Shown in pieces: positions 1 through 64,000 of a stretch of 64,000 bases of DNA. The notes beneath the pieces are model-generated. The model searched no databases, was not told the DNA's origin, and saw nothing but the letters and a program-made list of their open reading frames with translations. The stretch lies in NCBI RefSeq assembly GCF_000153125.2, contig NZ_CM002299.1:682809-746808 (forward strand). Direction: 5' to 3'. A program made the translations under genes and the position numbers. The stretch is from Congregibacter litoralis KT71. Lineage in GTDB: Bacteria; Pseudomonadota; Gammaproteobacteria; Pseudomonadales; Halieaceae. Within the stretch, counting starts at the first letter, position 1. Each line of letters opens with the position of its first letter.

Positions 1-920
1 GTCGGTGACAGCGCGTTCCACTCCCGCGCTGCGTCCTCTGCAAGCGCTACCAGGGTGGCGTCGACAAGGTCCGGTCGCTGCATAGCGGCCCAGCGCATAA
101 ACGCGGCGTAATGATCGCGGAAAAACCCGCCGCCGGTGCCGAACTTTACGATGGCGTTGTCCAGATACTGTAGGTGCGCCTCCGGATCCTGAAGCGATGC
201 CCAGGCCGGGAATATCGTCACCAGTGTTTGAAGCCCCTCGAGTCCGACGGACAGCTTGCCCTCACTATTGCCGCGGAGTGCTGCCATGAGGTCGCGCTGG
301 CTGGTGTCGAGGTTGAGCATGCGTTCCGCGGTTTTGCGAAGGGCAATCCCACAGGCCTCGGGCAGACTGTGACGCACATCGCCAGAGTGGAATTTTCCCC
401 AGGTGTTGTAGGTGGAGAGACCGCCCGGCGGGTTACGACTCAGGCGCACGCCCTCCGTGGAGCAGGTCTGGGTCGCTTCGTCCGTACGGTCGGCGACATA
501 GACCTCGTCTCGCTCATCATCAAAACCCAGCAATACATAGCGGTGGCCGGGAAAGTGCACTTTGAACTTGCGGTAGTCCAGGTAGTAGATGTCGCCGGAG
601 AGCATGGTGGGGCGCCCGGCGATGACTTCCTGGCGAACATCCTCCCAGGCCTGATCATTGTCGGGATTGGCGGTTTCCCGATAGTCGATCCCCAGGGCAT
701 CCGTAACATCGGTCTCGAAGGAGGAGCCCCGGCCAAAACACATGTAGGGCGGGTCCGCATGGGCATAATCAAAGTACACGGCGTCCAGTCCCGAGCCAAG
801 GCCGAATACGACGCCTTCGTCGAGCGCCAAACCGGTGTAGTGGTAGATGAGATTGCGCATGGAGCCGCTGCCACAGTGACCGGCGGTGAGGTTTCGATAG
901 TTCTCAATAAGTACCCGCAT
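1..920 (-). CDS. BtrH N-terminal / DUF4872 domain protein (3' end outside window)
   Basis: About 306 codons read without a stop from ATG at 918-920 to the window edge, so the C-terminus is missing. An AGAGG ribosome site lies 7-8 nt upstream. The N-terminus carries the hallmark of the BtrH family: a Cys/His-containing GHCGSGSMRNLIYHY segment followed by VVFGLGSGLDAVYF. BtrH of butirosin synthesis moves an acyl group from a carrier protein to an amine. Homologues of this length, often with a C-terminal DUF4872 region, are common outside antibiotic clusters and their substrates are unknown. No carrier protein or synthase gene is visible nearby. It is the last gene of a minus-strand run with doxX and the ybcJ-like gene and is preceded by a 9-bp tandem repeat. 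The family call is firm; the function is unknown. Confidence 0.8.
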   Translation of the reverse strand, partial: MRVLIENYRNLTAGHCGSGSMRNLIYHYTGLALDEGVVFGLGSGLDAVYFDYAHADPPYMCFGRGSSFETDVTDALGIDYRETANPDNDQAWEDVRQEVIAGRPTMLSGDIYYLDYRKFKVHFPGHRYVLLGFDDERDEVYVADRTDEATQTCSTEGVRLSRNPPGGLSTYNTWGKFHSGDVRHSLPEACGIALRKTAERMLNLDTSQRDLMAALRGNSEGKLSVGLEGLQTLVTIFPAWASLQDPEAHLQYLDNAIVKFGTGGGFFRDHYAAFMRWAAMQRPDLVDATLVALAEDAAREWNALSP

Positions 921-940
921 CAAGGCCTCTCCATTTGCCC

Positions 941-985
941 TTTTTGCCCTTTTTGCCCTTTTTGCCCTTTTTGCCCTTTTTGCCC
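941..985. repeat. 9-bp tandem repeat, five perfect copies
   Basis: Five exact TTTTTGCCC units in a row (941-949, 950-958, 959-967, 968-976, 977-985), with a degenerate unit before them at 933-940. The array fills most of the gap between the doxX stop and the BtrH-family start, ending about 20 bp upstream of that start. Copy number could vary by slippage and change spacing upstream of the BtrH-family gene, but no promoter element is evident inside it. Confidence 0.9.
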
Positions 986-1004
986 GGGGTCCGGGATCAT
1001 GCGT

Positions 1005-1406
1005 CTAGGCTTCTTTCTGAGGCGTCACGCCGGCGACATACAGCAGCCCCGCCATGATGGCCATGTTCTTGATGAAGTTCTGCATCTCATGGGCTCGCTG
1101 CAGGCCTTCTTCCATGGCCCAAAAGTTGTGCATGTAGAGGCTGATCACCAATGTAAGTCCTGCCAGAACAAAAGCCATGATCTGGGTACGCCACCCCGCA
1201 ACAAGGCTGGCGCCACAGCCGAGCTGCAATACGATGGTCAGCACCAGCAGCGGTTGCACCAGGGGCACGTTGTGCTCCGTCATGTACTGCACCATGCCCG
1301 AGAAACCCGTGATTTTGGTAATCCCCGGTATGATGAAATACAGTCCGAGAAGGGCCCGTCCTGATAGCAGGAGCGTTCGTTGCACTACATCCATGGAAGT
1401 GTTCAT
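1005..1406 (-). CDS. DoxX family membrane protein
   Basis: 133-residue inner-membrane protein with four hydrophobic segments (about residues 10-30, 48-68, 75-92 and 110-128). It has the DoxX N-terminal signature GRALLGLYFIIPGITKITGF. DoxX family members are small four-helix proteins found with quinone or sulfur redox and oxidative-stress functions; the exact activity of this one cannot be read from sequence. The start ATG at 1404-1406 is 6 nt after the stop of the upstream ybcJ-like gene, and a GGGAC ribosome site overlaps that stop, so the two are probably co-transcribed. A second DoxX protein is encoded at 61890-62396. Confidence 0.85.
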   Translation of the reverse strand: MNTSMDVVQRTLLLSGRALLGLYFIIPGITKITGFSGMVQYMTEHNVPLVQPLLVLTIVLQLGCGASLVAGWRTQIMAFVLAGLTLVISLYMHNFWAMEEGLQRAHEMQNFIKNMAIMAGLLYVAGVTPQKEA

Positions 1407-1412
1407 GTGTCC

Positions 1413-1625
1413 CTAAACCAGCTGGAGTTGATGGGTTTCGGCGCGGAACTCGATGACATCGCCGTTATGCATTTTGCGCCCCTTGCGCGTTTCCACCTCA
1501 CCATTCACCGATACCTGTCCGTCACCGATAAGTAACTTGGCTTCGCCGCCCGTAGCCACCAGTCCCTCGAACTTGAGGATCTTGTACAACTCTACGGGTT
1601 CGCGGGTAATTTCGATGATGCGCAT
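1413..1625 (-). CDS. ybcJ: YbcJ-like S4 RNA-binding protein
   Basis: 70-residue protein consisting almost entirely of one S4 fold: the EGLVATGGEAKLLIGDGQV and VNGEVETRKGRKMHNGDVIE blocks match E. coli YbcJ in order and total length. S4 domains bind structured RNA; YbcJ is thought to act on RNA but its target is not established. The chosen ATG at 1623-1625 gives the canonical MRIIEI start and has an AGGA ribosome site. An upstream in-frame extension of 21 codons is possible but does not match the family. First gene of the minus-strand run leading into doxX. Confidence 0.85.
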   Translation of the reverse strand: MRIIEITREPVELYKILKFEGLVATGGEAKLLIGDGQVSVNGEVETRKGRKMHNGDVIEFRAETHQLQLV

Positions 1626-1775
1626 GGCAGTCCTGAGATGGTGAAAGAATCTTTGCCAGAGTGTACCCATCACCGACGGGGAAGACACGGTATTCTCCCG
1701 GGGCAGCCGTTGAGTATGTCTGGTGGCGCGACGGGCCTTTTGCTAAGTTAGGCTCAGAATCTATCGAGCGACCCC

Positions 1776-4052
1776 ATGAGTTTATTCAGCGAGTTACATC
1801 GCAGGAACGTAGTCCGTGTTGGCGTCGCCTACGCCGTTGTGGCCTGGTTGATTCTGCAGGTGGCCGATGTGGTCATGGAGAACATCGGCGCCCCCGCCTG
1901 GGTCATGCAGGCGCTCTTGTTTCTTTTAATCCTCGGTTTGTTGCCGGCGCTGATTTTTGCCTGGGTTTTTGAGCTCACCCCCGACGGAATCAAGCGCGAG
2001 TCAGAGATCGAAGAAGGGGTCTCTGTCGTGCACCAAACCCGTCGCAAGCTCGACACCCTCATCATTGCCACCCTGGCCGTGGCGGTGGTCTATCTCTTTT
2101 GGGAGGGTCGACTGAGAGATCCGTCGTCCGATACACCCGCGGTCGCTCAGGAAACGTCCTCGATTCCGACAAAAGCGCAAATTGCGGCGCAAACAGGTAT
2201 GGATGCCCTGCGCCAGCAGCTTGACGCCGATGCGGCAGCCAAAGCATCACCTGCGTCCTCGGACGAAACGTCCATTGCGGTACTTCCCTTTGTAAACTTG
2301 TCTTCGGATCCCGAGCAGGAGTATTTCTCCGATGGGATTTCGGAAGAGCTCCTCAATGTTCTTGCCCAGATTCCCGCGCTCCGCGTTGCCGCGCGAACCT
2401 CCTCGTTTCAGTTTAAGGGTGACAACCGGGATATCAGTGAGATTGCGGCCTTGCTCAAGGTTGGCCATGTTCTCGAAGGCTCTGTGCGCAAGGCCGGCAC
2501 TCGCCTGCGAATCACTGCGCAGCTCATAGAGGCCGAGGGCGGGTATCACCTGTGGTCCGAGACCTACGATCGCGAGCTTGAGGACATCTTTGCGATTCAG
2601 GATGAGATCTCCGCCGCCATTGCCGATGCGCTGCGGGCCGAGCTGGCCCTGGATGAGGCGATGAAGCCCGGCGCCAGTCGCGTGGCCGCCAACACCCCCG
2701 CCTACGAGGCGTTCTTGAAGGGTCGTGCGCTGATCAACCAGCGCGGTCAGCAAGCCATCAGCGAAGGGGTAGAGCAGCTGGAGCGATCGGTGCGCCTGGA
2801 TCCTGGCTACGCGCCGGCGCGCGCCCAACTGGCCATCGGCATTGCCCTGCTGGCTAACTCATCCGGCACCTACGGCGATCTCAGCGTAGAGGAAGTTAAT
2901 GAACGTGCCGGCGAGCAGATAGCAGCAGCGGAGGCTCTGGACAATGATTTTGCGGAGCTCTGGGCGGCGCGGGCGATGCTTTCGAGGATTAACTTCGACA
3001 ATCGGGGCTACCTGGAAAACAGCGAGCGGGCCCTTGCCATCCGGCCTAACTATTCCGATGCATTAAACTGGCGTGTCAACGGTCTTAACAGCCTGGGCAT
3101 GTGGGCGGAAGCCTCCGAGGCTCGAGAGGCTTTGTTGCAACTCGATCCCTTAAGCGTGGTGGGGCGCCTGAACGCCGTAGGTTTTATTGCCGGTGAGGGA
3201 CAGCCGGAGCGGGCCATGGCCATTGCGCGATCCATCGCACCCCAGTCCCAATGGGCCAGCCACGTGGCACAGGCGAGGGTGTATCGTGCGGAGCAGCGTG
3301 ATGACCGACAGCTGGAACAACTGCTCCTTGCCTACGCTCTTGATGCCAGTGACTTGTTGGTAAATTTTCTAATGTCTGATCTGTTGGTGGACAGCGGTCT
3401 GATTGATGAGGCCTTGCGCATCGACCGCACCGTGCGCCCCTGGGTGTTGTTGGACGCTAATCGCTTTGAGGAGGCGGAGGAGGCGCTTCGCGAGGCCTTG
3501 CGGGCCGATGCCGATTCCCTGGAGATTGTTACGAGTCTGGCCGCCAGCATCTATTTTCAGGGTCGCTATGGCGAGGCGGTCGAGCTTTGGCAGCGGGCCC
3601 TCGTGCCCTCGAAGTTTGGCGAGGCGGTGTACGCAAATGGCGGCTTGGAGAACACCGCGAGATTGGTTCATGCGCTTCAGCAAATGGGTGAAGATGATCA
3701 GGCGGCCAAGCAGTTGGAGGTGCTTCGTGCGTTCAGAGCAAGCTTCGGCGAAGAGAGCGTGCAAGCCCGCTATTGGTTTCTTGGTGAGGCAAATATGGCC
3801 CTGCTTGCGGGCGACCGAGACGCTGCACTCAAGGCCCTGCAGCGAGCGGATGAAGAGGGCCTCGCGGATGTGGATGCCCTGAATGAGCCCATACTGAACA
3901 CGATCCGCGATGAACCGGTTTTCGAAATCGTTCGCCAGAACGTCGCTTCTCGCGCGGTGGAGAACCGCGAAAAAGTAGTGACCCTCATTTGCGAGAACAA
4001 CCCGGTGCCCGACCACTGGCGACCCCTGGAGTCCAGCTGCACGAATGGTTGA
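1776..4052 (+). CDS. Membrane-anchored TolB-like/TPR protein
   Basis: 758 residues. Two hydrophobic helices near the N-terminus (about 14-33 and 41-65) and a third at 92-108 place it in the inner membrane. A FlgO/TolB N-terminal-like alpha/beta domain begins at SIAVLPFVNLSSDPEQEYFS (166-185), as in adenylate-cyclase-associated TPR proteins. From about residue 310 to the end the chain is helical TPR-like repeats. The N-terminus MSLFSELHRRNVVRVGVAY is a recurring form in marine gammaproteobacterial TPR proteins. No cyclase, kinase or DNA-binding domain is present, so it may be the sensory or scaffold part of a signalling family that has lost its output domain. Its partner is unknown. It appears monocistronic. 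Confidence 0.75.
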   Translation: MSLFSELHRRNVVRVGVAYAVVAWLILQVADVVMENIGAPAWVMQALLFLLILGLLPALIFAWVFELTPDGIKRESEIEEGVSVVHQTRRKLDTLIIATLAVAVVYLFWEGRLRDPSSDTPAVAQETSSIPTKAQIAAQTGMDALRQQLDADAAAKASPASSDETSIAVLPFVNLSSDPEQEYFSDGISEELLNVLAQIPALRVAARTSSFQFKGDNRDISEIAALLKVGHVLEGSVRKAGTRLRITAQLIEAEGGYHLWSETYDRELEDIFAIQDEISAAIADALRAELALDEAMKPGASRVAANTPAYEAFLKGRALINQRGQQAISEGVEQLERSVRLDPGYAPARAQLAIGIALLANSSGTYGDLSVEEVNERAGEQIAAAEALDNDFAELWAARAMLSRINFDNRGYLENSERALAIRPNYSDALNWRVNGLNSLGMWAEASEAREALLQLDPLSVVGRLNAVGFIAGEGQPERAMAIARSIAPQSQWASHVAQARVYRAEQRDDRQLEQLLLAYALDASDLLVNFLMSDLLVDSGLIDEALRIDRTVRPWVLLDANRFEEAEEALREALRADADSLEIVTSLAASIYFQGRYGEAVELWQRALVPSKFGEAVYANGGLENTARLVHALQQMGEDDQAAKQLEVLRAFRASFGEESVQARYWFLGEANMALLAGDRDAALKALQRADEEGLADVDALNEPILNTIRDEPVFEIVRQNVASRAVENREKVVTLICENNPVPDHWRPLESSCTNG

Positions 4053-4136
4053 GCGGCTCCTTCGCAGGGTGATTCCTCAGCGGTGCTGTCACCGTGCAGC
4101 CATTAAGTCCTTATTCAGTACCTTTGGGAGAAGACC

Positions 4137-4838
4137 ATGCGGGATGCGCTTTTAGCGGTGACTTTTCTGGCGGGTGTTGCCCTTTGCAACATCACCTACG
4201 CCCAAGCAATCAATGGCGAGGAGGCCTGCGCGTCCCTGCAGCGGCCCAACATCGATTGTGCCTGTGTGGCCCAACGGATCGCAGCCTACAACGAGCTGTC
4301 ACCTAACGCAGCGGCGGTGGCGGTCATTGATCAGGGGTATTTGTATGCACTCTGAAAAGAAAACAGCTACGAGGCCAGCCTGGAGCCTGCCTTCAAAGAT
4401 CCCATGAGCGCCATGGGTATCATGATGGCTTACGAGTCCCTCGGTGGTCGCCCCGAGAACGTCACTGATTACGAAAAGGACTGTGTCATTGCCGGCGCGC
4501 CTAAACCCAGCTTGCAGCCCTCGGCGTCATTTCCTGCTCTGGAGCAATATATTGCCGGCTGTACCCGCGCCACGGGTGATGGGCGTTTCTGTGCCTGTGA
4601 TGGAGGCCGAAAAGCGGCGCGTTTGGACGAGGCGGAGTTTGAGGCCTACTACCGCTCATTCTCAGATTACAGTGATGACGAGGCACGGACTCTGGATGAA
4701 CTCGCAGCCATGCGGGGTAAGGCCATGGACATGTCCCCGGCGGATTTTCAGGCGCTGCAAAATAGTGCCCGAGCAAAGCTCGCAGATTTCAATGATCTGG
4801 ATGCAAACTATTGCTCGGCGCTGTTATGGGCTGAGTAG
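4137..4838 (+). pseudogene. Secreted CxC-motif protein interrupted by an in-frame TGA
   Basis: An ATG at 4137 with a GGGAG ribosome site opens a frame with a signal peptide (MRDALLAVTFLAGVALCNIT, cleavage near AQA). It stops at TGA 4353-4355 after 72 codons. The same frame continues uninterrupted from 4356 to 4838 (KENSYEASLEPAFKDPMSAM and on). Without the TGA the product would be 233 residues plus one. The two halves look related: each has a Cys-Ala-Cys motif (IDCACVAQR before the stop, RFCACDGGR after it). No frameshift is needed, only one changed codon. A nonsense mutation or a sequencing error is most likely; selenocysteine is possible but nothing supports it. Not assigned to a known family. 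Confidence 0.7.
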
Positions 4839-4869
4839 TCGGCTGAGTCGCGGGCTGCATAGGTAGCCA

Positions 4870-4888
4870 AGGGCTGAGTAACAGCCCT
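4870..4888. terminator. Possible stem between convergent genes
   Basis: AGGGCTG and CAGCCCT form a perfect 7-bp stem with a 5-nt loop. It lies between the converging ends of the CxC gene (4838) and the gene ending at 4917. No T-tract follows on either strand, so termination activity is uncertain. Confidence 0.3.
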
Positions 4889-4916
4889 CGGCCCCGGAAG
4901 CTAACAAGCTAACGAT

Positions 4917-5822
4917 CTATCGACCGAATAGCTTGCCGAAGGCCTTATCCAGCGCGCTGTCGACCTTTTCGTCCGTTTCGGCATCTATCTCCTGCTCGGC
5001 ACTATCGCCCAAACGGTCGCTTTGGCGATTAACCTTGTCACCGATGGCGCCCATAACGCTGCCAAAGAGGCCTTTCTTGGGTTCCTCGCCACTGCTGTCC
5101 GCCGTGCCGCTGGCGTCGGTGTCCGCGGGGGCTCCCTGCGACATGCTGCCCAACATGGCGCCTATCCCCTGGAGGTTGAGAGGCTCTGCGGGAAGCTCGA
5201 AGCGCGAGGGATCAATGCTGTCGCTGTTGATGTTCGTGACGGTCATTTCCTGACCGTAGCGTAAAAGTCCCGAATCGATATCCGTCAGGGCCTTCTGCAT
5301 GGACGCAGTGCTGTCCGCTGTGCCCTCGGAGGTCAGCTTTGAAGCAACGCCGATCATTAAAAACATCCCGTCACGAAACTCCAGCGCACGGGGATCATCA
5401 GAAAGCACCAGTTCTTCCGTTTGCTCGTTGCCGTTTTCATCGATAAAGCTAAGCTCGTAAACCTCGCCCTTGATTCCCGCAACAACCTCGGTACGTCCGG
5501 TTTTGTCCAGGGACCCGATTTCTGAGTTGAACTGCGCCGGGACCGCCGTTGTCACGCCTGCCCCCATGCCCTTCATGGCTGAGCCGGCGTCAATCACGAG
5601 GGTGCGTCCATCCTGCTCCATGACCGTGTAGATGGAGCCGTCGCGGACCACCGCGTAGCCTTCCTGGCCGGGAATGCCGACGCGCAGATACTTGTCGGTG
5701 TATTCAAAGGTAGAGGAGGAGCCATCTTTGGCGGTGATGGTCGCCGAGCCGGCGGAGGCTTCCATAACCAGCAATGGAGAGACACTGAGAAGCAGGGAGA
5801 GAGAGATCGTATTGGCGTTCAT
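4917..5822 (-). CDS. Secreted protein of unknown function
   Basis: 301 residues with a signal peptide (about 1-25, cleavage near ASA-GSA). The mature part has beta-rich sequence with repeated TITAKDGSSSTFEYTDKYL and YELSFIDENGNEQTEE stretches, suggestive of a lipid-carrier or DUF4412-like barrel fold, but no motif is decisive. The C-terminal quarter is acidic and low complexity (Ser/Asp/Glu/Gly), then KKGLFGSVMGAIGDKVNRQSD and a short amphipathic helix ending KAFGKLFGR. The start is supported by TGAGG about 9 nt upstream. It converges on the broken CxC gene and diverges from the rhodanese gene. Likely periplasmic; function unknown. Confidence 0.6.
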   Translation of the reverse strand: MNANTISLSLLLSVSPLLVMEASAGSATITAKDGSSSTFEYTDKYLRVGIPGQEGYAVVRDGSIYTVMEQDGRTLVIDAGSAMKGMGAGVTTAVPAQFNSEIGSLDKTGRTEVVAGIKGEVYELSFIDENGNEQTEELVLSDDPRALEFRDGMFLMIGVASKLTSEGTADSTASMQKALTDIDSGLLRYGQEMTVTNINSDSIDPSRFELPAEPLNLQGIGAMLGSMSQGAPADTDASGTADSSGEEPKKGLFGSVMGAIGDKVNRQSDRLGDSAEQEIDAETDEKVDSALDKAFGKLFGR

Positions 5823-6050
5823 AGGTAACCTCAGGATTCGGATGCTGTGTTATCAGCCACGGGATGAATCGTTAACCGGAATATTCGTTTTGCCGCGGCA
5901 CTTTTTCAAAGCCTGACTGATGATACTTGCTGATTATGCAAACGAAAACCGTGGGGACCTGTTATTTCAACCCCTTGCTTCGGCCATTGTCTCCCTCAGG
6001 GGCAGGGTAACAAGGCATAATTACCTCACCATCTTAAAGGAGTATTCAGC

Positions 6051-6413
6051 GTGTATAAATTCATTGGAGCCGCTGTCATGGCCGTAATGCTTGTTGCCTG
6101 CGGCAAGGGGCAGGACGCAGAAAAGCTGGCGTTTGCGGCGGTCGAGCAGGGCGCCCTGCTGGTGGATGTGCGAACGGCAGAGGAGTTTGCGAGCGGTCAT
6201 TTGCCTGGGGCAATCAACATTCCCCACGGGGAAATCGTTGAGGGGCTTGCCGCGCTCCAGACACCCAAATCTGCCAGGGTAGTACTGTATTGCCGCAGCG
6301 GGAATCGCTCAGGCATCGCGACAAAAAGTCTGACAGAGGCCGGATTCTCCAAGGCGATGAATGCCGGTGCTTACCCGGCGCTGAAGCCCGTCTGGGATGC
6401 GGCAGGATCCTGA
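6051..6413 (+). CDS. Rhodanese-domain lipoprotein
   Basis: 120 residues from a GTG start that is fixed by a strong AAAGGAG (6036-6042) 8 nt upstream. The N-terminus is a lipoprotein signal with lipobox LVAC and Cys18, so the protein should be anchored in the cell envelope facing the periplasm. The rest is a single rhodanese domain: VDVRTAEEFASGHLPGAINI and the catalytic loop YCRSGNRSG with the active Cys at about residue 81. Single-domain rhodaneses transfer sulfur or handle persulfides; a periplasmic location suggests detoxification or thiol chemistry. Its stop lies 20 bp from the stop of the convergent metallophosphoesterase gene. Confidence 0.85.
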   Translation: MYKFIGAAVMAVMLVACGKGQDAEKLAFAAVEQGALLVDVRTAEEFASGHLPGAINIPHGEIVEGLAALQTPKSARVVLYCRSGNRSGIATKSLTEAGFSKAMNAGAYPALKPVWDAAGS

Positions 6414-6433
6414 TCGGTGGAGCGAGCCTTGTC

Positions 6434-7468
6434 TTATTCGGCGGGGCAATCTTTGGGATCCAGGCAGAGACTTTCACCGTTGAGGGGTCGCTTGCCGGTT
6501 TTATCGAGAATGCCCGACATCTTTAAATTGGCGATATGTGCGCCGGCGTCGTCCACGGTTACCCAGACCACCTGATCCATGGAGAGGCCTGCATCGGGGA
6601 GGAATACGCCGCCCGTCGTGGCAAGGCGGATGTAGTCCCGACCCTGACGCGTCTCAAGCTGGTAATTGTGTCGATGGCCGTGAAAGACCGTGTAGGGTCG
6701 ATCCTTCAGGGCGTCTTCGACGGACTGCCAACTCGCCATGTCATCGTTGGCCCAGGGGGCCTTGTGCATGAGCAAAAAGGTCCAGCGGACATCCTCGTGG
6801 TTGGCAATGGCATTGCGCATGTAATCAGCCTGCGCCGTGGATATCATCCCGGTTTCGTCCTCCGGTAGATTGGCATACTCGGTCTTCGCAAAAGCATCCC
6901 AGCCTGAGCTGTTGGCAACCTCGATGGCATCAAGGCGAAGCTGCGCGATCTCCTCAAGGCGTTCCAGGGAGTGGTCTTCTGTATCAAAGATCAGAAACAG
7001 TACATCGCGATAGCGCACATGGTAATAGCGGGGTCCGTTCCGCTCCTCCCAGGCCTCACGAAGCACCCCATCCAACAGATCGTGGTTCCCACCGGTGTAG
7101 AGCACGGGAGCGTCTGCTTTGCCTGCGCGCTCGTCAAAGGACTGCCACTGCCGGTCGATTTCCCCTCTGTTTTCGCTGCCTTCGATTAAATCCCCCACAT
7201 TGACAATGAGCTCCGGGCGCAGGAGGTTCATCTGTGCGACGGCGACATTGAAAACGTCCTCACGTTCTCCACCGGTCAGGTCTGAGAACACCGCGAAGCG
7301 CAGGGTGTCGTCGTCGTAACTCGGGGTCGACTTTGTCCAGGGATAGGGGCCCGTGTTTATGGCGTGCTCAAAGGAGCCCCCGGGTTCTTTGACCGTGCTC
7401 CCACAGGCCGTCAGCAAAAGCACCATAATGATGACCGGTAATTTTTTAACAAGAGCAAAATTTTTCAT
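6434..7468 (-). CDS. Metallophosphoesterase lipoprotein
   Basis: 344 residues. A lipobox LLTAC with Cys22 predicts a lipoprotein. The calcineurin-like phosphoesterase motifs follow in order: FAVFSDLTGG (about 59-67), NVGDLIEG (90-97), YTGGNHD (124-130), LLMHKAPW (about 232) and FHGHRHNY (about 265). The first motif is normally D-x-H; here it is D-L-T, so one metal ligand of site 1 appears replaced, while the others are present. The substrate is probably a phosphate ester in the periplasm but cannot be named. The gene is monocistronic and convergent with the rhodanese gene. Confidence 0.8.
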   Translation of the reverse strand: MKNFALVKKLPVIIMVLLLTACGSTVKEPGGSFEHAINTGPYPWTKSTPSYDDDTLRFAVFSDLTGGEREDVFNVAVAQMNLLRPELIVNVGDLIEGSENRGEIDRQWQSFDERAGKADAPVLYTGGNHDLLDGVLREAWEERNGPRYYHVRYRDVLFLIFDTEDHSLERLEEIAQLRLDAIEVANSSGWDAFAKTEYANLPEDETGMISTAQADYMRNAIANHEDVRWTFLLMHKAPWANDDMASWQSVEDALKDRPYTVFHGHRHNYQLETRQGRDYIRLATTGGVFLPDAGLSMDQVVWVTVDDAGAHIANLKMSGILDKTGKRPLNGESLCLDPKDCPAE

Positions 7469-7664
7469 CGTGACGCTCGCTAATGCGGTTTCCTGAACAG
7501 AATCTATCGGGGAAGCTTAGCGCCCCGGCGTTTTTGAGACCACTGCATTCCCCGGGGTTTCTGCACGCTCCCTTCTGGTGGCGAGCGACCGGGGCTTTTG
7601 CTACGGACATTGCCGGGCCCCACGTTTTACAATCAAACTTTTCCTCATAGAGCAGGAGCTATTC

Positions 7665-8138
7665 GTGCAAAAAGAGCAGAAAGCGAGAATCTCAACTCTT
7701 GGGAGGCCGTTGAAAGCGGTCCTGTCCACCCTGCTGACGGTGCTCGTCTTGATGTTCAGTAGCATCAGCTCTGCTGACGACATTGACGGGGTGCGCGCAG
7801 CCGTCTTCGATTACTTTGAGGGGATCAATGAGGTCAGCGAAGTTCGTTTGAAACGGGCTTTCGCCGATACCGCGGCACTGAAAAGCGTCGGCGAAAAGGG
7901 AGACCTCCGCGTGGAACCCATCTCGGCCGCCATCGGTCGTTGGCTGGCGGGGACCGCAAAGCAGCGACGGGGCAGCATTGTGTCCGTCGATCTGTCGGGC
8001 TATCCCATAGCGAGGGTTGTCTTTGATTTTGATGGCGCCTACACCGACTTTCTGACCCTCGCAAAGCTCAAGGGGCAATGGAAGATTATCGACAAGGTCT
8101 TTATCGCCACGCCGTCGTGCTGCGAGTCGGATCGATGA
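7665..8138 (+). CDS. Secreted NTF2-like (lumazine-binding-like) protein
   Basis: 157 residues from GTG at 7665, chosen because CAGGAG lies 7 nt upstream and the resulting N-terminus is a signal-peptide-like stretch (TLLTVLVLMFSSISSA). A longer in-frame start at 7578 has no such support. The mature part shows the NTF2/putative lumazine-binding pattern: an initial helix (VRAAVFDYFEGINEVSEV), AFADTAALKSVGEKGDLRVE, then strands ending in LKGQWKIIDKVFI. Such proteins are small cone-shaped binding proteins or hydrolases; the ligand is unknown. The TGA stop overlaps the ATG of the next gene (ATGA at 8135-8138), so the pair is translationally coupled. Two Cys sit at the extreme C-terminus (SCCESDR). 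Confidence 0.65.
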   Translation: MQKEQKARISTLGRPLKAVLSTLLTVLVLMFSSISSADDIDGVRAAVFDYFEGINEVSEVRLKRAFADTAALKSVGEKGDLRVEPISAAIGRWLAGTAKQRRGSIVSVDLSGYPIARVVFDFDGAYTDFLTLAKLKGQWKIIDKVFIATPSCCESDR

Positions 8139-8734
8139 TCAGCAGCTTTACTCTCCGACGTCTTGTGCTCACCGGTGTTCTGCTGATGTTCGGTGCACAC
8201 CTGCTTGCCCTGCTACTCTCCGGGCAAAGCGCCATGAGTACGCCCATCAGTCAGCTGAGCAGAGCCTCGGGCAGCGGTGGTATACATACGGGCGGCTTGA
8301 TTCTGCTGGCGTTGGTGCAGCTGGCGGTTGCAGTCTTGCTGTCCCGCACGGGGTGCCGGTCCCGTCTGTGGACGGCGGCGGTGTGGCTGACGGTTTTCAA
8401 CGGTGCCTGCCTGCTGTTCATTGCCATGTATTTTTTACGGGCACCCGCGTCCCTGCTTTTTGGCCCCGATGCCAATGACCCCCTGGCGGTCCTGGCGAGC
8501 AGCGTCGGTGTGATAATGGGCTTGCTCCAAAAGGACCTGCGCCAAATCGCACCCCGCTGTGCACGTTACAACGCTGTGTTTTTTGTGCTGTGGTTGGCGC
8601 TGATTCCTGTCATACCGTTTATCGATGGCGCCTGGCTGGGTGCCTATGAACGGACTGTAGGCGCTATCTTGCTTGCGTGGCTGGCAATGCTGGCGCTCCT
8701 GTGTCCCGACGGCTCGAGCGCCACCAGAGCCTAG
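8135..8734 (+). CDS. DUF998-type integral membrane protein
   Basis: 199 residues from the ATG that overlaps the preceding stop codon. Six hydrophobic helices alternate with short loops (about 10-28, 48-68, 78-98, 115-135, 145-163 and 170-188). The pattern TPISQLSRASGSGGIHTGGL after the first helix is typical of DUF998 proteins, where a short conserved Ser-rich loop follows TM1. The function of the family is unknown. Coupling to the exported NTF2-like protein suggests the two work together at the membrane. The coding end is followed by a short imperfect direct repeat (AGCTGCCTAAAG, twice). Confidence 0.7.
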   Translation: MISSFTLRRLVLTGVLLMFGAHLLALLLSGQSAMSTPISQLSRASGSGGIHTGGLILLALVQLAVAVLLSRTGCRSRLWTAAVWLTVFNGACLLFIAMYFLRAPASLLFGPDANDPLAVLASSVGVIMGLLQKDLRQIAPRCARYNAVFFVLWLALIPVIPFIDGAWLGAYERTVGAILLAWLAMLALLCPDGSSATRA

Positions 8735-8786
8735 AGAGCTGCCTAAAGAGCTGCCTAAAGAGCCTCAGGAGCTTAGACCGCTATCC

Positions 8787-9056
8787 CTAGGAAACGGCCC
8801 ATCCCATCAGCGCGACCGCAATAAATCCGCTGAAAAGGGGGCCGACAATGCGGCCGCGGCGAAGACCGCGTGCGGCGCCGATTAACAGGGCGATGCCAAT
8901 GACCAGGGCTACCCAGTCAAACATGCCGTTGACACCGGCTCCCCTGCCGACGCCCGCAAAGAAATCACTCAGCGCCCCGGGAATACCTGATAGAAAACCA
9001 CCTATCGCTTCGCCGCTTGACTGAGCAAGACCGCTATCTTGTGTTGCTTCGTCCAT
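8787..9056 (-). CDS. Small membrane protein, unknown
   Basis: 89 residues. A polar, Gly-rich N-terminal half (GEAIGGFLSGIPGALSDFFA) is followed by two closely spaced hydrophobic segments (about 45-62 and 72-88) separated by the basic loop RGLRRGR. This looks like a two-helix membrane hairpin with both ends on the same side. No ribosome site is obvious upstream of the ATG. It is convergent with the DUF998 gene and divergent from the GST gene. No family recognised; a genuine gene is likely but not certain. Confidence 0.5.
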   Translation of the reverse strand: MDEATQDSGLAQSSGEAIGGFLSGIPGALSDFFAGVGRGAGVNGMFDWVALVIGIALLIGAARGLRRGRIVGPLFSGFIAVALMGWAVS

Positions 9057-9127
9057 GGTGCTTTTATCATTTGGAAACCGTGGAACTATGGTAGCGTTGT
9101 TTGCATCCTGATAGAGAGTAGATCTTC

Positions 9128-9781
9128 ATGAAAATTGAGTCCCTGAGGCTTTTTCATTTTCCCGGAAGTCGGAGCGCGCGTGTTCGCTGGGCGCTGCTGG
9201 AAACCTTTGGTGATGACTTTGAGCTGCTGACCCTGAAGCTTCTCCAGGGGGAGCAATATGCCGCCGATTTTCTTGAGATGAACCCCAATCACGCGGTACC
9301 GGTACTGGAGATCACCTGGAGTGACGGTAGTGTGCAGACCATGTTGGAGAGCACTGCGATGGTGGAGTGGCTGGCAGATGCCTTCCCTGAAAAGCAGCTT
9401 GCGCCGCAGCCGGGGCTGTCACGAGAGCGCGCCGACTATCTCCAGATGCTGCAGTTCGGGGGCAACTGGATGGACGCCATGCTGTGGCAGATTCGCGTGC
9501 ATCGGGATCTCCTGCCGGAGGCGGACTCTGACCCAAAAAGCGTCGATCGTGCGATGGAAAAGATATCAAAGGAAGTGGCGCCTCAGCTTCACGGTCGCCT
9601 GGCGAGCTCCGAGTATATCTGCGGCGCGGATTTTTCCGCTGCGGACATCGTGATTGGTCACTGCCTTAACTGGGCGCGAGCTTACGGGCTGTGTCAGGAG
9701 GACGTGTTCAAGGCTTACGCATCGCGGCTTGGGGCGCGGCCGGCGTTTCAAAAAGCCTTTGATGATGTGGTGCGCAAGTAA
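9128..9781 (+). CDS. Glutathione S-transferase family protein
   Basis: 217 residues with the two-domain GST layout. The thioredoxin-like N-terminal half contains FHFPGSRSARVRWALLET, where Ser14/Arg16 are in the usual glutathione-activating position. The cis-Pro follows in NHAVPVLEI, and ESTAMVEWLAD gives the gamma-Glu binding Glu-Ser pair. The helical C-terminal half carries the GADFSAADIVIGHCL folding motif with the N-capping Ser/Asp. Cytosolic; it conjugates or reduces electrophiles with glutathione, substrate unknown. A GAGAG ribosome site lies upstream. Appears monocistronic. Confidence 0.85.
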   Translation: MKIESLRLFHFPGSRSARVRWALLETFGDDFELLTLKLLQGEQYAADFLEMNPNHAVPVLEITWSDGSVQTMLESTAMVEWLADAFPEKQLAPQPGLSRERADYLQMLQFGGNWMDAMLWQIRVHRDLLPEADSDPKSVDRAMEKISKEVAPQLHGRLASSEYICGADFSAADIVIGHCLNWARAYGLCQEDVFKAYASRLGARPAFQKAFDDVVRK

Positions 9782-9826
9782 GCCCGCTCTGAAGCGTGCT
9801 GAATCACCTGGACCGCCCGGGACTTT

Positions 9827-9842
9827 TGTGACCTGGCGCACA
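9827..9842. promoter_or_regulatory. CRP/Vfr-like site 1
   Basis: TGTGACCTGGCGCACA matches the CRP consensus TGTGA-N6-TCACA at 9 of 10 specified bases (the right half is GCACA). It lies 250 bp upstream of the PEP-CTERM start and just after the GST stop. Confidence 0.4.
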
Positions 9843-9976
9843 CCTTTTTACCAATCTGTGCGTCAGCTTTTTTACAGTGACGCTTCTTTCACTCTGCTTT
9901 CACTCTGGATTCCATCGCCTTACTGAGAATTTGCGGGTATCCGGTCATCAGTTTTCAGGCACACCCATGACGCTTT

Positions 9977-9992
9977 TGTGCACAGCATCACA
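9977..9992. promoter_or_regulatory. CRP/Vfr-like site 2
   Basis: TGTGCACAGCATCACA matches TGTGA-N6-TCACA at 9 of 10 specified bases (C for A at position 5). It lies about 100 bp before the PEP-CTERM gene start, a usual distance for cAMP-receptor-type activation. Confidence 0.45.
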
Positions 9993-10092
9993 GTGTCGGG
10001 GTCTTGAAGCTGGGGAAACGCTCTCTACAGCTAAATGCGCATGCTTCTTGCGAGGTAGTCGTCCAACTATGTCGTAAGTGAGTCAGTAAAAA

Positions 10093-10914
10093 GTGAAAAA
10101 CCAAAGTAATCGCAGAGCGCTGCCAGTTAAAAACCGCCTTTTGGGCGCAGCCTTCATCGCGGGCGTTATGAGCCTTGCAGGTAATGTGCAGGCGACGCCA
10201 ATTACCGTTGATTTGAGTTTCGAGGGCAGGGGATTGTTTCCAGCGGGCTCAAGGAACACCCACATCAGATTCGACAACGCCGATTTTGATACGGGCAGTA
10301 TGCACGTGGCTGCCGGCATGTTCGGCGGGCAGGCGACGAACGGCGTGAATTTCGAGACATCTACCCTTTATCGCAACGAAGATAATGTGCTGGCGTATTG
10401 CGTTGATATCGTTGAGAGACTGTTGCGCCAATCAAACACCTACAATGTAAACGATGTCGCTCAGGACCTGGTGGTTGATCTGGACGGTGTGCGGCGGGAC
10501 TTTGGTCGAACTCTGCTGTTCCTGGGCGCCGCTAACGAGGTGGCTCGCAGGGACTTTGCCATTACCGAAGGGGATCAGAACTGGCTGAACCCCTCTGCCA
10601 GCTGGATGTCAGCAGCCTTTCAGGTAGGGATCTGGGAGAGCCTTTATGAAGAAAGTGGCCAGGCTCTCAATGTTGGAGAAGGATGGTTCACGGCTACCTC
10701 AATTGGTACTGAGGGGAATCAGTTTCTGACGGATTCCTTCGCGCTCATGGGTGCTGAGGTACCGCCGACGGCAGTCGCTGCCAGTCGTGTGAAATGGCTT
10801 CAAATCGACGGTGGCCAGGATCTTCTTGTCGACCCGGTTGATGTCCCGGCGCCCGCCCCTGCTGCTTTGCTACTCCTGGGACTGAGTCTGCTCCTTCGCA
10901 AACGTCGTCGCTAG
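10093..10914 (+). CDS. PEP-CTERM-type exosortase substrate
   Basis: 273 residues from a GTG start (weak ribosome site). A signal peptide covers about 1-35 (cleavage after VQA). The C-terminus has the full sorting architecture: a short Pro/Ala motif VPAPAPAALLLLGLSLLL, a hydrophobic helix, then KRRR. The usual P-E-P is here P-A-P. The central region has AYCVDIVER and AAFQVGIWESLYEE, blocks shared by a group of PEP-CTERM proteins with a thioester-like or surface-adhesion domain. The product should be exported, processed by an exosortase and displayed in the envelope or extracellular matrix. No exosortase gene is in the window. Two CRP-like sites upstream suggest carbon-status control. Confidence 0.75.
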   Translation: MKNQSNRRALPVKNRLLGAAFIAGVMSLAGNVQATPITVDLSFEGRGLFPAGSRNTHIRFDNADFDTGSMHVAAGMFGGQATNGVNFETSTLYRNEDNVLAYCVDIVERLLRQSNTYNVNDVAQDLVVDLDGVRRDFGRTLLFLGAANEVARRDFAITEGDQNWLNPSASWMSAAFQVGIWESLYEESGQALNVGEGWFTATSIGTEGNQFLTDSFALMGAEVPPTAVAASRVKWLQIDGGQDLLVDPVDVPAPAPAALLLLGLSLLLRKRRR

Positions 10915-11030
10915 TCCCGCCGTGCTCACGGATTAAAAAGTCCCGTTCCTGGCCTTTAGCCCGGCGTATCAAGGCTTCGGCATATAGAGAACCGAGCAGT
11001 GAAAGGGAAGAATATGTAAAGGGTCGCGCG

Positions 11031-11672
11031 TCAGGCAGATGTCTGGGTCTGGATCAGCAGATGCAACTCCCTGTTAAAGGCACGCTCAATGGCGCGGGTC
11101 TCCGCCGCGCCGTACATGCCTTTTAAAGTTGTTTCTGAGATAGCGAAATAGCTCACCGCGCCAATGAGTTGATAAAGGGCAGCAAAAATCTCCGCATCGG
11201 GTTTGCCGGACCAGGCGTCGACGGAGCGGCCGATCCCCACCAGCTGGTCAAGAAAAGCTTTCAGGTGCCATGTCTTTACCGTCCCGTGACGGCTCCCCAC
11301 ATCCATTAACTCCCGGACAAGAAGCCTTGTTCGCAGTCTTGCGTGGGCGGAGGGCTGGTGCAAGGCGTCAAAGATCTGCGCCAGCCGTGCTTCCGGCGCG
11401 CACTCTGTCTTCTGCGATTGACTGACAATCGTTTCCAATTCCTTCGCGATGGAGGTAAGGACCTCGCCATAAAGCTTTTCCTTGGAGGCAAAATGATGGA
11501 GCACGGCCTGCTTGGTGAGGCCGATCTCCCGGGCCACGTCCGCCAGACTGACGCCGTGCAAACCTCGCTCCGCGAATAGGTTCGTCGCTACCGCAAGGGT
11601 CCGATCCCGTGTTGAGAAACCGTCTTTAGCGCTCATGGCTTGGCTGATCCCGTCAGGCTTGTCGTTGTGCAC
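11031..11672 (-). CDS. TetR family transcriptional regulator
   Basis: 213 residues from GTG at 11670-11672; ATG at 11636 (201 residues) is a good alternative, and neither has a strong ribosome site. The N-terminal helix-turn-helix is clear: ATNLFAERGLHGVSLADVA then REIGLTKQAVLHHFASKEKL. The C-terminal ligand domain is helical with ELMDVGSRHG and a TetR_C-like end. It is transcribed divergently from the Rieske oxygenase gene. A perfect inverted repeat with 17-bp arms lies between them and is the expected operator for both promoters. It probably represses the oxygenase until a substrate-derived ligand is present. Confidence 0.9.
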   Translation of the reverse strand: MHNDKPDGISQAMSAKDGFSTRDRTLAVATNLFAERGLHGVSLADVAREIGLTKQAVLHHFASKEKLYGEVLTSIAKELETIVSQSQKTECAPEARLAQIFDALHQPSAHARLRTRLLVRELMDVGSRHGTVKTWHLKAFLDQLVGIGRSVDAWSGKPDAEIFAALYQLIGAVSYFAISETTLKGMYGAAETRAIERAFNRELHLLIQTQTSA

Positions 11673-11693
11673 TTCTTCAGCCGGGAGTTTGAC

Positions 11694-11734
11694 ACCTACC
11701 GACCGGTAAGTACAATGCTTACCGGTCGGTAGGT
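11694..11734. promoter_or_regulatory. TetR operator, perfect inverted repeat
   Basis: Arms 11694-11710 (ACCTACCGACCGGTAAG) and 11718-11734 are exact reverse complements over 17 bp around a 7-bp spacer. Each arm itself contains TACCGACCGGTA, the near-palindromic type of half-site known for several TetR regulators. The element lies 22 bp upstream of the TetR start and 46 bp upstream of the Rieske gene start, well placed to control both. Confidence 0.85.
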
Positions 11735-11780
11735 TGTTTGTCGACCGTGAATCGACAGTAGATAGCCGGAGTGTCCACTA

Positions 11781-12920
11781 ATGCAAAAAGAAGAAGAGCT
11801 TAAGCTCACAGAAGAGGTGCTCCAGTTAAAAGAGGCAAATTCTGCTTTTCTCGGTGCGGGTGTAACGCAGCAGGGCTACGATCATTACCGCGGTGAAAAG
11901 CGTTTTGAGGACGAGCGTCAGAAACTGTTTCGACGTCTGCCCCATGCCGTTGCTCACAGCGCGGCCCTTGCCGGTTCCCATGCGTTTTTGCGTGCAGAGT
12001 ACGCCGGCGTTCCCCTACTGCTCACCAGGGATGACCGAGGGCAGGCGCAGGCTTTTGTTAACGCCTGTCGTCATCGGGGCATGGAACTCGTTGCGGAAGA
12101 GGCCGGTTGCGCGAGGCGCTTTACCTGTCCCTATCACGCATGGACCTATGGGTCCGACGGTGAACTTCTGGCTGCTCCGCATTTTGAGCAAGGCTTTGGA
12201 GAGCTCGATAAAGCCGAGCTCGGACTCCACCGGCTGGCCTGTGTCGAACGCTTCGGTTTTATCTGGGTAACCATCGATGCATCCGACGAGATTCAGTTCG
12301 ATGACTACTTTGCGCCTATTGCCGCGGATTTTGAGGCATTGAACATTGCCGAACTCGGGGTGGCCGAAGAGACGGTGCTGAACCTCAAAGCCAATTGGAA
12401 GTTGCTGGTCGAGGGTGGGTTAGAGGCCTATCACTTTAAGGTGGCTCACAAGAACACTATTGGCCCCTTTTTTGAGAACAACCTGTCGACCTACCAGGTC
12501 TTGGGAGATCATCTTCGGTCTGTGCTACCCCGCACCTCCCTCGCCGATAGCGATACCTCAAGTCCTGACTTCCGGCTTCTGGACCATGCAAACCTTCTGT
12601 ATCTCATGTTTCCCAACACGCAGTTTCTAGTTCAGCAGGATCATCTGATCTGGATCCAGGCGAACCCTCTGGCTACGGACTGCACGGAGCTGCGTTTGAG
12701 AACTCTCGCGCCGGCAGAATCCCTGGGGCAAGACGAACTGCGGGAGTATTGGAAGAAGAACCATGCCATCACCTGCGCGACGCTTAGGGAGGACTTTGCC
12801 ATCGCTGAGGGGATTCAGCGCTCGGTGCAGGCGGGTCTGGATCAGTCAATGATATTCGGACGCTTTGAGAGCGGCCTTGGGGCCTTTAACACTACCGTAT
12901 CCCGGCGCCTGGCTAGTTGA
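11781..12920 (+). CDS. Rieske non-heme iron oxygenase, alpha subunit
   Basis: 379 residues. The N-terminal Rieske domain has the [2Fe-2S] ligands in CRHRG (Cys96, His98) and CPYHAW (Cys116, His119). The catalytic domain follows with NWKLLVEGGLEAYHFKVAH, providing the mononuclear iron histidines at about 217 and 222; the Asp ligand is probably in REDFAIAEG (about 336). Such enzymes hydroxylate or demethylate aromatic rings, quaternary amines or sterols using electrons from a separate reductase. No ferredoxin or reductase gene is adjacent, so electrons must come from elsewhere. Control by the divergent TetR protein suggests induction by the substrate. Aromatic versus amine or sterol substrate cannot be settled from the sequence. 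Confidence 0.88.
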   Translation: MQKEEELKLTEEVLQLKEANSAFLGAGVTQQGYDHYRGEKRFEDERQKLFRRLPHAVAHSAALAGSHAFLRAEYAGVPLLLTRDDRGQAQAFVNACRHRGMELVAEEAGCARRFTCPYHAWTYGSDGELLAAPHFEQGFGELDKAELGLHRLACVERFGFIWVTIDASDEIQFDDYFAPIAADFEALNIAELGVAEETVLNLKANWKLLVEGGLEAYHFKVAHKNTIGPFFENNLSTYQVLGDHLRSVLPRTSLADSDTSSPDFRLLDHANLLYLMFPNTQFLVQQDHLIWIQANPLATDCTELRLRTLAPAESLGQDELREYWKKNHAITCATLREDFAIAEGIQRSVQAGLDQSMIFGRFESGLGAFNTTVSRRLAS

Positions 12921-12975
12921 GTACGTCGAAGAGGTAACTGTACTTGATAACAAACTGACGGGCGGCAGCGGGCAC

Positions 12976-13902
12976 TCAGGCTATTGCGGACAGCTCTGCC
13001 TGAAGCAGTCGGGCGATGGCCTCCATCCCGGACTTGCCTGCTTTGTGCTCCGCCCTCGGGTTGTAGTTGGTGTTGGTGTTGATGTCATAGGTGTAGCGCT
13101 TACCGTCGGCGGAAATGATGTTCTCGATACCTGCAACGTGGATGTTGTTGGCGATGAGCATGCGCCGGTAATCCTCGATGATAGCGTCGTCGAAATCCTC
13201 AATGATCTCGAATTTGGCCGCCGACGTTGCCGGGCAAACGGTGGCGTCTTCATCCTGGCACTCGTCCGCAGGGCACAAAAGAAAGCCGTCAGAAGTATCT
13301 ACGCGCACGGCATAGACAAACTCCTGCCCCACAAATTCACAGCGCGTGATAAAGGGTTCCGGCGCGGCGATGTATTGCTGGATCAGGGTGATGCCATCAA
13401 TGGGTTCTTCGAAGGTGTCGCTGGCCACGTAACTCTCCAGCTCTTCAACCGTCTGGAAGAGGCGCACGCCCAGCCCCTTGCCCGCGCGATTGTGTTTTGT
13501 GATGAAGGGCGCGCCCATCTCCTTGGCCGCTTTGGTGAGTCCCCCTTTGCCGACGACGGCGATCGTGCGAGGGGTGAGGATACCTTCGGCTTCCAGGGCG
13601 GCATACTGCGCGACTTTACTTAGCTCCAGCTGCAGCGCCCGGCCGGGATTCAGTACCCGGCGCTCGTGACGCTCAAGCCAGGCCAGTACCGCGGCCGCGT
13701 ACTCCGGCGCGAAGCGGTGATCCCGCGTGTGGGATGAGGCGCTCATGCGGTTGTAAAACACACCCTCTGGTGGCGCTTTGGAAAGATCTAAAGATCCCTC
13801 GTCCAAAAACCAGTCCTCGTAGGCTACGCCCAGGGCATCCAGTGCTTCCAGGAGTGGTGCGCTCCACTCGCGATTTTCGTGGATGATATGGACTTTGTGC
13901 AT
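12976..13902 (-). CDS. RimK-like ATP-grasp protein
   Basis: 308 residues with an ATP-grasp fold. An N-terminal pre-ATP domain comes first. It is followed by APFITKHNRAGKGLGVRLFQ (the phosphate-binding glycine loop and Lys), then ITLIQQYIAAPEPFITRCEF and near the end YTYDINTNTNYNPRAEH, which supplies the metal-binding Asp/Asn residues as in RimK-type alpha-L-glutamate ligases. It should ligate an amine to a carboxylate with ATP; the substrate is unknown. The AAGGA site upstream of the ATG is good. It lies 55 bp downstream of the HAD phosphatase gene on the same strand, so the two may form an operon. Confidence 0.8.
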   Translation of the reverse strand: MHKVHIIHENREWSAPLLEALDALGVAYEDWFLDEGSLDLSKAPPEGVFYNRMSASSHTRDHRFAPEYAAAVLAWLERHERRVLNPGRALQLELSKVAQYAALEAEGILTPRTIAVVGKGGLTKAAKEMGAPFITKHNRAGKGLGVRLFQTVEELESYVASDTFEEPIDGITLIQQYIAAPEPFITRCEFVGQEFVYAVRVDTSDGFLLCPADECQDEDATVCPATSAAKFEIIEDFDDAIIEDYRRMLIANNIHVAGIENIISADGKRYTYDINTNTNYNPRAEHKAGKSGMEAIARLLQAELSAIA

Positions 13903-13957
13903 GGGGATTCCTTTGTTAGGGATGCCGGGGAGGAAGTGGATAGCGGTAACGGGGAGC

Positions 13958-14635
13958 TTACGACTCTCCGCGCTGATCAGATTGCCCGGTACACCAGCCC
14001 GTCAGCTCGCGAAAGTCGCTCAAGGTTCTCAATGCTCCGGGAGCTCCGTCGAACACCGGGGGGCGCTCGCCCATGGGATGGTAGAGAACGGGTAGCATGC
14101 CCGCACGCTCCGCGGCCTCGATGTCGTAACGAAAGTCACCGATATAGGCGCAGTGTTTTGGGTGAATTCGCCACTCCCCGGCGATGGCCAACAGCGCTTC
14201 GGGGTCAGGCTTGGGAGCCGCATCCTCTCTTGCCTTCAGAGGAATAGGGGGCATATTCAGTCGCTCCATGGTCAACGTCGCGGCGTGGCGGTTATTGCGG
14301 GTGACAATGGCGATGGGTGTGCCCTGCGCATGGAGGGAATGAATGGCCTCTTCGGCGGTCGCGGTCCAGGTTGCCGCCATGGCGCCCGCGACTTCATGTT
14401 TGTGGATGACGTCCATGGCGGATTGTTGGGCCTCTTCCGTGGCAAGGGTTTCGACGTACTCCAAAAGCCCGATGCCGGCGGGGGCCCTAAGCTCGTGGCG
14501 CATCGCGGCGAAATCGAGACGAGAGTCCACAAGGGTACCGTCGAGGTCAAAAATCAGAGCTTTTAGTCGGGGGTTCAAGTGCAGTGATCCATAGGCTTGG
14601 CGGGTACGAGCACATGGGGTAGCGCTGACTTCCAT
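13958..14635 (-). CDS. HAD-superfamily hydrolase (Gph-like)
   Basis: 225 residues. HAD motif I is ALIFDLDGTLVDS (nucleophile Asp and acid Asp), motif II is IAIVTRNN, the motif III Lys lies in EDAAPKPDP, and motif IV is YIGDFRYDIEAA. A small helical cap sits between motifs I and II, as in phosphoglycolate phosphatase-like enzymes. The chosen ATG gives a 25-residue leader before the HAD core; a shorter start cannot be excluded. It probably dephosphorylates a small metabolite. Located immediately upstream of the ATP-grasp gene and divergent from the acyl-CoA synthetase gene. Confidence 0.8.
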   Translation of the reverse strand: MEVSATPCARTRQAYGSLHLNPRLKALIFDLDGTLVDSRLDFAAMRHELRAPAGIGLLEYVETLATEEAQQSAMDVIHKHEVAGAMAATWTATAEEAIHSLHAQGTPIAIVTRNNRHAATLTMERLNMPPIPLKAREDAAPKPDPEALLAIAGEWRIHPKHCAYIGDFRYDIEAAERAGMLPVLYHPMGERPPVFDGAPGALRTLSDFRELTGWCTGQSDQRGES

Positions 14636-14727
14636 CCGGTGCTCAATCAGCGGGTGATTATAACTAGCTAAGTTTCTTTGCTGGATTAAACTAGCCAGCT
14701 AACACCCATACTAATAAGGATAAGACG

Positions 14728-16284
14728 ATGTATTCAGTGACGGAGTTTCTCAAGTCCAATGCCCGGGCGACGCCCGGTGCGCCGGCTACAAGGCATCTGG
14801 GCAGGAATCGCAGTTGGACTGAGATGCAGGACCGAGTGGCGCGCCTGGCATCGGCAATTCGTGCCATGGGCGTTGCCAGCGGTGACCGCGTGGCCATTCT
14901 CGCGCTTAACAGCGACCGTTATCTCGAGTATTACTTTGCGGTCTGGTGGGCCGGCGCAGCAGTGGTGCCCATGAACACGCGTTGGTCTGCAGAAGAGAAC
15001 GCCTATGCCCTGGGAGATGCCGGTGCAAAGGTTCTGTTTATCGATGATGCCTTTGCGCCCATGCTAAAAGAGATGACGGCGGAGCTGTCCCTAACGCATA
15101 TCGTATTCACGGGTGAGGATGCGACGCCTGAAGGCTGTCTTGATTATGAATCCCTGATTGCCGCTAACGAGCCCTGCGAGGATGCTGAGCGTGGTGGCGA
15201 TGATCTTGCCGGTCTTTATTACACCGGTGGTACGACGGGCTTTCCGAAGGGCGTCATGCTGTCCCAGCAAGCCCTGTGGTTTAACAACCTGAGTGTCAGC
15301 AGCGGCTCCAGCTACCAGATGGGTGATGTGTACCTCCACGCCGGCCCCATGTTCCATCTCGCCGATGGCGCATTTTCGGGAGCGGCTTGTACCAATGGAC
15401 TGTGCCATACCTTTCTACCGAGTTTCGATCTGTCCAAGGTTATGGATTTGCTGGAGGCGGAAAAAGTCACTCATACCCTCATGGTGCCCACGATGCTCGG
15501 CATGTTGGTGAATCACCCGGATTTTGACCCCGGGCGGCTGTCTGCGCTGCGCTCCGTTGCCTACGGCGCCTCCCCCATGCCCGAAGGACTCATGCACACC
15601 CTGTTGGAGCGGCTGCCGAATATTGGCTGGATGCAGGGCTATGGACAGACCGAAATGGCGCCCATCATCACCTTGCTGCCGGCGGAGAATCACACGCTGG
15701 AGGGCCCCAACGCCGGGAAGATGCGCTCTGCGGGTCGCGCCGCACCGGGCGTCGAAGTGCGTATTTGTGACGAAGACGGCAAGGATTTGCCCAATGGCGA
15801 AGTAGGCGAAATCGTCGCCCGGGCGCCGGGTTCCATGTCCGGTTACTGGAATCGTCCGGAGCAGACGGAGGCGACCCTGAGCGGTGGCTGGGTGAAAACC
15901 GGTGATGGCGCTTATCGCGACGATGACGGCTTTATCTTCATCGTAGATCGTCTCAAGGACATGATTGTCACAGGCGGTGAGAACGTGTTCTCCGCCGAGG
16001 TGGAGAATGCCGTGTCCACGCATCCCGCCGTTGCTGCGGTGTCCGTGATTGGCATTCCTGACGAGCGCTGGGGCGAGGCCGTCCACGCCATTGTGATCCT
16101 TCAGGAGGGTCAGAGCGTGACCGTCGAAGAGTTAATCGAGCACACGCACACTATTGCCAACTACAAGCGCCCCCGCAGCATTAGTTTCCGTGACGAGCCG
16201 TTTCCATTGTCCGGCGCAGGGAAGATATTAAAAACCGAATTGCGCAAACCCTTCTGGGACAATCAGGATCGTGGCGTCAGTTAA
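14728..16284 (+). CDS. Acyl-CoA synthetase (AMP-forming ligase)
   Basis: 518 residues, full length for class I adenylate-forming acyl-CoA ligases. Motifs in order: the P-loop-like YYTGGTTGFPKGVMLS (about 168-183), the adenine-binding YGQTEMAPI, the hinge-region TGDGAYRDDDGFIFIVDRLKD, and the C-terminal catalytic Lys in GAGKILKTELR. It activates a carboxylic acid to its CoA thioester. Best matches by eye are the medium/long-chain and aryl-acid group; the chain length is unknown. A good AAGGA ribosome site precedes the ATG. It likely feeds beta-oxidation, but no other beta-oxidation gene adjoins it. Confidence 0.85.
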   Translation: MYSVTEFLKSNARATPGAPATRHLGRNRSWTEMQDRVARLASAIRAMGVASGDRVAILALNSDRYLEYYFAVWWAGAAVVPMNTRWSAEENAYALGDAGAKVLFIDDAFAPMLKEMTAELSLTHIVFTGEDATPEGCLDYESLIAANEPCEDAERGGDDLAGLYYTGGTTGFPKGVMLSQQALWFNNLSVSSGSSYQMGDVYLHAGPMFHLADGAFSGAACTNGLCHTFLPSFDLSKVMDLLEAEKVTHTLMVPTMLGMLVNHPDFDPGRLSALRSVAYGASPMPEGLMHTLLERLPNIGWMQGYGQTEMAPIITLLPAENHTLEGPNAGKMRSAGRAAPGVEVRICDEDGKDLPNGEVGEIVARAPGSMSGYWNRPEQTEATLSGGWVKTGDGAYRDDDGFIFIVDRLKDMIVTGGENVFSAEVENAVSTHPAVAAVSVIGIPDERWGEAVHAIVILQEGQSVTVEELIEHTHTIANYKRPRSISFRDEPFPLSGAGKILKTELRKPFWDNQDRGVS

Positions 16285-16341
16285 ATCCGAGACTTTGCGT
16301 GAGGCAGGTCTGAGCCAGGTCTGAGCCAGGGTGGCAGCGAC

Positions 16342-18672
16342 TCACAAATCGGCGAAGGGCCGGATCCACGGCTGGAGGCGGGCGAGGGGTTTTTTTGCCT
16401 TTTCGGCTTCTGCGCGAGAGGCATAGCTGCCGTAAACCACCAGATACCGTGCGCTGCTGCCTTTGCTGCGCTGGTGGACTTTTGCGGGGCCATCGAGCCC
16501 CTGTTGTTTGATAAAGCTCCGGGCGGCATCAGCGGTGCTGAAGGCCCCAAGCTGCAGGGTGAAGCCGGTCGATGATGAGCTCCCCGCGTTGGAGGTGGCG
16601 CCGTTTCTATTCCCTTTCCTGATGGCGGGACCGCTTAAGTTGACTCCATGGCAGGAAGAGACGGCGAGCTCGTTGCCCGCTGCGACCTGCTGATACTTCT
16701 CCCAAAACGCTGCGTCTACTTTTTTACCGTAAGCGGAGGCGGTGCTGCTACGGTAGCGCGCTACCTTACTGGGCCCCCCGTTGTAGGTGGAGTAGGCGGA
16801 GCGCGCGAGATTTGAGAGTCCTCCGGGTTGCTTGTGTTCGCCTTTGCGAAGGGCGTATTTGGTGAGGTAATCGATGAGTACCTCAGCACCGGCGTCACTG
16901 TTATAGGCAATGTCCCAGCGCAGGCGCTGCTGGTCGTAGAATCCCCGCCAAACCCGCTCGTTGATTTGCATCAGACCCACATCACCGGTGCCTGACCTTA
17001 CGGGCACCAGCTTTCGATCCTTACTCACGGTGTAGTGTTTCCAGCAGCTTTCCTGCCATGCGGTGGTGAGGACCAGTTTTCGAAAAAGATCGCGATAGGC
17101 AGGATCTAGTCGTCGGCTGGCAATGGCGTCATTGATGGAGCTTTCCATAAGCTGGGCAACGAGGGGCAGATATTCAGGCATATCCTGTCGTTTAGGGGCC
17201 CAGCTGTTGAGACGGTCACCGTCAGCAGCCATCGCTTTTGGAATAAGAGAAAAGTCCCAGTGCCAGCTCACAGGGGGTGACACTGAATCAAAACTCTCCT
17301 CAAACAACTGACGAAGTTGCGGGTCCAGGGCCTCGGAGTAAATGAGAAGCTCGTCCCCGGCACTGCCATTAATCATCCGCGCGAGGCGGCGCAGCCCGTT
17401 CGCCGAGATATCGAGTCCCACGCTGGGCCCCAGTTGATCCAGCGCCTCGAGGGCATCGCTGGCGGCGAGAACGCTGACCAGGAGCAGATGCTCCTGACCG
17501 GGCTGATCCATGGCAATGCGCTGAATAACCGGCACCAGAGCCTGCCAGCTTTGGAGGAACCATTCGCGAACGAGGTCGACATCTTCCCCGGTGCTGGGAT
17601 CTTGCCCGAGGGCGTCGCGAAGGCGGTAGCGACTCTCGATGAGCACCTCCAGCAACGCAGTGCGTAACTCCTGAAGCTGGGTTGCGGCGGCGTAATGCTT
17701 TACCGCAAGCACCAGAAGAGAATCCATCAGCTGCCAGCGCTCCTCCCATTGCTGCAATTCATCTTCGTTGAGGGCCCGCTCAGGTTTTAGGGGTGCACTG
17801 AGAGCCTCCACAGAAAAGCTCAGCTCTGCGTTCAAGGTCTCGTCCGTGGCCTGAAGATCCGTAACGCGAAGGGTGGAGAGCAATGCCGTGATCTGGGCTT
17901 TGGAGTGTTGCGGTAGCACATCCGGCAAAAACGCTTCCATGGATTGAATCTGTGGCAGGAGGTCGACGGTGAAACGGCGGAAAACGCCGCGCACGCTCGC
18001 CTCGGCAAGGGACTGTATCTGGGGATTGGTTACAGTCTGACCTGCGGGATCCATGAGCCACACTTTTTCTGGTGCAAACCCCAGGGCGTTGCCATCTTCG
18101 CGGCTTTCCGGGGTGCCGCGGATGCCGATTTTGCCTTTCCAGGACAGCATCGTTGCGCAGTTTCCCGCGCTGCCAAAGCCGATGCGGGCATCGACGTCGG
18201 CCAGCAGCTCCAGCTGTGACTGAGTCGGGCGAAGAGCGGGTTCACGGAGCCGAATCTCGCTGCAACCACTGGGATCGTCCAGAACATCGCGGCTTTGGCC
18301 CGGGCCCGTAAACATCTGGGTGGTCAACTGCTGTTCAAGGAGAGGGTAATCAATATGCAGGGGGACCTTCACCTCCAGAATCTCGGAGGGCGTCGGGGAC
18401 TCCCCGGGCGTCGAGCTCCGCATGTCGGTGTTAGCTGCGGCCGCCTGGGCGAACAGCCCTGAGCCGATAAACAGCCCTGAGCCGATAAACAGCCCTGAGC
18501 CGATAAACAGCCCTGAGCCGATAAACAGTCCTGAGCCAATAAACAGCCCTGAGCGCAGAAGCAGCCCTGAGCCCAGAAATAGCACGGTCACTGACCGCAA
18601 AGCTGATAGGCAGTTGCGGGTGATGCCGTTGCCGCTAGCGATACCAGACTTTGGCAAGGGAAAAAGAGTCAT
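16342..18672 (-). CDS. Lytic transglycosylase (SLT) with C-terminal SPOR domain
   Basis: 776 residues. An N-terminal signal region contains five consecutive SGLFIG repeats and ends in FAQA. A long helical region of unknown fold covers about 90-520. It is followed by a lysozyme-like SLT domain with the catalytic Glu in AWQESCWKHY (about residue 540), then TGDVGLMQINERVW and ARSAYSTYNGGPSKVARY. A SPOR domain occupies about 700-776 (FTLQLGAFSTADAARSFIKQ through SYASRAEAEKAKKPL). SPOR domains bind denuded glycan strands at the division septum, so this enzyme probably cleaves peptidoglycan during cell division or envelope remodelling. The repeat-built signal peptide is unusual. Confidence 0.85.
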   Translation of the reverse strand: MTLFPLPKSGIASGNGITRNCLSALRSVTVLFLGSGLLLRSGLFIGSGLFIGSGLFIGSGLFIGSGLFIGSGLFAQAAAANTDMRSSTPGESPTPSEILEVKVPLHIDYPLLEQQLTTQMFTGPGQSRDVLDDPSGCSEIRLREPALRPTQSQLELLADVDARIGFGSAGNCATMLSWKGKIGIRGTPESREDGNALGFAPEKVWLMDPAGQTVTNPQIQSLAEASVRGVFRRFTVDLLPQIQSMEAFLPDVLPQHSKAQITALLSTLRVTDLQATDETLNAELSFSVEALSAPLKPERALNEDELQQWEERWQLMDSLLVLAVKHYAAATQLQELRTALLEVLIESRYRLRDALGQDPSTGEDVDLVREWFLQSWQALVPVIQRIAMDQPGQEHLLLVSVLAASDALEALDQLGPSVGLDISANGLRRLARMINGSAGDELLIYSEALDPQLRQLFEESFDSVSPPVSWHWDFSLIPKAMAADGDRLNSWAPKRQDMPEYLPLVAQLMESSINDAIASRRLDPAYRDLFRKLVLTTAWQESCWKHYTVSKDRKLVPVRSGTGDVGLMQINERVWRGFYDQQRLRWDIAYNSDAGAEVLIDYLTKYALRKGEHKQPGGLSNLARSAYSTYNGGPSKVARYRSSTASAYGKKVDAAFWEKYQQVAAGNELAVSSCHGVNLSGPAIRKGNRNGATSNAGSSSSTGFTLQLGAFSTADAARSFIKQQGLDGPAKVHQRSKGSSARYLVVYGSYASRAEAEKAKKPLARLQPWIRPFADL
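18452..18577. repeat. 18-bp tandem repeat inside the signal-peptide coding region
   Basis: Seven consecutive 18-bp units; the first four (18452-18523) are identical (AACAGCCCTGAGCCGATA) and the last three are degenerate. On the coding (minus) strand each unit adds the hexapeptide SGLFIG to the hydrophobic core of the transglycosylase signal peptide. The unit length keeps frame, so slippage would lengthen or shorten the core without frameshift. Confidence 0.95.
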
Positions 18673-18709
18673 GATGACGGGGAGGTCTCCGGGCGGTCAG
18701 CTCCGGGCG

Positions 18710-21304
18710 TTAATGCCTGGGAGCAAAAAAATCCTTGGTCGCTTCGGCCATCTCCGTGCGCACAAAAGCGGCGCTCACTATAACGTCTACCCAGCTTACG
18801 GACATGTGCGTGTGACCCTCTACCTGCAAATGCCTTACGGGCACGCCAGCGTTCGAGAGTGCTGCGGCGTAGGCGTCCCCTTCATCACGCAGCGGGTCAA
18901 ATTCGCAGGTAATGACCATGGCAGGCGGCAAACCCGATAAATCCTCCGCGCGCAGGGGAGAGGCTTTCGGGTTGCTCCGGTCCGAGGGGTCGCAATAGTG
19001 ATCCCAGAACCAGGTCATAAGAGGCGTGGTCAGGGTGTAGCCCTCGGCATTGTCTCTGATCGACCGGGTGTCCATGGCGCCGTCCACCGAGGGATTCAGC
19101 AGGACCTGTCCGAGAATGTCGGGACCTCCTGCGAGTTTGGCTTGCTGTGCCGTAACGGCGGCGATATTGGCGCCGGCGCTCCAACCGGCGAGGGCCAACT
19201 GCCCGGGGATCCCACCAAGCTCTTCGGCATGCGCTGCAATCCAGCGCGCTGCGGCGAGGCCATCGTCCGCCGCGGCAGGGAAACGATGCTCCGGTGCATG
19301 GCGATAATTAATGGAAACAAAAATTGCATTGGACTGCTTGCACAGGTCACGACACAGAGGATCGTCGGAGCTGTGACTGCCTAACACCCAGCCGCCCCCA
19401 TGGAAGTAGGCCACGATGGGGTGGGGGCCCGGGGAAGCGGGACGGTAAAGGCGGTACTCCAGCTCACTTCCGTCGGCACCGGGGAGGGTGCCATCAACTA
19501 TCTCGCCGACCTCGGGGCCCGGGGGAAACATCTCGCCCATCCCTTCGGCCATAGCCCGTGCTTCCGCCACGGGAACCGATTCGAAGGGGGGCGCTCCCGC
19601 CTCCTCAATCAGTTCAAGGGTCACCATCATGTCGGGCTTGACGGGTCGGATCACGCCATCGTTGCTTTGGCGACCTTCGGGGCCATCCAGAGTAAAACCG
19701 AGGAAGTCGCGATCCACTATTTCGTCGCAGATCTCCCGATACCTGCCGACGCCGCCGACATAGGGAAGGAATACCTGGGGTTTGCCGGGTACGTTTCTAC
19801 CCATGTACCAACTGTTTGCCGTGGGAAGCAGGGTGAGGTCGGCGAACTCATTGCCATGCTGGACCCAGCGATCCTGGGCAAGAGCCGTGGGTTCTATGCT
19901 GTCATACCCGTGGTCTCGCAAGTGTTTCAGCGTGTCGGTGATGAATTCTACGTGCTGCTCGATAGACACCATCATGTTCGAGAGCACCGAGGGACTGCCT
20001 GGGCCCGTGATCATAAAAAGATTGGGAAAACCCGCGCTCATCAACCCAAGATAGGTTTGGGGGCCGTCGCTCCATGCGTCCCGAAGCGCAAGGCCGTCAC
20101 GCCCCGCGATGTCGACACTCACAATGGCGCCGGTCATGGCGTCAAAGCCCGTGGCGAAAACAATGGCATCAAATTCCAGTTCCTCGGGCTCGTCGCCGCC
20201 AAGGTCGATGCCGGCACGGGTGATGCTTACGATGGGTTGCGTATGCAGATCCACCAGGCGCACGTGAGGCTTGTTAAAGGTCTGGTAGTAATTCGTGTCG
20301 AGGCAGGGGCGCTTGGTGAAAATATAGTGATTCGTAGGGCAGAGGAGATCGGCGATCTTGGGGTCCTCGACAATCTGCCGAACCTTGTTGTGCATAAACT
20401 GTCGCTGGGTTTCGTTGGCCTCGGGGTTCAGCTGGATATCGTTGAATTTGATTTGCTGAGCGAGCTCCCCCGTCTCCCATACTTTTTCGTAAACCGCCGC
20501 TCGCTCCTCCTCGGAAACCTCCAGAGCGCTGACGCTGGGTTTGTCTGCAGGCACGCCAATCAGCGATTCCCGCGCGGCCTGCCGGTAGGCGTTTACATCG
20601 CGCTGGTACTCTGCAAGACGTGCCTCGGCGACGGGCCCGTTGTGCGCGGGGAAGGAAAAGTTCGGTGTCCGTTGGAACACCGTGAGCTGCGCCGCGTCCT
20701 CGGCAATCAGCGGAATCGACTGGATACCCGAGGAGCCCGTGCCAATCACGGCGACGCGTTTACCGCTGAAGTCCACGCCCTCATGAGGCCAGCCGCTGGT
20801 GAAGTAGCTTGCGCCCTCAAACTGATCGGCACCGGGGACATCGGGCACCTTCGGCATGGAGAGGCAACCCGTCGCCATGATGTAAAACCGGGCGGCGATT
20901 TTTTGGCCTTGATCGGTCAGTAGATTCCAGCGCTTTGCGTCTTCATCCCATTTTGCGCGCTTGATACGGGTTTGAAACTGAATATCCCGGCGCAGATCGT
21001 GTTTGTCGGCAACGTGCTGAGCGTAACGGAGTATCTCGGGTTGTGTCGCGTAGCGCTCGCTCCAGGTCCACTCCTTCTCCAGTTCAGGATCCCAGCTATA
21101 GGAATAGTCCACGGTCAGGATGTCACAGCGGGCTCCGGGGTAGCGATTCCAATACCAGGTGCCACCGACGTCATCGGCAGCCTCAATAACCCTTGTCTTA
21201 AAGCCTGCCTCACGGAGGCGATACAGCTGGTACATACCGGCAAAGCCGGCGCCGACAATGACGGCGTCCAGTTCTTCAACCGAATCGCTGATCTGTTCTT
21301 CCAT
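18710..21304 (-). CDS. Baeyer-Villiger monooxygenase fused to an HSL-type esterase
   Basis: 864 residues in two enzymes. Residues 1-545 are a class B flavin monooxygenase: FAD loop GAGFAG (18-23), [15 protein letters not shown] (48-61), NADPH loop GTGSSG (188-193) and ATGFD (384-388). The Baeyer-Villiger fingerprint region reads [12 protein letters not shown] (162-173), with Phe where the fingerprint His is expected. Residues about 595-864 are a hormone-sensitive-lipase-type hydrolase: oxyanion HGGGW (635-639), nucleophile Ser709 in GWSAG, Asp803 in EFDPLRDE and His833. Inferred role: the first domain inserts oxygen into a ketone to give an ester and the second hydrolyses that ester. AAGGA precedes the ATG. 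The substrate is unknown; alicyclic or terpenoid ketones are plausible. Confidence 0.88.
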
Positions 21305-21511
21305 CGTGGTGTCCTTTTTATTGTTGTGATGTGTTTGCGAGATACCCTTAGTAAAAACCCCGCAGCCTGCGGTAAGTTAACCGGCAGGCATCCATTGGCC
21401 TATCACAGAGCGTTCCCGTCACTGGTTTAATAAAGGATGTCTCTATCGTGGCGAAAACGTAGGCGCGCTTTAGATGGTTTAGGATAGCGATCTTTTGCGC
21501 GGAGTTTCTTT

Positions 21512-22033
21512 ATGAAGCAGCTTGCTACCAGCTTACTTTTTCTCCTCCTCTGTAGCCAGAGCCTGGCCGTCACCCGGGGGGATGTCGCCCCGCCCTGGTC
21601 CGGCATGGATCTGATAACCGAAAAAACCGTTTCATTTCCGGAGGTGTTGGACGGTAAGCCCGCGGTGATTTTGTTCTGGGCCACCTGGTGCCCCTATTGC
21701 AAAGCGTTTATGCCACGCGCGGCAGAGATCCAGGCGGAGTACGGCGATGCGGGTGTGCAAATCATCGGCTTGAACCACAAGGAGCGTGGCTATGGGGACC
21801 CCGCCGCCTACGCGAAGTCCCTCGGTTTTCCCATGATCGCCATTGCTGATGCAGATGCCATAGGCGATGCCTGGAGCATCGACTTTATCCCCGGCCTGCT
21901 GGTGGTCGATGGAGAAGGCAACATTGTTTATCGACGGAGGAGCACCAACTTGCCCGCCGGTTCCAAGGTATCGCAGATCTGGGCGGGTGAGGTGCGTGAG
22001 GTATTAGACAGCTTGCTGGGGTTCGAGAAGTAA
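21512..22033 (+). CDS. Exported TlpA-like thioredoxin-fold protein
   Basis: 173 residues with a signal peptide (about 1-19, cleavage after SLA). The thioredoxin fold has the redox pair in WCPYC (Cys60 and Cys63) preceded by ILFWATW, and a cis-Pro region IDFIPGLLVVDGEG. It belongs to the AhpC/TSA-TlpA-like group and should act in the periplasm as a thiol reductant or in cytochrome maturation. GGAG is 8 nt upstream of the ATG. It is convergent with the GST gene at 22049, with only 15 bp between stops, and divergent from the BVMO gene. Confidence 0.85.
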   Translation: MKQLATSLLFLLLCSQSLAVTRGDVAPPWSGMDLITEKTVSFPEVLDGKPAVILFWATWCPYCKAFMPRAAEIQAEYGDAGVQIIGLNHKERGYGDPAAYAKSLGFPMIAIADADAIGDAWSIDFIPGLLVVDGEGNIVYRRRSTNLPAGSKVSQIWAGEVREVLDSLLGFEK

Positions 22034-22048
22034 GGCTCCCTTACCGGC

Positions 22049-22975
22049 TCAAGCCCTGGCTTTTACAGAGTACCCCAGCCTGGGAAAGTGCACATGGAGA
22101 GTGCCGAAGGCGTCTGTTTCCCGAGCGAGGATAATGCGTTCGGGTGTCATTGCCGCGAGCGTCCCGACAACGGGCACAAGACCATAGTCGGAGGGGGAAA
22201 CTTCGATGGCCTGACCGACAGCGAAGCCCTCCAGATCCTCGCTGTCGGGGAGGGGGCGGGGCTTTGAGGACTTTGCGCGATCAAAGGCCTCCTCCTTCGA
22301 GATCTCTTGTCGCTTTCCGTGGCCAAATTCACCCACGCTGTCATACCAGCGCCTGAGGTTCTCGGCCGACGAAGGTAGCTGACCCTTGCAACTCAGGTGT
22401 AACCACAAGGGGTGATACACGGCAAAATCGGCAGCCCCCGGAGTGTCACCACTGATCCAGGCCTGGTTCGCGAGAAGGTCGTCCGTGTCTGAAAACAGAC
22501 TTTCCATGACCTGACGTGCATCCGCGGCGGCTTTGGGTTTGCTGGTTCCGCCGGACAACAGTCCGCTGCGATCTTTGATAAATCGATAGGTGCCCAGGGG
22601 TCCGAAATTCCGGAGCATGGTTCCCAGTAATTTCGGTGCCGGTATCGATGTGATGGCGGCGAAGAAGCCTTCACTCTCGGCCTGCTGCATCAGCTCCCGA
22701 GGCGCGCCGCTGGCATTGTAGGGGTTGAGGCCGGGTGTGTTGCTGGCCACCGCGATTTCTGCCGCGATCAGTGAGGAGTCGCAGAAGATATCGGCGCCCC
22801 GCTGCGCGATGGGAATCCGACGGTAGCCGCCGGACAGGGGATCGACATTAGGTCGCGGCGGCCAGGCCGGAGACAGCAGGGAGCACCAATGGCTCTGGGT
22901 ATAGCCGAACATCAGGCGAATCTTTTCGGCGTAGGGAGAGTTTTCATAGTGGTGGAGAATCATTGTGTCGCTCAT
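22049..22975 (-). CDS. GST-like protein with C-terminal extension
   Basis: 308 residues. The first about 210 residues follow the GST pattern: HHYENSPYAEKIRLMFGY in the glutathione region (Ser in place of Cys/Ser nucleophile), RRIPIAQRGADIFCDSSLIA with Ile-Pro and Asp-Ser, and a helical half with TPGAADFAVYHPLWLH. About 90 further residues after EFGHGKRQEISKEEA form a beta-rich extension (EGFAVGQAIEVSPSDYGLVP) not found in classical GSTs. Similar 300-residue GST-like proteins are common in marine gammaproteobacteria, function unknown. AAGGG lies upstream of the ATG, and a 7-bp tandem repeat lies just upstream of that. Confidence 0.75.
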   Translation of the reverse strand: MSDTMILHHYENSPYAEKIRLMFGYTQSHWCSLLSPAWPPRPNVDPLSGGYRRIPIAQRGADIFCDSSLIAAEIAVASNTPGLNPYNASGAPRELMQQAESEGFFAAITSIPAPKLLGTMLRNFGPLGTYRFIKDRSGLLSGGTSKPKAAADARQVMESLFSDTDDLLANQAWISGDTPGAADFAVYHPLWLHLSCKGQLPSSAENLRRWYDSVGEFGHGKRQEISKEEAFDRAKSSKPRPLPDSEDLEGFAVGQAIEVSPSDYGLVPVVGTLAAMTPERIILARETDAFGTLHVHFPRLGYSVKARA

Positions 22976-22991
22976 TTGAGGACCCTTAAAT

Positions 22992-23033
22992 GTGAGTAGT
23001 GAGTAGTGAGTAGTGAATAGTGAGTAGTAGGTA
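22992..23033. repeat. 7-bp tandem repeat
   Basis: GTGAGTA repeated: perfect units at 22992, 22999, 23006 and 23020, one-base variant units at 23013 and a degenerate unit at 23027. It sits about 17 bp upstream of the GST-like start, in the expected promoter/leader region. Length variation would alter promoter spacing but not any reading frame. Confidence 0.85.
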
Positions 23034-23099
23034 GCAGCTTATGAAACAGATGTACGGGTGGGAGAAAACAGACGCGTCTGCCAGGCCCTTTGCTATGGC

Positions 23100-24089
23100 T
23101 CAGGGCGCGTTAAAGCCAAAGGCCCACCTCCACTCGCCAGCCTTAAGTGTGTAAACCGTCGTCGCATATACCGGTAGATCGTCGAAGGCCTGATCGCCGC
23201 AGCTGCCACTCACGATACCCGTCAGCGTTAACACGGCCACGGCGGGTAGAAACTGCGTTGCGGTAGCCTGGCCTAGAGAAATTCTATCCACATTACAAAA
23301 AGGCCCCGTCCAGTTGTCGATAGTTGTCTTCTTATCCGGAAAAAAATCGCCATAGATGTTTACAAAAGCGATGTCATCGGCGGTCAGTTTGACGAGGGCG
23401 TCGGCGTCGTGGGCTCGCCAGGTCTCCCAAACCGCCGACTCCCGCGCCATTAAGGTGCCAAGCAGTGAGCCCTCGGGGGGGAACTTGTTTACATCAAAGC
23501 CATCATCAAAGCCGTCACCAGAACCATCATCAGAGTTCGTGACGTTTTGCGCCGCGACCGCCTCGGATACATCACTCCTGGTATCGGGTAGATTTTCCGG
23601 AGTGGGCTTGGGTGTCTCAATGGCGTTTTCCCCGTGGTAGGCAATCTCCCAGTCGTTCCCCTTTTTGACCCAGAGTGTCGATGCTCGAACCGGTGTGGGT
23701 AGGGTGATCGCGACGTTGCCACTGGCACAGGTAGCACCTATGTCCATGCGATAACTGAGCACATAGGCATCGTTGCCCACAGCTAACAGGTGCGGCGCCG
23801 TCAAACGCAGGGGCTCACGAACATCGCAGTCTATTTCGCTGACCATCGCCACCGCGTAATCCCGCGTGGCGCGAAACCCCTTTTGGAACAGAAAAAAGTC
23901 ATCACTCATGGCCGCTGCATAAGTGTCAGCATCGCCTGCCAGGAATGCCTCGATGACTTCGCGGTCCATGGCGAGAAAGGTTTCTGCATCCATGGCCTGC
24001 GGGGAGCCCAGGCCCTGAGCCAAGGCTATAGGCGTCGAAAAGAGCGCGGACGCAATGACAACGGACCATGATCGAAGCTGCTGTGTCAT
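23100..24089 (-). CDS. Secreted protein with two SnoaL-like (DUF4440) domains
   Basis: 329 residues from ATG at 24087-24089 (a GTG 9 bp upstream is the alternative). A signal peptide (about 1-25) ends in ALAQG. Two NTF2/SnoaL-type units follow. The first is MDREVIEAFLAGDADTYAAA ... FFLFQKGFRATRDYA ... NDWEIAYHGE. The second is ARESAVWETWRAHDADALVK ... VNIYGDFFPDKKTTIDNW ... KAGEWRWAFGF. An Asp/Gly-rich linker (GSGDGFDDGFD) joins them. Such domains are small binding pockets or catalytic barrels; as an exported tandem pair the substrate is unknown. It lies downstream of the large metzincin gene on the opposite end of a shared minus-strand run. Confidence 0.65.
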   Translation of the reverse strand: MTQQLRSWSVVIASALFSTPIALAQGLGSPQAMDAETFLAMDREVIEAFLAGDADTYAAAMSDDFFLFQKGFRATRDYAVAMVSEIDCDVREPLRLTAPHLLAVGNDAYVLSYRMDIGATCASGNVAITLPTPVRASTLWVKKGNDWEIAYHGENAIETPKPTPENLPDTRSDVSEAVAAQNVTNSDDGSGDGFDDGFDVNKFPPEGSLLGTLMARESAVWETWRAHDADALVKLTADDIAFVNIYGDFFPDKKTTIDNWTGPFCNVDRISLGQATATQFLPAVAVLTLTGIVSGSCGDQAFDDLPVYATTVYTLKAGEWRWAFGFNAP

Positions 24090-24197
24090 TGTGCCCACCC
24101 TATGCCAAAAAAATCGCGACGATAACGCTCAGCATAGTCCAGGCCTGGGTTTCCGCAACATCGAGGCTTTTTCCTGGTGAAGATGCACTACGCGGCT

Positions 24198-26666
24198 TCA
24201 GATCGGATCTCCCGGTGGCATCTTCAGTAACGCAGCGTTTGGTACTTCACCCCCCTCTTGCCAGCGACGGATATCCGCGGCAACGGCGTAGCGATGGGGA
24301 TCGCGCTTCGCTCTTTTCTCCAGATCAATCCGCAGGCGGTTGAGGCGTTCCGCCAGAACCGCGCGAACTCCGTCGCTGCTTGCGGGGTTACTGGCGCTCG
24401 CCATCAGCTCCCGGGCGCTTGTGTATTGAATGACCTGAAGTACCTTCTGGCGGTAGTCACTATCCGGTGTTTTTGCAGACCAGCTGGTGTCCAGGAGTGC
24501 GTCCACCACCTCTTCGAGCGTCGGGTAGTCCCCCATGCTGCCAAAAGCGAGAAGTCGCTCCAGGCGGGCGGGATGGAGGAGCGTCTGGACCGTCAGGCTT
24601 GCTGCCGCTTCTACGGCACCCAGGGAATCAAAGTAGAGACCCGTGCGTGCAGGAAAGGCTTCGCCCTGATCGTAGCGTTGGGCCGGTGGTGGCAGCAGGG
24701 CGAGGATGTCATCGGGGAGGGCCAGAAAATCCACTTCGAGAGTAGACAGCACCGTAGCCAGCGCATCCCGCTGCTCGTCGGCATCAATGATCTTCAGCGG
24801 TGTCTGACCGTCACCGCGCATTGCATTGCGATAGTCAGCTCCGCCAATACTCTGTGCAGCGGCGTTCATCTGAAAGCGATGATGCATATAAAGAGGCAGG
24901 AGTACGTACTCCAGTGTTGAAAGAGGCTCCCCCCTGCGGATCGTTGCTTCGGAAAAGCGCTGTAAGCCGATCTCCCGTACGGCAATCTCATGTTTTAGAT
25001 GGTCCACAAGATTATCGCCGTTGTCCCAGACACTCGCGTAGGGATGTCCCGCACCGCGGAAGTTATTGTTGTTGTGCGCCATGAACAGCAGGCCCGTATC
25101 CAGGCTTTCCTGCACGATTTTGTCGAGCTCGGCGGCTTCATCAGCATCGTCGGCAAACTGCGTGTAGGAGTAACGCACGGCCAGTTTGTCGTAGTCGCCA
25201 ATGCGTTGCAGGTAGGCGTTGGAGAAATCCAGCTGCCCATCGTCGGTGATCTCTACCAGGGGCGCCGGGTAATCCATTACGCTCTCGCGGCCATAGCTGC
25301 TGGCGAGATAGTTGTGGGGGAACCCCAGGGTGTGACCTATCTCATGGGCCGAGAGTTGTCGCACCCGATCCAAAGCCATCTCTACGGAAGCTGAATTGTC
25401 GCCCGCAGCCGTTGCAAGATAATCAAAGGCGGGCATGAGTCCCTGTCCGTGGAGATAGTCCTGGCGCAGGCGCAGGCTGCCAAGATTCACGTTGCCTTTT
25501 ATGATTTCGCCGGTGCGTGGATCCACCACGGAGTACCCGTAGGAATAACCCCGGGTGCGTCGGTGGGTCCAATGAATCATGTTGTAGCGAATATCCTGGG
25601 CGTCGGCACCCGGCGGCAGCTCCCGAACCTGAAAGGCATCGATAAAGCCGGCCGCCTCGAAGGCCTGGTTCCACCAACGCCCCCCTTCCATGAGGGCGCT
25701 CTTGATCGGCTCGGGAACTCCGGGATCGAGGTAATAAATAATCGGCTCGATGGCTTCGGATTTTTCTGCCTCGGGATTCTTTTTCTCAAGGCGATGCCGG
25801 GCAACAAGGCGCACCACCAGGTCTTCGCCAATTGCCGTACCGTAGTCCTGGATCGTCGGGCCGTTGGTGCCGATGCGAGGGTCCGATAGGCGGGTTTTAA
25901 ATCCTTCCTCCGGCAGTTTTACGATGGAGTGATGCTGCCTGAGGGTGATGGCTGATCCCGTTGCCGCGACCTTATTGACGAGATCGCCGGGGTTATCGCT
26001 GACAAAGGTAAGCATGGCTTCGATCTCGATGTTCTCCGGGAACGCCGCCGTGTTGTCGAGGTAGATGGCACTGCGGGATTTTTCCAGCTTGAAATCGCCC
26101 TGTTTGCGCCGCTTGATCTGGCCAACAACGTTTCGCGCGTCCCGAAGAAAAAAGTCCGTGGCGTCAACGAGAACGCTGCCATTACTTTCGGCAACGATGT
26201 CAAAGCCCCAGTGCACGGAAGGCGCAAAGGCATCCTTCACTGCGGTTCTTTCCAATTCATTGTCACTGGTGGCGCGATAGCGGTAGTTGGGCTCCATGAG
26301 CAGCACCCGGGGGCCTACGCGTTTGGCCTCAAGTACGAAGGTCCCTCGCGTTTGTCCCCGGTCTATACCAATGGGATTGGAGCCGAGTCCGGAGCCCATG
26401 GATACCTGATAGAGAAATTCCGTATCGAGCTTGTCGATTTCCCAGTACAGGGAGCCCGTGGCGTCATCCCAGTACAGATCAAAATATCCCGGCATGTGCT
26501 GCGCCATGGCGACCTTTTCGGACAGGGGCGGAAGCTCGGCGGATTGGGCGGCAGATGTAGCCAGGGCGGTGAATACAGCGAAGAGCAGGGAGGCTATGGG
26601 GGGCCAGGGTGTTGTGTTGCTAAGGTGCCGGCGACGGGAAGATTTCGGGATATTCCAAAAGGTCAT
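24198..26666 (-). CDS. Zinc metalloprotease (metzincin, DUF5117/DUF5118 type)
   Basis: 822 residues from ATG at 26664-26666 with GAGG upstream (a TTG five codons earlier is less likely). An N-terminal signal/anchor segment (SLLFAVFTALATSAAQSAEL) indicates export. A long N-terminal region with DUF5118/DUF5117-like blocks (DLYWDDATGSLYWEIDKL, FLYQVSMGSGLGSNPIGIDR) precedes the catalytic motif HEIGHTLGFPHN at about 438-449. This is the metzincin HExxHxxGxxH motif, and the Met-turn VMDYP follows. Members of this family are large periplasmic or outer-membrane peptidases of unknown substrate. Full length compared with the family. Confidence 0.88.
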   Translation of the reverse strand: MTFWNIPKSSRRRHLSNTTPWPPIASLLFAVFTALATSAAQSAELPPLSEKVAMAQHMPGYFDLYWDDATGSLYWEIDKLDTEFLYQVSMGSGLGSNPIGIDRGQTRGTFVLEAKRVGPRVLLMEPNYRYRATSDNELERTAVKDAFAPSVHWGFDIVAESNGSVLVDATDFFLRDARNVVGQIKRRKQGDFKLEKSRSAIYLDNTAAFPENIEIEAMLTFVSDNPGDLVNKVAATGSAITLRQHHSIVKLPEEGFKTRLSDPRIGTNGPTIQDYGTAIGEDLVVRLVARHRLEKKNPEAEKSEAIEPIIYYLDPGVPEPIKSALMEGGRWWNQAFEAAGFIDAFQVRELPPGADAQDIRYNMIHWTHRRTRGYSYGYSVVDPRTGEIIKGNVNLGSLRLRQDYLHGQGLMPAFDYLATAAGDNSASVEMALDRVRQLSAHEIGHTLGFPHNYLASSYGRESVMDYPAPLVEITDDGQLDFSNAYLQRIGDYDKLAVRYSYTQFADDADEAAELDKIVQESLDTGLLFMAHNNNNFRGAGHPYASVWDNGDNLVDHLKHEIAVREIGLQRFSEATIRRGEPLSTLEYVLLPLYMHHRFQMNAAAQSIGGADYRNAMRGDGQTPLKIIDADEQRDALATVLSTLEVDFLALPDDILALLPPPAQRYDQGEAFPARTGLYFDSLGAVEAAASLTVQTLLHPARLERLLAFGSMGDYPTLEEVVDALLDTSWSAKTPDSDYRQKVLQVIQYTSARELMASASNPASSDGVRAVLAERLNRLRIDLEKRAKRDPHRYAVAADIRRWQEGGEVPNAALLKMPPGDPI

Positions 26667-26870
26667 TGATGTGGGCCTCAAAGCGAAATTGAAGGAGTTG
26701 TGGGTCAGCGAGCTGTGTATGGGTACCTAAGGAGCGTTCTCTGTGATTCTCCATCCTATACTATTGAACGGCGTCCATTCAGTGGAGCACCCTCGATTCG
26801 GTGCAGCAGCAGGCGGATAGTCTTCTCAAAAGCAGTGAAGACAAATACCGGGAGCTTGATCAATCAGCGA

Positions 26871-28436
26871 TCAGGGATTACTCCAGTGCTCTGAGAGATA
26901 AGCCAGAATCTGCTCGTAGTCGCTATCGGTGAGTTTCATGCCCTTGCCGATCATGCTGTTCATAACCGCCTGCCATTCATCGGCGGGGCGCTTTGTTGCC
27001 AACACCATATCGACACCGTGACAGTTGCCACAGGCCCGCTCCAGCTGTTGTTTTCCTTTGCCCTCGGGGAGCGTGGCAGCTGCCGCGGCGGCCATTGCGG
27101 CTTCGGCAGAGGGGGGCTCAAGACGCAGGAGCATACCGTCGGTATCGCGGGGCCCCCGCAGCCTGCCCTCGGTGAGCACATAGATGTAACCGTCTGGTCC
27201 CTGGCGGATATCCCGAAAGCGCACATCAAGCTCGTTGAGCATGGTGTCGCCCTGTTTAATAAAGTCGCCGCGGATGCTCATCTGTGCGATTTTCTTGGAC
27301 CCCGCGCCCGCGACCATCAGGCTGCCCTTCAGGCGGGGAAACTTGTCCCCCGTATAAAAAAACATGTTTTCGGGGTTGAAGGGCGGATTCCAGAAAAACA
27401 GGGGATTGTCCATACCTTCCCGGTACCAGGGCTGATCTGAAACCGGACTGCCAGAATAGTGCCGACCCAGGGATACCAGGGGCCAGCCGTAATTATGTCC
27501 CGGGATGATGCGGTTGATTTCATCACCACCGGCGGGACCAAACTCCGACGCCCACATCTCGCCGGTACTTGGGTCCCAGTCCATGCCATACACGTTGCGA
27601 TGACCGTAGCTATAGATCTCAGCCTTGGCGTCCGGGGAGCCTACGAAGGGGTTGTCGCGGGGCACGGTGCCATCATCGCGGACGCGAAGGATGGAGCCGA
27701 TGTGGTTCCGGAGGTTTTGTGCCTCGGGGCGAGCGCTGGATTGGTCACTGGAGGTGGTGCCATCGCGGTCCCCCACGCTGATGTACAGCATGCCATCGGG
27801 TCCAAACACCATGCGTCCGCCGTAGGTGCCCAGGGGGCTTTCCCAGGCATCGGTGATCAGTATGTCCTCGGTGTCCTGCAGGCGGCCCTCACTCAAGCGG
27901 GCGCGCAGAATCGCCAGGGTGGTTCCCTTTTCGGGTTCCCGGTCTTTGGTGTAAGAAATGTAAAGAAGCCGGTTTTTCTTAAACTCGGGATGGAGAACGA
28001 TATCGTGGAGGCCGCCGAGGCCCACGTTGTTGATCTTGGGTAAACCGGCAATCGGCCTGGGATCCAGTACGCCATCCTTGACCCGGCGCAGTCTTCCCGG
28101 GCGCTCGGTAATGAGCATGGTCCCTTCGTTGGGTAAAAACACCAGTCCATCGGGGTGAGAAAGGCCATCGGCGATTTTTACCACGCGGATAGACATACCG
28201 CCCCTGCTTTTCAGGAGCCGGGGCTCGTCTACCGCTGCGCCACTGAGGGCGTCTTTGGGATAGGCCCGGGCGATTTGCGCGGCGGTGAGCGGCGCCGTGA
28301 CTCCCGGTGTTTCCACGGTTTTAGCGACGGAGGCGACGGAGGCGTCAGGGCTGGCAAATGCCGCCGCAGCCATAGCGCACGCCGCCGTCATAGTCGCCAG
28401 GGTGGTAGCCAGAGGGGACCGTGGGATACGAGGCAT
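26871..28436 (-). CDS. Glucose/sorbosone dehydrogenase fused to cytochrome c
   Basis: 521 residues. A signal peptide covers about 1-28. A six-bladed PQQ-type propeller (GSDH family) follows with LSHPDGLVFLPNEGTMLITE, VGLGGLHDIVLHPEF, GTYGGRMVFGPDGMLYISVG (metal/PQQ region) and NYGWPLVSLG. After an Ala-rich linker (EAAMAAAAAATLPEGKG) comes a small cytochrome c domain with CGNCH at about 468-472 and an axial-ligand Met near GMKLTDSDYEQI. The dehydrogenase could pass electrons directly to the attached heme. Periplasmic; the sugar or alcohol substrate is unknown and PQQ synthesis genes are not in the window. Confidence 0.88.
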   Translation of the reverse strand: MPRIPRSPLATTLATMTAACAMAAAAFASPDASVASVAKTVETPGVTAPLTAAQIARAYPKDALSGAAVDEPRLLKSRGGMSIRVVKIADGLSHPDGLVFLPNEGTMLITERPGRLRRVKDGVLDPRPIAGLPKINNVGLGGLHDIVLHPEFKKNRLLYISYTKDREPEKGTTLAILRARLSEGRLQDTEDILITDAWESPLGTYGGRMVFGPDGMLYISVGDRDGTTSSDQSSARPEAQNLRNHIGSILRVRDDGTVPRDNPFVGSPDAKAEIYSYGHRNVYGMDWDPSTGEMWASEFGPAGGDEINRIIPGHNYGWPLVSLGRHYSGSPVSDQPWYREGMDNPLFFWNPPFNPENMFFYTGDKFPRLKGSLMVAGAGSKKIAQMSIRGDFIKQGDTMLNELDVRFRDIRQGPDGYIYVLTEGRLRGPRDTDGMLLRLEPPSAEAAMAAAAAATLPEGKGKQQLERACGNCHGVDMVLATKRPADEWQAVMNSMIGKGMKLTDSDYEQILAYLSEHWSNP

Positions 28437-28527
28437 GAAATCTCCGGTGTCGCGACATGGGCGAAAGTTCCCTGCAGATTAACCTGTCTTTAGCCTGCGG
28501 GAAAATGCGCCTGCGGGGTTGTTGCGT

Positions 28528-29157
28528 TCAGGAGATCGCCAGCCATAAGCCCACGACGATCATCAGTGTGCCTGCAATGCGATTGAGCACCGCGACATTG
28601 CTGCGCTGTTTCAACAGCCTGCGCAGGGCTTTGCCGCCCGTCGCGTAGAGCGTCATGCACAGGAGCTCCGAGAGCAGGATGATGAGGAGTATGGCGCCGT
28701 TGTGCGCATTGATCGCACCGTGAGTGGTCAACATAAATGGGGGTAACAGCGCCATGAAGAACGCCCAACCCTTGGGGTTGGCAATGGCCGTCACAAATCC
28801 CTGGAGCGCGAGCATCCGACCCGGCGGTACCGCTGTGCTGTCCATATCGTCAGCTGAGATGGCCATCGCTCCCCGGGAGCGCCAAAGCTGTATCCCGAGC
28901 CAGACCATATAGGCTCCGCCGGCGAGTTTGAATACCGTAAATGCCGCGGGGTATCTCAGCATCAGGCTGGCCACCCCCAGCCCGCTGAGTGTCGAGACCA
29001 GGGCAACCCCCGTTACCTCGCCGGCCATCATCCAGGCCGTGCGTCGCAAACCCACGGTCATGCCAAGGGTCATGGCCAGGGTCATACACATACCCGGTGT
29101 CGCCGAAATGAGCAGCATCGTCGGGATGAAAAGGAGTAGCTTGGTGACATCAATCAT
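28528..29157 (-). CDS. LysE/RhtB family exporter
   Basis: 209 residues with about six hydrophobic helices and the family signature near the N-terminus, ISATPGMCMTLAMTLGMTVG, followed by AYMVWLGIQLWRSRG. LysE/RhtB transporters export amino acids such as lysine, threonine or homoserine lactone by proton exchange; which substrate is used here cannot be determined. It lies upstream of the GSDH-cytochrome gene on the same strand, 91 bp away, and divergent from the exported methyltransferase-like gene. Confidence 0.85.
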   Translation of the reverse strand: MIDVTKLLLFIPTMLLISATPGMCMTLAMTLGMTVGLRRTAWMMAGEVTGVALVSTLSGLGVASLMLRYPAAFTVFKLAGGAYMVWLGIQLWRSRGAMAISADDMDSTAVPPGRMLALQGFVTAIANPKGWAFFMALLPPFMLTTHGAINAHNGAILLIILLSELLCMTLYATGGKALRRLLKQRSNVAVLNRIAGTLMIVVGLWLAIS

Positions 29158-29505
29158 TTGCGGGACGGATCATGTTTTGATGGGGAAACGGGGCCTCTTG
29201 ACCTTGGACAGCTTCGCTGCATTGTTTTGTAGCCTCGCAGTATCGCATTGAATGCAGCTTTGTCGGGATGAGACCTCAAGGCGGGAAGCGCGTAGGCTGC
29301 AAATCAGCGCTAAAAGGGAGCGCTAAAAAGGAGCGGTTGCCCGGCTCTGGCTGCGTGCTTATTATCGTGAGACAGGTGGCACATCGATAGCCGCTCACCG
29401 GACTACCGTTTATCTAACGATTTAATTATCTGTTCACTATCCTCTAACCGCCTATCAACCACCCAAAAACTACTTAAGTCCTAAGGACTTCCAAGGATCA
29501 CAATA
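29158..29505. other. Intergenic region between LysE and methyltransferase genes
   Basis: 348 bp with no credible gene. It holds two near-copies of AGCGCTAAAA(A)GG/GGAGCG around 29308-29334 and an AT-rich stretch before the plus-strand gene. A short inverted repeat, AAGTCC-TAA-GGACTT, lies at 29476-29490, just upstream of the ribosome site. Confidence 0.4.
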
Positions 29506-30249
29506 ATGAAATTACTGTTTCTGGCCGCCGCGGCCCTCGTCGCGATAACACCCGTATACGCTGCCGACATTGACGACAAGGTGGCCGCAGCTCTCGCCGC
29601 CGAGAGTCGTCCCGAGGCTGATCGTGCCCGGGACCGTAACCGCAAGCCGCTCGAAACCCTCAAGTTCTTTGGTCTCAAAGACGATATGCAGGTGCTCGAG
29701 CTCATTCCCGGCGGTGGTTGGTATACGCGGGTGCTCGCCCCGGTCCTCGCTGAGAACGGCAAACTCTACGTTGCCCTGGGCGCAGGTCGTGTGAAGTCCG
29801 GCTTGCTGACGGAACCTGGTTTTGAGGACGTTACCGCCATTGATGATGACGCGAACATGCGTCGGGAATCAGGCGCCCGTTTTTACACCATGGATGCCGT
29901 TGACCTTGGTGTAGACGATCTGGACATGGTGCTGACCTTTCGAAACGTGCACAACTTCGACGCCGCGGGTCGCGCGGGAATGCACGCCGCTGCTTTTGAC
30001 GCGCTGAAGTCGGGTGGTGTGTATGGTGTGGTTGATCACACCAGGCGTCACATGGAGTCCGAAACGCCCGAAAATCGACGTCGCGTTGACCCTGTGCAGG
30101 CGATTAAAGAAATCCAGGCGGCGGGCTTTGAGTTCGTTGATTATTCAACGCTGCATTACCGCGCAGACGACGAGCTTGAGTACGAAGTGGGACGCAAGTC
30201 CGTGACCGGTAACACCGATCGCTTCACTTTTCTGTTTCGCAAGCCCTAG
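29506..30249 (+). CDS. Exported class I methyltransferase-like protein (COG4798 type)
   Basis: 247 residues with a clear signal peptide (KLLFLAAAALVAITPVYA, cleavage after YAA). The mature part has the SAM-binding Rossmann start VLELIPGGGWYTRVLAPVL, then YVALGAGR, an acidic DDLDMVLTFRNVHNF in the motif IV position, and GGVYGVVDHTRR. The fold is that of predicted methyltransferases of the COG4798 group, which typically carry signal peptides. SAM is not known to be available in the periplasm, so the ligand or location is puzzling. The ribosome site AAGGA is 8 nt upstream. It precedes the SDR/HCCA isomerase pair on the same strand. Confidence 0.75.
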   Translation: MKLLFLAAAALVAITPVYAADIDDKVAAALAAESRPEADRARDRNRKPLETLKFFGLKDDMQVLELIPGGGWYTRVLAPVLAENGKLYVALGAGRVKSGLLTEPGFEDVTAIDDDANMRRESGARFYTMDAVDLGVDDLDMVLTFRNVHNFDAAGRAGMHAAAFDALKSGGVYGVVDHTRRHMESETPENRRRVDPVQAIKEIQAAGFEFVDYSTLHYRADDELEYEVGRKSVTGNTDRFTFLFRKP

Positions 30250-30329
30250 GCAAGGCTGCGCGGTAGCTGCTCTCTCAGGGCTTTGACTCAGCGCTCGGGT
30301 AGCTCCCTTGCGTCGCAGGAGGCTTATCC

Positions 30330-31097
30330 ATGAAAAAAGTCTGTTTGGTTATCGGCGCGGGTGCCGGCATCGGCGGCACCGTCGGTAAGCGCTTTGCGGC
30401 AGACGGTTATCACGCCGTACTTGCCCGGCGCAGCGACGAAGCAGGTTTGCAGCGTTTGGTTACGGATATCGAGGATGCCGGGGGATCGGCGACGGGTTGC
30501 CTGGTGAACGCTATTGAAGAGGGCGCCATCGAAGACCTCGTGGCGAACACGGAAGCCAATATCGGGCCCATCGAGGTGGTTCTCTTTAACCTCGGCGCGC
30601 AGATCGGTAACCGCTCTCTTGAGGACACCAGCTACAAAGCCTTTGAGACCGGTTGGCGTCTGGCGACTTTTGCGCTTTTCCGGGTGGCAAGCTCGGTGCT
30701 TCCGGCTATGGAGACACGGGGCAGGGGGACCTTGCTGGTGACGTCGGCGACAGCTGCCGTTCGCGGGAATGAGGGCCAGCACTCCCACGCGGCTGCCATG
30801 GGAGGGCGGCGGATGCTGTGCCAGACCCTGAATGCGGAGTATGCCCCCCGAGGCGTGCATGTGGCCCATATCCTCATTGATGGCGCTGTGGACGCTCCCG
30901 ATACCCTTGGCAAGATGCTCGGCCCTGAGAACTTTGCCAAGCTGCGGGCGGCCAGGGGCGAGGCGCATGATGGCTTGCTGGTGCCGGAGCACATGGCAGA
31001 GACGTATTTTCACATTGCCCACCAGCACCGGTCCGCGTGGACCCACGAGCTGGATCTCCGTGCTCATTCCGATCTTGCCTGGTGGAATCATCGATAA
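30330..31097 (+). CDS. Short-chain dehydrogenase-like protein with altered active site
   Basis: 255 residues with a Rossmann fold. The cofactor loop is VIGAGAGIGGTVGKRFA and the strand-5 Ser is kept in VTSATAAVRG. The catalytic block that is Y-x-x-x-K in classical SDRs reads HSHAAAMGGRR: the Tyr position is His and the Lys position is Met. It resembles the SDR subgroup (cd05373) in which Phe replaces Tyr but Lys is kept; here Lys is lost too. Ordinary alcohol dehydrogenase chemistry is therefore unlikely, and a binding or isomerase role is possible. CAGGAGG precedes the ATG. The stop is 9 bp before the HCCA isomerase gene, indicating an operon. Confidence 0.8.
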   Translation: MKKVCLVIGAGAGIGGTVGKRFAADGYHAVLARRSDEAGLQRLVTDIEDAGGSATGCLVNAIEEGAIEDLVANTEANIGPIEVVLFNLGAQIGNRSLEDTSYKAFETGWRLATFALFRVASSVLPAMETRGRGTLLVTSATAAVRGNEGQHSHAAAMGGRRMLCQTLNAEYAPRGVHVAHILIDGAVDAPDTLGKMLGPENFAKLRAARGEAHDGLLVPEHMAETYFHIAHQHRSAWTHELDLRAHSDLAWWNHR

Positions 31098-31106
31098 GGA
31101 ACACCC

Positions 31107-31712
31107 ATGAACAAAGAGCTTGAGTTTATTTTCGATTTTGGCAGTCCCAATGCCTACCTTTGTTACAAAGCACTACCGCCTTTACTCCAGCGCACCGGAG
31201 CAACACTCACCGTGGTTCCCTGTCTTTTGGGAGGTATATTCAAGGCCACGGGCAATCAGGCTCCCATGCTGGCTTTTCAGGGGATTAAAGGAAAAATCGA
31301 GTACGACCAGCTGGAGATACAACGATTTATCGATAAGCACCAGCTGCGGGACTTCAGTTTCAATCCCCACTTTCCGGTCAATACCCTTCTACTGATGCGC
31401 GGCGCAATTGCTGCTGAGAACGACGGCAAGCTGGAGGCCTACCTGGATGCGGGCATGAGCTCCATGTGGGAGCAAGGTTTGAAGATGGATGATCCACAGA
31501 CCTTTGTCACGGCGATGACCGAGGCAGGTTTGGACGGAGAGGCACTGCTAGAGAAAACAGCAGATCCCCTGGTCAAGGCCAGGCTGGTGGAGAACACGAG
31601 TGCGGCAGTGGAGCGGGGCTGCTTTGGTATACCCACGTTCTACGTGGGTACAGAGATGTTCTTTGGTAAGGAGCGTTTAGCGCAGATAGAGGAAGAGCTG
31701 CTCCGCGCCTAA
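31107..31712 (+). CDS. 2-hydroxychromene-2-carboxylate isomerase / DsbA-like protein
   Basis: 201 residues of the kappa-GST/DsbA fold: FIFDFGSPNAYLCYKALP with Ser13 in the catalytic position, an all-helical insertion, and the cis-Pro region GCFGIPTFYVGTEMFFGKER at the C-terminus. This matches HCCA isomerases of naphthalene-type degradation, which use glutathione to isomerise a chromene intermediate. Homologues also act as general GSH-dependent isomerases. It is the second gene of an operon with the degenerate SDR. No other naphthalene genes are nearby, so the substrate need not be aromatic. Confidence 0.85.
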   Translation: MNKELEFIFDFGSPNAYLCYKALPPLLQRTGATLTVVPCLLGGIFKATGNQAPMLAFQGIKGKIEYDQLEIQRFIDKHQLRDFSFNPHFPVNTLLLMRGAIAAENDGKLEAYLDAGMSSMWEQGLKMDDPQTFVTAMTEAGLDGEALLEKTADPLVKARLVENTSAAVERGCFGIPTFYVGTEMFFGKERLAQIEEELLRA

Positions 31713-31733
31713 AGCAGAGCTGCCCACCGCTAT

Positions 31734-32180
31734 TCAGTCCTGATCAACCTGGTCAAGGTAGTCGCCATAGCCCTCGGCATCCATGGCGTCGCGATGCACA
31801 AAACGCAGGGAAGCGGAGTTGATGCAATAGCGTAAACCGCCGTGTTCTGCGGGACCATCGGGGAAGACATGTCCCAGATGGCTGTCACCGTGGTGACTGC
31901 GCACCTCCGTGCGAATCATGCCGTGACTGGAATCCTTGAGCTCGTTGACGTGAGCGGGCTCGATGGGTTTCGTAAAGCTTGGCCAGCCGCAACCGGATTC
32001 GTACTTGTGGCTTGAGGCAAACAAGGGTTCGCCGGACACGATGTCTACGTAGATACCCGGCTCGTGATTGTTCAGATACTCGCCGGTTCCCGGTCGCTCG
32101 GTGCCATTTTCCTGAGTGACGCGATACTGCTCTGCGTCCAGTGCTTCGATCGCCGCTGCGGTTTTCTTGTAATGCGCCAT
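31734..32180 (-). CDS. msrB: Peptide-methionine (R)-S-oxide reductase MsrB
   Basis: 148 residues from ATG at 32178-32180, chosen over an ATG 24 bp upstream because CAGGAG lies 7 nt before it. The MsrB fold is unmistakable: [20 protein letters not shown], the [14 protein letters not shown] metal/structural block, and the catalytic Cys in [11 protein letters not shown]. The second Cys in SGCGWP is in the resolving position. The two CxxC zinc pairs of many MsrBs are absent, as in the zinc-free form. It repairs R-methionine sulfoxide in the cytoplasm. Divergent from the porin-like gene. Confidence 0.93.
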
Positions 32181-32417
32181 GGAGGGCTCCTGTGGTTTTG
32201 TCATCGATCGTTACCGCCCGGCATTAATTCCCTTGCGGAGATGGATGTCGTGGTGACGAGTGCTAGGCAATACGCAGAAAGGATAGTCATAGCGCGCTGC
32301 GAATACATCAAGTCCCGACGGTTTCTGACAATCTCCGACAATAGTTTTGGGTGGATGTCGCAGGGGCATGTCCCCTATAGTGGTCGCCTTTTGGTGGGAG
32401 CTCCCTACTTTTTATCC

Positions 32418-33686
32418 ATGATACCGGCTCGTGAACAGCAAAAAGCAGCGCGTGCGTTGGCAGTGTTTGCCGTGCTCATCGCTAACGGCCCGGTAGCTTA
32501 CGGGCAGGAGGGCGATGAGAGTAGAGAAGGTGATGACAACAGCCCTCCGCAGTTCTTCGCCCGGGGTTCCCTGAAGCTGGATTTACGCTATCGCTATGAA
32601 TACGTTGACGAAGAGGGCTTTGATGCTTCGGCTAGAGCGTCCCTGCTGCGCAGCAGACTGACCGCACAGTCCGGCCCCCTGGGTCCCTTGTCGGGTCTTC
32701 TTGAGCTAGACCATGTGTCGACCCCTGGCACCGACGATTACAATTCGACGGAAAACGGTCAGGTCCAGTTTCCCACCATCGCGGATCCCCAGGGCACAGA
32801 GTTTAATCAGGCGTGGTTACGTTATTCCAGCACGGATACTGATGCGACGGTCGGCCGGCAGCGCATTGTGCTCGATCGAGGACGCTTTATTGGTGCCAAG
32901 CCCTGGCGACAAAACGAGCAGACCTATGATGCAGTCCGGGTGCAGTGGAAGGCCGCGCCGGACTTTGCCCTGGACGCCAGTTACGTGAATCAGGTCAATC
33001 GTGTTTTTGGTCCCTCGGATGGGGCTAATCCGGCAGATTGGTACGGAGACACGGCGCTGCTGCGCCTGAATCATGACCTCGCACCGGGACAGGTACTGAC
33101 GGGCTTCGCCTACCTGGTGGATGTCGACGAGCAGCGAGGTTTCGCCCCGGGCAAAACAATCAACAATTCCAGCGATACCCTGGGGATTGCCTATCACGGT
33201 GTCTTCTCTGGCATCGACCTGCGTGCCCGTCTGGCAACCCAGAAATCGGCAGGCAGCAGTGAGCTTGAGTATCGCGCAGCTTATTATCTCGTCGAGGCGG
33301 GTGCTCCCCTGGGCAAGATGCGGCTGCGGGCCGCCTATGAAGTTCTGGGCGCGGATGACGGTGTAGGATTTGGAACTCCCCTGGCGAACGGTCATGGCCA
33401 CCAGGGCTGGGCCGATAAGTTTCTCTCAACGCCCGGTGACGGCATCAAGGATGCATGGGTCTCTGTTAACGGCAAAGTCGGCTCCGTGGCTTTAACCGCC
33501 CGATATCACGATTTCAGCGCGGAGTCCTCCAGCGTGAACTTTGGTCGGGAGCTTGATCTCCAATTGCAGTGGGAAATCAACGCATGGTTAACGGCAACGG
33601 CAAAAGCCGCTGTTTTTGACACGGAGGCTCCCGACCGCTACCCCGATACGCGCAAAGCCTGGCTGATGCTGCAGCTGCGCCTGTAA
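32418..33686 (+). CDS. Porin-like outer-membrane beta-barrel (alginate-export-domain type)
   Basis: 422 residues from ATG at 32418, chosen because it gives a good signal peptide (RALAVFAVLIANGPVAYG, cleavage before QEG). The mature chain alternates hydrophobic and polar residues in antiparallel strands. Its start, GSLKLDLRYRYEYVDEEGF, is typical of alginate-export/OprD-like barrels, and TDATVGRQRIVLDRGRFIGA is a recurrent motif of that family. The C-terminus ends KAWLMLQLRL rather than in an aromatic residue. The substrate is unknown. The promoter region is shared with msrB (32181-32417), which contains no other gene. Confidence 0.75.
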   Translation: MIPAREQQKAARALAVFAVLIANGPVAYGQEGDESREGDDNSPPQFFARGSLKLDLRYRYEYVDEEGFDASARASLLRSRLTAQSGPLGPLSGLLELDHVSTPGTDDYNSTENGQVQFPTIADPQGTEFNQAWLRYSSTDTDATVGRQRIVLDRGRFIGAKPWRQNEQTYDAVRVQWKAAPDFALDASYVNQVNRVFGPSDGANPADWYGDTALLRLNHDLAPGQVLTGFAYLVDVDEQRGFAPGKTINNSSDTLGIAYHGVFSGIDLRARLATQKSAGSSELEYRAAYYLVEAGAPLGKMRLRAAYEVLGADDGVGFGTPLANGHGHQGWADKFLSTPGDGIKDAWVSVNGKVGSVALTARYHDFSAESSSVNFGRELDLQLQWEINAWLTATAKAAVFDTEAPDRYPDTRKAWLMLQLRL

Positions 33687-33736
33687 AGCACGACCCGATT
33701 CATTCCTCAAAACGACGATCTTTTTATGGGAGTATT

Positions 33737-34705
33737 ATGAATACCGCTGTTACTACAAAACCCGATCTTGCTCGCGAGCTGCCGCCGGATGCCGGTGACA
33801 TTCCGGCCTGGCTGGAAGACGCGCTGTCGGTGCCCCGTGAGGAAGGCTGGGTGCAATCCAACGGCTGCGATATCCGCTATTTCCGCTGGGGCAACCCCAA
33901 GAATCCCGGTCTGTTACTGATGCACGGATTTCTGGCTCATTCCCGCTGCTTTGGTTTTATCGCCCCTTATCTGGCGGAGAATTATCACGTCGTGGCCTTT
34001 GATTTATCGGGCATGGGTGATTCCGGCATGCGAGAGAGCTATCCGGAGGATGTTCGCGCCGCCGAAGTGGCGGACGTTGCCCGAGCCACGGGATTGTTCG
34101 AGCATGAAAAAAAGCCCATTGTCATCGCCCATTCCTACGGAGGGCACGTGGCATTGACTGCGATGCAGGATCAGCATGCATTGTTTGGCGGCATGATTAT
34201 CTGCGACCTGATGGTGCTGCGCCCCGAGCGTCTCAAAGCCTACTTTGATTCTGAAAAACCCCTTCGTTCAGACCCCAGTCGCCCCAATCGTGTTTATCCG
34301 GATTACGCGACGGCCAAGAGTCGCTTTGTCCTGTCGCCGCCCCAGCCCGTGAATGTCCCCAGTCTCTTTGACTACATGGCGTTTCATTCCCTTAAGGAAG
34401 TTGAGGGAGGCTGGACCTGGAAGTTTGATACGAGCGTGTTTCAAAGTGATTTCGGGCGCCAGGAGCGCATGTTGCGCCAGGGTCATATCATTGCTGAAAC
34501 ACCGGGGCGCAAAGCCATCGTCTATGGTCAGGATAGCCTTCTTTTTGATGACGACTCTGCCGCCTACGTTCACGAATGCGGTGCCACTGATGTGCCTATT
34601 GTGGGTATTCCCGGCGCCCGTCACCACCTCATGCTGGACGAACCCATTGCATTTGTCAGCGTGCTGAGATCGATCCTGGCGCAGTGGGGTGCCGACGAGT
34701 CCTGA
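33737..34705 (+). CDS. Alpha/beta hydrolase
   Basis: 322 residues. The fold is shown by LLMHGFLAHSRCFGFIAPYL (oxyanion HG at 63-64), VVAFDLSGMGDSG, and the nucleophile elbow IAHSYGGH with Ser133. The His of the triad is at about 294 in GARHHLMLDEP. A helical lid with the FDYMAFHSLKEVEGGWTWK segment occupies about 150-240. It probably hydrolyses an ester or a C-C bond of a lipophilic compound. The ATG has GGGAG upstream. It follows the porin gene by 50 bp on the same strand, so uptake and hydrolysis of the same compound is possible but speculative. Confidence 0.85.
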   Translation: MNTAVTTKPDLARELPPDAGDIPAWLEDALSVPREEGWVQSNGCDIRYFRWGNPKNPGLLLMHGFLAHSRCFGFIAPYLAENYHVVAFDLSGMGDSGMRESYPEDVRAAEVADVARATGLFEHEKKPIVIAHSYGGHVALTAMQDQHALFGGMIICDLMVLRPERLKAYFDSEKPLRSDPSRPNRVYPDYATAKSRFVLSPPQPVNVPSLFDYMAFHSLKEVEGGWTWKFDTSVFQSDFGRQERMLRQGHIIAETPGRKAIVYGQDSLLFDDDSAAYVHECGATDVPIVGIPGARHHLMLDEPIAFVSVLRSILAQWGADES

Positions 34706-35020
34706 GGGACTCAGTCACCCTGACCCACCTGGACCTGCCCGAGATACGCCATTTTACCCGGGGGGTCACCGTGCCCGGGTAAGATGTTTATCGCGGTAAC
34801 AGCTATTCCGCGCCGATCACGGCTAGGCGCAAGTAGGCACAGATCATTGCGCGCCCGCGGCAGCGACAATCTCAGCACCACGGAAGACAACCCGCAGCTG
34901 GGAATAAGGGTCGCCCGTGAACTCGAGGGTTTCTCCTGCCCGCTCCAGGGAGAAGAGGGCAATGTAAGGCTCGCGAAAGTCGAGATCTAGGACCCGTGGG
35001 CAAAATTACCGGGGAGGCAG
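34706..35020. other. Intergenic region between convergent genes
   Basis: 315 bp without a gene that has a start and a family. On the minus strand a 53-codon stretch (34847-35005) is open and reads like protein (REPYIALFSLERAGETLEF) but has no ATG, GTG or TTG start. It may be a gene remnant. A short hairpin GAGTCC-TGAG-GGACTC at 34698-34713 lies across the hydrolase stop codon. Confidence 0.4.
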
Positions 35021-37528
35021 TTATTTGGGTCCCTGCCAATCCAGGAGACTGTCCAGGGGCATGGGTCTGGCAATATGAAAACCCTGAATCACACTGCAAC
35101 CCTGAGCGATGTACAGGTCTTCCTGCTCTTCAGACTCGGCACCCTCGCCGACAACATCCAGACCCAGACGATGGGCCATGGCAACAATAGAGCCGATCAC
35201 CACCGCCCGCGTGGGCGAGCCCATCGCTGCAAGCAACAAGCTGCGATCAATCTTCAGCTCGTCGAAGAAGTCGCTGCTGAGATAGCTGAAACTGGAGTAG
35301 CCCACGCCAAAGTCATCGATCGCCAGGGTGAACCCCAGGGCGCGAAGATTCAGCAGCCGCTGGCGGATCACCGAGGCTTCGGCCAATTGCCGTGACTCCG
35401 TCAGCTCCAGTCGAAGCCATTCCGGTTTGCCGCCAGCGGTGCGTACCGCCGAGTTCAGGTCGTCGACCAGAGTGGGACTCCCCAATTGTACCGATGACAG
35501 ATTGACGGAGATTCGCAGATCCTCACGCACCCAGCTCGGCATACGCGCCCGGAGCGCCTTTGCCGCCTGGGTTGCCTCAACCACCGCCCATAGCCCCAGT
35601 TTGACGATAAGCCCTGATTCTTCAGCGAGGGGGATAAACTCTGCGGGTGATACGGCGCCCAGTTCGGGGTCGCTCATACGAGCAAGCAATTCGATGCCGT
35701 GAAGACGGTTACGCTGAAGGTCCCATTGGGGCTGGAAGGCGGGAAACAATCTGCCGTCGGTGATCGATGCCTCCAGTTCCCGACGAATCTTGCTCCGTCG
35801 ATCCCGCCGTTGCTGACCACTCTCATCCAGGGCAAGAACGTGGTTTTTGCCCGCGGCCTTGGCTTCGAGGAGCGCCTGGTCCGCCCGCCGGAGAAGTTCC
35901 TCTGCTGTGCCCGCGTCCCGGGGACCGATGGCAACGCCAATGCTGCAACTCAAGTGCAGGGGAAAACCATCGATAACCAGCGGCTCTACGACCGAATCAT
36001 TTAACTCCCGGGCCGTGGCCATAACCTCATCGGGCGTGAGGAGGTCCGGGAGAAGCACGAGAAACTCGTCACCGCCAAAACGCGTGACGGTGGCCCCCGG
36101 TGGTGCATGTTGCTCCAGGCGCCGTGCCGTGGCCACCAGGAGGTGATCGCCCGCGAGATGCCCGTAGGAGTCATTCACTTCTTTAAACTCATCCAGGTCG
36201 ATAAAGAGTACGCCCAGATGGCTGCCCGCGATGGACGCATGCTCGAGACCTTTCTCCAGCGCCGTCTTGATGGTTCGCCGATTGGGCAGTCGGGTTAACC
36301 AGTCATGGTTGGCCCAGTACTGCGCCTTTTCCTGCGCGGCCTCGCGCTCAAGCACCTGGTCCTGTAACTCCGCGGTGCGTTGCTGTACCCGCTCTTCCAG
36401 CTCTGCGCGCGATTGCTCGAGTAACTCACTGGCCGCCCGCTCACGCATGAGTTCGGCTTTGGACTCAAGGTTGCGCAGTCTGGACGCCGCCTGCTCATCA
36501 AGCCAGTGGCGTTCTGATAAGCGCAACGCCCGTTCACTTTTTAAGGCAGCACCGAGGTCACCATTCGCCTCCTGCGCTTCTGCGAGGGCCGACCAGAGTT
36601 CAATCTCTATGCGATGTAATCCCTGCGCATGCGCGGCCTCCATGGCTTGCTCAAGGGGTTCGTAGGCCTTGTGAGGAGAGCCGCTAAGCATCTCTACGCG
36701 GCCGACGGTCAGCAGATAATCGATCCACTGGTTGCCATCCGTTTCAGGATTTAAAGCGTCTCTGGCGCGGGCAAGAAGCGAACGCGCCTCATCGAGTTCT
36801 CCCACGCCGGCCAAAGCCATAGCCAGATTGGCATCGCAGTTAGCCACGCGGAGGCGCGCTGTCTGGGGATCGTGAAGTGCCTGCTCGGAACGAAAAAATG
36901 CTACGGCCTCGGCGTAGTCTTTTCGAAGAAGCCGGTTATGCCCCAGATTGCTCAGAACAACCGCGTAGGCCTCGCCGTGGGGGATGTTTTCGAGGAGGTC
37001 CCGAGCGCGCTCCAGGAGGTCCCGGCCTTCATCGAGGCGGCCCGCGTGGCTTAAGACTGCGCCAAAACGGGAGAGCAGCGCGGCCTCTTCGCTGGCGTCG
37101 CCGAGGGTTTCTACAATAGCAAGGGCCCGTTCCAGGGCCTCGAGGCCTGTCTGCAGGTCTCCCACCAGATAGGCGAGCACGGTGCCGTAATCCCGCCACG
37201 CTCTGCAGGCTGAGGGTGTTGGACCCTCCTGATCGAGAATCTCTGCGGCTCGTTGAAGCTGCTTTGAGCCTTCATCGACTTTGCTGAGCAGGCAGGCAGA
37301 CATGCCCAGCGCGTGATGTGCCCGTCCGGCGATGCTACTGTCGGGCTCCGCGGCTTTGAGAACGTCGGATGCCAACTGGTACGCTGCGGGCGTGTCCGGG
37401 TTGAGTAATTCGAAGGCCCGGTCAACGCTGGCGTCAAAATTACCCCTCGCAAACTCTGCGGTCTGTGCAGATTGTGCAGAGATAGACGATTCGGCTGATG
37501 ATTGATGTACCGCCAAGATGGGCTCCAT
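35021..37528 (-). CDS. TPR-GGDEF-EAL cyclic-di-GMP protein
   Basis: 835 residues, soluble. An N-terminal TPR array (about 30-330) and a coiled coil with ASELLEQSRAELEERVQQRT (about 350-395) lead into a GGDEF domain. The active site FGGDEFLVLLPD (about 483-494) is intact and no RxxD inhibitory site lies before it. The EAL domain follows: the signature is GIELLARMSD (ELL for EAL, catalytic Glu kept at about 612). RISVNLSSVQLG, LRLELTES, AIDDFGVGYSSFSYL and ELKIDRSLL supply the other catalytic residues. Both cyclase and phosphodiesterase may be active. It lacks transmembrane helices; the TPR part is presumably the input. Divergent from the gene at 37739. Confidence 0.88.
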   Translation of the reverse strand: MEPILAVHQSSAESSISAQSAQTAEFARGNFDASVDRAFELLNPDTPAAYQLASDVLKAAEPDSSIAGRAHHALGMSACLLSKVDEGSKQLQRAAEILDQEGPTPSACRAWRDYGTVLAYLVGDLQTGLEALERALAIVETLGDASEEAALLSRFGAVLSHAGRLDEGRDLLERARDLLENIPHGEAYAVVLSNLGHNRLLRKDYAEAVAFFRSEQALHDPQTARLRVANCDANLAMALAGVGELDEARSLLARARDALNPETDGNQWIDYLLTVGRVEMLSGSPHKAYEPLEQAMEAAHAQGLHRIEIELWSALAEAQEANGDLGAALKSERALRLSERHWLDEQAASRLRNLESKAELMRERAASELLEQSRAELEERVQQRTAELQDQVLEREAAQEKAQYWANHDWLTRLPNRRTIKTALEKGLEHASIAGSHLGVLFIDLDEFKEVNDSYGHLAGDHLLVATARRLEQHAPPGATVTRFGGDEFLVLLPDLLTPDEVMATARELNDSVVEPLVIDGFPLHLSCSIGVAIGPRDAGTAEELLRRADQALLEAKAAGKNHVLALDESGQQRRDRRSKIRRELEASITDGRLFPAFQPQWDLQRNRLHGIELLARMSDPELGAVSPAEFIPLAEESGLIVKLGLWAVVEATQAAKALRARMPSWVREDLRISVNLSSVQLGSPTLVDDLNSAVRTAGGKPEWLRLELTESRQLAEASVIRQRLLNLRALGFTLAIDDFGVGYSSFSYLSSDFFDELKIDRSLLLAAMGSPTRAVVIGSIVAMAHRLGLDVVGEGAESEEQEDLYIAQGCSVIQGFHIARPMPLDSLLDWQGPK

Positions 37529-37738
37529 CGTTTAGAAGGTGTACCGCACGCGCTAATAATAGTGCTTGAGCCCTATTAAATGTAGGTTTTTTAAGCTCTA
37601 TACCCCGGGCTTAAGGCTGCTCCTGAGCCCTCGCGACCTTGCTGTCTGGCGTCGCTGATGGTTTCTTTGCGTCAGCTGCCGCAGCGTTGGCGCATCAGAG
37701 TAAACTTGTTTTGTCATTAACCATCGGCGGGAGTCTCC

Positions 37739-38263
37739 ATGAGAATTGTTACTGTTTTATTGATGCTGTTTTTTTCGGGGGTCGTTTCGGCCCAGAGTAA
37801 CCCTAATGTCGACAAGGTGCGTCTGCCTCAATGCGAGAAGATAGCCGACCTGAAGGAGGCACTATCTAAAGTCGAACGTATGAAGGGTTTCAGCGAGGGT
37901 GATGACTACAAGTTTCTGAAAGGCTTCGGAGAGCGGTGCGGTCGCTACAAAGTGCGCTCCCGCAGTAATTACACGCTTCACAGTTATCACAATGCCGATG
38001 ACAACATTTTCGCCATCTACCGCATCACCGGGGGCAAGGGTTACGAGGGTGGCAAGGTGGCGGGCTTCGTCGCCAACAGCGTGTATTCCAAAGAGGGTTG
38101 GCGCATTGCGCGCGGCAAGGAATGCGTGCTCACAGCACAGAGCGGTCAGTGCCTGTTACCGCGCAAATGTCGCGCCGTTTCAAATTCAAGTTTTGTGCAA
38201 AAGCTGAAGTTGGATGAGTTCGCCGCGCCCGCGTATTGCTACGGCGTGGGGGAGGATTTCTAG
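37739..38263 (+). CDS. Small exported protein, unknown
   Basis: 174 residues with a signal peptide (about 1-18, cleavage after VSA). The mature chain is basic and has six Cys (in QCEKI, ERCGR, GKECV, GQCLL, RKCRA and YCYG), suggesting three disulfides in the periplasm. The sequence is rich in Tyr and Ser with YKVRSRSNYTLHSYHNADDN in the middle. GGGAG upstream supports the ATG. It ends 9 bp before the Kef-type antiporter gene on the same strand and may be co-transcribed with it. No family recognised. Confidence 0.65.
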   Translation: MRIVTVLLMLFFSGVVSAQSNPNVDKVRLPQCEKIADLKEALSKVERMKGFSEGDDYKFLKGFGERCGRYKVRSRSNYTLHSYHNADDNIFAIYRITGGKGYEGGKVAGFVANSVYSKEGWRIARGKECVLTAQSGQCLLPRKCRAVSNSSFVQKLKLDEFAAPAYCYGVGEDF

Positions 38264-38272
38264 AAGCGCTCC

Positions 38273-39868
38273 ATGGAACTGTCATGGATAGGCGTGGCCC
38301 TGGTATTTGGGATCATCGCCAAAAAAGTAGGGCAGGCGCCCCTGCTGGGGTTTTTAGCCGCCGGGTTTGCCTTGGCGGCCCTGGGAGTGGATCCGGGGCC
38401 TGCCCTTGATGACCTCGCCAACGTGGGGGTACTCCTTCTGCTTTTCGCCATCGGCCTGAAGCTTGACCTGCCCTCGCTGGTGCAGCCCCATATCTTTGCA
38501 GCATCTTTACTCCACACGGGATCGATGCTGCTGATTGCCATGGCACTTCTCTATGTTCCCGTCGCCCTGAATCTGGGGCCTTTCGCCGGTCTGTCGCTCA
38601 CGGCATTGGCGCTCCTTGGCCTGTTTACCGCCTTCTCCAGCACGCTCTTTGTGGTCAAAGTGCTGGAAGAGCGCGAGAATATGAATGCGCTCTACGGACG
38701 CGTCATCATCGGTTTTCTGGTGATGCAGGATCTTGTTGCCGTGGGTCTTCTCGCGGCGTCCAAAGGCATCATACCCAGTCCCTGGGCCTTCGCACTCTTT
38801 GCGCTTATTCCTCTGCGTCACGTTCTCGGTCGTCTGCTGGACTGGTGCGGTCATAGGGAGCTTCTTGTTCTGGCAGGACTTTCTCTGACCCTGGGTGGGG
38901 CGGCGCTTTTTGACCTCGTGGGTCTCAAAGCAGATCTGGGTGCCTTGGTGGCCGGAGCGCTGGTGAGCAAAGCACCAAAGGCCAAGGAACTCAGCAACGT
39001 CTTGCTGGGCCTCAAGGATCTCTTGCTCGTTGGCTTCTTCCTGACTATCGGGCTTACCGGGCTACCGACTATCGACGGTGTCGCGGTCGCCGTGGGCCTG
39101 CTTTTCCTGTTGCCTATCAAGGCGCTTCTCTTTCTTGCGCTATTGATGGCCTTTGGCCTGCGGGGACGCAGTGCCCTGCTTGCGTCTCTGGGGCTCACGC
39201 CCTATAGCGAGTTCGGACTCATTATTGCCGCCATGGCCGTTTCCAAAGGTTACTTGGACCCTTCCTGGATCGTGACCCTGGCTGTGGCCATGGGTCTTAG
39301 TTTTATTCCTCTGTCGGTGGTTAATGGGCGGGCTTTAGGTTTGTATCGCAGGCTCCGGGCAGGCCTTACACGGTGGGAGCGTCGCAGGCTTATTCCCCCC
39401 GAGCGTACGGTTCCTGTCTCTGATGCTACGGCGCTGGTTTTCGGTATGGGGCGGGTGGGGCGCAACGCCTACGAGGCGATACGCGCTGTCGTTGGCGACA
39501 CGGTGGTGGCCTTTGACGTGGATAATCAGGTGGTCGCAGAGCAGCAGGCCCTGGGTCGACGGGTGTTTGAGGAGAGCGCGACGGATGCGGATTTCTGGGA
39601 ACGCCTGGGCGTAGACCGCGAACAGGTACGTCTGGTGATCCTGGCGATGCACAGCCACGAGGAAAATCTGATCGCCACGGAGCAGTTACGTTTGGAGGGC
39701 TTTACGGGGCAGGTTGCATCGACGGCTCACTTCGACGATGAGGTGGCAGCGTTGAAGGAGCGCGGTGCGGACCTGGTGTTTAACGTTAATAGAGACGTCG
39801 GTCCCGCGCTCGCGCAGCAGTCCATGGTCCGGGCGGCTATGACACCGCCGACAGAACTTCAGTTCTGA
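38273..39868 (+). CDS. Kef-type CPA2 cation/proton antiporter with TrkA-N domain
   Basis: 531 residues. About twelve hydrophobic segments cover 1-360, with QDLVAVGLL around 150 in the position of the CPA2 ion-binding Gln/Asp helix. After a basic linker comes a cytoplasmic Rossmann domain beginning VFGMGRVGRNAYEAI (about 390), ending ADLVFNVNRDVGPALA. The layout is that of KefB/KefC, glutathione-gated K+/H+ efflux systems that protect against electrophiles; no separate KefF/KefG subunit is present here. The 3' end overlaps the convergent gene by 10 bp. Confidence 0.88.
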   Translation: MELSWIGVALVFGIIAKKVGQAPLLGFLAAGFALAALGVDPGPALDDLANVGVLLLLFAIGLKLDLPSLVQPHIFAASLLHTGSMLLIAMALLYVPVALNLGPFAGLSLTALALLGLFTAFSSTLFVVKVLEERENMNALYGRVIIGFLVMQDLVAVGLLAASKGIIPSPWAFALFALIPLRHVLGRLLDWCGHRELLVLAGLSLTLGGAALFDLVGLKADLGALVAGALVSKAPKAKELSNVLLGLKDLLLVGFFLTIGLTGLPTIDGVAVAVGLLFLLPIKALLFLALLMAFGLRGRSALLASLGLTPYSEFGLIIAAMAVSKGYLDPSWIVTLAVAMGLSFIPLSVVNGRALGLYRRLRAGLTRWERRRLIPPERTVPVSDATALVFGMGRVGRNAYEAIRAVVGDTVVAFDVDNQVVAEQQALGRRVFEESATDADFWERLGVDREQVRLVILAMHSHEENLIATEQLRLEGFTGQVASTAHFDDEVAALKERGADLVFNVNRDVGPALAQQSMVRAAMTPPTELQF

Positions 39869-40125
39869 TCCAGGGGATTTCTTCGCAGCAATTCATGGGT
39901 GAGACGCTTTTTGTATCGACGCTGCCGCCTGCGCGCCTTGGCGGGGTTGGCTCGCCAACCCCTGCGTTTGTCCTTAACCAGATCGTCAAGATCCTTCGCC
40001 ATCTCTATGTATTCTGCATCTGCTTCGTAGGTGCGCCTGACCACAAGCCGCCTCCCAGCGCGCTGAATCTTTATTGGTTTTACGGTAAAAGAAGGGTCAT
40101 TGGTTTGCTTCGATGTTTGCGACAC
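39859..40125 (-). CDS. Small basic protein, unknown
   Basis: 88 residues from GTG at 40123-40125. Strongly basic: about a third of residues are Arg or Lys, concentrated in RRTYEADAEYIEMAKDLDDL and in the C-terminal RRRQRRYKKRLTHELLRR. The start lies 29 bp inside the 3' end of the upstream serine hydrolase gene in a different frame, so translation is probably coupled. It may bind nucleic acid or another acidic surface, but no domain is recognised. Its 3' end overlaps the convergent antiporter gene by 10 bp. Confidence 0.5.
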   Translation of the reverse strand: MSQTSKQTNDPSFTVKPIKIQRAGRRLVVRRTYEADAEYIEMAKDLDDLVKDKRRGWRANPAKARRRQRRYKKRLTHELLRRNPLDQN

Positions 40126-41398
40126 ACTTCAGTACTTCGGCCTGGTACAGCTTTCCCCGCTCGTTAAGAAAGTCGAGCATGTGCAGAGAGGTAGGTACAA
40201 AGGCAAAGCCGATCTCCGCCTCCGGATGCCACTGAAAAATGGAACCCCCGAGACCCATCCAGCCATAAAAACCCTCGCGCCCGTCATTAAAGGCTTTTTC
40301 CAGGAGCGTGCTGTCTTTGGTGATAGGAAGAAACTGATCCACCCCTCCCTGGGTGAAACGCGTGAGGATGACACCGCCCATTTTTGCGGGCAGAGGGGCC
40401 TGGTGTAGCGCCTGCCAGCCGTCCTCATTAAGGCATTCGACGGTATCGAGCTTGCCACCGGCGGCCATCATGGCGGCAACGCGCGCCAGACCGCGGGCAG
40501 AACTGTGAGCGTTAGCGGATGGTGTCTCTCCCCGTCGCATGCGGATATCGTTGAAGAAACTGATGCCAGTCATGCCGCGAATGGGGGGCGGAGCCTCTGA
40601 TGCGTTGCCTTTTCGCAAGGAGGGCAACACTTTCAGCAGGCGTGCCATGAGTTGGACAAAATTGTGAAAGACTTTGCGACCGAAAATCCTGGGTCGCAGA
40701 CTCGCGCGCAAATGGGCGCCGAAGCTCAGCAGCTTAATATCCGCAACGCGCTCAAGCTGTCTGTCGTTCAGCCCCACGGCAACATCGGCATTAAGGGGGG
40801 CACTGATTTCTTCTTTTACAAACTCGCCAATGGTGCGGCCCTGAGGATCGACTCTTCTAAATAGCTCATTGGCTATCCAGCCTCGGGTGACCGCATGGTA
40901 CTCGCGTTTTCCCGTGGCAGGGGAGCGGAATCGCTGGACCTGTTTTTCAATAGTGCCGCCAAGACTATTGGCCTTGATGTTATCGGGAAGCAGATCGTCA
41001 AGGTCAACGGATCTGTCAAAGCCCGCCAGGCCCGCTTCGTGACGCATCACATCAGCGACGGTAACCTGGTCTTTACCGCCGCCTTTGAACTCCGGCCAGT
41101 GATCACTCACCCGGGCGTCGTAGCGAAGGAGTCCCTTGCTCACCAGAGATGCGATGGCAATCGCCTCGAGGCTTTTACCGCTGCTAAAAATGTTGACCAG
41201 GGAGTCCGCGTTGAAGTCGGGGTCTGCGTTTTTTGAGGCCCACAGGTCAACGACCTTTTTTCCCCGGTGATAGACGCAGAGCTGGGCGTTTTCCTCCGCC
41301 AGGGTTCGCATCTGCTGTTCAAAAAGATGGCCCAGGGATTCAAAGCCTGAAGCCGTCGTACCCTTTACAGCGCCGAAGGATTGCTGTGTTTGATTCAC
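40097..41398 (-). CDS. Beta-lactamase-fold serine hydrolase (EstB-like)
   Basis: 433 residues from a GTG start supported by AGGA 8 nt upstream. The class C beta-lactamase/esterase motif S-x-x-K is FSSGKS (Ser72, Lys75). The second-motif Tyr is in REYHAVTRG and the third-motif area is in YGWMGLGGSIFQWH. No signal peptide, so cytosolic. Family VIII esterases such as EstB cleave short- and medium-chain esters rather than beta-lactams. The substrate is unknown. It overlaps the small basic protein gene and lies about 85 bp downstream of truD. Confidence 0.82.
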   Translation of the reverse strand: MNQTQQSFGAVKGTTASGFESLGHLFEQQMRTLAEENAQLCVYHRGKKVVDLWASKNADPDFNADSLVNIFSSGKSLEAIAIASLVSKGLLRYDARVSDHWPEFKGGGKDQVTVADVMRHEAGLAGFDRSVDLDDLLPDNIKANSLGGTIEKQVQRFRSPATGKREYHAVTRGWIANELFRRVDPQGRTIGEFVKEEISAPLNADVAVGLNDRQLERVADIKLLSFGAHLRASLRPRIFGRKVFHNFVQLMARLLKVLPSLRKGNASEAPPPIRGMTGISFFNDIRMRRGETPSANAHSSARGLARVAAMMAAGGKLDTVECLNEDGWQALHQAPLPAKMGGVILTRFTQGGVDQFLPITKDSTLLEKAFNDGREGFYGWMGLGGSIFQWHPEAEIGFAFVPTSLHMLDFLNERGKLYQAEVLKCVANIEANQ

Positions 41399-41483
41399 TA
41401 TCTTTTCCTGTTGCGTTTGGCTGGCATGTGCCGCTTGCCCATCTATTGTGTCGTTTTAATGCGGCCGGCAGGGTCGCCGTCAT

Positions 41484-42503
41484 TTAGCTATCTGGCGCTG
41501 TCACAACGTCACATACTTCACGAATAACGGCGGTGGCAAAAGCGCCTCTATCCAGGGTAAAGGACAGAATAAGGCTGTCCTCGTTGAATTCCTGACGCAG
41601 GTCTCTTATGGGGAGGCGCAGACTTCGGGTGCCCTCTTCAACCCGTCGCTTGGTAAGTGCAGTCTGCCAGAGTTCCGGTTCGATGTTTGAGCCTTCACCG
41701 GGTAAACGCCCCGCCGGATGCACATCCATGGTATCGCAGCGGTGTCGCAAGTCTTCGTCGATTTCCGAAACCTCAAAAACACTCTCGGTGCCGTCGAGCT
41801 TGGCCTGGTCGCCGGCCACGAGGTGGTTCCAGGTTCCCGCTTCAACGCGCGCCGCCAGGACTTCATTGAACACAAAGGAGCGGACAGTGGATATTGCGAG
41901 GCTTCGCTTGTGACGAGGCAGGCGCTTGCCCCTGGCCCAATCGTTGGCAAGCTGCAGATTGCCGACCTTGTGCCCGAAGCGCTGCTCGCCGAAATAGTTG
42001 GGCACTCCGGAATCTCGAATCGTCGCCAGACGACGTTCAACGGCATCGCGGTCGATTGTGGTCGTCAGGCGCAATACGATGCGAAAGTTGTTGCCGCGGT
42101 GGGCGCCGCGGCGAAGTTTTCGTCGGTGCCGCTGACAATCGATAAGACGTGCCCCCGGAATATCGAGGCTCTCCCAGGTCGGTGTGTTCCATCGGGGGAC
42201 ACTAAACCATTGTCGGGTCACGGCGTGGCGGTCCTTCAAGCCCGCGTAACCCACGTCTTTTGCCGGGACCTCGGCGTACAGGGCCAGCTGGCGAGCCACC
42301 CATTCAGTATTTACTCCGATTTTTTCAATCCAGAGATAGTCGTGTTCGCCATCATCACTGAATTCCCAGCCGAGGTGCTCGGTGACCTCGAAGTCCTGGG
42401 GAATCGAGCGCAGCTGAGCAGAAAACAGGGGGGATCCGTGGGCACGGGGCCAGTCCGGTAGGGTGATGGGGGCTGCCTTTGTTGTCGCGGAGAGAGCGGC
42501 CAT
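41484..42503 (-). CDS. truD: tRNA pseudouridine(13) synthase TruD
   Basis: 339 residues, the usual length. The catalytic block GYAGLKDRHAVTRQWFSV contains the nucleophile Asp; PNYFGEQRFGH and HRGNNFRIVLR are other TruD signatures. It isomerises U13 of tRNA-Glu to pseudouridine. In many gammaproteobacteria truD sits in the ispF-surE-pcm cluster; here that cluster is absent, so the gene has a different neighbourhood. Confidence 0.95.
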   Translation of the reverse strand: MAALSATTKAAPITLPDWPRAHGSPLFSAQLRSIPQDFEVTEHLGWEFSDDGEHDYLWIEKIGVNTEWVARQLALYAEVPAKDVGYAGLKDRHAVTRQWFSVPRWNTPTWESLDIPGARLIDCQRHRRKLRRGAHRGNNFRIVLRLTTTIDRDAVERRLATIRDSGVPNYFGEQRFGHKVGNLQLANDWARGKRLPRHKRSLAISTVRSFVFNEVLAARVEAGTWNHLVAGDQAKLDGTESVFEVSEIDEDLRHRCDTMDVHPAGRLPGEGSNIEPELWQTALTKRRVEEGTRSLRLPIRDLRQEFNEDSLILSFTLDRGAFATAVIREVCDVVTAPDS

Positions 42504-42653
42504 TCTATAAGCTGGTCTGAATCTACAGCAACGGTAATTCGTCTCGCCCTTGCGGGGCTAGAACCTTTCCCAGGGCTCTCCCAGAGCGTGGGGTGACGTC
42601 GCGCAGGTGACGCACCCCCGTTCCGGAATATCCGTCAAAAGTTCCTGTAAGTC

Positions 42654-45600
42654 TCAGAAGAGGCAGCATCCCCGATAGAGATCGCCGGCGTTGTTCGCCC
42701 AAAAAAAGCTACTGGTACTGCCTGCACCGATGGCCACTCCGCTGGCATTCATGGGATTCCAGATACCGTTTTCGCGGAAGTAGAGCTGGCCACCCCCATA
42801 GCCCTTGTCATCCAGGCTCGCCACGAAGGCGCGGCTGTTGGCGTTTACCGTAATATCGGCAGCCAGGAAGCTCCGGAATTGGAAAGTGCCGCCCGCGGTG
42901 TATTCCCAGACTTCAAAGGAGTTATTGATCACCCAGGCGCGGCCGTTGCCACCGACGTCGATACGCTGCGCCGCACCGTTGATGGGCCGCCAGTTAAAGC
43001 TTACCTGCCCGCGGCCCGCATAGGGTGCCCGGTAGATTCTGTAGCTGCCATAGAGGGGCTCCGTGCTGGTCACCCAGATGTTCCCGCCCCCCACGCCAAC
43101 GTCCGTGGCAAGAATGTTTGACTTCTTCCAGGTGCTGGCGGTATCCATGATGGCATAGAGTTCACCGGTGTTCGTTACCATGTACGCGCCGCCGTTGGGG
43201 TCGGCGTCTATGCGACGCCCGACGACACCGGGTGGTAAACCTGCGCGCACGCCACGATAGAACCTGGAGTTTCCGCTATTGATTTCTTTCCAGGGAGTGC
43301 CATCGGTGTCCAGAACCCAGCGGTTGTTTGATATCGGGTTGTGCCCGACGGACACGTCGAGGACATCAAAGGGCAATCCCTGGCCACTTAATACACTGAG
43401 AGTCCGCGTTGATGGGCCACTACTCCCGCCGATAAGGCTTCTAAACTCGTTCGAGACGTTGTTGAGGGCGTTGCTAAGCGCTCCTGACGGGTTACTGATG
43501 AAATCACTCACCAGCTGTACCGCCTGTGCGACTGCTGCTGCGGCCTGTTCCGCGGCAGCTTGAGCCGCTTGGGCAGCTTCTTCTGCTGCCCTTTGCGCTT
43601 CCTGGGCCGCGGCTTCGGCCCGGGCCTGTGCGTCCGCCAGATCGATAGCCGTCTGGATGGCGGTACCGACGCCCGGCAAATCCCGGCCAACGTTGAGGAT
43701 GTCTTCCGGCGCATCAATAATCGCGCCCCCTGCAAATTTGACCCCGTCGATACCCAGGCGAGTCACTTCGTTCTCGGGCAGCAGGCTGTTGCCGAATTCC
43801 AGGAGTTCAACTGCGCCATTAAACGCGTAGACGACGCCATCGCGCACGAGAAAATAGATGTCCTCGGCGCAGGCGAGAAAGTCCGCAGGATCAGGTAGCG
43901 ATGCCGTCGGTATGAAGACGACATTACCTGGCGAAAAGCTTTGGCGTGACCCGGGGGGCAAAGAGGCCGAGGCTGCGATCGCCAGAGGTTTCGCGCAGTC
44001 TCCGGGCAGGGCAAAGTTCACAGAGTTCGCGCTGAAGTTGAGCGTGATGTTGGTTCCAGGTAGTGATCCGCCGGCAAACTCTCCCTCCAGGACCATACCC
44101 GCGCCCGAGGGTGAGCCAAAGAATTCGAGTTCTGCCGTCGGACTCAGGGCGCCGAGACTTATTCCTGCAACAGCTCCAAGGTCGAGAGCGGGATTACCCG
44201 TCACCTTGCCGCTGGCGCCGCTTTCCGACGCTACGAATTCCAGAGATCCCATCTCCTGGTTGAATAGCTCTGCTGTGCCCCGTAGCTCGACATGCGGACC
44301 CTGCACGCCGTCTCTGGATTCGGCATCCGGGCCCAGTATGACCATGTTAAAGACGCTGAAATCGGGGAATGGATCTCCGGATTTAAAGCTACCCACGAAA
44401 CTGGCGAGGGCATCATTGCGAATAGCGACAACATCCAGAGGTAGTGCGTTCATCGGTGATATTGCCGTCGTAAAGAAGTCATCGACGGTATCAAAAGCAC
44501 CCACGGCGCCGGCAGCAAGACGGGGATAGCGGGCCTCGTAGGCCGCTATAAACCTGAGGTAGGCATCCATGGTGATATCCCGCGCACCAAAGCCGATTTG
44601 TGCTTCCCGGTAGGTTCGAGGGTTTCGGGATACCTTGAGGGGGCCCCGATAGAACAGGGACACGGGATTGCTCTCGAAGGAGCCTACGCCCCAGAATCCG
44701 AAGGTATTTTCTGAATCGTAGTAGACGGTGGTATCCAGCAGGGTCAAACCCTGAATGCCCGCGCTGTCGCTCCATAAGTCCGCGTGGGCCAGCTCGATGT
44801 AATTGACCGGCTCTTCTTCTTCCTCTTCCTCCTCACCCGGTGCCTGTTGCCAGTTGCCGCCCCGGGGTTCCAGCGTTGGCCCTTCCAGCTGCTCCGGGGG
44901 TAGCTCCCGACCTGTGGTCATGACGATATTGCTTGTCGGGTAGTGCATTGCGCCAACTACATCTGCCAGCAAGCCTCCCAGGGTGATTTCCGCGGTGGCG
45001 TGGTAGCCGGCCTTAAGTCGAAGGGTTCCGCTATAGGATCTGTTGAGTGCATCGGCGAGTGCGCTGGGAACGTCCTCCGGAAGCAGTGCATCGGCTTCGT
45101 AGCCGGTCTGCACCGAATACACGATGGTGTCCGTCAGGGTTGTCTTTCTTGCGGGGTCGATGGAGTCCAACTGGGACCAAACGCCCGATGGGGTGGGTTC
45201 AAAGTCACCCTCGATGAGACCCAGAACGCGAACGGGGATGGAATTGCCGGTAACAAACTGAAGAAAGAGGTAGGACGAGCCGCAGGAGCGCACCGTCCAG
45301 CCATTTTCCGTAAACGTCTGTTGGGACTGCTGATTCAGGACGTCGAGCTGCGGGCGTGGCAGAAAATCGACGATGCCCTGTCCAAAGGAGAAGTTAAACG
45401 GACTACAGGTGCTTGGTGCGCCAATGCTCGCCAATTGATCTTCCGTCAGGTTTGCATCAGGGATCCACTCAGTCACCTCGACGGGAACCGACGTGGGCTT
45501 TGCATTGAGCGCGGCAAAGTTGATGCTGTAGTTCCCTGGCTCACTGGCCGTCACGAGCAATTCACAGTCCTCGAAAGGTGCCAGCTCTGCCGGACAGTCG

Positions 45601-46793
45601 GTGATGACATTCAGCTCCGGGGAATGGGTAATGGACAAGCCCTCGGTGGACAGGTCGACAAAGTTCTCATCCTCTAGGTAGTTGATCAGATAAAAACGCA
45701 TGAAGCCGTCATAGGCTTCGAAGCTGCCGCCGGTAAAAAGATCATCACCTCCAGACATCTCTGTGGGGATCAGGCCGTCGGATAGCACGGGCGCTGGCTC
45801 CCCGGGGGCTGGCGGAGGCTCCGGCGCAGGCGCGCCGCCCAACAGAATACGTTGTCCGTCTTCGGTGGTGGGCGGCGCCGGCGGTGGCGGGGGCGGAGGA
45901 TTGACAGGGGCCTCGGTAGCAAAGGTATTGGAACCTCGGGCAACAATATTGGCCGACAGCTCGTTGGACTCGGCGGTGACCTGCAGAGTGCAGGACTCGC
46001 CGGGCTGGAGTTCGCTCGGGCAGTTCCCCGCCACGCTAAACTCCGGCCCAAGATCCAGGCTCACATCCTGCGCGGGGACAGGCGATGAGGACGAGTTTGT
46101 GATGGTGACATCGAGGCTGTCACCGGGTGCCTCGAGGACAATCTCCCGGGGCTCGATGAGCAGAGTCGCCTGGCTCTCCTCGGCAACTTCGGCACAGACT
46201 TCGTGGACATTCAGGGCACACTGTTCACCGGGGTTGAGCTCCAGTCCTGTCGCGCACAGAGGGTCACTGCCCATCGCCTCAATAGGCGCGCCCAGAGGAG
46301 ACTCCAGGCCCGAAGGAAAACACTGATCGTATTGAGGCAGGGTCACCGACTCTAATCGTAGTCGCACATTGGCGTTGTTGGCGAACGTCGCTACCTCAAA
46401 GGACACTACCTCGCCCCGCTCGATCAGTGGGAATACGGCGATTTCTACTTCCTCGCCCTCGGGATTTGAAAAGGCAAGTTGCACCGCCGCCCTTACCTCG
46501 GAAAACTGCGTCGCACCAGTGACGAGTAGGCCCAGTGAAAACAATCCCGCAAAGGCCCCGCGAAGTTGCGGGCGCCGTCGCAGGGTGATTCCGGTAATTA
46601 CGATAAGCAATAGCGCGAGAAGTCCCGTCGCCCAGGCATTGAGACCCGGCACGGAAGCGGGTGGAAGGGGGGCTGGCGCGGTTACGATCTGACCGTAGGC
46701 CGGCAGGCACAGCAGCCAAAGCACCGCTGCGCGGAGACAATCACGGGTCCTCTCAATGAACAAGACGGCGGTCCTGACAATGAATGCGGGCAT
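42654..46793 (-). CDS. Large surface protein with N-terminal IPTL-like sorting signal and tectonin-like C-terminus
   Basis: 1379 residues from ATG at 46791-46793 (a TTG 13 codons upstream is unlikely). A signal-peptide-like segment is at 17-36. VPGLNAWATGLLALLLIVIT (48-67) and then LRRR follow, close to the IPTLxxWG-CTERM exosortase-H signal but placed near the N-terminus. A second hydrophobic segment lies at 80-95. Then come Ig-like choice-of-anchor regions with paired Cys and the recurrent LNPGEQCALNV and LQPGESCTLQVTA, a Pro-rich linker and a Glu run. An Ala-rich coiled coil lies around residue 1050-1095. A C-terminal propeller with tectonin-type repeats (IDVGGNGRAWVINNSFEVW, VGVGGGNIWVTSTEPL) closes the chain. 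Likely secreted and surface-exposed; tectonin domains often bind lipid A or glycans. Confidence 0.75.
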   Translation of the reverse strand: MPAFIVRTAVLFIERTRDCLRAAVLWLLCLPAYGQIVTAPAPLPPASVPGLNAWATGLLALLLIVITGITLRRRPQLRGAFAGLFSLGLLVTGATQFSEVRAAVQLAFSNPEGEEVEIAVFPLIERGEVVSFEVATFANNANVRLRLESVTLPQYDQCFPSGLESPLGAPIEAMGSDPLCATGLELNPGEQCALNVHEVCAEVAEESQATLLIEPREIVLEAPGDSLDVTITNSSSSPVPAQDVSLDLGPEFSVAGNCPSELQPGESCTLQVTAESNELSANIVARGSNTFATEAPVNPPPPPPPAPPTTEDGQRILLGGAPAPEPPPAPGEPAPVLSDGLIPTEMSGGDDLFTGGSFEAYDGFMRFYLINYLEDENFVDLSTEGLSITHSPELNVITDCPAELAPFEDCELLVTASEPGNYSINFAALNAKPTSVPVEVTEWIPDANLTEDQLASIGAPSTCSPFNFSFGQGIVDFLPRPQLDVLNQQSQQTFTENGWTVRSCGSSYLFLQFVTGNSIPVRVLGLIEGDFEPTPSGVWSQLDSIDPARKTTLTDTIVYSVQTGYEADALLPEDVPSALADALNRSYSGTLRLKAGYHATAEITLGGLLADVVGAMHYPTSNIVMTTGRELPPEQLEGPTLEPRGGNWQQAPGEEEEEEEEPVNYIELAHADLWSDSAGIQGLTLLDTTVYYDSENTFGFWGVGSFESNPVSLFYRGPLKVSRNPRTYREAQIGFGARDITMDAYLRFIAAYEARYPRLAAGAVGAFDTVDDFFTTAISPMNALPLDVVAIRNDALASFVGSFKSGDPFPDFSVFNMVILGPDAESRDGVQGPHVELRGTAELFNQEMGSLEFVASESGASGKVTGNPALDLGAVAGISLGALSPTAELEFFGSPSGAGMVLEGEFAGGSLPGTNITLNFSANSVNFALPGDCAKPLAIAASASLPPGSRQSFSPGNVVFIPTASLPDPADFLACAEDIYFLVRDGVVYAFNGAVELLEFGNSLLPENEVTRLGIDGVKFAGGAIIDAPEDILNVGRDLPGVGTAIQTAIDLADAQARAEAAAQEAQRAAEEAAQAAQAAAEQAAAAVAQAVQLVSDFISNPSGALSNALNNVSNEFRSLIGGSSGPSTRTLSVLSGQGLPFDVLDVSVGHNPISNNRWVLDTDGTPWKEINSGNSRFYRGVRAGLPPGVVGRRIDADPNGGAYMVTNTGELYAIMDTASTWKKSNILATDVGVGGGNIWVTSTEPLYGSYRIYRAPYAGRGQVSFNWRPINGAAQRIDVGGNGRAWVINNSFEVWEYTAGGTFQFRSFLAADITVNANSRAFVASLDDKGYGGGQLYFRENGIWNPMNASGVAIGAGSTSSFFWANNAGDLYRGCCLF
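46572..46652 (-). other. IPTL-type exosortase motif within the large surface protein
   Basis: Encodes VPGLNAWA, a hydrophobic helix and LRRR at residues 48-74. This is the tripartite layout of exosortase sorting signals (short motif, membrane helix, basic cluster), and the LNAWA part matches the IPTLNEWA class. It normally closes a protein; here about 1300 residues follow. Similar mid-protein arrangements linked to exosortase H are known as midcut proteins. Confidence 0.6.
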
Positions 46794-47031
46794 AAAAAAG
46801 GTCTCAGCAGGCTTATCGGATGCGAGCCTCAACCCGCCACGGTCGAGATGCTACAAAGGCAAGGGGGAGGGTGCAATCAGTGATGCATTTTTTGTGCGTT
46901 GGATCGCAGTCATGAGCGGGAGGGTAAGCGGGAGGGGCAGCGCGAGGGGCAGCATGGCTCCGGTACTTACGATTGAGCGCCGGCGGCAAAGCCAGGGGGC
47001 AACACTATCTCTGCGCCCATGCAGGGCCTGT

Positions 47032-47904
47032 TCAACGACAGTTGTCCGCTCTGCGGATATGCTCTTTCATTCCTTCTAATGTTGCTCCCTCACCGACGGC
47101 GTTCTGGACCCACTGCAGGAGGTCTTTTCGTCGAGGCAGCGGTTGGTCAGCCAGAAGGAGTACGTCATTCAGGCTGGGCCTGCTGCGTAAATGCAAACAG
47201 AAATCGTAAAAGCCCATCAGTCGTTCTGCCACGGCCCTTGCTGCAAAGTCGCTCTTGATCGCTATGTTCGCTACAACAACGCCGCCCTTGGCGAGATTCG
47301 CTTTCACGTCGCTGAAAAAACGATGCGTGGTCAAGGCATCAGGAAGTTGATCGGCGTCGTAGGCATCTAGAAAAATAAAGTCATAAGCCGCGCGCTTTGT
47401 CTGTACAAAATCGACAGCGTCCACCACGTGGATCTGAAGCTTCGGGTCTTCATTCAGGCCAAAAAAATCGGTAGCTGCCCGGGCGACGACGGGATCGATC
47501 TCCAGAGCATCGATATAGATGTCAGGAAACCGAGCCTGGATAAAAGTGGCAAAAGCGCCGCCGCCCAGGCCGATCATTAATAAGCGATCCACCTTTTTTG
47601 GCACCGCCAAGCCGATGGCGGCGCTGCGCAGGTAGGGCATGGGCAACTGTTTAGGGTGCCCGGGTCTTATACGGGTCTGATCGCGATCATTGATATCGCC
47701 GAAGCGGAGGGAGCGATAGCCACCCTCATCGACCACAAACACTCTGCGGTTGAAGGTGCTGGAGGCCTCAAAGACCAGCTCGCGTGTTGCCGAAGAGGCG
47801 GCGGTGGGAGTGACGTCTTCCTGGCTTACATCCACAAAACCCAGGAGCGCGCCGATCATGCCAAGAATGAGCAGCGCTTTTCTTGTGCTGGAGCTATGAG
47901 GCAT
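47032..47904 (-). CDS. Exported spermidine-synthase-like protein
   Basis: 290 residues. The N-terminus ALLILGMIGALLGFVDV is a signal peptide or anchor. The rest is a spermidine-synthase-like class I SAM fold: LLMIGLGGGAFATFIQARFP (cofactor loop), YIDALEIDPVVARAA (acidic strand-2 end), QIHVVDAVDFV and DFIFLDAYDADQLPDALTT. The last block holds the Asp pair that in true SpeE binds the amine. Membrane- or envelope-located SpeE-like proteins are widespread; they rarely make spermidine and their substrates are unknown. It lies upstream of the large surface protein on the same strand with about 240 bp between; that gap holds no gene. Confidence 0.8.
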   Translation of the reverse strand: MPHSSSTRKALLILGMIGALLGFVDVSQEDVTPTAASSATRELVFEASSTFNRRVFVVDEGGYRSLRFGDINDRDQTRIRPGHPKQLPMPYLRSAAIGLAVPKKVDRLLMIGLGGGAFATFIQARFPDIYIDALEIDPVVARAATDFFGLNEDPKLQIHVVDAVDFVQTKRAAYDFIFLDAYDADQLPDALTTHRFFSDVKANLAKGGVVVANIAIKSDFAARAVAERLMGFYDFCLHLRSRPSLNDVLLLADQPLPRRKDLLQWVQNAVGEGATLEGMKEHIRRADNCR

Positions 47905-47940
47905 GGATTCCTCGCAAGTAGGGTGAGGTGCGCGCCATCA

Positions 47941-48708
47941 TCACGGTAAAGCGCCGCCGTCATTAAAACCTGATTCCTTTAGCCAGCCGAAGGTGGCCAA
48001 TAGGCCCTCGAAGGCAACACCAGGCCGAGCCCGCAGGCTCAGAGATCCTCCCGAGGCACGGTGGTCAAAGCTCAGGCCGGTGCAGGCCAGCAGTAAGCGA
48101 GGGCAATTGAGCGTTTCGGCAAAGAACCGATTGTGAACGCCCTTGCCATGATTGGCATCGCCGATGATGGGATGGCCAATGTGCTTCATATGCCGCCGCA
48201 GCTGATGTTTGCGGCCCGTGTGGGGGCGCAACTCCACCAGGGAGTAGCGTGCCTGGGGATAGCGATCCACCGCCACGGGCCACTCAATTTGCGCGAGCCG
48301 TCGATAATGGGTGAGCGCCTCCTGGGGCGCTTTGCTGGTATTGGCCCGTTTATCTGCAATGGGATCGCGCTTCTCGGTTAGCGCATGGTCGATCGTGCCA
48401 TGGCCCGGGGCGTAGCCGCGCACTACCGCCAGGTACTGCTTTGACACTTCCCGGCGTGCGAACTGATCAGCCAAACGTTTCGCCATTTCTGGGTTCAACG
48501 CAAAAACGAGCAAACCCGATGTCGGTTTATCAAGCCTGTGAACGGGAAACACATGCTGCCCGATCTGATCGCGGAGCAATTGCAGAGCAAAACGCGTCTC
48601 CTGGCGATCAATCTTGCTTCGGTGCACCAAAAGCCCGGGTGGTTTGTTGATCACCACCAGGTCGCTGTCGCGATAGATGATCTCTAGCCGCTCCGCGTCG
48701 GGATGCAT
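47941..48708 (-). CDS. truC: tRNA pseudouridine(65) synthase TruC-like
   Basis: 255 residues from ATG at 48706-48708, which gives the short TruC-like start MHPDAERLEIIYRD; an in-frame extension of 52 codons is compositionally unlike the family. RluA-type catalytic motif HRLDKPTSGLLVFA contains the Asp nucleophile; LRPHTGRKHQLRRHMKHIGHP is the conserved C-terminal block. DQIGQHVFPVHRLDKPTSG is close to E. coli TruC, which modifies U65 of tRNA. Other RluA paralogues for rRNA remain possible. Confidence 0.85.
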   Translation of the reverse strand: MHPDAERLEIIYRDSDLVVINKPPGLLVHRSKIDRQETRFALQLLRDQIGQHVFPVHRLDKPTSGLLVFALNPEMAKRLADQFARREVSKQYLAVVRGYAPGHGTIDHALTEKRDPIADKRANTSKAPQEALTHYRRLAQIEWPVAVDRYPQARYSLVELRPHTGRKHQLRRHMKHIGHPIIGDANHGKGVHNRFFAETLNCPRLLLACTGLSFDHRASGGSLSLRARPGVAFEGLLATFGWLKESGFNDGGALP

Positions 48709-48823
48709 TTCCGGCGGACAAATTGCGCCGCTGCTTTGGGGGCGTTGGGTCTCTCCTGACCCCGATTGGCCGGCAGGTGCTTTGGCGCGAGGGCCCATGG
48801 CAGCGTTACCGAAGCTTTGATGC

Positions 48824-49606
48824 TTACAAAAGCGCCATAAAATTCGGCTGCCCGTTGGATGCACTCACACCACCATCAACGGGCAGGTTGACCCCTGTGA
48901 TAAAGCTGGCGTCTTCGCTGGCAAGAAACGCAGCCGCCGCCGCGATATCTTCGGGTTCGCCAATGCGACCGAGGGCCACGCGCTGCATGAAGCCCTGCAT
49001 CAAGGCGTCGTTGCCAGTGATGTCCTCGACCATGTCAGAGCGGGTGATCGACGGGTTGATCGCGTTGACCCGGATGCCCATGCCCCCAACCTGGAGCGCG
49101 AGTCCTCTTGTGAGGTTGGTCACCGCACCTTTGGATGCGTTGTAAACCGGGAGCAGGGAATCTCCGCCGATACCCGAAACGCTGGAAATGTTAACGATGG
49201 ATCCCGAGTTTTTCTGCAGATGGGGGATCGCAGCGCGGCAAAGGTAGATAACGCCCTTCACATTGATATCAATAATGCGGTCAATCTCATCGTCGCTGGT
49301 TTTATGGAGCATGGAGGAACCGCCGACACCGGCATTGTTTACCAGCACGTCCAGTCCACCAAACTTTTCGACAGCCGCGGCGACAATCTCGTCGGCAAAA
49401 GCGCTTTTGCTGACATCACCGGGAACGACAAGGGTACGCTCGGCTTCAAGTGTTGCCGCGAGTTCCTCGCACTTTTGGGCATTGCGCGCATTGATGATGA
49501 CGTTGGCTCCCTCGTCATGGACGCGTTTGGCGATACCCGCGCCAATACCGGTGGACGAGCCCGTCACAATAACGGTTTTGCCAGCAAAGCGTGTTGATTG
49601 AGTCAT
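48824..49606 (-). CDS. Classical short-chain dehydrogenase/reductase
   Basis: 260 residues. NAD(P) loop TGSSTGIGAGIAKR, NNAGVGG, catalytic Ser in VNISSVSG, YNASKGAVTNLTRGLAL with the Tyr and Lys, and the C-terminal VNLPVDGGVSASNG. All four catalytic residues are present, so it should be an active alcohol/ketone oxidoreductase. FabG-like in layout, but its position away from fatty-acid genes points to catabolism. Substrate unknown. A gap of 115 bp separates it from truC. Confidence 0.88.
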   Translation of the reverse strand: MTQSTRFAGKTVIVTGSSTGIGAGIAKRVHDEGANVIINARNAQKCEELAATLEAERTLVVPGDVSKSAFADEIVAAAVEKFGGLDVLVNNAGVGGSSMLHKTSDDEIDRIIDINVKGVIYLCRAAIPHLQKNSGSIVNISSVSGIGGDSLLPVYNASKGAVTNLTRGLALQVGGMGIRVNAINPSITRSDMVEDITGNDALMQGFMQRVALGRIGEPEDIAAAAAFLASEDASFITGVNLPVDGGVSASNGQPNFMALL

Positions 49607-49787
49607 GGTGAGCCTTTTCGTTTGGGAGCTAGTGGGGGTGGAAAGACCCGCACAGTATGACCGGACGCCGATCGTTTATCACGCCGTAGGATGGCGCGGT
49701 CTGACGAAGAGCCCATGCCTTATTTGTTCTATGATCCTGTCCTGTTTAAGCCTGTGACGATCCCTGTCGGCTCTATGATCTACTTTT

Positions 49788-50576
49788 TTATCCAAACATC
49801 GTTACCGTTTGTCGCCCCTTCGCCACCAATTCGCCCTCGCTGTTCCAGATAGACATGTCCTGGGTCGAAAACCCGCCGCGAACGCATTCGGCGCTGGAAC
49901 GGAAAAGATACCAGCCGTCCTCGGTCGAAAGGTCGTCGGCGACGATATCAATCATCCAGGTCACGCTGCTCACCGCTACGGGCTTCGTGGCCATAGTGAG
50001 GGCCGCCGGTGGAAGAACATCGCCGATGCAAAGCAGCCCGAGGTCAGACCCTCGTGCCGAGGGATCTTTGTGCCGTGCCCACCAGGTCATTTCTGGCACT
50101 GACGCACCGGACATGGGAATACTTCCACCCGCAGGCACGATGTCAAAGTTTCTGATGAACACAGGGCCGCCCTTCGCCGCAAGATCAAGGGCGTTCGCGA
50201 GGTCCGGGGCCGTAACCGCGTTTGCCGGTGAAGGCTCGCAGAGTACGGCGGAATCGCGCGTATCCGAAAAAGTCAGCAACGCCTCGGTTGCTGATGTTCC
50301 ACCGCTACTGAGGGATGCGCGCACCGTCGCCGCGGTGCGGCCAGATCTGAGCAGCTGTGCCGTAGCGAGGATTTCATCGGCGCTGGGCCCTACGAAAGAT
50401 ATCAACGCCGAGCGAAGCTTCCTCGACTCACCCGTGAGTTCTCGGGCGGCGTGCAGCGCGACACTGCTAGTGAGGCCGCCATAAAGCGTTCGGTCTTGTT
50501 TCCAGCTGTCAGGGGCGTTCAGGCGCAGGGCGTCTGAATCGCGGGTAGTTGCCGCGAGGAGGTCGGTGAAAAGCAC
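49788..50576 (-). CDS. Acyl-CoA thioesterase, TesB-like double hotdog
   Basis: 262 residues with two hotdog halves, as in TesB/TE-II and Acot13-like double-hotdog enzymes: WKQDRTLYGGLTSSVALHAA opens the first (the Gly-Gly-rich turn after the helix), and TWMIDIVADDLSTEDGWYLF plus GGFSTQDMSIWNSEGELVAK close the second. The Asp-Gly-Trp-Tyr block and the final MSIWNSEGELVAKGRQ are typical of the family. It hydrolyses acyl-CoA to free acid and CoA in the cytosol; chain preference unknown. Divergent from the methyltransferase gene. Confidence 0.85.
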   Translation of the reverse strand: MLFTDLLAATTRDSDALRLNAPDSWKQDRTLYGGLTSSVALHAARELTGESRKLRSALISFVGPSADEILATAQLLRSGRTAATVRASLSSGGTSATEALLTFSDTRDSAVLCEPSPANAVTAPDLANALDLAAKGGPVFIRNFDIVPAGGSIPMSGASVPEMTWWARHKDPSARGSDLGLLCIGDVLPPAALTMATKPVAVSSVTWMIDIVADDLSTEDGWYLFRSSAECVRGGFSTQDMSIWNSEGELVAKGRQTVTMFG

Positions 50577-50806
50577 AGAGAAAACTCCAACAAGATCGGG
50601 TGTCTACTCTACGCAGACAAAGCTCCCGCAGATGAGAAGCGCCACAGGCGGAGCGATTATGAGGAACGGGGCTGAGTGCCTTGGGTGTTATGAACCGCGA
50701 GGCCAGCCTTTGTTTGGCTATGACCTCGTTGGCGCTGTTGCTCGCAATCCTGCCGGATGATGATGAACGTCTCCGCTTTGTCGCCGGCATCTGCTCTAAT
50801 GGCGTC

Positions 50807-51421
50807 ATGGATTATTACCGGCAACACGCGCAGATGCTCACGGAGCAGTACAACAGTCTCTCCCCGGGCGTTGTGCACGCTGCTTGGAAGCACCTGCTAC
50901 CTAGGGAGCCGGGTCTAGCCGCCGATATAGGTGCCGGAAGTGGCCGCGACGCCAACTGGCTGGCGAGCCTGGGTTGGGACGTGGTGGCAGTAGAGCCCGA
51001 AGTTGCGTTCCGGCAGCGCGCAATGAGCGAGAGTCATCCCCAGGTAAGTTGGCTGGATGACAAGCTGCCCAAGCTCCATCGTCTCAGGGATTCGGACACG
51101 CGCTTTAACCTGATTCTCGTCAGTGCTGTATGGATGCATTTGTCGCCCCGGCAACGCGAAATCGCCTTCAGGGTTCTGAGCAACCTCCTGGCCCCGGGTG
51201 GTCTGCTGGTGATAAGTCTACGGCATGAGCCAGATGCCGGGGTGCGCGAAGCCCGAAGTTTTTACGAGGTCTCCTCGGAGGAGTTACTCACTTTTGCGAA
51301 ACAGCGTGCGTTGGTGCTCACTGTACGCCAACGCAGCGCGGACGCGCTGGGACGGGACGGGGTCAGCTGGGAAACCCTGTGTTTCCGACTACCCGATGAC
51401 GGTACGGGTAGTCTGCCCTAA
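50807..51421 (+). CDS. Class I SAM-dependent methyltransferase
   Basis: 204 residues from ATG at 50807, chosen because MDYYRQHAQMLTEQYNSL is the usual N-terminus of this group and codons further upstream look unlike protein (TTG at 50681 and ATG at 50690 are alternatives). SAM motif I is AADIGAGSGRDANWLASLG, the strand-2 acidic end is VVAVEPE, and motif IV/post-IV is FNLILVSAVWMHLSPRQRE with LLAPGGLLVISLRHEP. It methylates a small molecule or protein; substrate unknown. Monocistronic. Confidence 0.82.
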   Translation: MDYYRQHAQMLTEQYNSLSPGVVHAAWKHLLPREPGLAADIGAGSGRDANWLASLGWDVVAVEPEVAFRQRAMSESHPQVSWLDDKLPKLHRLRDSDTRFNLILVSAVWMHLSPRQREIAFRVLSNLLAPGGLLVISLRHEPDAGVREARSFYEVSSEELLTFAKQRALVLTVRQRSADALGRDGVSWETLCFRLPDDGTGSLP

Positions 51422-51740
51422 CTGAGGCACATTCAGACTGGGAATAAGGGTCTCAGGTGAGGCAGCACGGATCATCACCGGCGCAATAAACAAAGCTTGC
51501 CACATTATAGAGAAGAATCCTGCTTAGGCTTTCTGAGGTTTCTTTTATCGAAGTCCCCCGATTCGTCACGAAACCGTAATCGAAGCTTCACTGAACGGTA
51601 ACACCGCGGACGTCTAATACCCGGCGTTGGCACTCGGACCATTCCCGAGTGTTTGATGTCGTTCCGTGGTGGCTCCTACCTGTGGTGGTAGATCCCCCGC
51701 GGTCATTTCACGGGTTTTAAAACTTCGCAGGGTACAAATC
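51422..51740. other. Intergenic region upstream of the TonB receptor
   Basis: 319 bp with no gene. Besides the four 11-bp repeats listed separately there is a TAATAC (51614-51619) in a possible -10 position 7 bp after the last repeat. The rest shows no recognisable element. Confidence 0.5.
51564..51607 (+). promoter_or_regulatory. Possible PhoB box (four 11-bp direct repeats)
   Basis: Four adjacent 11-mers in register: CGTCACGAAAC, CGTAATCGAAG, CTTCACTGAAC and GGTAACACCGC. The 11-bp period and the xGTCAx-4-nt layout resemble tandem PhoB half-sites (CTGTCAT spaced by 4). By hand the first repeat matches the E. coli unit at about 7 of 11 positions and the others at about 5. The site is about 134 bp upstream of the TonB receptor start and just before a TAATAC -10-like sequence. 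Suggestive, not certain. Confidence 0.4.
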
Positions 51741-54116
51741 ATGAAAATCCATCGGACTTCACGCCGCGATCTCGTCGTAGCCGTAAGCTTAGTGTCAATC
51801 GCCATGGCCAGCGCCGGTGTCTCCGCGCAACAAGACGCGGGATCGGAAGCCAGTCTGGAAGAGGTGTTTGTTACCGCCAAGAGCGTGTCCTTCGGCAACA
51901 ACACCGTCACCGATTCAATGAAGGCACAGCAGTCGCCGATCACCAGCGTTAATGCGCTTATCGACAATTTGCCGGGCGTATCGATACAGGAAGGTGATAC
52001 CTACGGGTTTGACGATTGGTCCACGACGATCTCTGTGCGCGGTTTTCAGAACACTCTCGATACGCAGCAGATCGGCTCGACCATTGATGGGATGCCCAAC
52101 GGCAACTCGAACTATGGTGGTGGCGCCAAGGCAAACCGCTACATTGACTCCGCTAACATCGAAACGGTGTCTGTTTCTCAGGGTACGGCGGATATCGCAT
52201 CGCGATCCCTGGAAGCCCTCGGTGGCACGATTGACTACGTCACCTCCGACCCTACGGAAGAGTCCCGCTTCCGTGCCCAGGGATCCGTCGGCGAGTTCGA
52301 TGCCCGACGGTACTATCTTCGCTACGATACGGGCATGCTCGGCGAGAGCACTCGCGCGTGGGTCAGTGTCTCGCAGCAAGAAGCCAGTGACTGGGTCAAC
52401 GGCGCGGCAGAGAACGAGCGCGATCACATTGCCGCCAAGCTTGTGTCTCAGGTGGGAATTGCCGAGATCAAGGCTTATATCTCCTACGACGATACTCATG
52501 AAGATAATTACCAGCGACTGTTTTCACCCGAAGAATTCGTTGCTAATGCGGAATCCGATCGCCTGACAGAGACCTGGACCGGTATTCCCTACCAGGACCA
52601 GGTTTATCGTAGAGGCTGGTCGACACTGCGCGAGAATCTTCTGGGCTATGTCACGGCGGACCTGGCTTTCACCGAAACACTCAATCTCAAAGTCGGTGCC
52701 TACTATCACGACAACGAGGGTCGAGGTGACTGGCTTCCACCCTATCTTGTGAATGTGGTTGACGATATGGGCGGCCCTGAATCAGAGTTCACCGGTAATG
52801 CCGGCACCAACGGTGGCCCGTTCCTGGGGCAAATCTTCTTCGTGGATGCGAACGGCGCAACCCTGAGTCCAGCGGATGGTTGCGTATCTTCCATCACCTT
52901 CCCCTACGGTGGCGCCGGTCCACAGTATGACCCCGCGTGCTACGCCGATGGCGCGATTCCCGTGGGTTCCTTCCGTAACACGAATTACGAGAAGGAGCGT
53001 GCGGGCTTGATGGTCGACGGCGACTGGACGGCGGATCTTGCTGGTTTTACGAACACCCTTCGTGGAGGCATTTGGTACGAGGATCAGACTCGGGACGAAA
53101 CCCGCACCTGGCACAAAATCACCGACAGTCGCGTTGAGTTCGCCGCCGATCCAGAGCCCTACTGGACACAGTACAACCGTAGCTATCCCCAGGAGGTATT
53201 CAAATGGTATGTGGAGGATACCGTCGACATCGGTGCGTTCTCCCTGACGGCTGGCGTCAAGCAGTTCCTCGTCGACGTGGCGCGGGAGGACAATTTCCAG
53301 GAGACGACGGATGTTTCTATCGATTCGGACTCCGACGTGCTCCTGTCTGCCGGTGTCGTCTGGCAGACGCCTATCGATGGTCTTGAGGTTTTTGCCGGCT
53401 ACTCTGAAAACTTTAAAGCGGTATCCGACAACATTCTGGAGCGGCCCGATTCGGATCTCAGCGTGCTTGAGCCGGAGACCGCCGAAAATCAGGAGCTCGG
53501 GCTTCGCTACCGCGGTGACCGTCTCTTCCTGACGGCGACCTACTACCAGATCGACTTCAGCAACAGGATTATATTCCTGGGAGCTGAGAGCGTTGCAGGG
53601 CCCAATTATCTCATTGGTGATACGGGTACCTATTTCAACGCTGGAGGCATCGACTCCACAGGTTTCGAGGTAACCGCCGATCTGCGCCTCACCGATTCCC
53701 TGTCTCTCTATTCGGCCTACAGCCTGAGTGATTCAACCTATATCGGTACCGGAGACCCTCTTGTTGACGCCGGCTTGGGTGTTGTTCCCGGGAACGATGT
53801 CACGGGCATTCCGGACCAACAACTGGTCATGTCCCTTGATTGGTCCTGGGAGCGGTTTTCCGCAGGTATCAGCGCCAAGTACACGGGAGAGCGCCCGGTG
53901 CGTCTGGATAACAGCTGGATTGCCGACTCCTACACGACGGCGGATGCCTACCTTACGGTCACGGGTGGTTCCCGGGGGGACTTCCTTCAGGGCTGGAACA
54001 TCTCGCTTCTCGTGAATAATGCTTTCGATGAGGATTATCTCGGAGGCATTTCGGGGCAGGGCGCCTGGATCGGCGCACCGCGAACGGTGTCAGCATCCTT
54101 CACCGTCGACTTCTAA
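51741..54116 (+). CDS. TonB-dependent receptor
   Basis: 791 residues from ATG at 51741, giving a signal peptide (LVVAVSLVSIAMASAGVSAQ, then QDA). The plug domain follows with SLEEVFVTAKSVSFGNNTV in the TonB-box region and VNALIDNLPGVSIQEGD, IETVSVSQGTADIASRSLEA. The barrel follows and ends in the aromatic ASFTVDF expected for outer-membrane assembly. It imports a ligand across the outer membrane with TonB energy. The downstream phoD gene and the PhoB-like box suggest a phosphate ester, nucleotide or phosphonate as cargo, but this is inference from context. A strong terminator follows the gene. Confidence 0.85.
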   Translation: MKIHRTSRRDLVVAVSLVSIAMASAGVSAQQDAGSEASLEEVFVTAKSVSFGNNTVTDSMKAQQSPITSVNALIDNLPGVSIQEGDTYGFDDWSTTISVRGFQNTLDTQQIGSTIDGMPNGNSNYGGGAKANRYIDSANIETVSVSQGTADIASRSLEALGGTIDYVTSDPTEESRFRAQGSVGEFDARRYYLRYDTGMLGESTRAWVSVSQQEASDWVNGAAENERDHIAAKLVSQVGIAEIKAYISYDDTHEDNYQRLFSPEEFVANAESDRLTETWTGIPYQDQVYRRGWSTLRENLLGYVTADLAFTETLNLKVGAYYHDNEGRGDWLPPYLVNVVDDMGGPESEFTGNAGTNGGPFLGQIFFVDANGATLSPADGCVSSITFPYGGAGPQYDPACYADGAIPVGSFRNTNYEKERAGLMVDGDWTADLAGFTNTLRGGIWYEDQTRDETRTWHKITDSRVEFAADPEPYWTQYNRSYPQEVFKWYVEDTVDIGAFSLTAGVKQFLVDVAREDNFQETTDVSIDSDSDVLLSAGVVWQTPIDGLEVFAGYSENFKAVSDNILERPDSDLSVLEPETAENQELGLRYRGDRLFLTATYYQIDFSNRIIFLGAESVAGPNYLIGDTGTYFNAGGIDSTGFEVTADLRLTDSLSLYSAYSLSDSTYIGTGDPLVDAGLGVVPGNDVTGIPDQQLVMSLDWSWERFSAGISAKYTGERPVRLDNSWIADSYTTADAYLTVTGGSRGDFLQGWNISLLVNNAFDEDYLGGISGQGAWIGAPRTVSASFTVDF

Positions 54117-54140
54117 AGTCGGGTATGCGGTAGCGTAACT

Positions 54141-54168
54141 GCTGGCGCCTTCGGGCGCCGGCTTTTTT
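54141..54168 (+). terminator. Intrinsic terminator between TonB receptor and phoD
   Basis: Stem GCTGGCGCC / GGCGCCGGC (9 pairs including one G-T) closed by a TTCG tetraloop and followed by six T (54163-54168). It ends 22 bp upstream of the phoD start, so phoD must be expressed through partial readthrough or from its own weak promoter. Confidence 0.85.
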
Positions 54169-54189
54169 AATAAATAGCGAGAACAGCCT

Positions 54190-55854
54190 ATGAAGCTCAC
54201 GCGTCGCAATGCCCTACGCAGCGCCACGGGGGCCCTGCTACTGCCCCTCGGTGGTTCGATTCAAGCTCAGCCGGATTCCAGGTCGTCGTCCGTGTTTGGG
54301 CACGGCGTTGCCAGTGGCGATCCCGACGAGCAGTCCTTTGTCATCTGGACGCGCATCAGTAGGCTGGCTGCAGAGGGCAGCGTAGATTGGGAGGTGGCGA
54401 CGGATTCAGCCTTCCGCACGGTCGTCAGCAGCGGTCGCAGCGTCGCGTCACCGCGCCGGGATTACACGGTGAAGGTGCTCGTAGCCGGGCTGCGCCCGGG
54501 GATGCGTTACTACTATCGGTTTCACCATGGGAGCGAGGCATCGGCAATAGGGCGGGCGCGCACGCTGCCCTTGGGCGAGCTCTCTTCACTGACCTTGGCT
54601 GTAGCGTCCTGTTCAAATTACCCCTTTGGTCACTTCAACGCTTACGACGCCATAGCGGAAGATGAGCAGATCGACTGGGTGCTGCATCTGGGCGATTACA
54701 TTTACGAGTACGGCGTCGATGGCTACGGCGCGGCGAGCGGGGCCGCAATAGGTCGAGAGCACGAGCCACGGCATGAGATCGTTACGCTTGGGGATTATCG
54801 AGAGCGCCATGCGCAGTACAAGAGTGATCCCCAATCCCAGCGTATGCATGCGGCGCATTCGCTCCTGGCGATATGGGATGACCACGAGGTAACCAACAAT
54901 CCCTGGACCGATGGTGCTGAAAATCATCAGCCTGAGGAAGAAGGGCCCTGGGCAGCGCGACGCGAGGCCGCACTGCGGGCCTACTTCGAGTGGATGCCCG
55001 TGCGTGATCCGGCTCCCGGTCATTCCCTGGCAGATTACTGGCGCCACTGGCGCTTCGGTTCCCTGGCCAGTCTGATCACTCTGGAGACGCGCCATTCAGG
55101 GCGCGCCGAGCAGATCGAGTACGCCGACTACCGCGCGACCCTGACCGACGCTGACAGTGTGGAAGGCTTTTTGCGGGACGTGGTGGGCGCACCGGACCGC
55201 CCCATGCTCTCTCCGGCGATGGAGAACTTTTTGCGGGACGCTTTGACCGAATCCGCAGAGCTTGGCCGACCCTGGAAGTTGCTGGGCAATCAGATACCCA
55301 TGGCCCGGACCCATCATCCGCGTTTTTCTGCTGATGTTCTCGCTGAGCTGCAGGATATGGTCGAGGGCGATAGCGCAGCTCGCCTGGAAGCATTCGTGGG
55401 TGCGGGGAACCTGGGTCTGCCCCTGTATCTGGATCCTTGGGATGGTTACCCCGTAGCCCGGCAGAAGCTGTACTCCTTGAGCGCGGAATGCGGCGTTCGG
55501 GACCTTCTCGTACTTACCGGCGATTCGCACAGCTTCTGGAGCAATCGTCTCTTCGATGACGCCGGAAAGTCTATGGGAATCGAACTCGGTACCACCGGCA
55601 TTACCTCACCGGGTGACTTCAAGGCCTTTGGATCGCGCGCCTCGGAGCTCGTCGACGAAGCCCTTGCCGCTACCAACGACGAAATCGCCTGGACCGACGG
55701 ACGCCACAACGGCTACCTGCGCCTGTCTCTCACACCAGACGCGGCGACGGCGGAGTTTCTGGCTGTCGATCAGGTTACAAGGCCTTCCTATGCGATGGAG
55801 ACCTTGCGTACCGAGCGTATTTCGCACGAGGCGGGTGACCTCGTCTCCCTCTGA
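54190..55854 (+). CDS. phoD: Alkaline phosphatase D (PhoD)
   Basis: 554 residues. The N-terminus has a Tat-like twin-arginine region (LTRRNALRSA) and a hydrophobic segment, consistent with Tat export of a metal-loaded enzyme. The PhoD_N domain includes FGHGVASGDPDEQSFVIWTR. The catalytic phosphoesterase part has AVASCSNYPFG, HLGDYIYEYG, WDDHEVTNN and TGDSHSFWSN, which bind the Fe/Ca centre. It hydrolyses phosphomonoesters or diesters in the periplasm to release phosphate. Its place after a TonB receptor fits an uptake-and-cleave phosphate scavenging unit. Confidence 0.92.
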   Translation: MKLTRRNALRSATGALLLPLGGSIQAQPDSRSSSVFGHGVASGDPDEQSFVIWTRISRLAAEGSVDWEVATDSAFRTVVSSGRSVASPRRDYTVKVLVAGLRPGMRYYYRFHHGSEASAIGRARTLPLGELSSLTLAVASCSNYPFGHFNAYDAIAEDEQIDWVLHLGDYIYEYGVDGYGAASGAAIGREHEPRHEIVTLGDYRERHAQYKSDPQSQRMHAAHSLLAIWDDHEVTNNPWTDGAENHQPEEEGPWAARREAALRAYFEWMPVRDPAPGHSLADYWRHWRFGSLASLITLETRHSGRAEQIEYADYRATLTDADSVEGFLRDVVGAPDRPMLSPAMENFLRDALTESAELGRPWKLLGNQIPMARTHHPRFSADVLAELQDMVEGDSAARLEAFVGAGNLGLPLYLDPWDGYPVARQKLYSLSAECGVRDLLVLTGDSHSFWSNRLFDDAGKSMGIELGTTGITSPGDFKAFGSRASELVDEALAATNDEIAWTDGRHNGYLRLSLTPDAATAEFLAVDQVTRPSYAMETLRTERISHEAGDLVSL

Positions 55855-55995
55855 CCTGGAGAACGCCAAGCCGGCGTCGTACAGATGGGTTTGCAGTTTC
55901 ACATCGCCGAGCGTGGTCAATCGCCAGGTTCGGATCGGACCTTTGGGAAGCGGCTTTAGGGAGTCGTCGCATCACCGTGGGACCAGGTTCGAACC

Positions 55996-56133
55996 TTACT
56001 TCTGCATCGTTGCGCCGATGGCGGCACCAACAGCTATCCCGACGCCGACGCCCACGGCTATGTTGCCCAAAGCCACGCCAATCGCGGCGCCTATGCCCGC
56101 GCCAATTGCTATTCCTGCGCCCACATTATTCAT
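55996..56133 (-). CDS. 45-residue glycine-zipper membrane peptide
   Basis: Short gene read from ATG at 56131-56133 to TAA at 55996-55998. AGGAG lies 10 nt upstream of the ATG. The product is almost wholly Gly/Ala/Val/Ile: a segment of the form GAGIAIGAGIGAAIGVALG, then NIAVGVGVGIAVGAAIGATM and a C-terminal Gln-Lys. The GxxxG repeats form a glycine zipper, so a membrane-embedded oligomer or hairpin is expected. Similar 40-50-residue glycine-rich peptides occur in many bacteria with unknown roles. It is downstream of a possible gene remnant (56138-56358) and convergent with phoD. Confidence 0.65.
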   Translation of the reverse strand: MNNVGAGIAIGAGIGAAIGVALGNIAVGVGVGIAVGAAIGATMQK

Positions 56134-56352
56134 TTTTTAGTGCTCCTTCGGGTCGATGTTGGCCGAGACGATACATTTGTGCTCCCAGTGGGTCTGTTCG
56201 CGATAATTCTCGTCAGGTATCTCTTCAGTCTGCGCGATGGCGGCTGAGACAAGCGTAACGAACTCACGTCTGAATACTGGTTCCCTGGTGTTTCGCGAAT
56301 CACCTGGGAGTTGCGGATGGCATCCGCACGCGGGGCGATAAGCTGCATGGCA

Positions 56353-57627
56353 TTAATCGCCCCGTCGCGGTCGTTTTGAGCTGCGGGTGCGAAGCCAGAT
56401 GGCCAGGGGCACGCCAATCAAGATCACCAGGGTTCCGCCCGCGAACACTGCCAGTGCGGTCGGAAGACGAGAGGCGAAGCTCAGACTGTCGACATTGCCG
56501 GTCTTCCAGAATACCCACTCGCCTGCCAACTGCGTCGCCAGCATCGGGGTGCCAGTCGAGAGGATCACAATCCCATCGCCAGTCGCTGGATCGAGCCGCG
56601 CCGATGTGTTAATCGCAGGTTCGTTGCTGCCGTCGTGACCAATGATAAAGTCACCGGAATTGTTAGGGGCGTAGAGCATCGCGCCGAGACCCCATATCTC
56701 TGCGCCCATATCGGAGGCGTGAGGCGTTCTCGTCAAAGCAATCGCTTCTCTGGTTAGAACCGGGTTCGTTGAGCCCGGTCCCTGCCTGGCAATGAACCTG
56801 GCTAGATCTTCGGACGTCGTGAACAAAGATGTAGCCGCGAGCGCGGTGTACCAACGAAATGGCTCTGTTTTTCCGTCTGGCGTGAAGTTCTGCACGAGTC
56901 CGAGCTCGATGGCTTCTGAGTGATCAAATGTGGACCTGTTCATATCCATGGGAGCAAAGACGCGGTGGTGCATGAACTCTGGAAAGTCTTTCCCCGATAC
57001 CTCTTCGATGAGTAGTTGTAGCAACGTGTAGCTGGCGCCTGAATATTGCCACGCAGATCCTGGCTCACGGCCCAAAAGGGTCTGACCATCCTTACCTGGT
57101 GACGCGTCCGCCGCCTTCGTCAGTGAGGCTTCGAGCGTCTGCCGGTCCCCTGCCGTATCGAATCCGTCATAGCCAAGGTTATCGGTGAGCCCCGCGGTGT
57201 GGCTGAGCAATCGTCGTACGGTCACTCCTGAAGCGTCGAACTGCGAGGCGGGGATTTGCCAGCGGGAGAGGTATTTGGAAACCGGCGCATCAAGATCGAT
57301 CTCTCCTTCTTCGACAAGCGTCATGATGCCCCATGCCGTTAACCATTTGCCCAGAGATGCGACCTGAAAAACCGACTGTCCATCGACGATCCTGTCTTTC
57401 GATAGGTGAAATTCAGCCACTTTCATCCCGTGCTCGAGCAGGGTGAAGCTGAGGTTGCCCGCATTGTTTTTTTGAGCGATCTCTTGTGCTGCGATTGCAA
57501 ATTCCGCGATGTCGTCGTTTCTTGCCAATGGACTGTGCCCCCACCCCTGATCCAAGGCAGCGAACACGAGACCGGCCCATAGCAAAAGCGACGCTATGAC
57601 TGCCAAAGCGAGCTTTACGTACTTCAT
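56353..57627 (-). CDS. Beta-lactamase-family serine hydrolase, membrane-attached
   Basis: 424 residues. A signal peptide or anchor is at 5-25 and a second hydrophobic helix at about 385-410, followed by a basic tail (RTRSSKRPRRGD), so both ends are membrane-linked. The class C motif S-x-x-K is VASLGKW (Ser91, Lys94), the second motif Tyr is in WQYSGASY (about 194), and the third is IIGHDGSNEP. GGAGG upstream supports the ATG. Such proteins are peptidases or esterases rather than lactamases; the substrate is unknown. It lies just upstream of the glycine-zipper gene on the same strand. Confidence 0.82.
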   Translation of the reverse strand: MKYVKLALAVIASLLLWAGLVFAALDQGWGHSPLARNDDIAEFAIAAQEIAQKNNAGNLSFTLLEHGMKVAEFHLSKDRIVDGQSVFQVASLGKWLTAWGIMTLVEEGEIDLDAPVSKYLSRWQIPASQFDASGVTVRRLLSHTAGLTDNLGYDGFDTAGDRQTLEASLTKAADASPGKDGQTLLGREPGSAWQYSGASYTLLQLLIEEVSGKDFPEFMHHRVFAPMDMNRSTFDHSEAIELGLVQNFTPDGKTEPFRWYTALAATSLFTTSEDLARFIARQGPGSTNPVLTREAIALTRTPHASDMGAEIWGLGAMLYAPNNSGDFIIGHDGSNEPAINTSARLDPATGDGIVILSTGTPMLATQLAGEWVFWKTGNVDSLSFASRLPTALAVFAGGTLVILIGVPLAIWLRTRSSKRPRRGD

Positions 57628-57681
57628 GGTTTTTCCTCCATTTCTGAGCGGGTACTCGTGTTGCCAACTCCCCGTGTTGAC

Positions 57682-58107
57682 CTATTCGAGCAAATCCGCG
57701 TGCTGCGCCATCCAGCTTGAAAACTCGGCGAGTGAACTGTCGTCGAACCGGTCGTCCAGCTGCTGAATCTTTCCTTCTCGAAAGGTAGCTACTTCTTTGC
57801 CGCTGATGACCAGGTCAGGCGTGCCATCGATGGTGTACCGCACAGCGAATACCAGAGTGACCGTGTCGCCCTCACCAGTAATTTCGGGTTCACCCTCGAA
57901 AGCCCGATTGTCGAAGCGGCGGTCCAGAGAATCGACAGCCTTGCGCAGGTATTGAATTGCGGCCGCACCGCTGGTCAGCGTTTCACCCTCAGCGTTGTTG
58001 TAGCGCATATCGGATGCGAAATACGGCGTGATCCGGTTCCAATCGTCGTCCCTGTAGGTTTCTTCGAACGCATCGAAGTAGGCCTTGAAAATATCAACGT
58101 TGTTCAT
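57682..58107 (-). CDS. SnoaL-like (NTF2) protein
   Basis: 141 residues, cytosolic. The opening helix DIFKAYFDAFEETYRDDDWNRI, the strand block YFASDMRYNNAEGETLTSGA, and the C-terminal VISGKEVATFREGKIQQLDD with SSWMAQHADLL match the SnoaL-like polyketide-cyclase/NTF2 fold. AAGGG precedes the ATG. Its ligand cannot be named. Last gene of the minus-strand stress cluster; a 72-bp gap separates it from the DUF1772 gene. Confidence 0.8.
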   Translation of the reverse strand: MNNVDIFKAYFDAFEETYRDDDWNRITPYFASDMRYNNAEGETLTSGAAAIQYLRKAVDSLDRRFDNRAFEGEPEITGEGDTVTLVFAVRYTIDGTPDLVISGKEVATFREGKIQQLDDRFDDSSLAEFSSWMAQHADLLE

Positions 58108-58179
58108 CTTTACTACCCTTGAGTTTGTTTTGTCCGCTACGGTTTATTGGCAGCAGCCTCTGCCTGAGTGCGACGCGCG

Positions 58180-58689
58180 TCATTTGTGTACCTGCCCGCT
58201 CGTAATAAGTGTGATGGCCGCGATGAAGTAGAGGCCTGCAGTCAGCACGCTGCCGATGCACCGGACGTGATTGAGTCGCGTCCACTTGCGGCCGTATTGC
58301 AGCCAGTAAGCCTGGCCCAGCGTGCTGTTGTGATCGAGCCCTTCGAGTTTGTTGTTCATGGGCACGTTGCCAAACATCGTCATCAGAAAGACGCTTGGCA
58401 AATACACCAGCGGGGCAAGGATCAAGGCGACCAGGGCTGCTCCCTCGAACATCACAAGACCGTAGAGCGCAAAGAGAACTGAGAACGGGGCGATCGAGAG
58501 AATACCAGCCACAAACTGTGTTCGTAGCACCGTTCGATTAGTGTGCTGCATAACCTCCATACCCCCTCCTGGCGACGCCCGAAGTAACGCCGCCATGAGG
58601 AACTCTGAAAAAGCCGAGAAGACCCCGCCGATCACGGCGCTCCAGAGCGCCAGAAACAGGCAGAAGTAAAGCGTCCAGTCGTAAGTCAT
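58180..58689 (-). CDS. DUF1772 (anthrone-oxygenase-like) membrane protein
   Basis: 169 residues with four hydrophobic helices. N-terminal LYFCLFLALWSAVIGGVFSA, a middle conserved FMTMFGNVPMNNKLEGLDHN-like region with the Asn-Val-Pro-Asn block, and the C-terminal WTRLNHVRCIGSV (the W-x-x-x-N-H-x-R signature) identify DUF1772. Fungal relatives oxidise anthrones to anthraquinones without cofactors; bacterial members are poorly studied. In this cluster with quinone-reducing enzymes, a role in oxygen or quinone chemistry is plausible but inferred. Its ribosome site is weak. Confidence 0.8.
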   Translation of the reverse strand: MTYDWTLYFCLFLALWSAVIGGVFSAFSEFLMAALLRASPGGGMEVMQHTNRTVLRTQFVAGILSIAPFSVLFALYGLVMFEGAALVALILAPLVYLPSVFLMTMFGNVPMNNKLEGLDHNSTLGQAYWLQYGRKWTRLNHVRCIGSVLTAGLYFIAAITLITSGQVHK

Positions 58690-58719
58690 CTGTAAAAACC
58701 CCGCCGCCGTGGATCGAAA

Positions 58720-58739
58720 GCCCCGGGGAGTCCCGGGGC
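58720..58739 (-). terminator. Possible terminator after the NmrA gene
   Basis: GCCCCGGG and CCCGGGGC form a perfect 8-bp stem with a 4-nt loop. Reading the minus strand it is followed by TTTC. It lies between the stop of the NmrA-like gene and the DUF1772 start, about 20 bp after the stop. The short T-run makes it weak. Confidence 0.4.
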
Positions 58740-58759
58740 GGTCCTAGTGAAGCCGGCGT

Positions 58760-59605
58760 TCATGCGGCCTTGCTCCATAAACCTGTCGCAGCGACTTCGC
58801 GCGCGTAATCCGAAAAGTCCCGGGGCGAGCGGCCGAGCGCGCGCTGGACCCCGTCTGTCAGATAGGCGTTACGACCATCGAGGACCGTTGCAAACAGGTA
58901 ATCCAGTATCCAGACCACGTCGTCGGGCGCGCCTGAGCTTGCCACCTCCGACACGAAGGCGTCGTGCGGGACATCCACGTAGGCGATCTCGCGTCCGACC
59001 ACACGAGACAGGTCAGCGGCCACGTCAGCGATTGACATCAGCCGTGGGCCGGTCACTTCGTAAATCTGCCCATCGTGGCGATCTTCCGTGAGCGCGGCGA
59101 CGATAACATCGGCGACGTCATCCACATCCACGAACGGTTCGACCTGCTTGCCGGCGGGCAGTGTGATAGCGCCGCCCAGCACCATGTCGATGAACGCGCC
59201 TTCGGAGAAGTTCTGATTGAACCAGCTGGCGCGGACAATCGTCCATGGGATGCCCGACTCCTGCACGATCGTTTCGCAGGCCTGGGCCTCTTCTTCGCCA
59301 CGACCCGACAACAGGACCGCGCGCTTGATGCCGCGACGTCTGGCCCGTTCCACGAAGGCCCGGATCGCGTCCGTTGCCCCGGGCATTGCCAGGTCCGGCG
59401 CATAGTTGATGTACACCGCTGTCACACCCTCGAGACAGGCGTCCCAGCCGGCCTCGTTATTCCAGTCGAAGGATGGGACCGCAGAGCGCGACCCGACGCG
59501 GATGTTGCAAGCTTTCGCCATCATCCGCTCAGCGACGCGGCGGCCCGTCTTTCCGGTGCCTCCCAAAACGAGAGTGAGATCTTCTTTACTGTGTGAGTTG
59601 TTCAT
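58760..59605 (-). CDS. NmrA-like NAD(P)-binding protein
   Basis: 281 residues from ATG at 59603-59605, fixed by CAGGAG 9 nt upstream (a longer in-frame reading has no support and runs into the duplicated promoter). Atypical SDR of the NmrA/azoreductase-like group: NAD(P) loop LGGTGKTGRR (14-23), SRSAVPSFDWNN, GIKRAVLLSGRGEEE and PFVDVDDVADVIVAALTE. Relatives act as redox sensors or quinone/azo reductases. It is expressed from promoter copy A (59601-59709), which is the sister of the DoxX promoter. Its ATG is 100 bp after the AraC stop. Confidence 0.85.
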   Translation of the reverse strand: MNNSHSKEDLTLVLGGTGKTGRRVAERMMAKACNIRVGSRSAVPSFDWNNEAGWDACLEGVTAVYINYAPDLAMPGATDAIRAFVERARRRGIKRAVLLSGRGEEEAQACETIVQESGIPWTIVRASWFNQNFSEGAFIDMVLGGAITLPAGKQVEPFVDVDDVADVIVAALTEDRHDGQIYEVTGPRLMSIADVAADLSRVVGREIAYVDVPHDAFVSEVASSGAPDDVVWILDYLFATVLDGRNAYLTDGVQRALGRSPRDFSDYAREVAATGLWSKAA

Positions 59606-59709
59606 TGACTTGCTCCTGGTTCGTTGCTGGAGCTCACAATGTAGGGTCAACAGGGCATCAACTCTTGCCCGCTGATGCCAGACTATTGACCGAGCACGAC
59701 AATCGTCAG
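59601..59709 (-). promoter_or_regulatory. Duplicated promoter/operator, copy A (NmrA gene)
   Basis: 109 bp that align without gaps to 62392-62500; by hand 81 of 109 bases are the same. Both copies run from the start codon upstream. Identity is highest in the ribosome-site part and in the last 33 bp (28 of 33), where the minus strand reads GATTGTCG..TCGGT..A.AGTCTGGC. The far block is a candidate binding site for the AraC regulator. It overlaps the last 4 bp of the AraC coding sequence. Confidence 0.75.
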
Positions 59710-60719
59710 TTTTCCTGGGACGTCGGCCCCAGGCGATAGGAGCGAGGAGTCTGACCCGCCCAGCGCTTGAAGGCGCGGGTGAAGGCGCTTTGCTCTGAGA
59801 AGCCTGTCAGGAATCCGATCTCGGCCAGGCTGTAGTCCGTTTCCCGCAGCAGCCGTCGGGCGAGATCCCGGCGCGCCATGTCCACCACGCTTTGGAATGA
59901 GTGGCCGCTGTCGGACAGGCGTCTTTGCAGCGTACGACTCCCGATCCCCAATTCCGATGCGATCGATGACAGCGTTGGTACCCCCTCACTGAGCGTGCGA
60001 GCTACTGCCCGTCGAACCCGTTGCTCCAGACCGTGATCGTTGCTACTAGATGCCAGCTCTTCCTCGAGGTGTCGATCGAAGAAGCTCACAACCGTCTCGT
60101 CGCCCAGCCTGTTGGGCGCATCCAGTGTGTCCTCGCCGACGAGAAGCGCATCCCGAGGGGACTCGAAATGAACGGGACAGCCAAAGTGCGTTTCGTAGAC
60201 AGAGACATCACCCCGTGCGGCGTGTTTGAAGTACACGGCGAGAGGCGCGAAGTTTGCGGTCGTGACTTCCCTGCTGATGACATCGACGGCCGCCATACTG
60301 GCCTCGTTGGAAAGCAGCATGCCCAGGCGGCCGTCGCCGGCCTTGTCCAAGCTGAAAAACCAGCCGTCGTTACTCTGCTCGGGAGTATAGATTTCGGCGC
60401 TGCCCAGAACGTGGCCGTAGCGTTGGGACCGGCCATAGGAACCGCGCAGATTGGGCGCGGTTTTCCAGGCCAGTCCGAAGGCACCGTACTCGTCGCTGCG
60501 CATGGTGGCACCGATGCGCAGTGGCAGCGACAGACCATGGGGATCACGGGCTACCAGGCTTGCGAAGAAATCATAAAACTGTGTCGACGCTACCATCCGT
60601 TTCGGATCAACGGCGGCCCCGGCTATGAAACCGAGGTCTTCCAAAAGATCGGCGGTCTCAACGCCTGCGCTGACCTGGCTAAGAATCTTGTGGACATACA
60701 AAGAGGTGATCTGGCTCAT
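59706..60719 (-). CDS. AraC family regulator (Arabinose-bd domain type)
   Basis: 337 residues. N-terminal half is the long AraC-type ligand domain seen in OruR/ArgR-like regulators (LYVHKILSQVSAGVETADLL onward). The C-terminal DNA-binding part has two helix-turn-helix units: TLSSIASELGIGSRTLQRRL and YSLAEIGFLTGFSEQSAFTRAF, closing with KRWAGQTPRSYRLG. It is encoded between the NmrA and hydroquinone-reductase genes of the cluster. The two duplicated promoters (59601-59709 and 62392-62500) carry a common upstream block that is the best candidate for its target. Probably an activator responding to a quinone or electrophile. Confidence 0.9.
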   Translation of the reverse strand: MSQITSLYVHKILSQVSAGVETADLLEDLGFIAGAAVDPKRMVASTQFYDFFASLVARDPHGLSLPLRIGATMRSDEYGAFGLAWKTAPNLRGSYGRSQRYGHVLGSAEIYTPEQSNDGWFFSLDKAGDGRLGMLLSNEASMAAVDVISREVTTANFAPLAVYFKHAARGDVSVYETHFGCPVHFESPRDALLVGEDTLDAPNRLGDETVVSFFDRHLEEELASSSNDHGLEQRVRRAVARTLSEGVPTLSSIASELGIGSRTLQRRLSDSGHSFQSVVDMARRDLARRLLRETDYSLAEIGFLTGFSEQSAFTRAFKRWAGQTPRSYRLGPTSQEN

Positions 60720-60844
60720 CGTGAATCTCTTTGGATCGGCTAATGTCCCGCATTTAAGATCAATATGATATCAAGTGGGTGGAGCAACCGCATGAAGCGA
60801 CCAGAGTGCGCTAACAGCGAAAGAGTCGAGTATTGGTTTCATTA

Positions 60845-61810
60845 TCATACTCCTTGCGCATCCAGATCACTGATGGGTCCCGTCGGCACGATTCCGGTAG
60901 GGTTTAATGCCTTGATGGAGTAGTAGCCTGCTTTGATGTGATCGAGGTTTACCGTATCTGCGATACCCTCAAGTGCGAGAGTTCGTCGCATGTAGGCGCG
61001 CAGGTATGGCATGTCTCTCAAGGTATTACGGTTACATTTGAACAGCCCATGGTAAGCGGCATCAAAGCGCACCAAGGTGACAAACAGACGTACGTCGGTT
61101 TCCGTTAAGCGGTCGTCAAACAGATAGGTGCGACCATCCGCCAGCCGGGACTCCATTTTGTCCAACGCAGCAAACACTTTGCCATAGGCCTCTTCATAGG
61201 CCTCCTGGCTAGAAGCGAAACCCGCTTGATACACGCCGTTGTTCAAGTCCATGTATAGATTGGTGTTCAGGGTATCGATATCTTTAGCAAGGTCGTCAGG
61301 GTAAAGATTCGGGCCCTGGTTCACTATTCCTGAGAATGCGCTATTGAGCATCCTGAGAATATCCGCAGACTCATTATTGACTATGGTTGCAGTATTCTTG
61401 TCCCACAGAATCGGTACGGTGGCACGTCCGGAAATCGCTGCATCAGCCAGAGTGTACAGCTCGTGCAAATAGCGTGCGCTATTAAGCGGGTCCTCATCAG
61501 CACCCGGGTAAACTCCGAACTGCCAACCCTGATCGGTCAGCCGCGGATCGACAACTGTGACGCCAATAACGTTCTGCAATCCCTTGAGTTCGCGAGCCAT
61601 CAGCGTTCGCGACGCCCACGGACAAATGTAGGCAACGTACAGATGGTAGCGCCCAATCTCCGCTTGGAAACCTCCAGAGCCGGTCGGGCCAGGGGAACCA
61701 TCCTGCGTAACCCAGTTCCGAAATGACGAGGTCTGCCGGATGAAGCGTCCCTGATCGTCTTTCGCCTGCACCGGCTGCCAGTTTTCCTGCCATTTACCGT
61801 TAATCAACAT
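60845..61810 (-). CDS. Glutathionyl-hydroquinone reductase
   Basis: 321 residues, the length of xi-class GSTs (YqjG/PcpF). The signature YICPWASRTLMAREL holds the catalytic Cys63; VPILWDKNTATIVNNESADI is the glutathione-binding block; LTETDVRLFVTLVRFDAAYH is the C-terminal family signature. It removes glutathione from glutathionyl-hydroquinones formed by quinone detoxification. AGGAG is 9 nt upstream of the ATG. It lies between the AraC gene and DoxX; E. coli yqjG is likewise next to the DoxX-like yqjF. Confidence 0.93.
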   Translation of the reverse strand: MLINGKWQENWQPVQAKDDQGRFIRQTSSFRNWVTQDGSPGPTGSGGFQAEIGRYHLYVAYICPWASRTLMARELKGLQNVIGVTVVDPRLTDQGWQFGVYPGADEDPLNSARYLHELYTLADAAISGRATVPILWDKNTATIVNNESADILRMLNSAFSGIVNQGPNLYPDDLAKDIDTLNTNLYMDLNNGVYQAGFASSQEAYEEAYGKVFAALDKMESRLADGRTYLFDDRLTETDVRLFVTLVRFDAAYHGLFKCNRNTLRDMPYLRAYMRRTLALEGIADTVNLDHIKAGYYSIKALNPTGIVPTGPISDLDAQGV

Positions 61811-61889
61811 GTTCTATTCTCCTGCCGGGAAGGGTGCCCCGCTCCTGGGGAGCGCTATGAGTTAAAAGACTGAATCCAGTTCATAAACG

Positions 61890-62396
61890 CTACGTGCGGA
61901 CACGCGACTCGTGTCCAATACCACCAAGACGCTTCGCCAAAACCCTGTCCAGTGCAAACCGTCCGGCGCCCTGAACAGCTATCGCCACCGCGACCACAAG
62001 TAGCGTCAGGGCGTACTCGTAACCATTGTTGGCGATGAACAAACCATTACCCATATGAACTGAGATTGTGGCCACCAGCATCGTGATCGCTATAGCGATA
62101 GCCGCGGGACGTGTCAGCAGGCCCACTATCAGCAAAAGGCCGCCAACGAATTCGGCGCCTCCGGCGAGCAAAGCCATCAGCAAGCCGGGCTCCAGGCCGA
62201 TGCTGGCCAGCCACTTCCCGGTCCCTGCCAAGCCATAGCCGCCGAACCAACCAAAGAGTTTCTGAGCACCGTGGGCCGCTAGAATAAGCCCCACCGGTAC
62301 CCGCAGGATCAGTCCCGCATAGTCGCTGCGTCTCTCGGGGTTTCCTGTGCTTCCCGGTCCGAGGGCGAGGTCTGTTGCTGTTTTAACCACGTTCAT
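61890..62396 (-). CDS. DoxX family membrane protein (YqjF-like)
   Basis: 168 residues from ATG at 62394-62396, fixed by AAGGAG 7-8 nt upstream (an upstream in-frame reading runs through the duplicated promoter). Four helices with LILRVPVGLILAAHGAQKLF GWFGGYGL in the DoxX signature (Gly-rich after helix 1) and a C-terminal GRFALDRVLAKRL. Partner of the hydroquinone reductase in several proteobacteria. Its promoter region is copy B of the duplicated element. Membrane role in quinone metabolism is inferred. Confidence 0.88.
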   Translation of the reverse strand: MNVVKTATDLALGPGSTGNPERRSDYAGLILRVPVGLILAAHGAQKLFGWFGGYGLAGTGKWLASIGLEPGLLMALLAGGAEFVGGLLLIVGLLTRPAAIAIAITMLVATISVHMGNGLFIANNGYEYALTLLVVAVAIAVQGAGRFALDRVLAKRLGGIGHESRVRT

Positions 62397-62500
62397 TTTC
62401 TTGCTCCTTATTCGTTGTTGGAGGTCACAAGGTATAGCCCGCAAGGCTCCAGTTATTGTCTTCTCGTGCCAGACTGTTAACCGATCGCGACAATCCTCAG
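62392..62500 (-). promoter_or_regulatory. Duplicated promoter/operator, copy B (DoxX gene)
   Basis: Sister of 59601-59709 (see that entry), placed upstream of DoxX. It carries TATACC at about the -10 position and the same far-upstream block CTGAGGATTGTCGCGATCGG. The remaining gap to 62594 holds nothing else recognised. Confidence 0.75.
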
Positions 62501-62594
62501 CTGCCGCTGCGCTCCGCCCTGCACCAAAGCCGAATCGATGGGGCGTGGTCTGCGTCTCTCCAGATCTCGGGGCTTGCATGTAGTAGTTCTTCGG

Positions 62595-62822
62595 CTACCG
62601 ATACAGCCAGTCACCCGCCACACGTGTCAGCAGTGGCATGATGAGATAGGACATCAGTCCAACCATGATCACCACCGATAACGAGACGTGGATCAGGGGA
62701 GAGTCGGGCAGCACGGCCTGAAGTGAAGGCGGGATAATGTGCACGGGAAAGAGGAGGCCCAAGAAGGTTAGCAATGCCATTTTGTGACGCTTTGGTGGAT
62801 CACACGCCGTCGTCTTGCTCAT
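62595..62822 (-). CDS. Small two-helix membrane protein (ABM-associated type)
   Basis: 75 residues from ATG at 62820-62822 with a strong AAGGAGG 8 nt upstream; a longer reading to 62903 overlaps the isochorismatase gene and lacks support. Basic cytosolic start (DPPKRHKMALLTFLGLLFP), two hydrophobic helices, and an end YLIMPLLTRVAGDWLYR. This is very like the C-terminal membrane part fused to many antibiotic-biosynthesis-monooxygenase (ABM) proteins, here as a stand-alone gene without the ABM domain. Function unknown; part of the pirin/isochorismatase operon. Confidence 0.75.
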   Translation of the reverse strand: MSKTTACDPPKRHKMALLTFLGLLFPVHIIPPSLQAVLPDSPLIHVSLSVVIMVGLMSYLIMPLLTRVAGDWLYR

Positions 62823-62857
62823 GCTATTAGCCTCCTTATACCGAACGCACATTGTGC

Positions 62858-63481
62858 TTATGCAGCAACACTCGACCGCACCTGGCCAACGAGGGTGGCC
62901 CAATCCATACTGAGTGCACTGTAAACATCCGCCGCTTTCTCAGATGCATTGTCCGCAAGTATTTCGACCATAAGGCTTGCTCCATCGGCAACGACGACAC
63001 CGCTCTGAGCAAGCCTGAGCAGCCCGGTTTCGCGCTTCGTGCGGTCGAAGGTCCCGCTTGCATCTACGGCGACGTAAGCTTCGAAGCCTTCGCGAGCGGC
63101 ACGCATCGCAGGGAAGGCGGCACATACTTCGAGGGATACGCCGGCAAATATGAGTTTGCTTCGGCCGGTGGCACGAATTGCCTTTTCGACACGGGGGTCG
63201 TCCCAGGCATTGACTGATGTGCGGTCAATGAACGTATGGTTCGGCAGAGCTTTCTGCAGTTCAGGAAAGGCCGGCCCCCATAGCGTATTGGCCGAGGTCG
63301 TCGTCGTGACAATTGGTAGATTTAGAATGTGCGCCGCAGAAGCCAGTCCGACTACATTGTGTTTCAGTTCGGCGATGGAGTAGTCGCGCACGCCGGTCAT
63401 TAATCCCACCTGATGATCGACAAGCACTAGGGCCGCGTTCTCGGCCGTGAGCGGGGAAGGATTTGTTATCGATTGGTTCAT
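62858..63481 (-). CDS. Isochorismatase-family hydrolase (YcaC-like)
   Basis: 207 residues. Catalytic Asp22 in LVLVDHQVGLMTG, the middle Lys region after TTTSANTLWGPAFPELQ, and Cys120 in FAGVSLEVCAAFPAMRAA match the YcaC-like branch of isochorismatase enzymes, whose substrate is unknown. The true isochorismate residues are not evident. GGAGAAATGAT precedes the ATG. It lies 39 bp downstream of pirin and 35 bp upstream of the small membrane protein gene, in one operon. Confidence 0.9.
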   Translation of the reverse strand: MNQSITNPSPLTAENAALVLVDHQVGLMTGVRDYSIAELKHNVVGLASAAHILNLPIVTTTTSANTLWGPAFPELQKALPNHTFIDRTSVNAWDDPRVEKAIRATGRSKLIFAGVSLEVCAAFPAMRAAREGFEAYVAVDASGTFDRTKRETGLLRLAQSGVVVADGASLMVEILADNASEKAADVYSALSMDWATLVGQVRSSVAA

Positions 63482-63520
63482 ATCATTTCTCCTGATTTGC
63501 GTTTTAGGTGTGGGGGTACT

Positions 63521-64000
63521 TCAGGCGATTCGACCAAACTGGCCGGCCGCATAGGCCGCCTGGGCCTCGTCGATTTTTTCTTCCGAGTCCATGACGAAGG
63601 GGCCGCGCTGGACGAAGGCTTCTCGCAGTGGCTCTGCATCAAAAAGCGCGAAATGGCTGGTCGCGTTCTTGCGGCTCGCTAATCGAATGTGCACCGGATG
63701 TCCTGTGGAAGGATTGCTTATGCTTATGCTTATGGCGTCACCCTGTGGAATAGTGAGCAGTTGGCCAGCCACCGACACGCTCAGCTCACCCTCAACGGCA
63801 TGTACCCACGCATTTCGTTGCTGCTTAAGAAGATGTTCAAAGCCTCTCGCTCCCATGACGTAACCATCTAGGATCGTCATGGAGGAATCGGGAGCGCGAA
63901 AACCAAGCACGTCATTTGAGCGCCCAAGCGCCACGCGAACGCGGTGGCTCTCGCTGGAAATCACCGGCATCTCGCTGCCGCGTACAAGTAAAGAGGTCGG
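63521..64000 (-). CDS. Pirin family protein (5' end outside window)
   Basis: 159 codons to the stop, open to the window edge, so the N-terminal half is missing. The sequence is the C-terminal cupin of pirin: MTILDGYVMGARGFEHLLKQ, NAWVHAVEGELSVSVAGQLL and FALFDAEPLREAFVQRGPFVMD (the RGPFVM signature). Some pirins are quercetin 2,3-dioxygenases; others act with redox regulators. Adjacent to isochorismatase, DoxX and hydroquinone reductase, as in E. coli yhaK near yqjFG. The reading continues past the first internal ATG with coding-like sequence (TSLLVRGSE), so the gene starts outside the window. Confidence 0.88.
   Translation of the reverse strand, partial: PTSLLVRGSEMPVISSESHRVRVALGRSNDVLGFRAPDSSMTILDGYVMGARGFEHLLKQQRNAWVHAVEGELSVSVAGQLLTIPQGDAISISISNPSTGHPVHIRLASRKNATSHFALFDAEPLREAFVQRGPFVMDSEEKIDEAQAAYAAGQFGRIA

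Follow-up and report, generated by a model that had tools for sequence, protein, structure and literature searches.

The window, a 64,000-nucleotide stretch of the Congregibacter litoralis KT71 genome, holds near its right end a junction of two gene modules (Table 1). One consists of araC, nmrA and the genes for an anthrone oxygenase-like protein, a SnoaL-like protein and a beta-lactamase-fold protein, and the other runs LysR-pirin-YcaC-like-DoxX-YqjG-like. The names AraC, NmrA and DoxX, given in an earlier note on this DNA, were borne out by domain searches. The AraC-type protein matches PF12625 and HTH_18 and includes the C-terminal double helix-turn-helix domain (HTH_18, E 8.8e-21; Arabinose_bd, E 9.4e-26). 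Its relatives among known structures are distant (best 5chh, E 4.6e-20), and its best NCBIfam model, QhpR, scored 179, below the cut-off of 250. A literature search returned no paper joining QhpR with AraC and, among the matches listed, no description of a regulator for this widespread gene cluster. The 75-residue open reading frame has a homologue (54%) that adjoins an isochorismatase gene in a genome of the same family. The description of the region as a quinone-detoxification cluster holds in part: two modules adjoin, and it is the second that resembles the E. coli YhaJ regulon.

Table 1. Features of the region, in window coordinates.
Feature	Position	Strand	Basis or remark
Beta-lactamase-fold serine hydrolase (PF00144)	56353..57627	-	domain search
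SnoaL-like protein	57682..58107	-	domain search
Anthrone oxygenase-like protein (PF08592)	58180..58689	-	domain search
nmrA-like NAD(P)-binding protein	58760..59605	-	domain search
First 23 nmrA codons, proposed graft source	59537..59605	-	nucleotide and protein-profile comparison
Copy A of repeat	59601..59709	-	5' of nmrA
Leader A, predicted hairpin over ribosome site (GCTCC/GGAGC variant)	59603..59641	-	fold -10.8 kcal/mol, z -2.06
Predicted -10, copy A (TACATT)	59638..59643	-	inference from column conservation in relatives
Operator A, 41 bp, two putative AraC-type half-sites, direct repeat at 21 bp	59662..59702	-	PWM 45.7 bits
araC-type regulator (PF12625 + HTH_18)	59706..60719	-	domain search
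YqjG-like GST, glutathionyl-hydroquinone reductase-type	60845..61810	-	3r3e YqjG, E 6e-98
doxX	61890..62396	-	domain search
First 23 doxX codons, putative nmrA-like graft	62328..62396	-	nucleotide and protein-profile comparison
Copy B of repeat	62392..62500	-	5' of doxX
Leader B, weaker predicted hairpin	62400..62431	-	fold -6.7, z -2.71
Predicted -10, copy B (TACCTT)	62429..62434	-	inference from column conservation in relatives
Operator B, architecture as A	62453..62493	-	PWM 35.4 bits
75-aa membrane-like ORF	62595..62822	-	no Pfam match
Isochorismatase fold, YcaC-like	62858..63481	-	domain and NCBIfam search; below NCBIfam cut-off
Pirin	63521..64000	-	open frame to 64477, past window end
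LysR gene	64577..65515	divergent from pirin	outside window

The regions upstream of nmrA and doxX carry two copies of a 109-bp sequence. Realignment agreed with the earlier note that they match base for base without a gap, at 81 of 109 positions, and that the ends are better conserved (leader 33/40, distal block 28/33) than the middle (20/36). When copy A was used as the query on either strand, no third place in the window reached 48/109, and pattern searches of the whole 4.35-Mb genome allowing up to three mismatches found sites A and B and no others; blastn with copy A was too insensitive, missing even copy B. A mobile element or repeat family was rejected on the lack of further genomic copies at up to three mismatches. 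Chance similarity was rejected on the alignment, the genome pattern searches and the matrix scan described below, and simple gene duplication was rejected because nmrA and doxX have no match past about codon 25.

Within each copy lies a predicted operator consisting of two half-sites in direct repeat. A position weight matrix was built from 38 orthologous sites, which scored 29.7-58.8 bits, and sites A and B were left out of it. In a scan of the window they scored 45.7 and 35.4 bits, and the best place outside them reached 2.6. The autocorrelation of the matrix peaked at 21 bp (0.25; next value -0.93). Eleven columns are invariant across 43 operator sites and both window copies match all 11, operator B being farther from the consensus than operator A. 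The earlier proposal of a distal operator stands, with a different extent: the conserved block measures 41 bp, longer than the distal 33 bp first suggested and shifted from them. An explicit predicted binding site can now be given for the apparently undescribed regulator of a widespread gene cluster. The half-sites are similar in form to those of SphR of Pseudomonas aeruginosa, which are described as two direct TGNCCSNNRNNSNCC repeats with 6-8 bp between them, that is, 21-23 bp apart, present at few promoters of that genome (PMC3900636). The consensus and the targets differ, and the likeness is one of the sites.

The upstream regions were aligned across related genomes. Of 42 public loci encoding an AraC related to that of the window, 41 have the operator 5' of nmrA, and the lack of conservation in relatives that the earlier note named as refuting was thus not observed. 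The exception, L051, has a truncated AraC and neither the site nor nmrA, and its genome has a second, intact araC-operator-nmrA locus. An operator 5' of nmrA was also found in a genome outside the set that defined the pattern (G533). Of the 369 genomes sampled from the class, just two encode AraC (E up to 1e-80), this one and the window's own, and sites with at most one mismatch turned up in exactly these two. Looser matches also occur in genomes lacking AraC: in a sample of the family, the pattern at up to three mismatches was present in 40 of 140 genomes and AraC in 4, and the backward control gave 8/140. At each of the loci L025 and L047 an nmrA frame follows an operator, and in G122/G126 the operator has the same orientation as nmrA. 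Six sites with three mismatches (G145, G157 twice, G164, G170 and G172) probably match by chance and were excluded; the one inspected, in G170, had no cluster gene and no matrix score above 15. As judged from sequence comparison, the idea of a small, dedicated regulon with AraC as its likely regulator is well supported.

The similarity of the two window copies runs on past the start codon, with 34 of 60 nucleotides shared in the first 20 codons. After the ATG 38 of 72 nucleotides are shared; of 37,410 frame-matched window pairs, 3 share as many, and one of these is the observed pair itself. Compared with an NmrA protein profile, the DoxX N-terminus gave p 0.00165 and two close homologues gave 0.00015 and 0.00105; for the window's DoxX, with p about 1e-3, the test is of moderate strength, and 30 of 39 NmrA N-termini were usable. 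No such N-terminus of about 23 residues was seen in the ordinary DoxX proteins compared. The copy thus appears to extend beyond the start codon, and DoxX appears to open with about 23 NmrA-like residues. A duplicated control region, as first described, was found, but the statement that only the control region was copied is not right because the copied piece seems to take in the first nmrA codons. This suggests that a regulon can grow by copying a promoter together with a gene start, leaving a scar at the protein level.

Second operators also occur in Marinobacter, in Erythrobacter and in a Maricaulaceae and a Hyphomonas genome, where the gene they face is a different one or there is none; a pirin gene accompanies them in two of these lineages. 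Marinobacter has a copied AraC operator before a DUF1772-like gene beside a LysR-pirin pair, and Erythrobacter has one before pirin. Outside the operator, the Erythrobacter site is no more similar than background, as would be expected if promoters came to resemble each other merely through common regulation by AraC, and constraint alone makes operators of different genomes strongly alike. Such a convergent origin is very improbable for the window copies. Downstream of the operator, A and B have 23 of 35 bases in common, against a median of 13 in the same comparison of 903 locus pairs (at least 20 in 120 of them), and their similarity continues into coding sequence. Copy B is nearest to copy A, sharing at most 67/109 with the 38 other upstream regions compared.

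Another explanation is that the LysR protein encoded beside pirin controls doxX in the manner of YhaJ, and that the AraC-type block there is left over, as a relic, from a duplication that arose by chance. The divergent LysR-pirin pair adjoins the module, and, like the YhaJ regulon, the region has DoxX and YqjG-type GST genes. YqjF is a DoxX protein whose gene is adjoined by yqjG. The published E. coli work has YhaJ regulating yqjF and its divergent neighbour yhaK, and names hydroquinone and catechol as yqjF inducers (PMC5031710). The lower matrix score of operator B also agrees with a relic. However, B keeps all 11 invariant columns, the spacer has diverged more than the ends, and AraC operators stand before the DUF1772-like gene beside LysR-pirin in Marinobacter and before pirin in Erythrobacter. 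The window differs from the YhaJ regulon in that doxX is preceded by an AraC operator, and its LysR scored 236 bits, below the cut-off of 380, against the nearest NCBIfam model, NF011573. We consider control by LysR with a relic operator quite unlikely.

The reading we favor, with a probability of about 0.75, is that AraC activates nmrA through the tandem operator and that the whole cassette was copied before doxX, placing both genes under one regulator. AraC would bind immediately upstream of nmrA, at the two direct half-sites spaced by 21 bp. Since the proximal half-site would overlap the predicted -35 (the -10 is placed by conservation only), AraC most likely acts as an activator, like the class II AraC/XylS activators. 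It may respond to a compound, probably aromatic or quinone-like. The cassette, comprising the operator, promoter, leader, start codon and about 23 nmrA codons, would have been copied in frame before doxX in this lineage, with the consequence that AraC would now drive doxX-gst too. Read-through from doxX-gst could possibly reach araC itself, creating positive feedback. A control region that many marine bacteria have next to a conserved regulator gene thus appears to have been copied before a second detoxification gene, and nmrA and doxX are probably under one switch.

The predicted -10 rests on column conservation in relatives (T60 in 26/38, A61 in 37/38). A sigma-70 consensus scan of the region found 0 promoters, against 2.6 in shuffled sequences, which is as expected for an activator-dependent promoter and is not proof of one. 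From doxX to the nmrA start, the minus strand showed no terminator-like site, and a search for known RNA families found none in 56000-64000 at E up to 5; five relatives gave just a tRNA at gathering scores.

The leaders of the relatives have a covarying hairpin predicted over the ribosome site (mean z -3.23; below -1 in 40 of 42 leaders). The stem showed 29 double-change cells, a number reached in 0 of 500 shuffles, although kinship among sequences can beat shuffles even where there is no structure. RNAalifold gave no consensus structure for the same alignment; the covariation therefore depends on a stem named from the sequences. The left arm (68-74) overlaps the predicted transcription start, near operator position 72. 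Ribosome-site hairpins that silence read-through transcripts are known from the IS10/IS50 transposase genes and T4 gene e. We hypothesized that the inverted repeat is a gate of this kind: initiation inside the left arm would free AraC-driven mRNA, whereas read-through RNA from araC would stay blocked. In the 38 nmrA loci without a divergent araC, the median energy to open the ribosome site was 10.8 kcal/mol for read-through RNA and 3.8 for promoter-started RNA, the difference being at least 2.5 in 35 of them. In the five loci with araC divergent from nmrA the stem is not kept (differences -1.0, 0.5, 1.9, 3.3 and 4.0), but this is a single event because four of the five, those present in the AraC tree, form one clade there. 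The outcome also hangs on the predicted start, as the site stays closed with starts at 66 or 68 (9.6 and 7.9). Two loci keep the stem even though the gene upstream of nmrA points in the opposite direction (L034 and L024/L097), and co-directional L052 lacks it. The hairpin is weak in both window copies, with differences of only 2.6 for leader A and 0.6 for leader B, and other second-target leaders mostly lack the gap (-1.1, 0.3, 0.5 and 6.3). The leader hairpin is like the IS10/IS50 and gene e hairpins in holding the ribosome site, with the predicted start in the left arm, and differs in belonging to a chromosomal operon, predicted to be AraC-regulated, and in its weakness in the two window copies. 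The gate is a tentative proposal, somewhat doubtful in our judgment; if true, it would be a simple means to silence an inducible gene downstream of its own regulator gene. It would add to the AraC explanation and not replace it. Among the matches listed on promoter capture, read-through hairpins and VirS, no direct precedent was found.

The same inverted repeat could instead be a DNA operator for a second, dimeric regulator. The arms lie mostly 15-16 nt apart with the left one over the predicted start, the G-U cells (10) hardly exceed the A-C cells (7), a count that does not separate RNA from DNA readings, and the stem persists at the two loci without a co-directional neighbour. Nonetheless, the spacing varies, reaching about 23 nt in L049 and a far longer loop with an inner hairpin in L050, and the right arm lies directly against the ribosome site, the fold often including the start codon. 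A DNA operator at this place seems unlikely.

A broader proposal, speculative and in our estimate rather improbable, is that the tandem AraC operator, the activator-dependent promoter and a hairpin restricting translation to transcripts started by AraC together form a portable cassette. It would be conserved across Alpha- and Gammaproteobacteria and beyond and would have been placed repeatedly before detoxification genes, and in the window it would have brought along codons of its home gene as the N-terminus of DoxX.

Copies A and B, which precede nmrA and doxX, respectively, align without a gap and are identical at 81 of 109 positions, as the earlier note had counted. Its description of well-kept ends and a poorly conserved middle was also accurate (leader, 33/40; middle, 20/36; distal block, 28/33). 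The best second match of random 109-mers from the window averaged 51 identities, with a maximum of 78 (n = 500), and copy A used as query across the window found no third place reaching 48/109. The 78/109 match of one random 109-mer indicates at least one further repeat somewhere in the window. The suggested search of the 4.35-Mb genome for the distal block returned only copies A and B at up to three mismatches, and a refined operator pattern found no place beyond these two in the whole genome. A blastn search with copy A missed even copy B and is therefore uninformative about absence.

Coordinates of the features (window positions unless a locus, L, or genome, G, is named)
Feature	Position	Strand	Remark
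Copy A	59601-59709	minus	upstream of nmrA
Predicted operator A	59662-59702	minus	within copy A
Copy B	62392-62500	minus	upstream of doxX
Predicted operator B	62453-62493	minus	within copy B
araC	59706-60719	minus	
75-aa ORF	62595-62822	minus	membrane-like; no Pfam match
75-aa ORF homologue	L016:11542-11817		54%; adjoins isochorismatase gene, same-family genome
LysR-family gene	64577-65515 (L060:10386-11324)		just past window end, divergent from pirin
Second, ordinary doxX	G000:C1:1696153-1696545		same genome as the window
Hyphomonas second operator	L093:6353-6392		points away from araC; no long ORF after it

An alignment of four AraC proteins, together with the peptide patterns MSQITSLY and MRS[DN][ED]YGA, served to locate relatives of the window AraC in genome contigs. 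The 42 loci obtained (51-80% identity; seven partial or below 66%) belong to Alpha- and Gammaproteobacteria, Calditrichota and Chloroflexota. Conservation in relatives, to which the earlier note had looked, was found: the operator lies 5' of nmrA in 41 of the 42 loci. The region could be excised directly in 38, and in L024 (as L097), L025 and L047 re-fetched or re-read sequence places the site before the nmrA start; a contig end cuts off nmrA in L024. The exception, L051, has a truncated AraC with neither nmrA nor site, and its genome carries an intact araC-operator-nmrA arrangement on another contig (L093). The gene nmrA does not immediately follow araC in L034, L024 and L045.

A 43-bit matrix trained on 38 sites, window copies excluded, gave 45.7 bits for operator A and 35.4 for operator B, the next place in the window scoring 2.6. 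Training sites score 29.7-58.8 bits, and sites outside training 33.3 (L025), 34.4 (L047), 49.4 (L097), 44.4 (L093) and 45.6 (L143). Self-correlation of the matrix is best at 21 bp (0.25; next, -0.93). Read off the alignment columns, the boxes are TGGC-TGYC-TGGC-GGC with spacings of 10, 11 and 10, and A and B agree at all 11 columns that are invariant among 43 sites. This tandem direct-repeat layout is like that of other AraC-family sites; SphR offers a published parallel (PMC3900636).

At up to three mismatches the pattern occurs, mostly once, in 41 of 43 AraC-bearing genomes, a count that is not independent, the pattern having been derived from those very loci; read backward as a control, it matches five. 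In the two non-matching genomes the site scores 33.3 and 34.4 bits, and in two Erythrobacter genomes the match is a pirin site, the nmrA site having four mismatches. Among 369 genomes sampled from the class, AraC (E <= 1e-80) is present in two, the window genome and G533, and the same two have sites with at most one mismatch; in G533 a 45.6-bit site lies between araC and nmrA, with the inverted repeat known from the leaders of relatives after it. Two other class genomes have 2-mismatch sites (16.8 and 22.3 bits), and the 5 kb surrounding each contains neither an araC nor an nmrA homologue. Within the family sample, matches with up to three mismatches occur in 40 of 140 genomes (backward control, 8/140) and just four genomes have AraC at E <= 1e-40, which counts against a strict linkage of site and AraC; a site with at most one mismatch is confined to the window genome. 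Several of the other family matches are ATGTCGACCATTGCCAACAACCTGGC or near variants, translated as MSTIANNLA, presumably within a flagellar rod-protein gene. Family genomes of genus g21 (for example G110:C1:231153, G095, G065 and G080) contain TTGGC-repeat look-alikes of similar layout without a window-type AraC, which may be operators of other AraC-type proteins.

Copy B matches the corresponding region of 38 other loci at no more than 67/109 positions, against 81/109 for copy A, which suggests duplication within the window's lineage. A and B are identical at 23 of the 35 positions 3' of the operator; over 903 locus pairs the median is 13, with at least 20 in 120 pairs, some of them near relatives. 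The claim that the control region alone was duplicated did not hold, as the similarity enters the coding sequences in frame (34/60 nt). After the ATG, nmrA and doxX share 38/72 nt; of 37,410 frame-matched pairs, 3 score as high, and one of the 3 is the nmrA-doxX pair itself. The DoxX N-terminus (MNVVKTATDLALGPGSTGNPERR) fits, in the same register, a profile of NmrA N-termini built from 30 usable of 39 (p 0.00165). Two close DoxX homologues also fit (p 0.00015 and 0.00105), and four ordinary DoxX N-termini did not (p 0.33-0.53). Among 120 listed of 7,971 DoxX homologues, only those two, self aside, match over at least 99% of the length; none of the 28 further DoxX matches in the family sample begins before residue 16, and 27 begin no earlier than residue 23. 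The ordinary doxX of the window genome is 62% identical, matches from residue 28 and lacks the nmrA-like N-terminus. The most economical reading of these sequences is that doxX received in front of it a copied piece that starts upstream of the operator and extends to roughly codon 23 of nmrA.

Second operators, counted at up to two mismatches, occur in other genomes as well. In Marinobacter flavimaris and a Marinobacter-like contig labelled Rhodopirellula, one precedes a DUF1772-like gene beside LysR-pirin, and the bases after it match the nmrA copy at 26 and 27 of 35, respectively, so these two were probably copied. Two Erythrobacter have one before pirin (15 and 10 of 35, not above background), one Maricaulaceae has one 5' of a beta-lactamase-fold serine hydrolase gene, and one was found in Hyphomonas. 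Thus, second targets vary between lineages, and in two lineages, as in the window, the new target is a pirin gene or the neighbour of one. Six additional sites with three mismatches were discarded as probable chance.

The repeat, the operator with its conservation and linkage, and the N-terminal similarity are features of the sequences themselves; the probable reading is that AraC binds the predicted operators and activates, in response to an inducer that is probably aromatic or quinone-like. The copied cassette would have placed doxX-gst under AraC, and araC too would come under AraC through read-through from doxX-gst. Terminator-like sites in the region number 6 (shuffles, 5.9), with none on the minus strand of 58628-62140.

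In relatives an inverted repeat, GACTTGC-N15/16-GCAAGTC-ATG, surrounds the ribosome site. Forty of 42 leaders, both window copies included, fold at z < -1 relative to shuffles (mean, -3.23; exceptions, L033 and L035). Stem pairing in 35 leaders amounts to 81.2% of 382 cells, with double changes at 7 of 11 pairs (29 cells), and falls to at most 42.2% when the partner arm is slid. For pairing, double-change cells and covariation score, none of 500 shuffles reached the observed value, and for the other two measures two did; RNAalifold found no consensus structure in the same alignment. With -10 columns T60 (26/38) and A61 (37/38), we infer a +1 near position 72, within the left arm (68-74). In addition to AraC control, the hairpin might, though less probably, hide the ribosome site in read-through RNA and leave it open in promoter-started RNA. 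The median opening energy at 38 nmrA loci without divergent araC is 10.8 kcal/mol for read-through and 3.8 for promoter-started RNA (9.6 or 7.9 with starts assumed at 66 or 68), against 9.3 and 6.6 at five loci with divergent araC. The stem is missing in all five, four of which form one clade in the AraC tree (L058 was too short for inclusion) and thus represent one event. Two of the 38 loci, L034 and L024/L097, keep the stem though their upstream neighbour reads away from nmrA, which speaks against such a gate unless they were recently rearranged. In the altered window leaders the two opening energies differ by 2.6 (A) and 0.6 (B), and any such gate would therefore be weak there.

The whole series of genes that runs from pirin to the beta-lactamase-fold gene lies on the minus strand, in the order pirin, isochorismatase fold, 75-aa ORF, DoxX, GST (closest to E. 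coli YqjG, E 6e-98), AraC, NmrA, anthrone oxygenase-like, SnoaL-like and beta-lactamase fold. The LysR/pirin divergence has the arrangement of E. coli yhaJ-yhaK, and the LysR/pirin/DoxX/YqjG-like side resembles the E. coli YhaJ regulon; PMC5031710 describes YhaJ control of yqjF and the divergent neighbour yhaK, and names hydroquinone and catechol as yqjF inducers. Elsewhere, the araC-nmrA module mostly occurs without this right-hand module: of the 42 AraC loci, four have a pirin homologue within the flanks retrieved, and a fifth (L034) has one on its contig. The nearest relatives of the window AraC by tree path are alphaproteobacterial orthologues, not the Halieaceae one, which suggests horizontal transfer of the module; the window AraC is 80% identical to the orthologue of a Hyphomonadaceae MAG.
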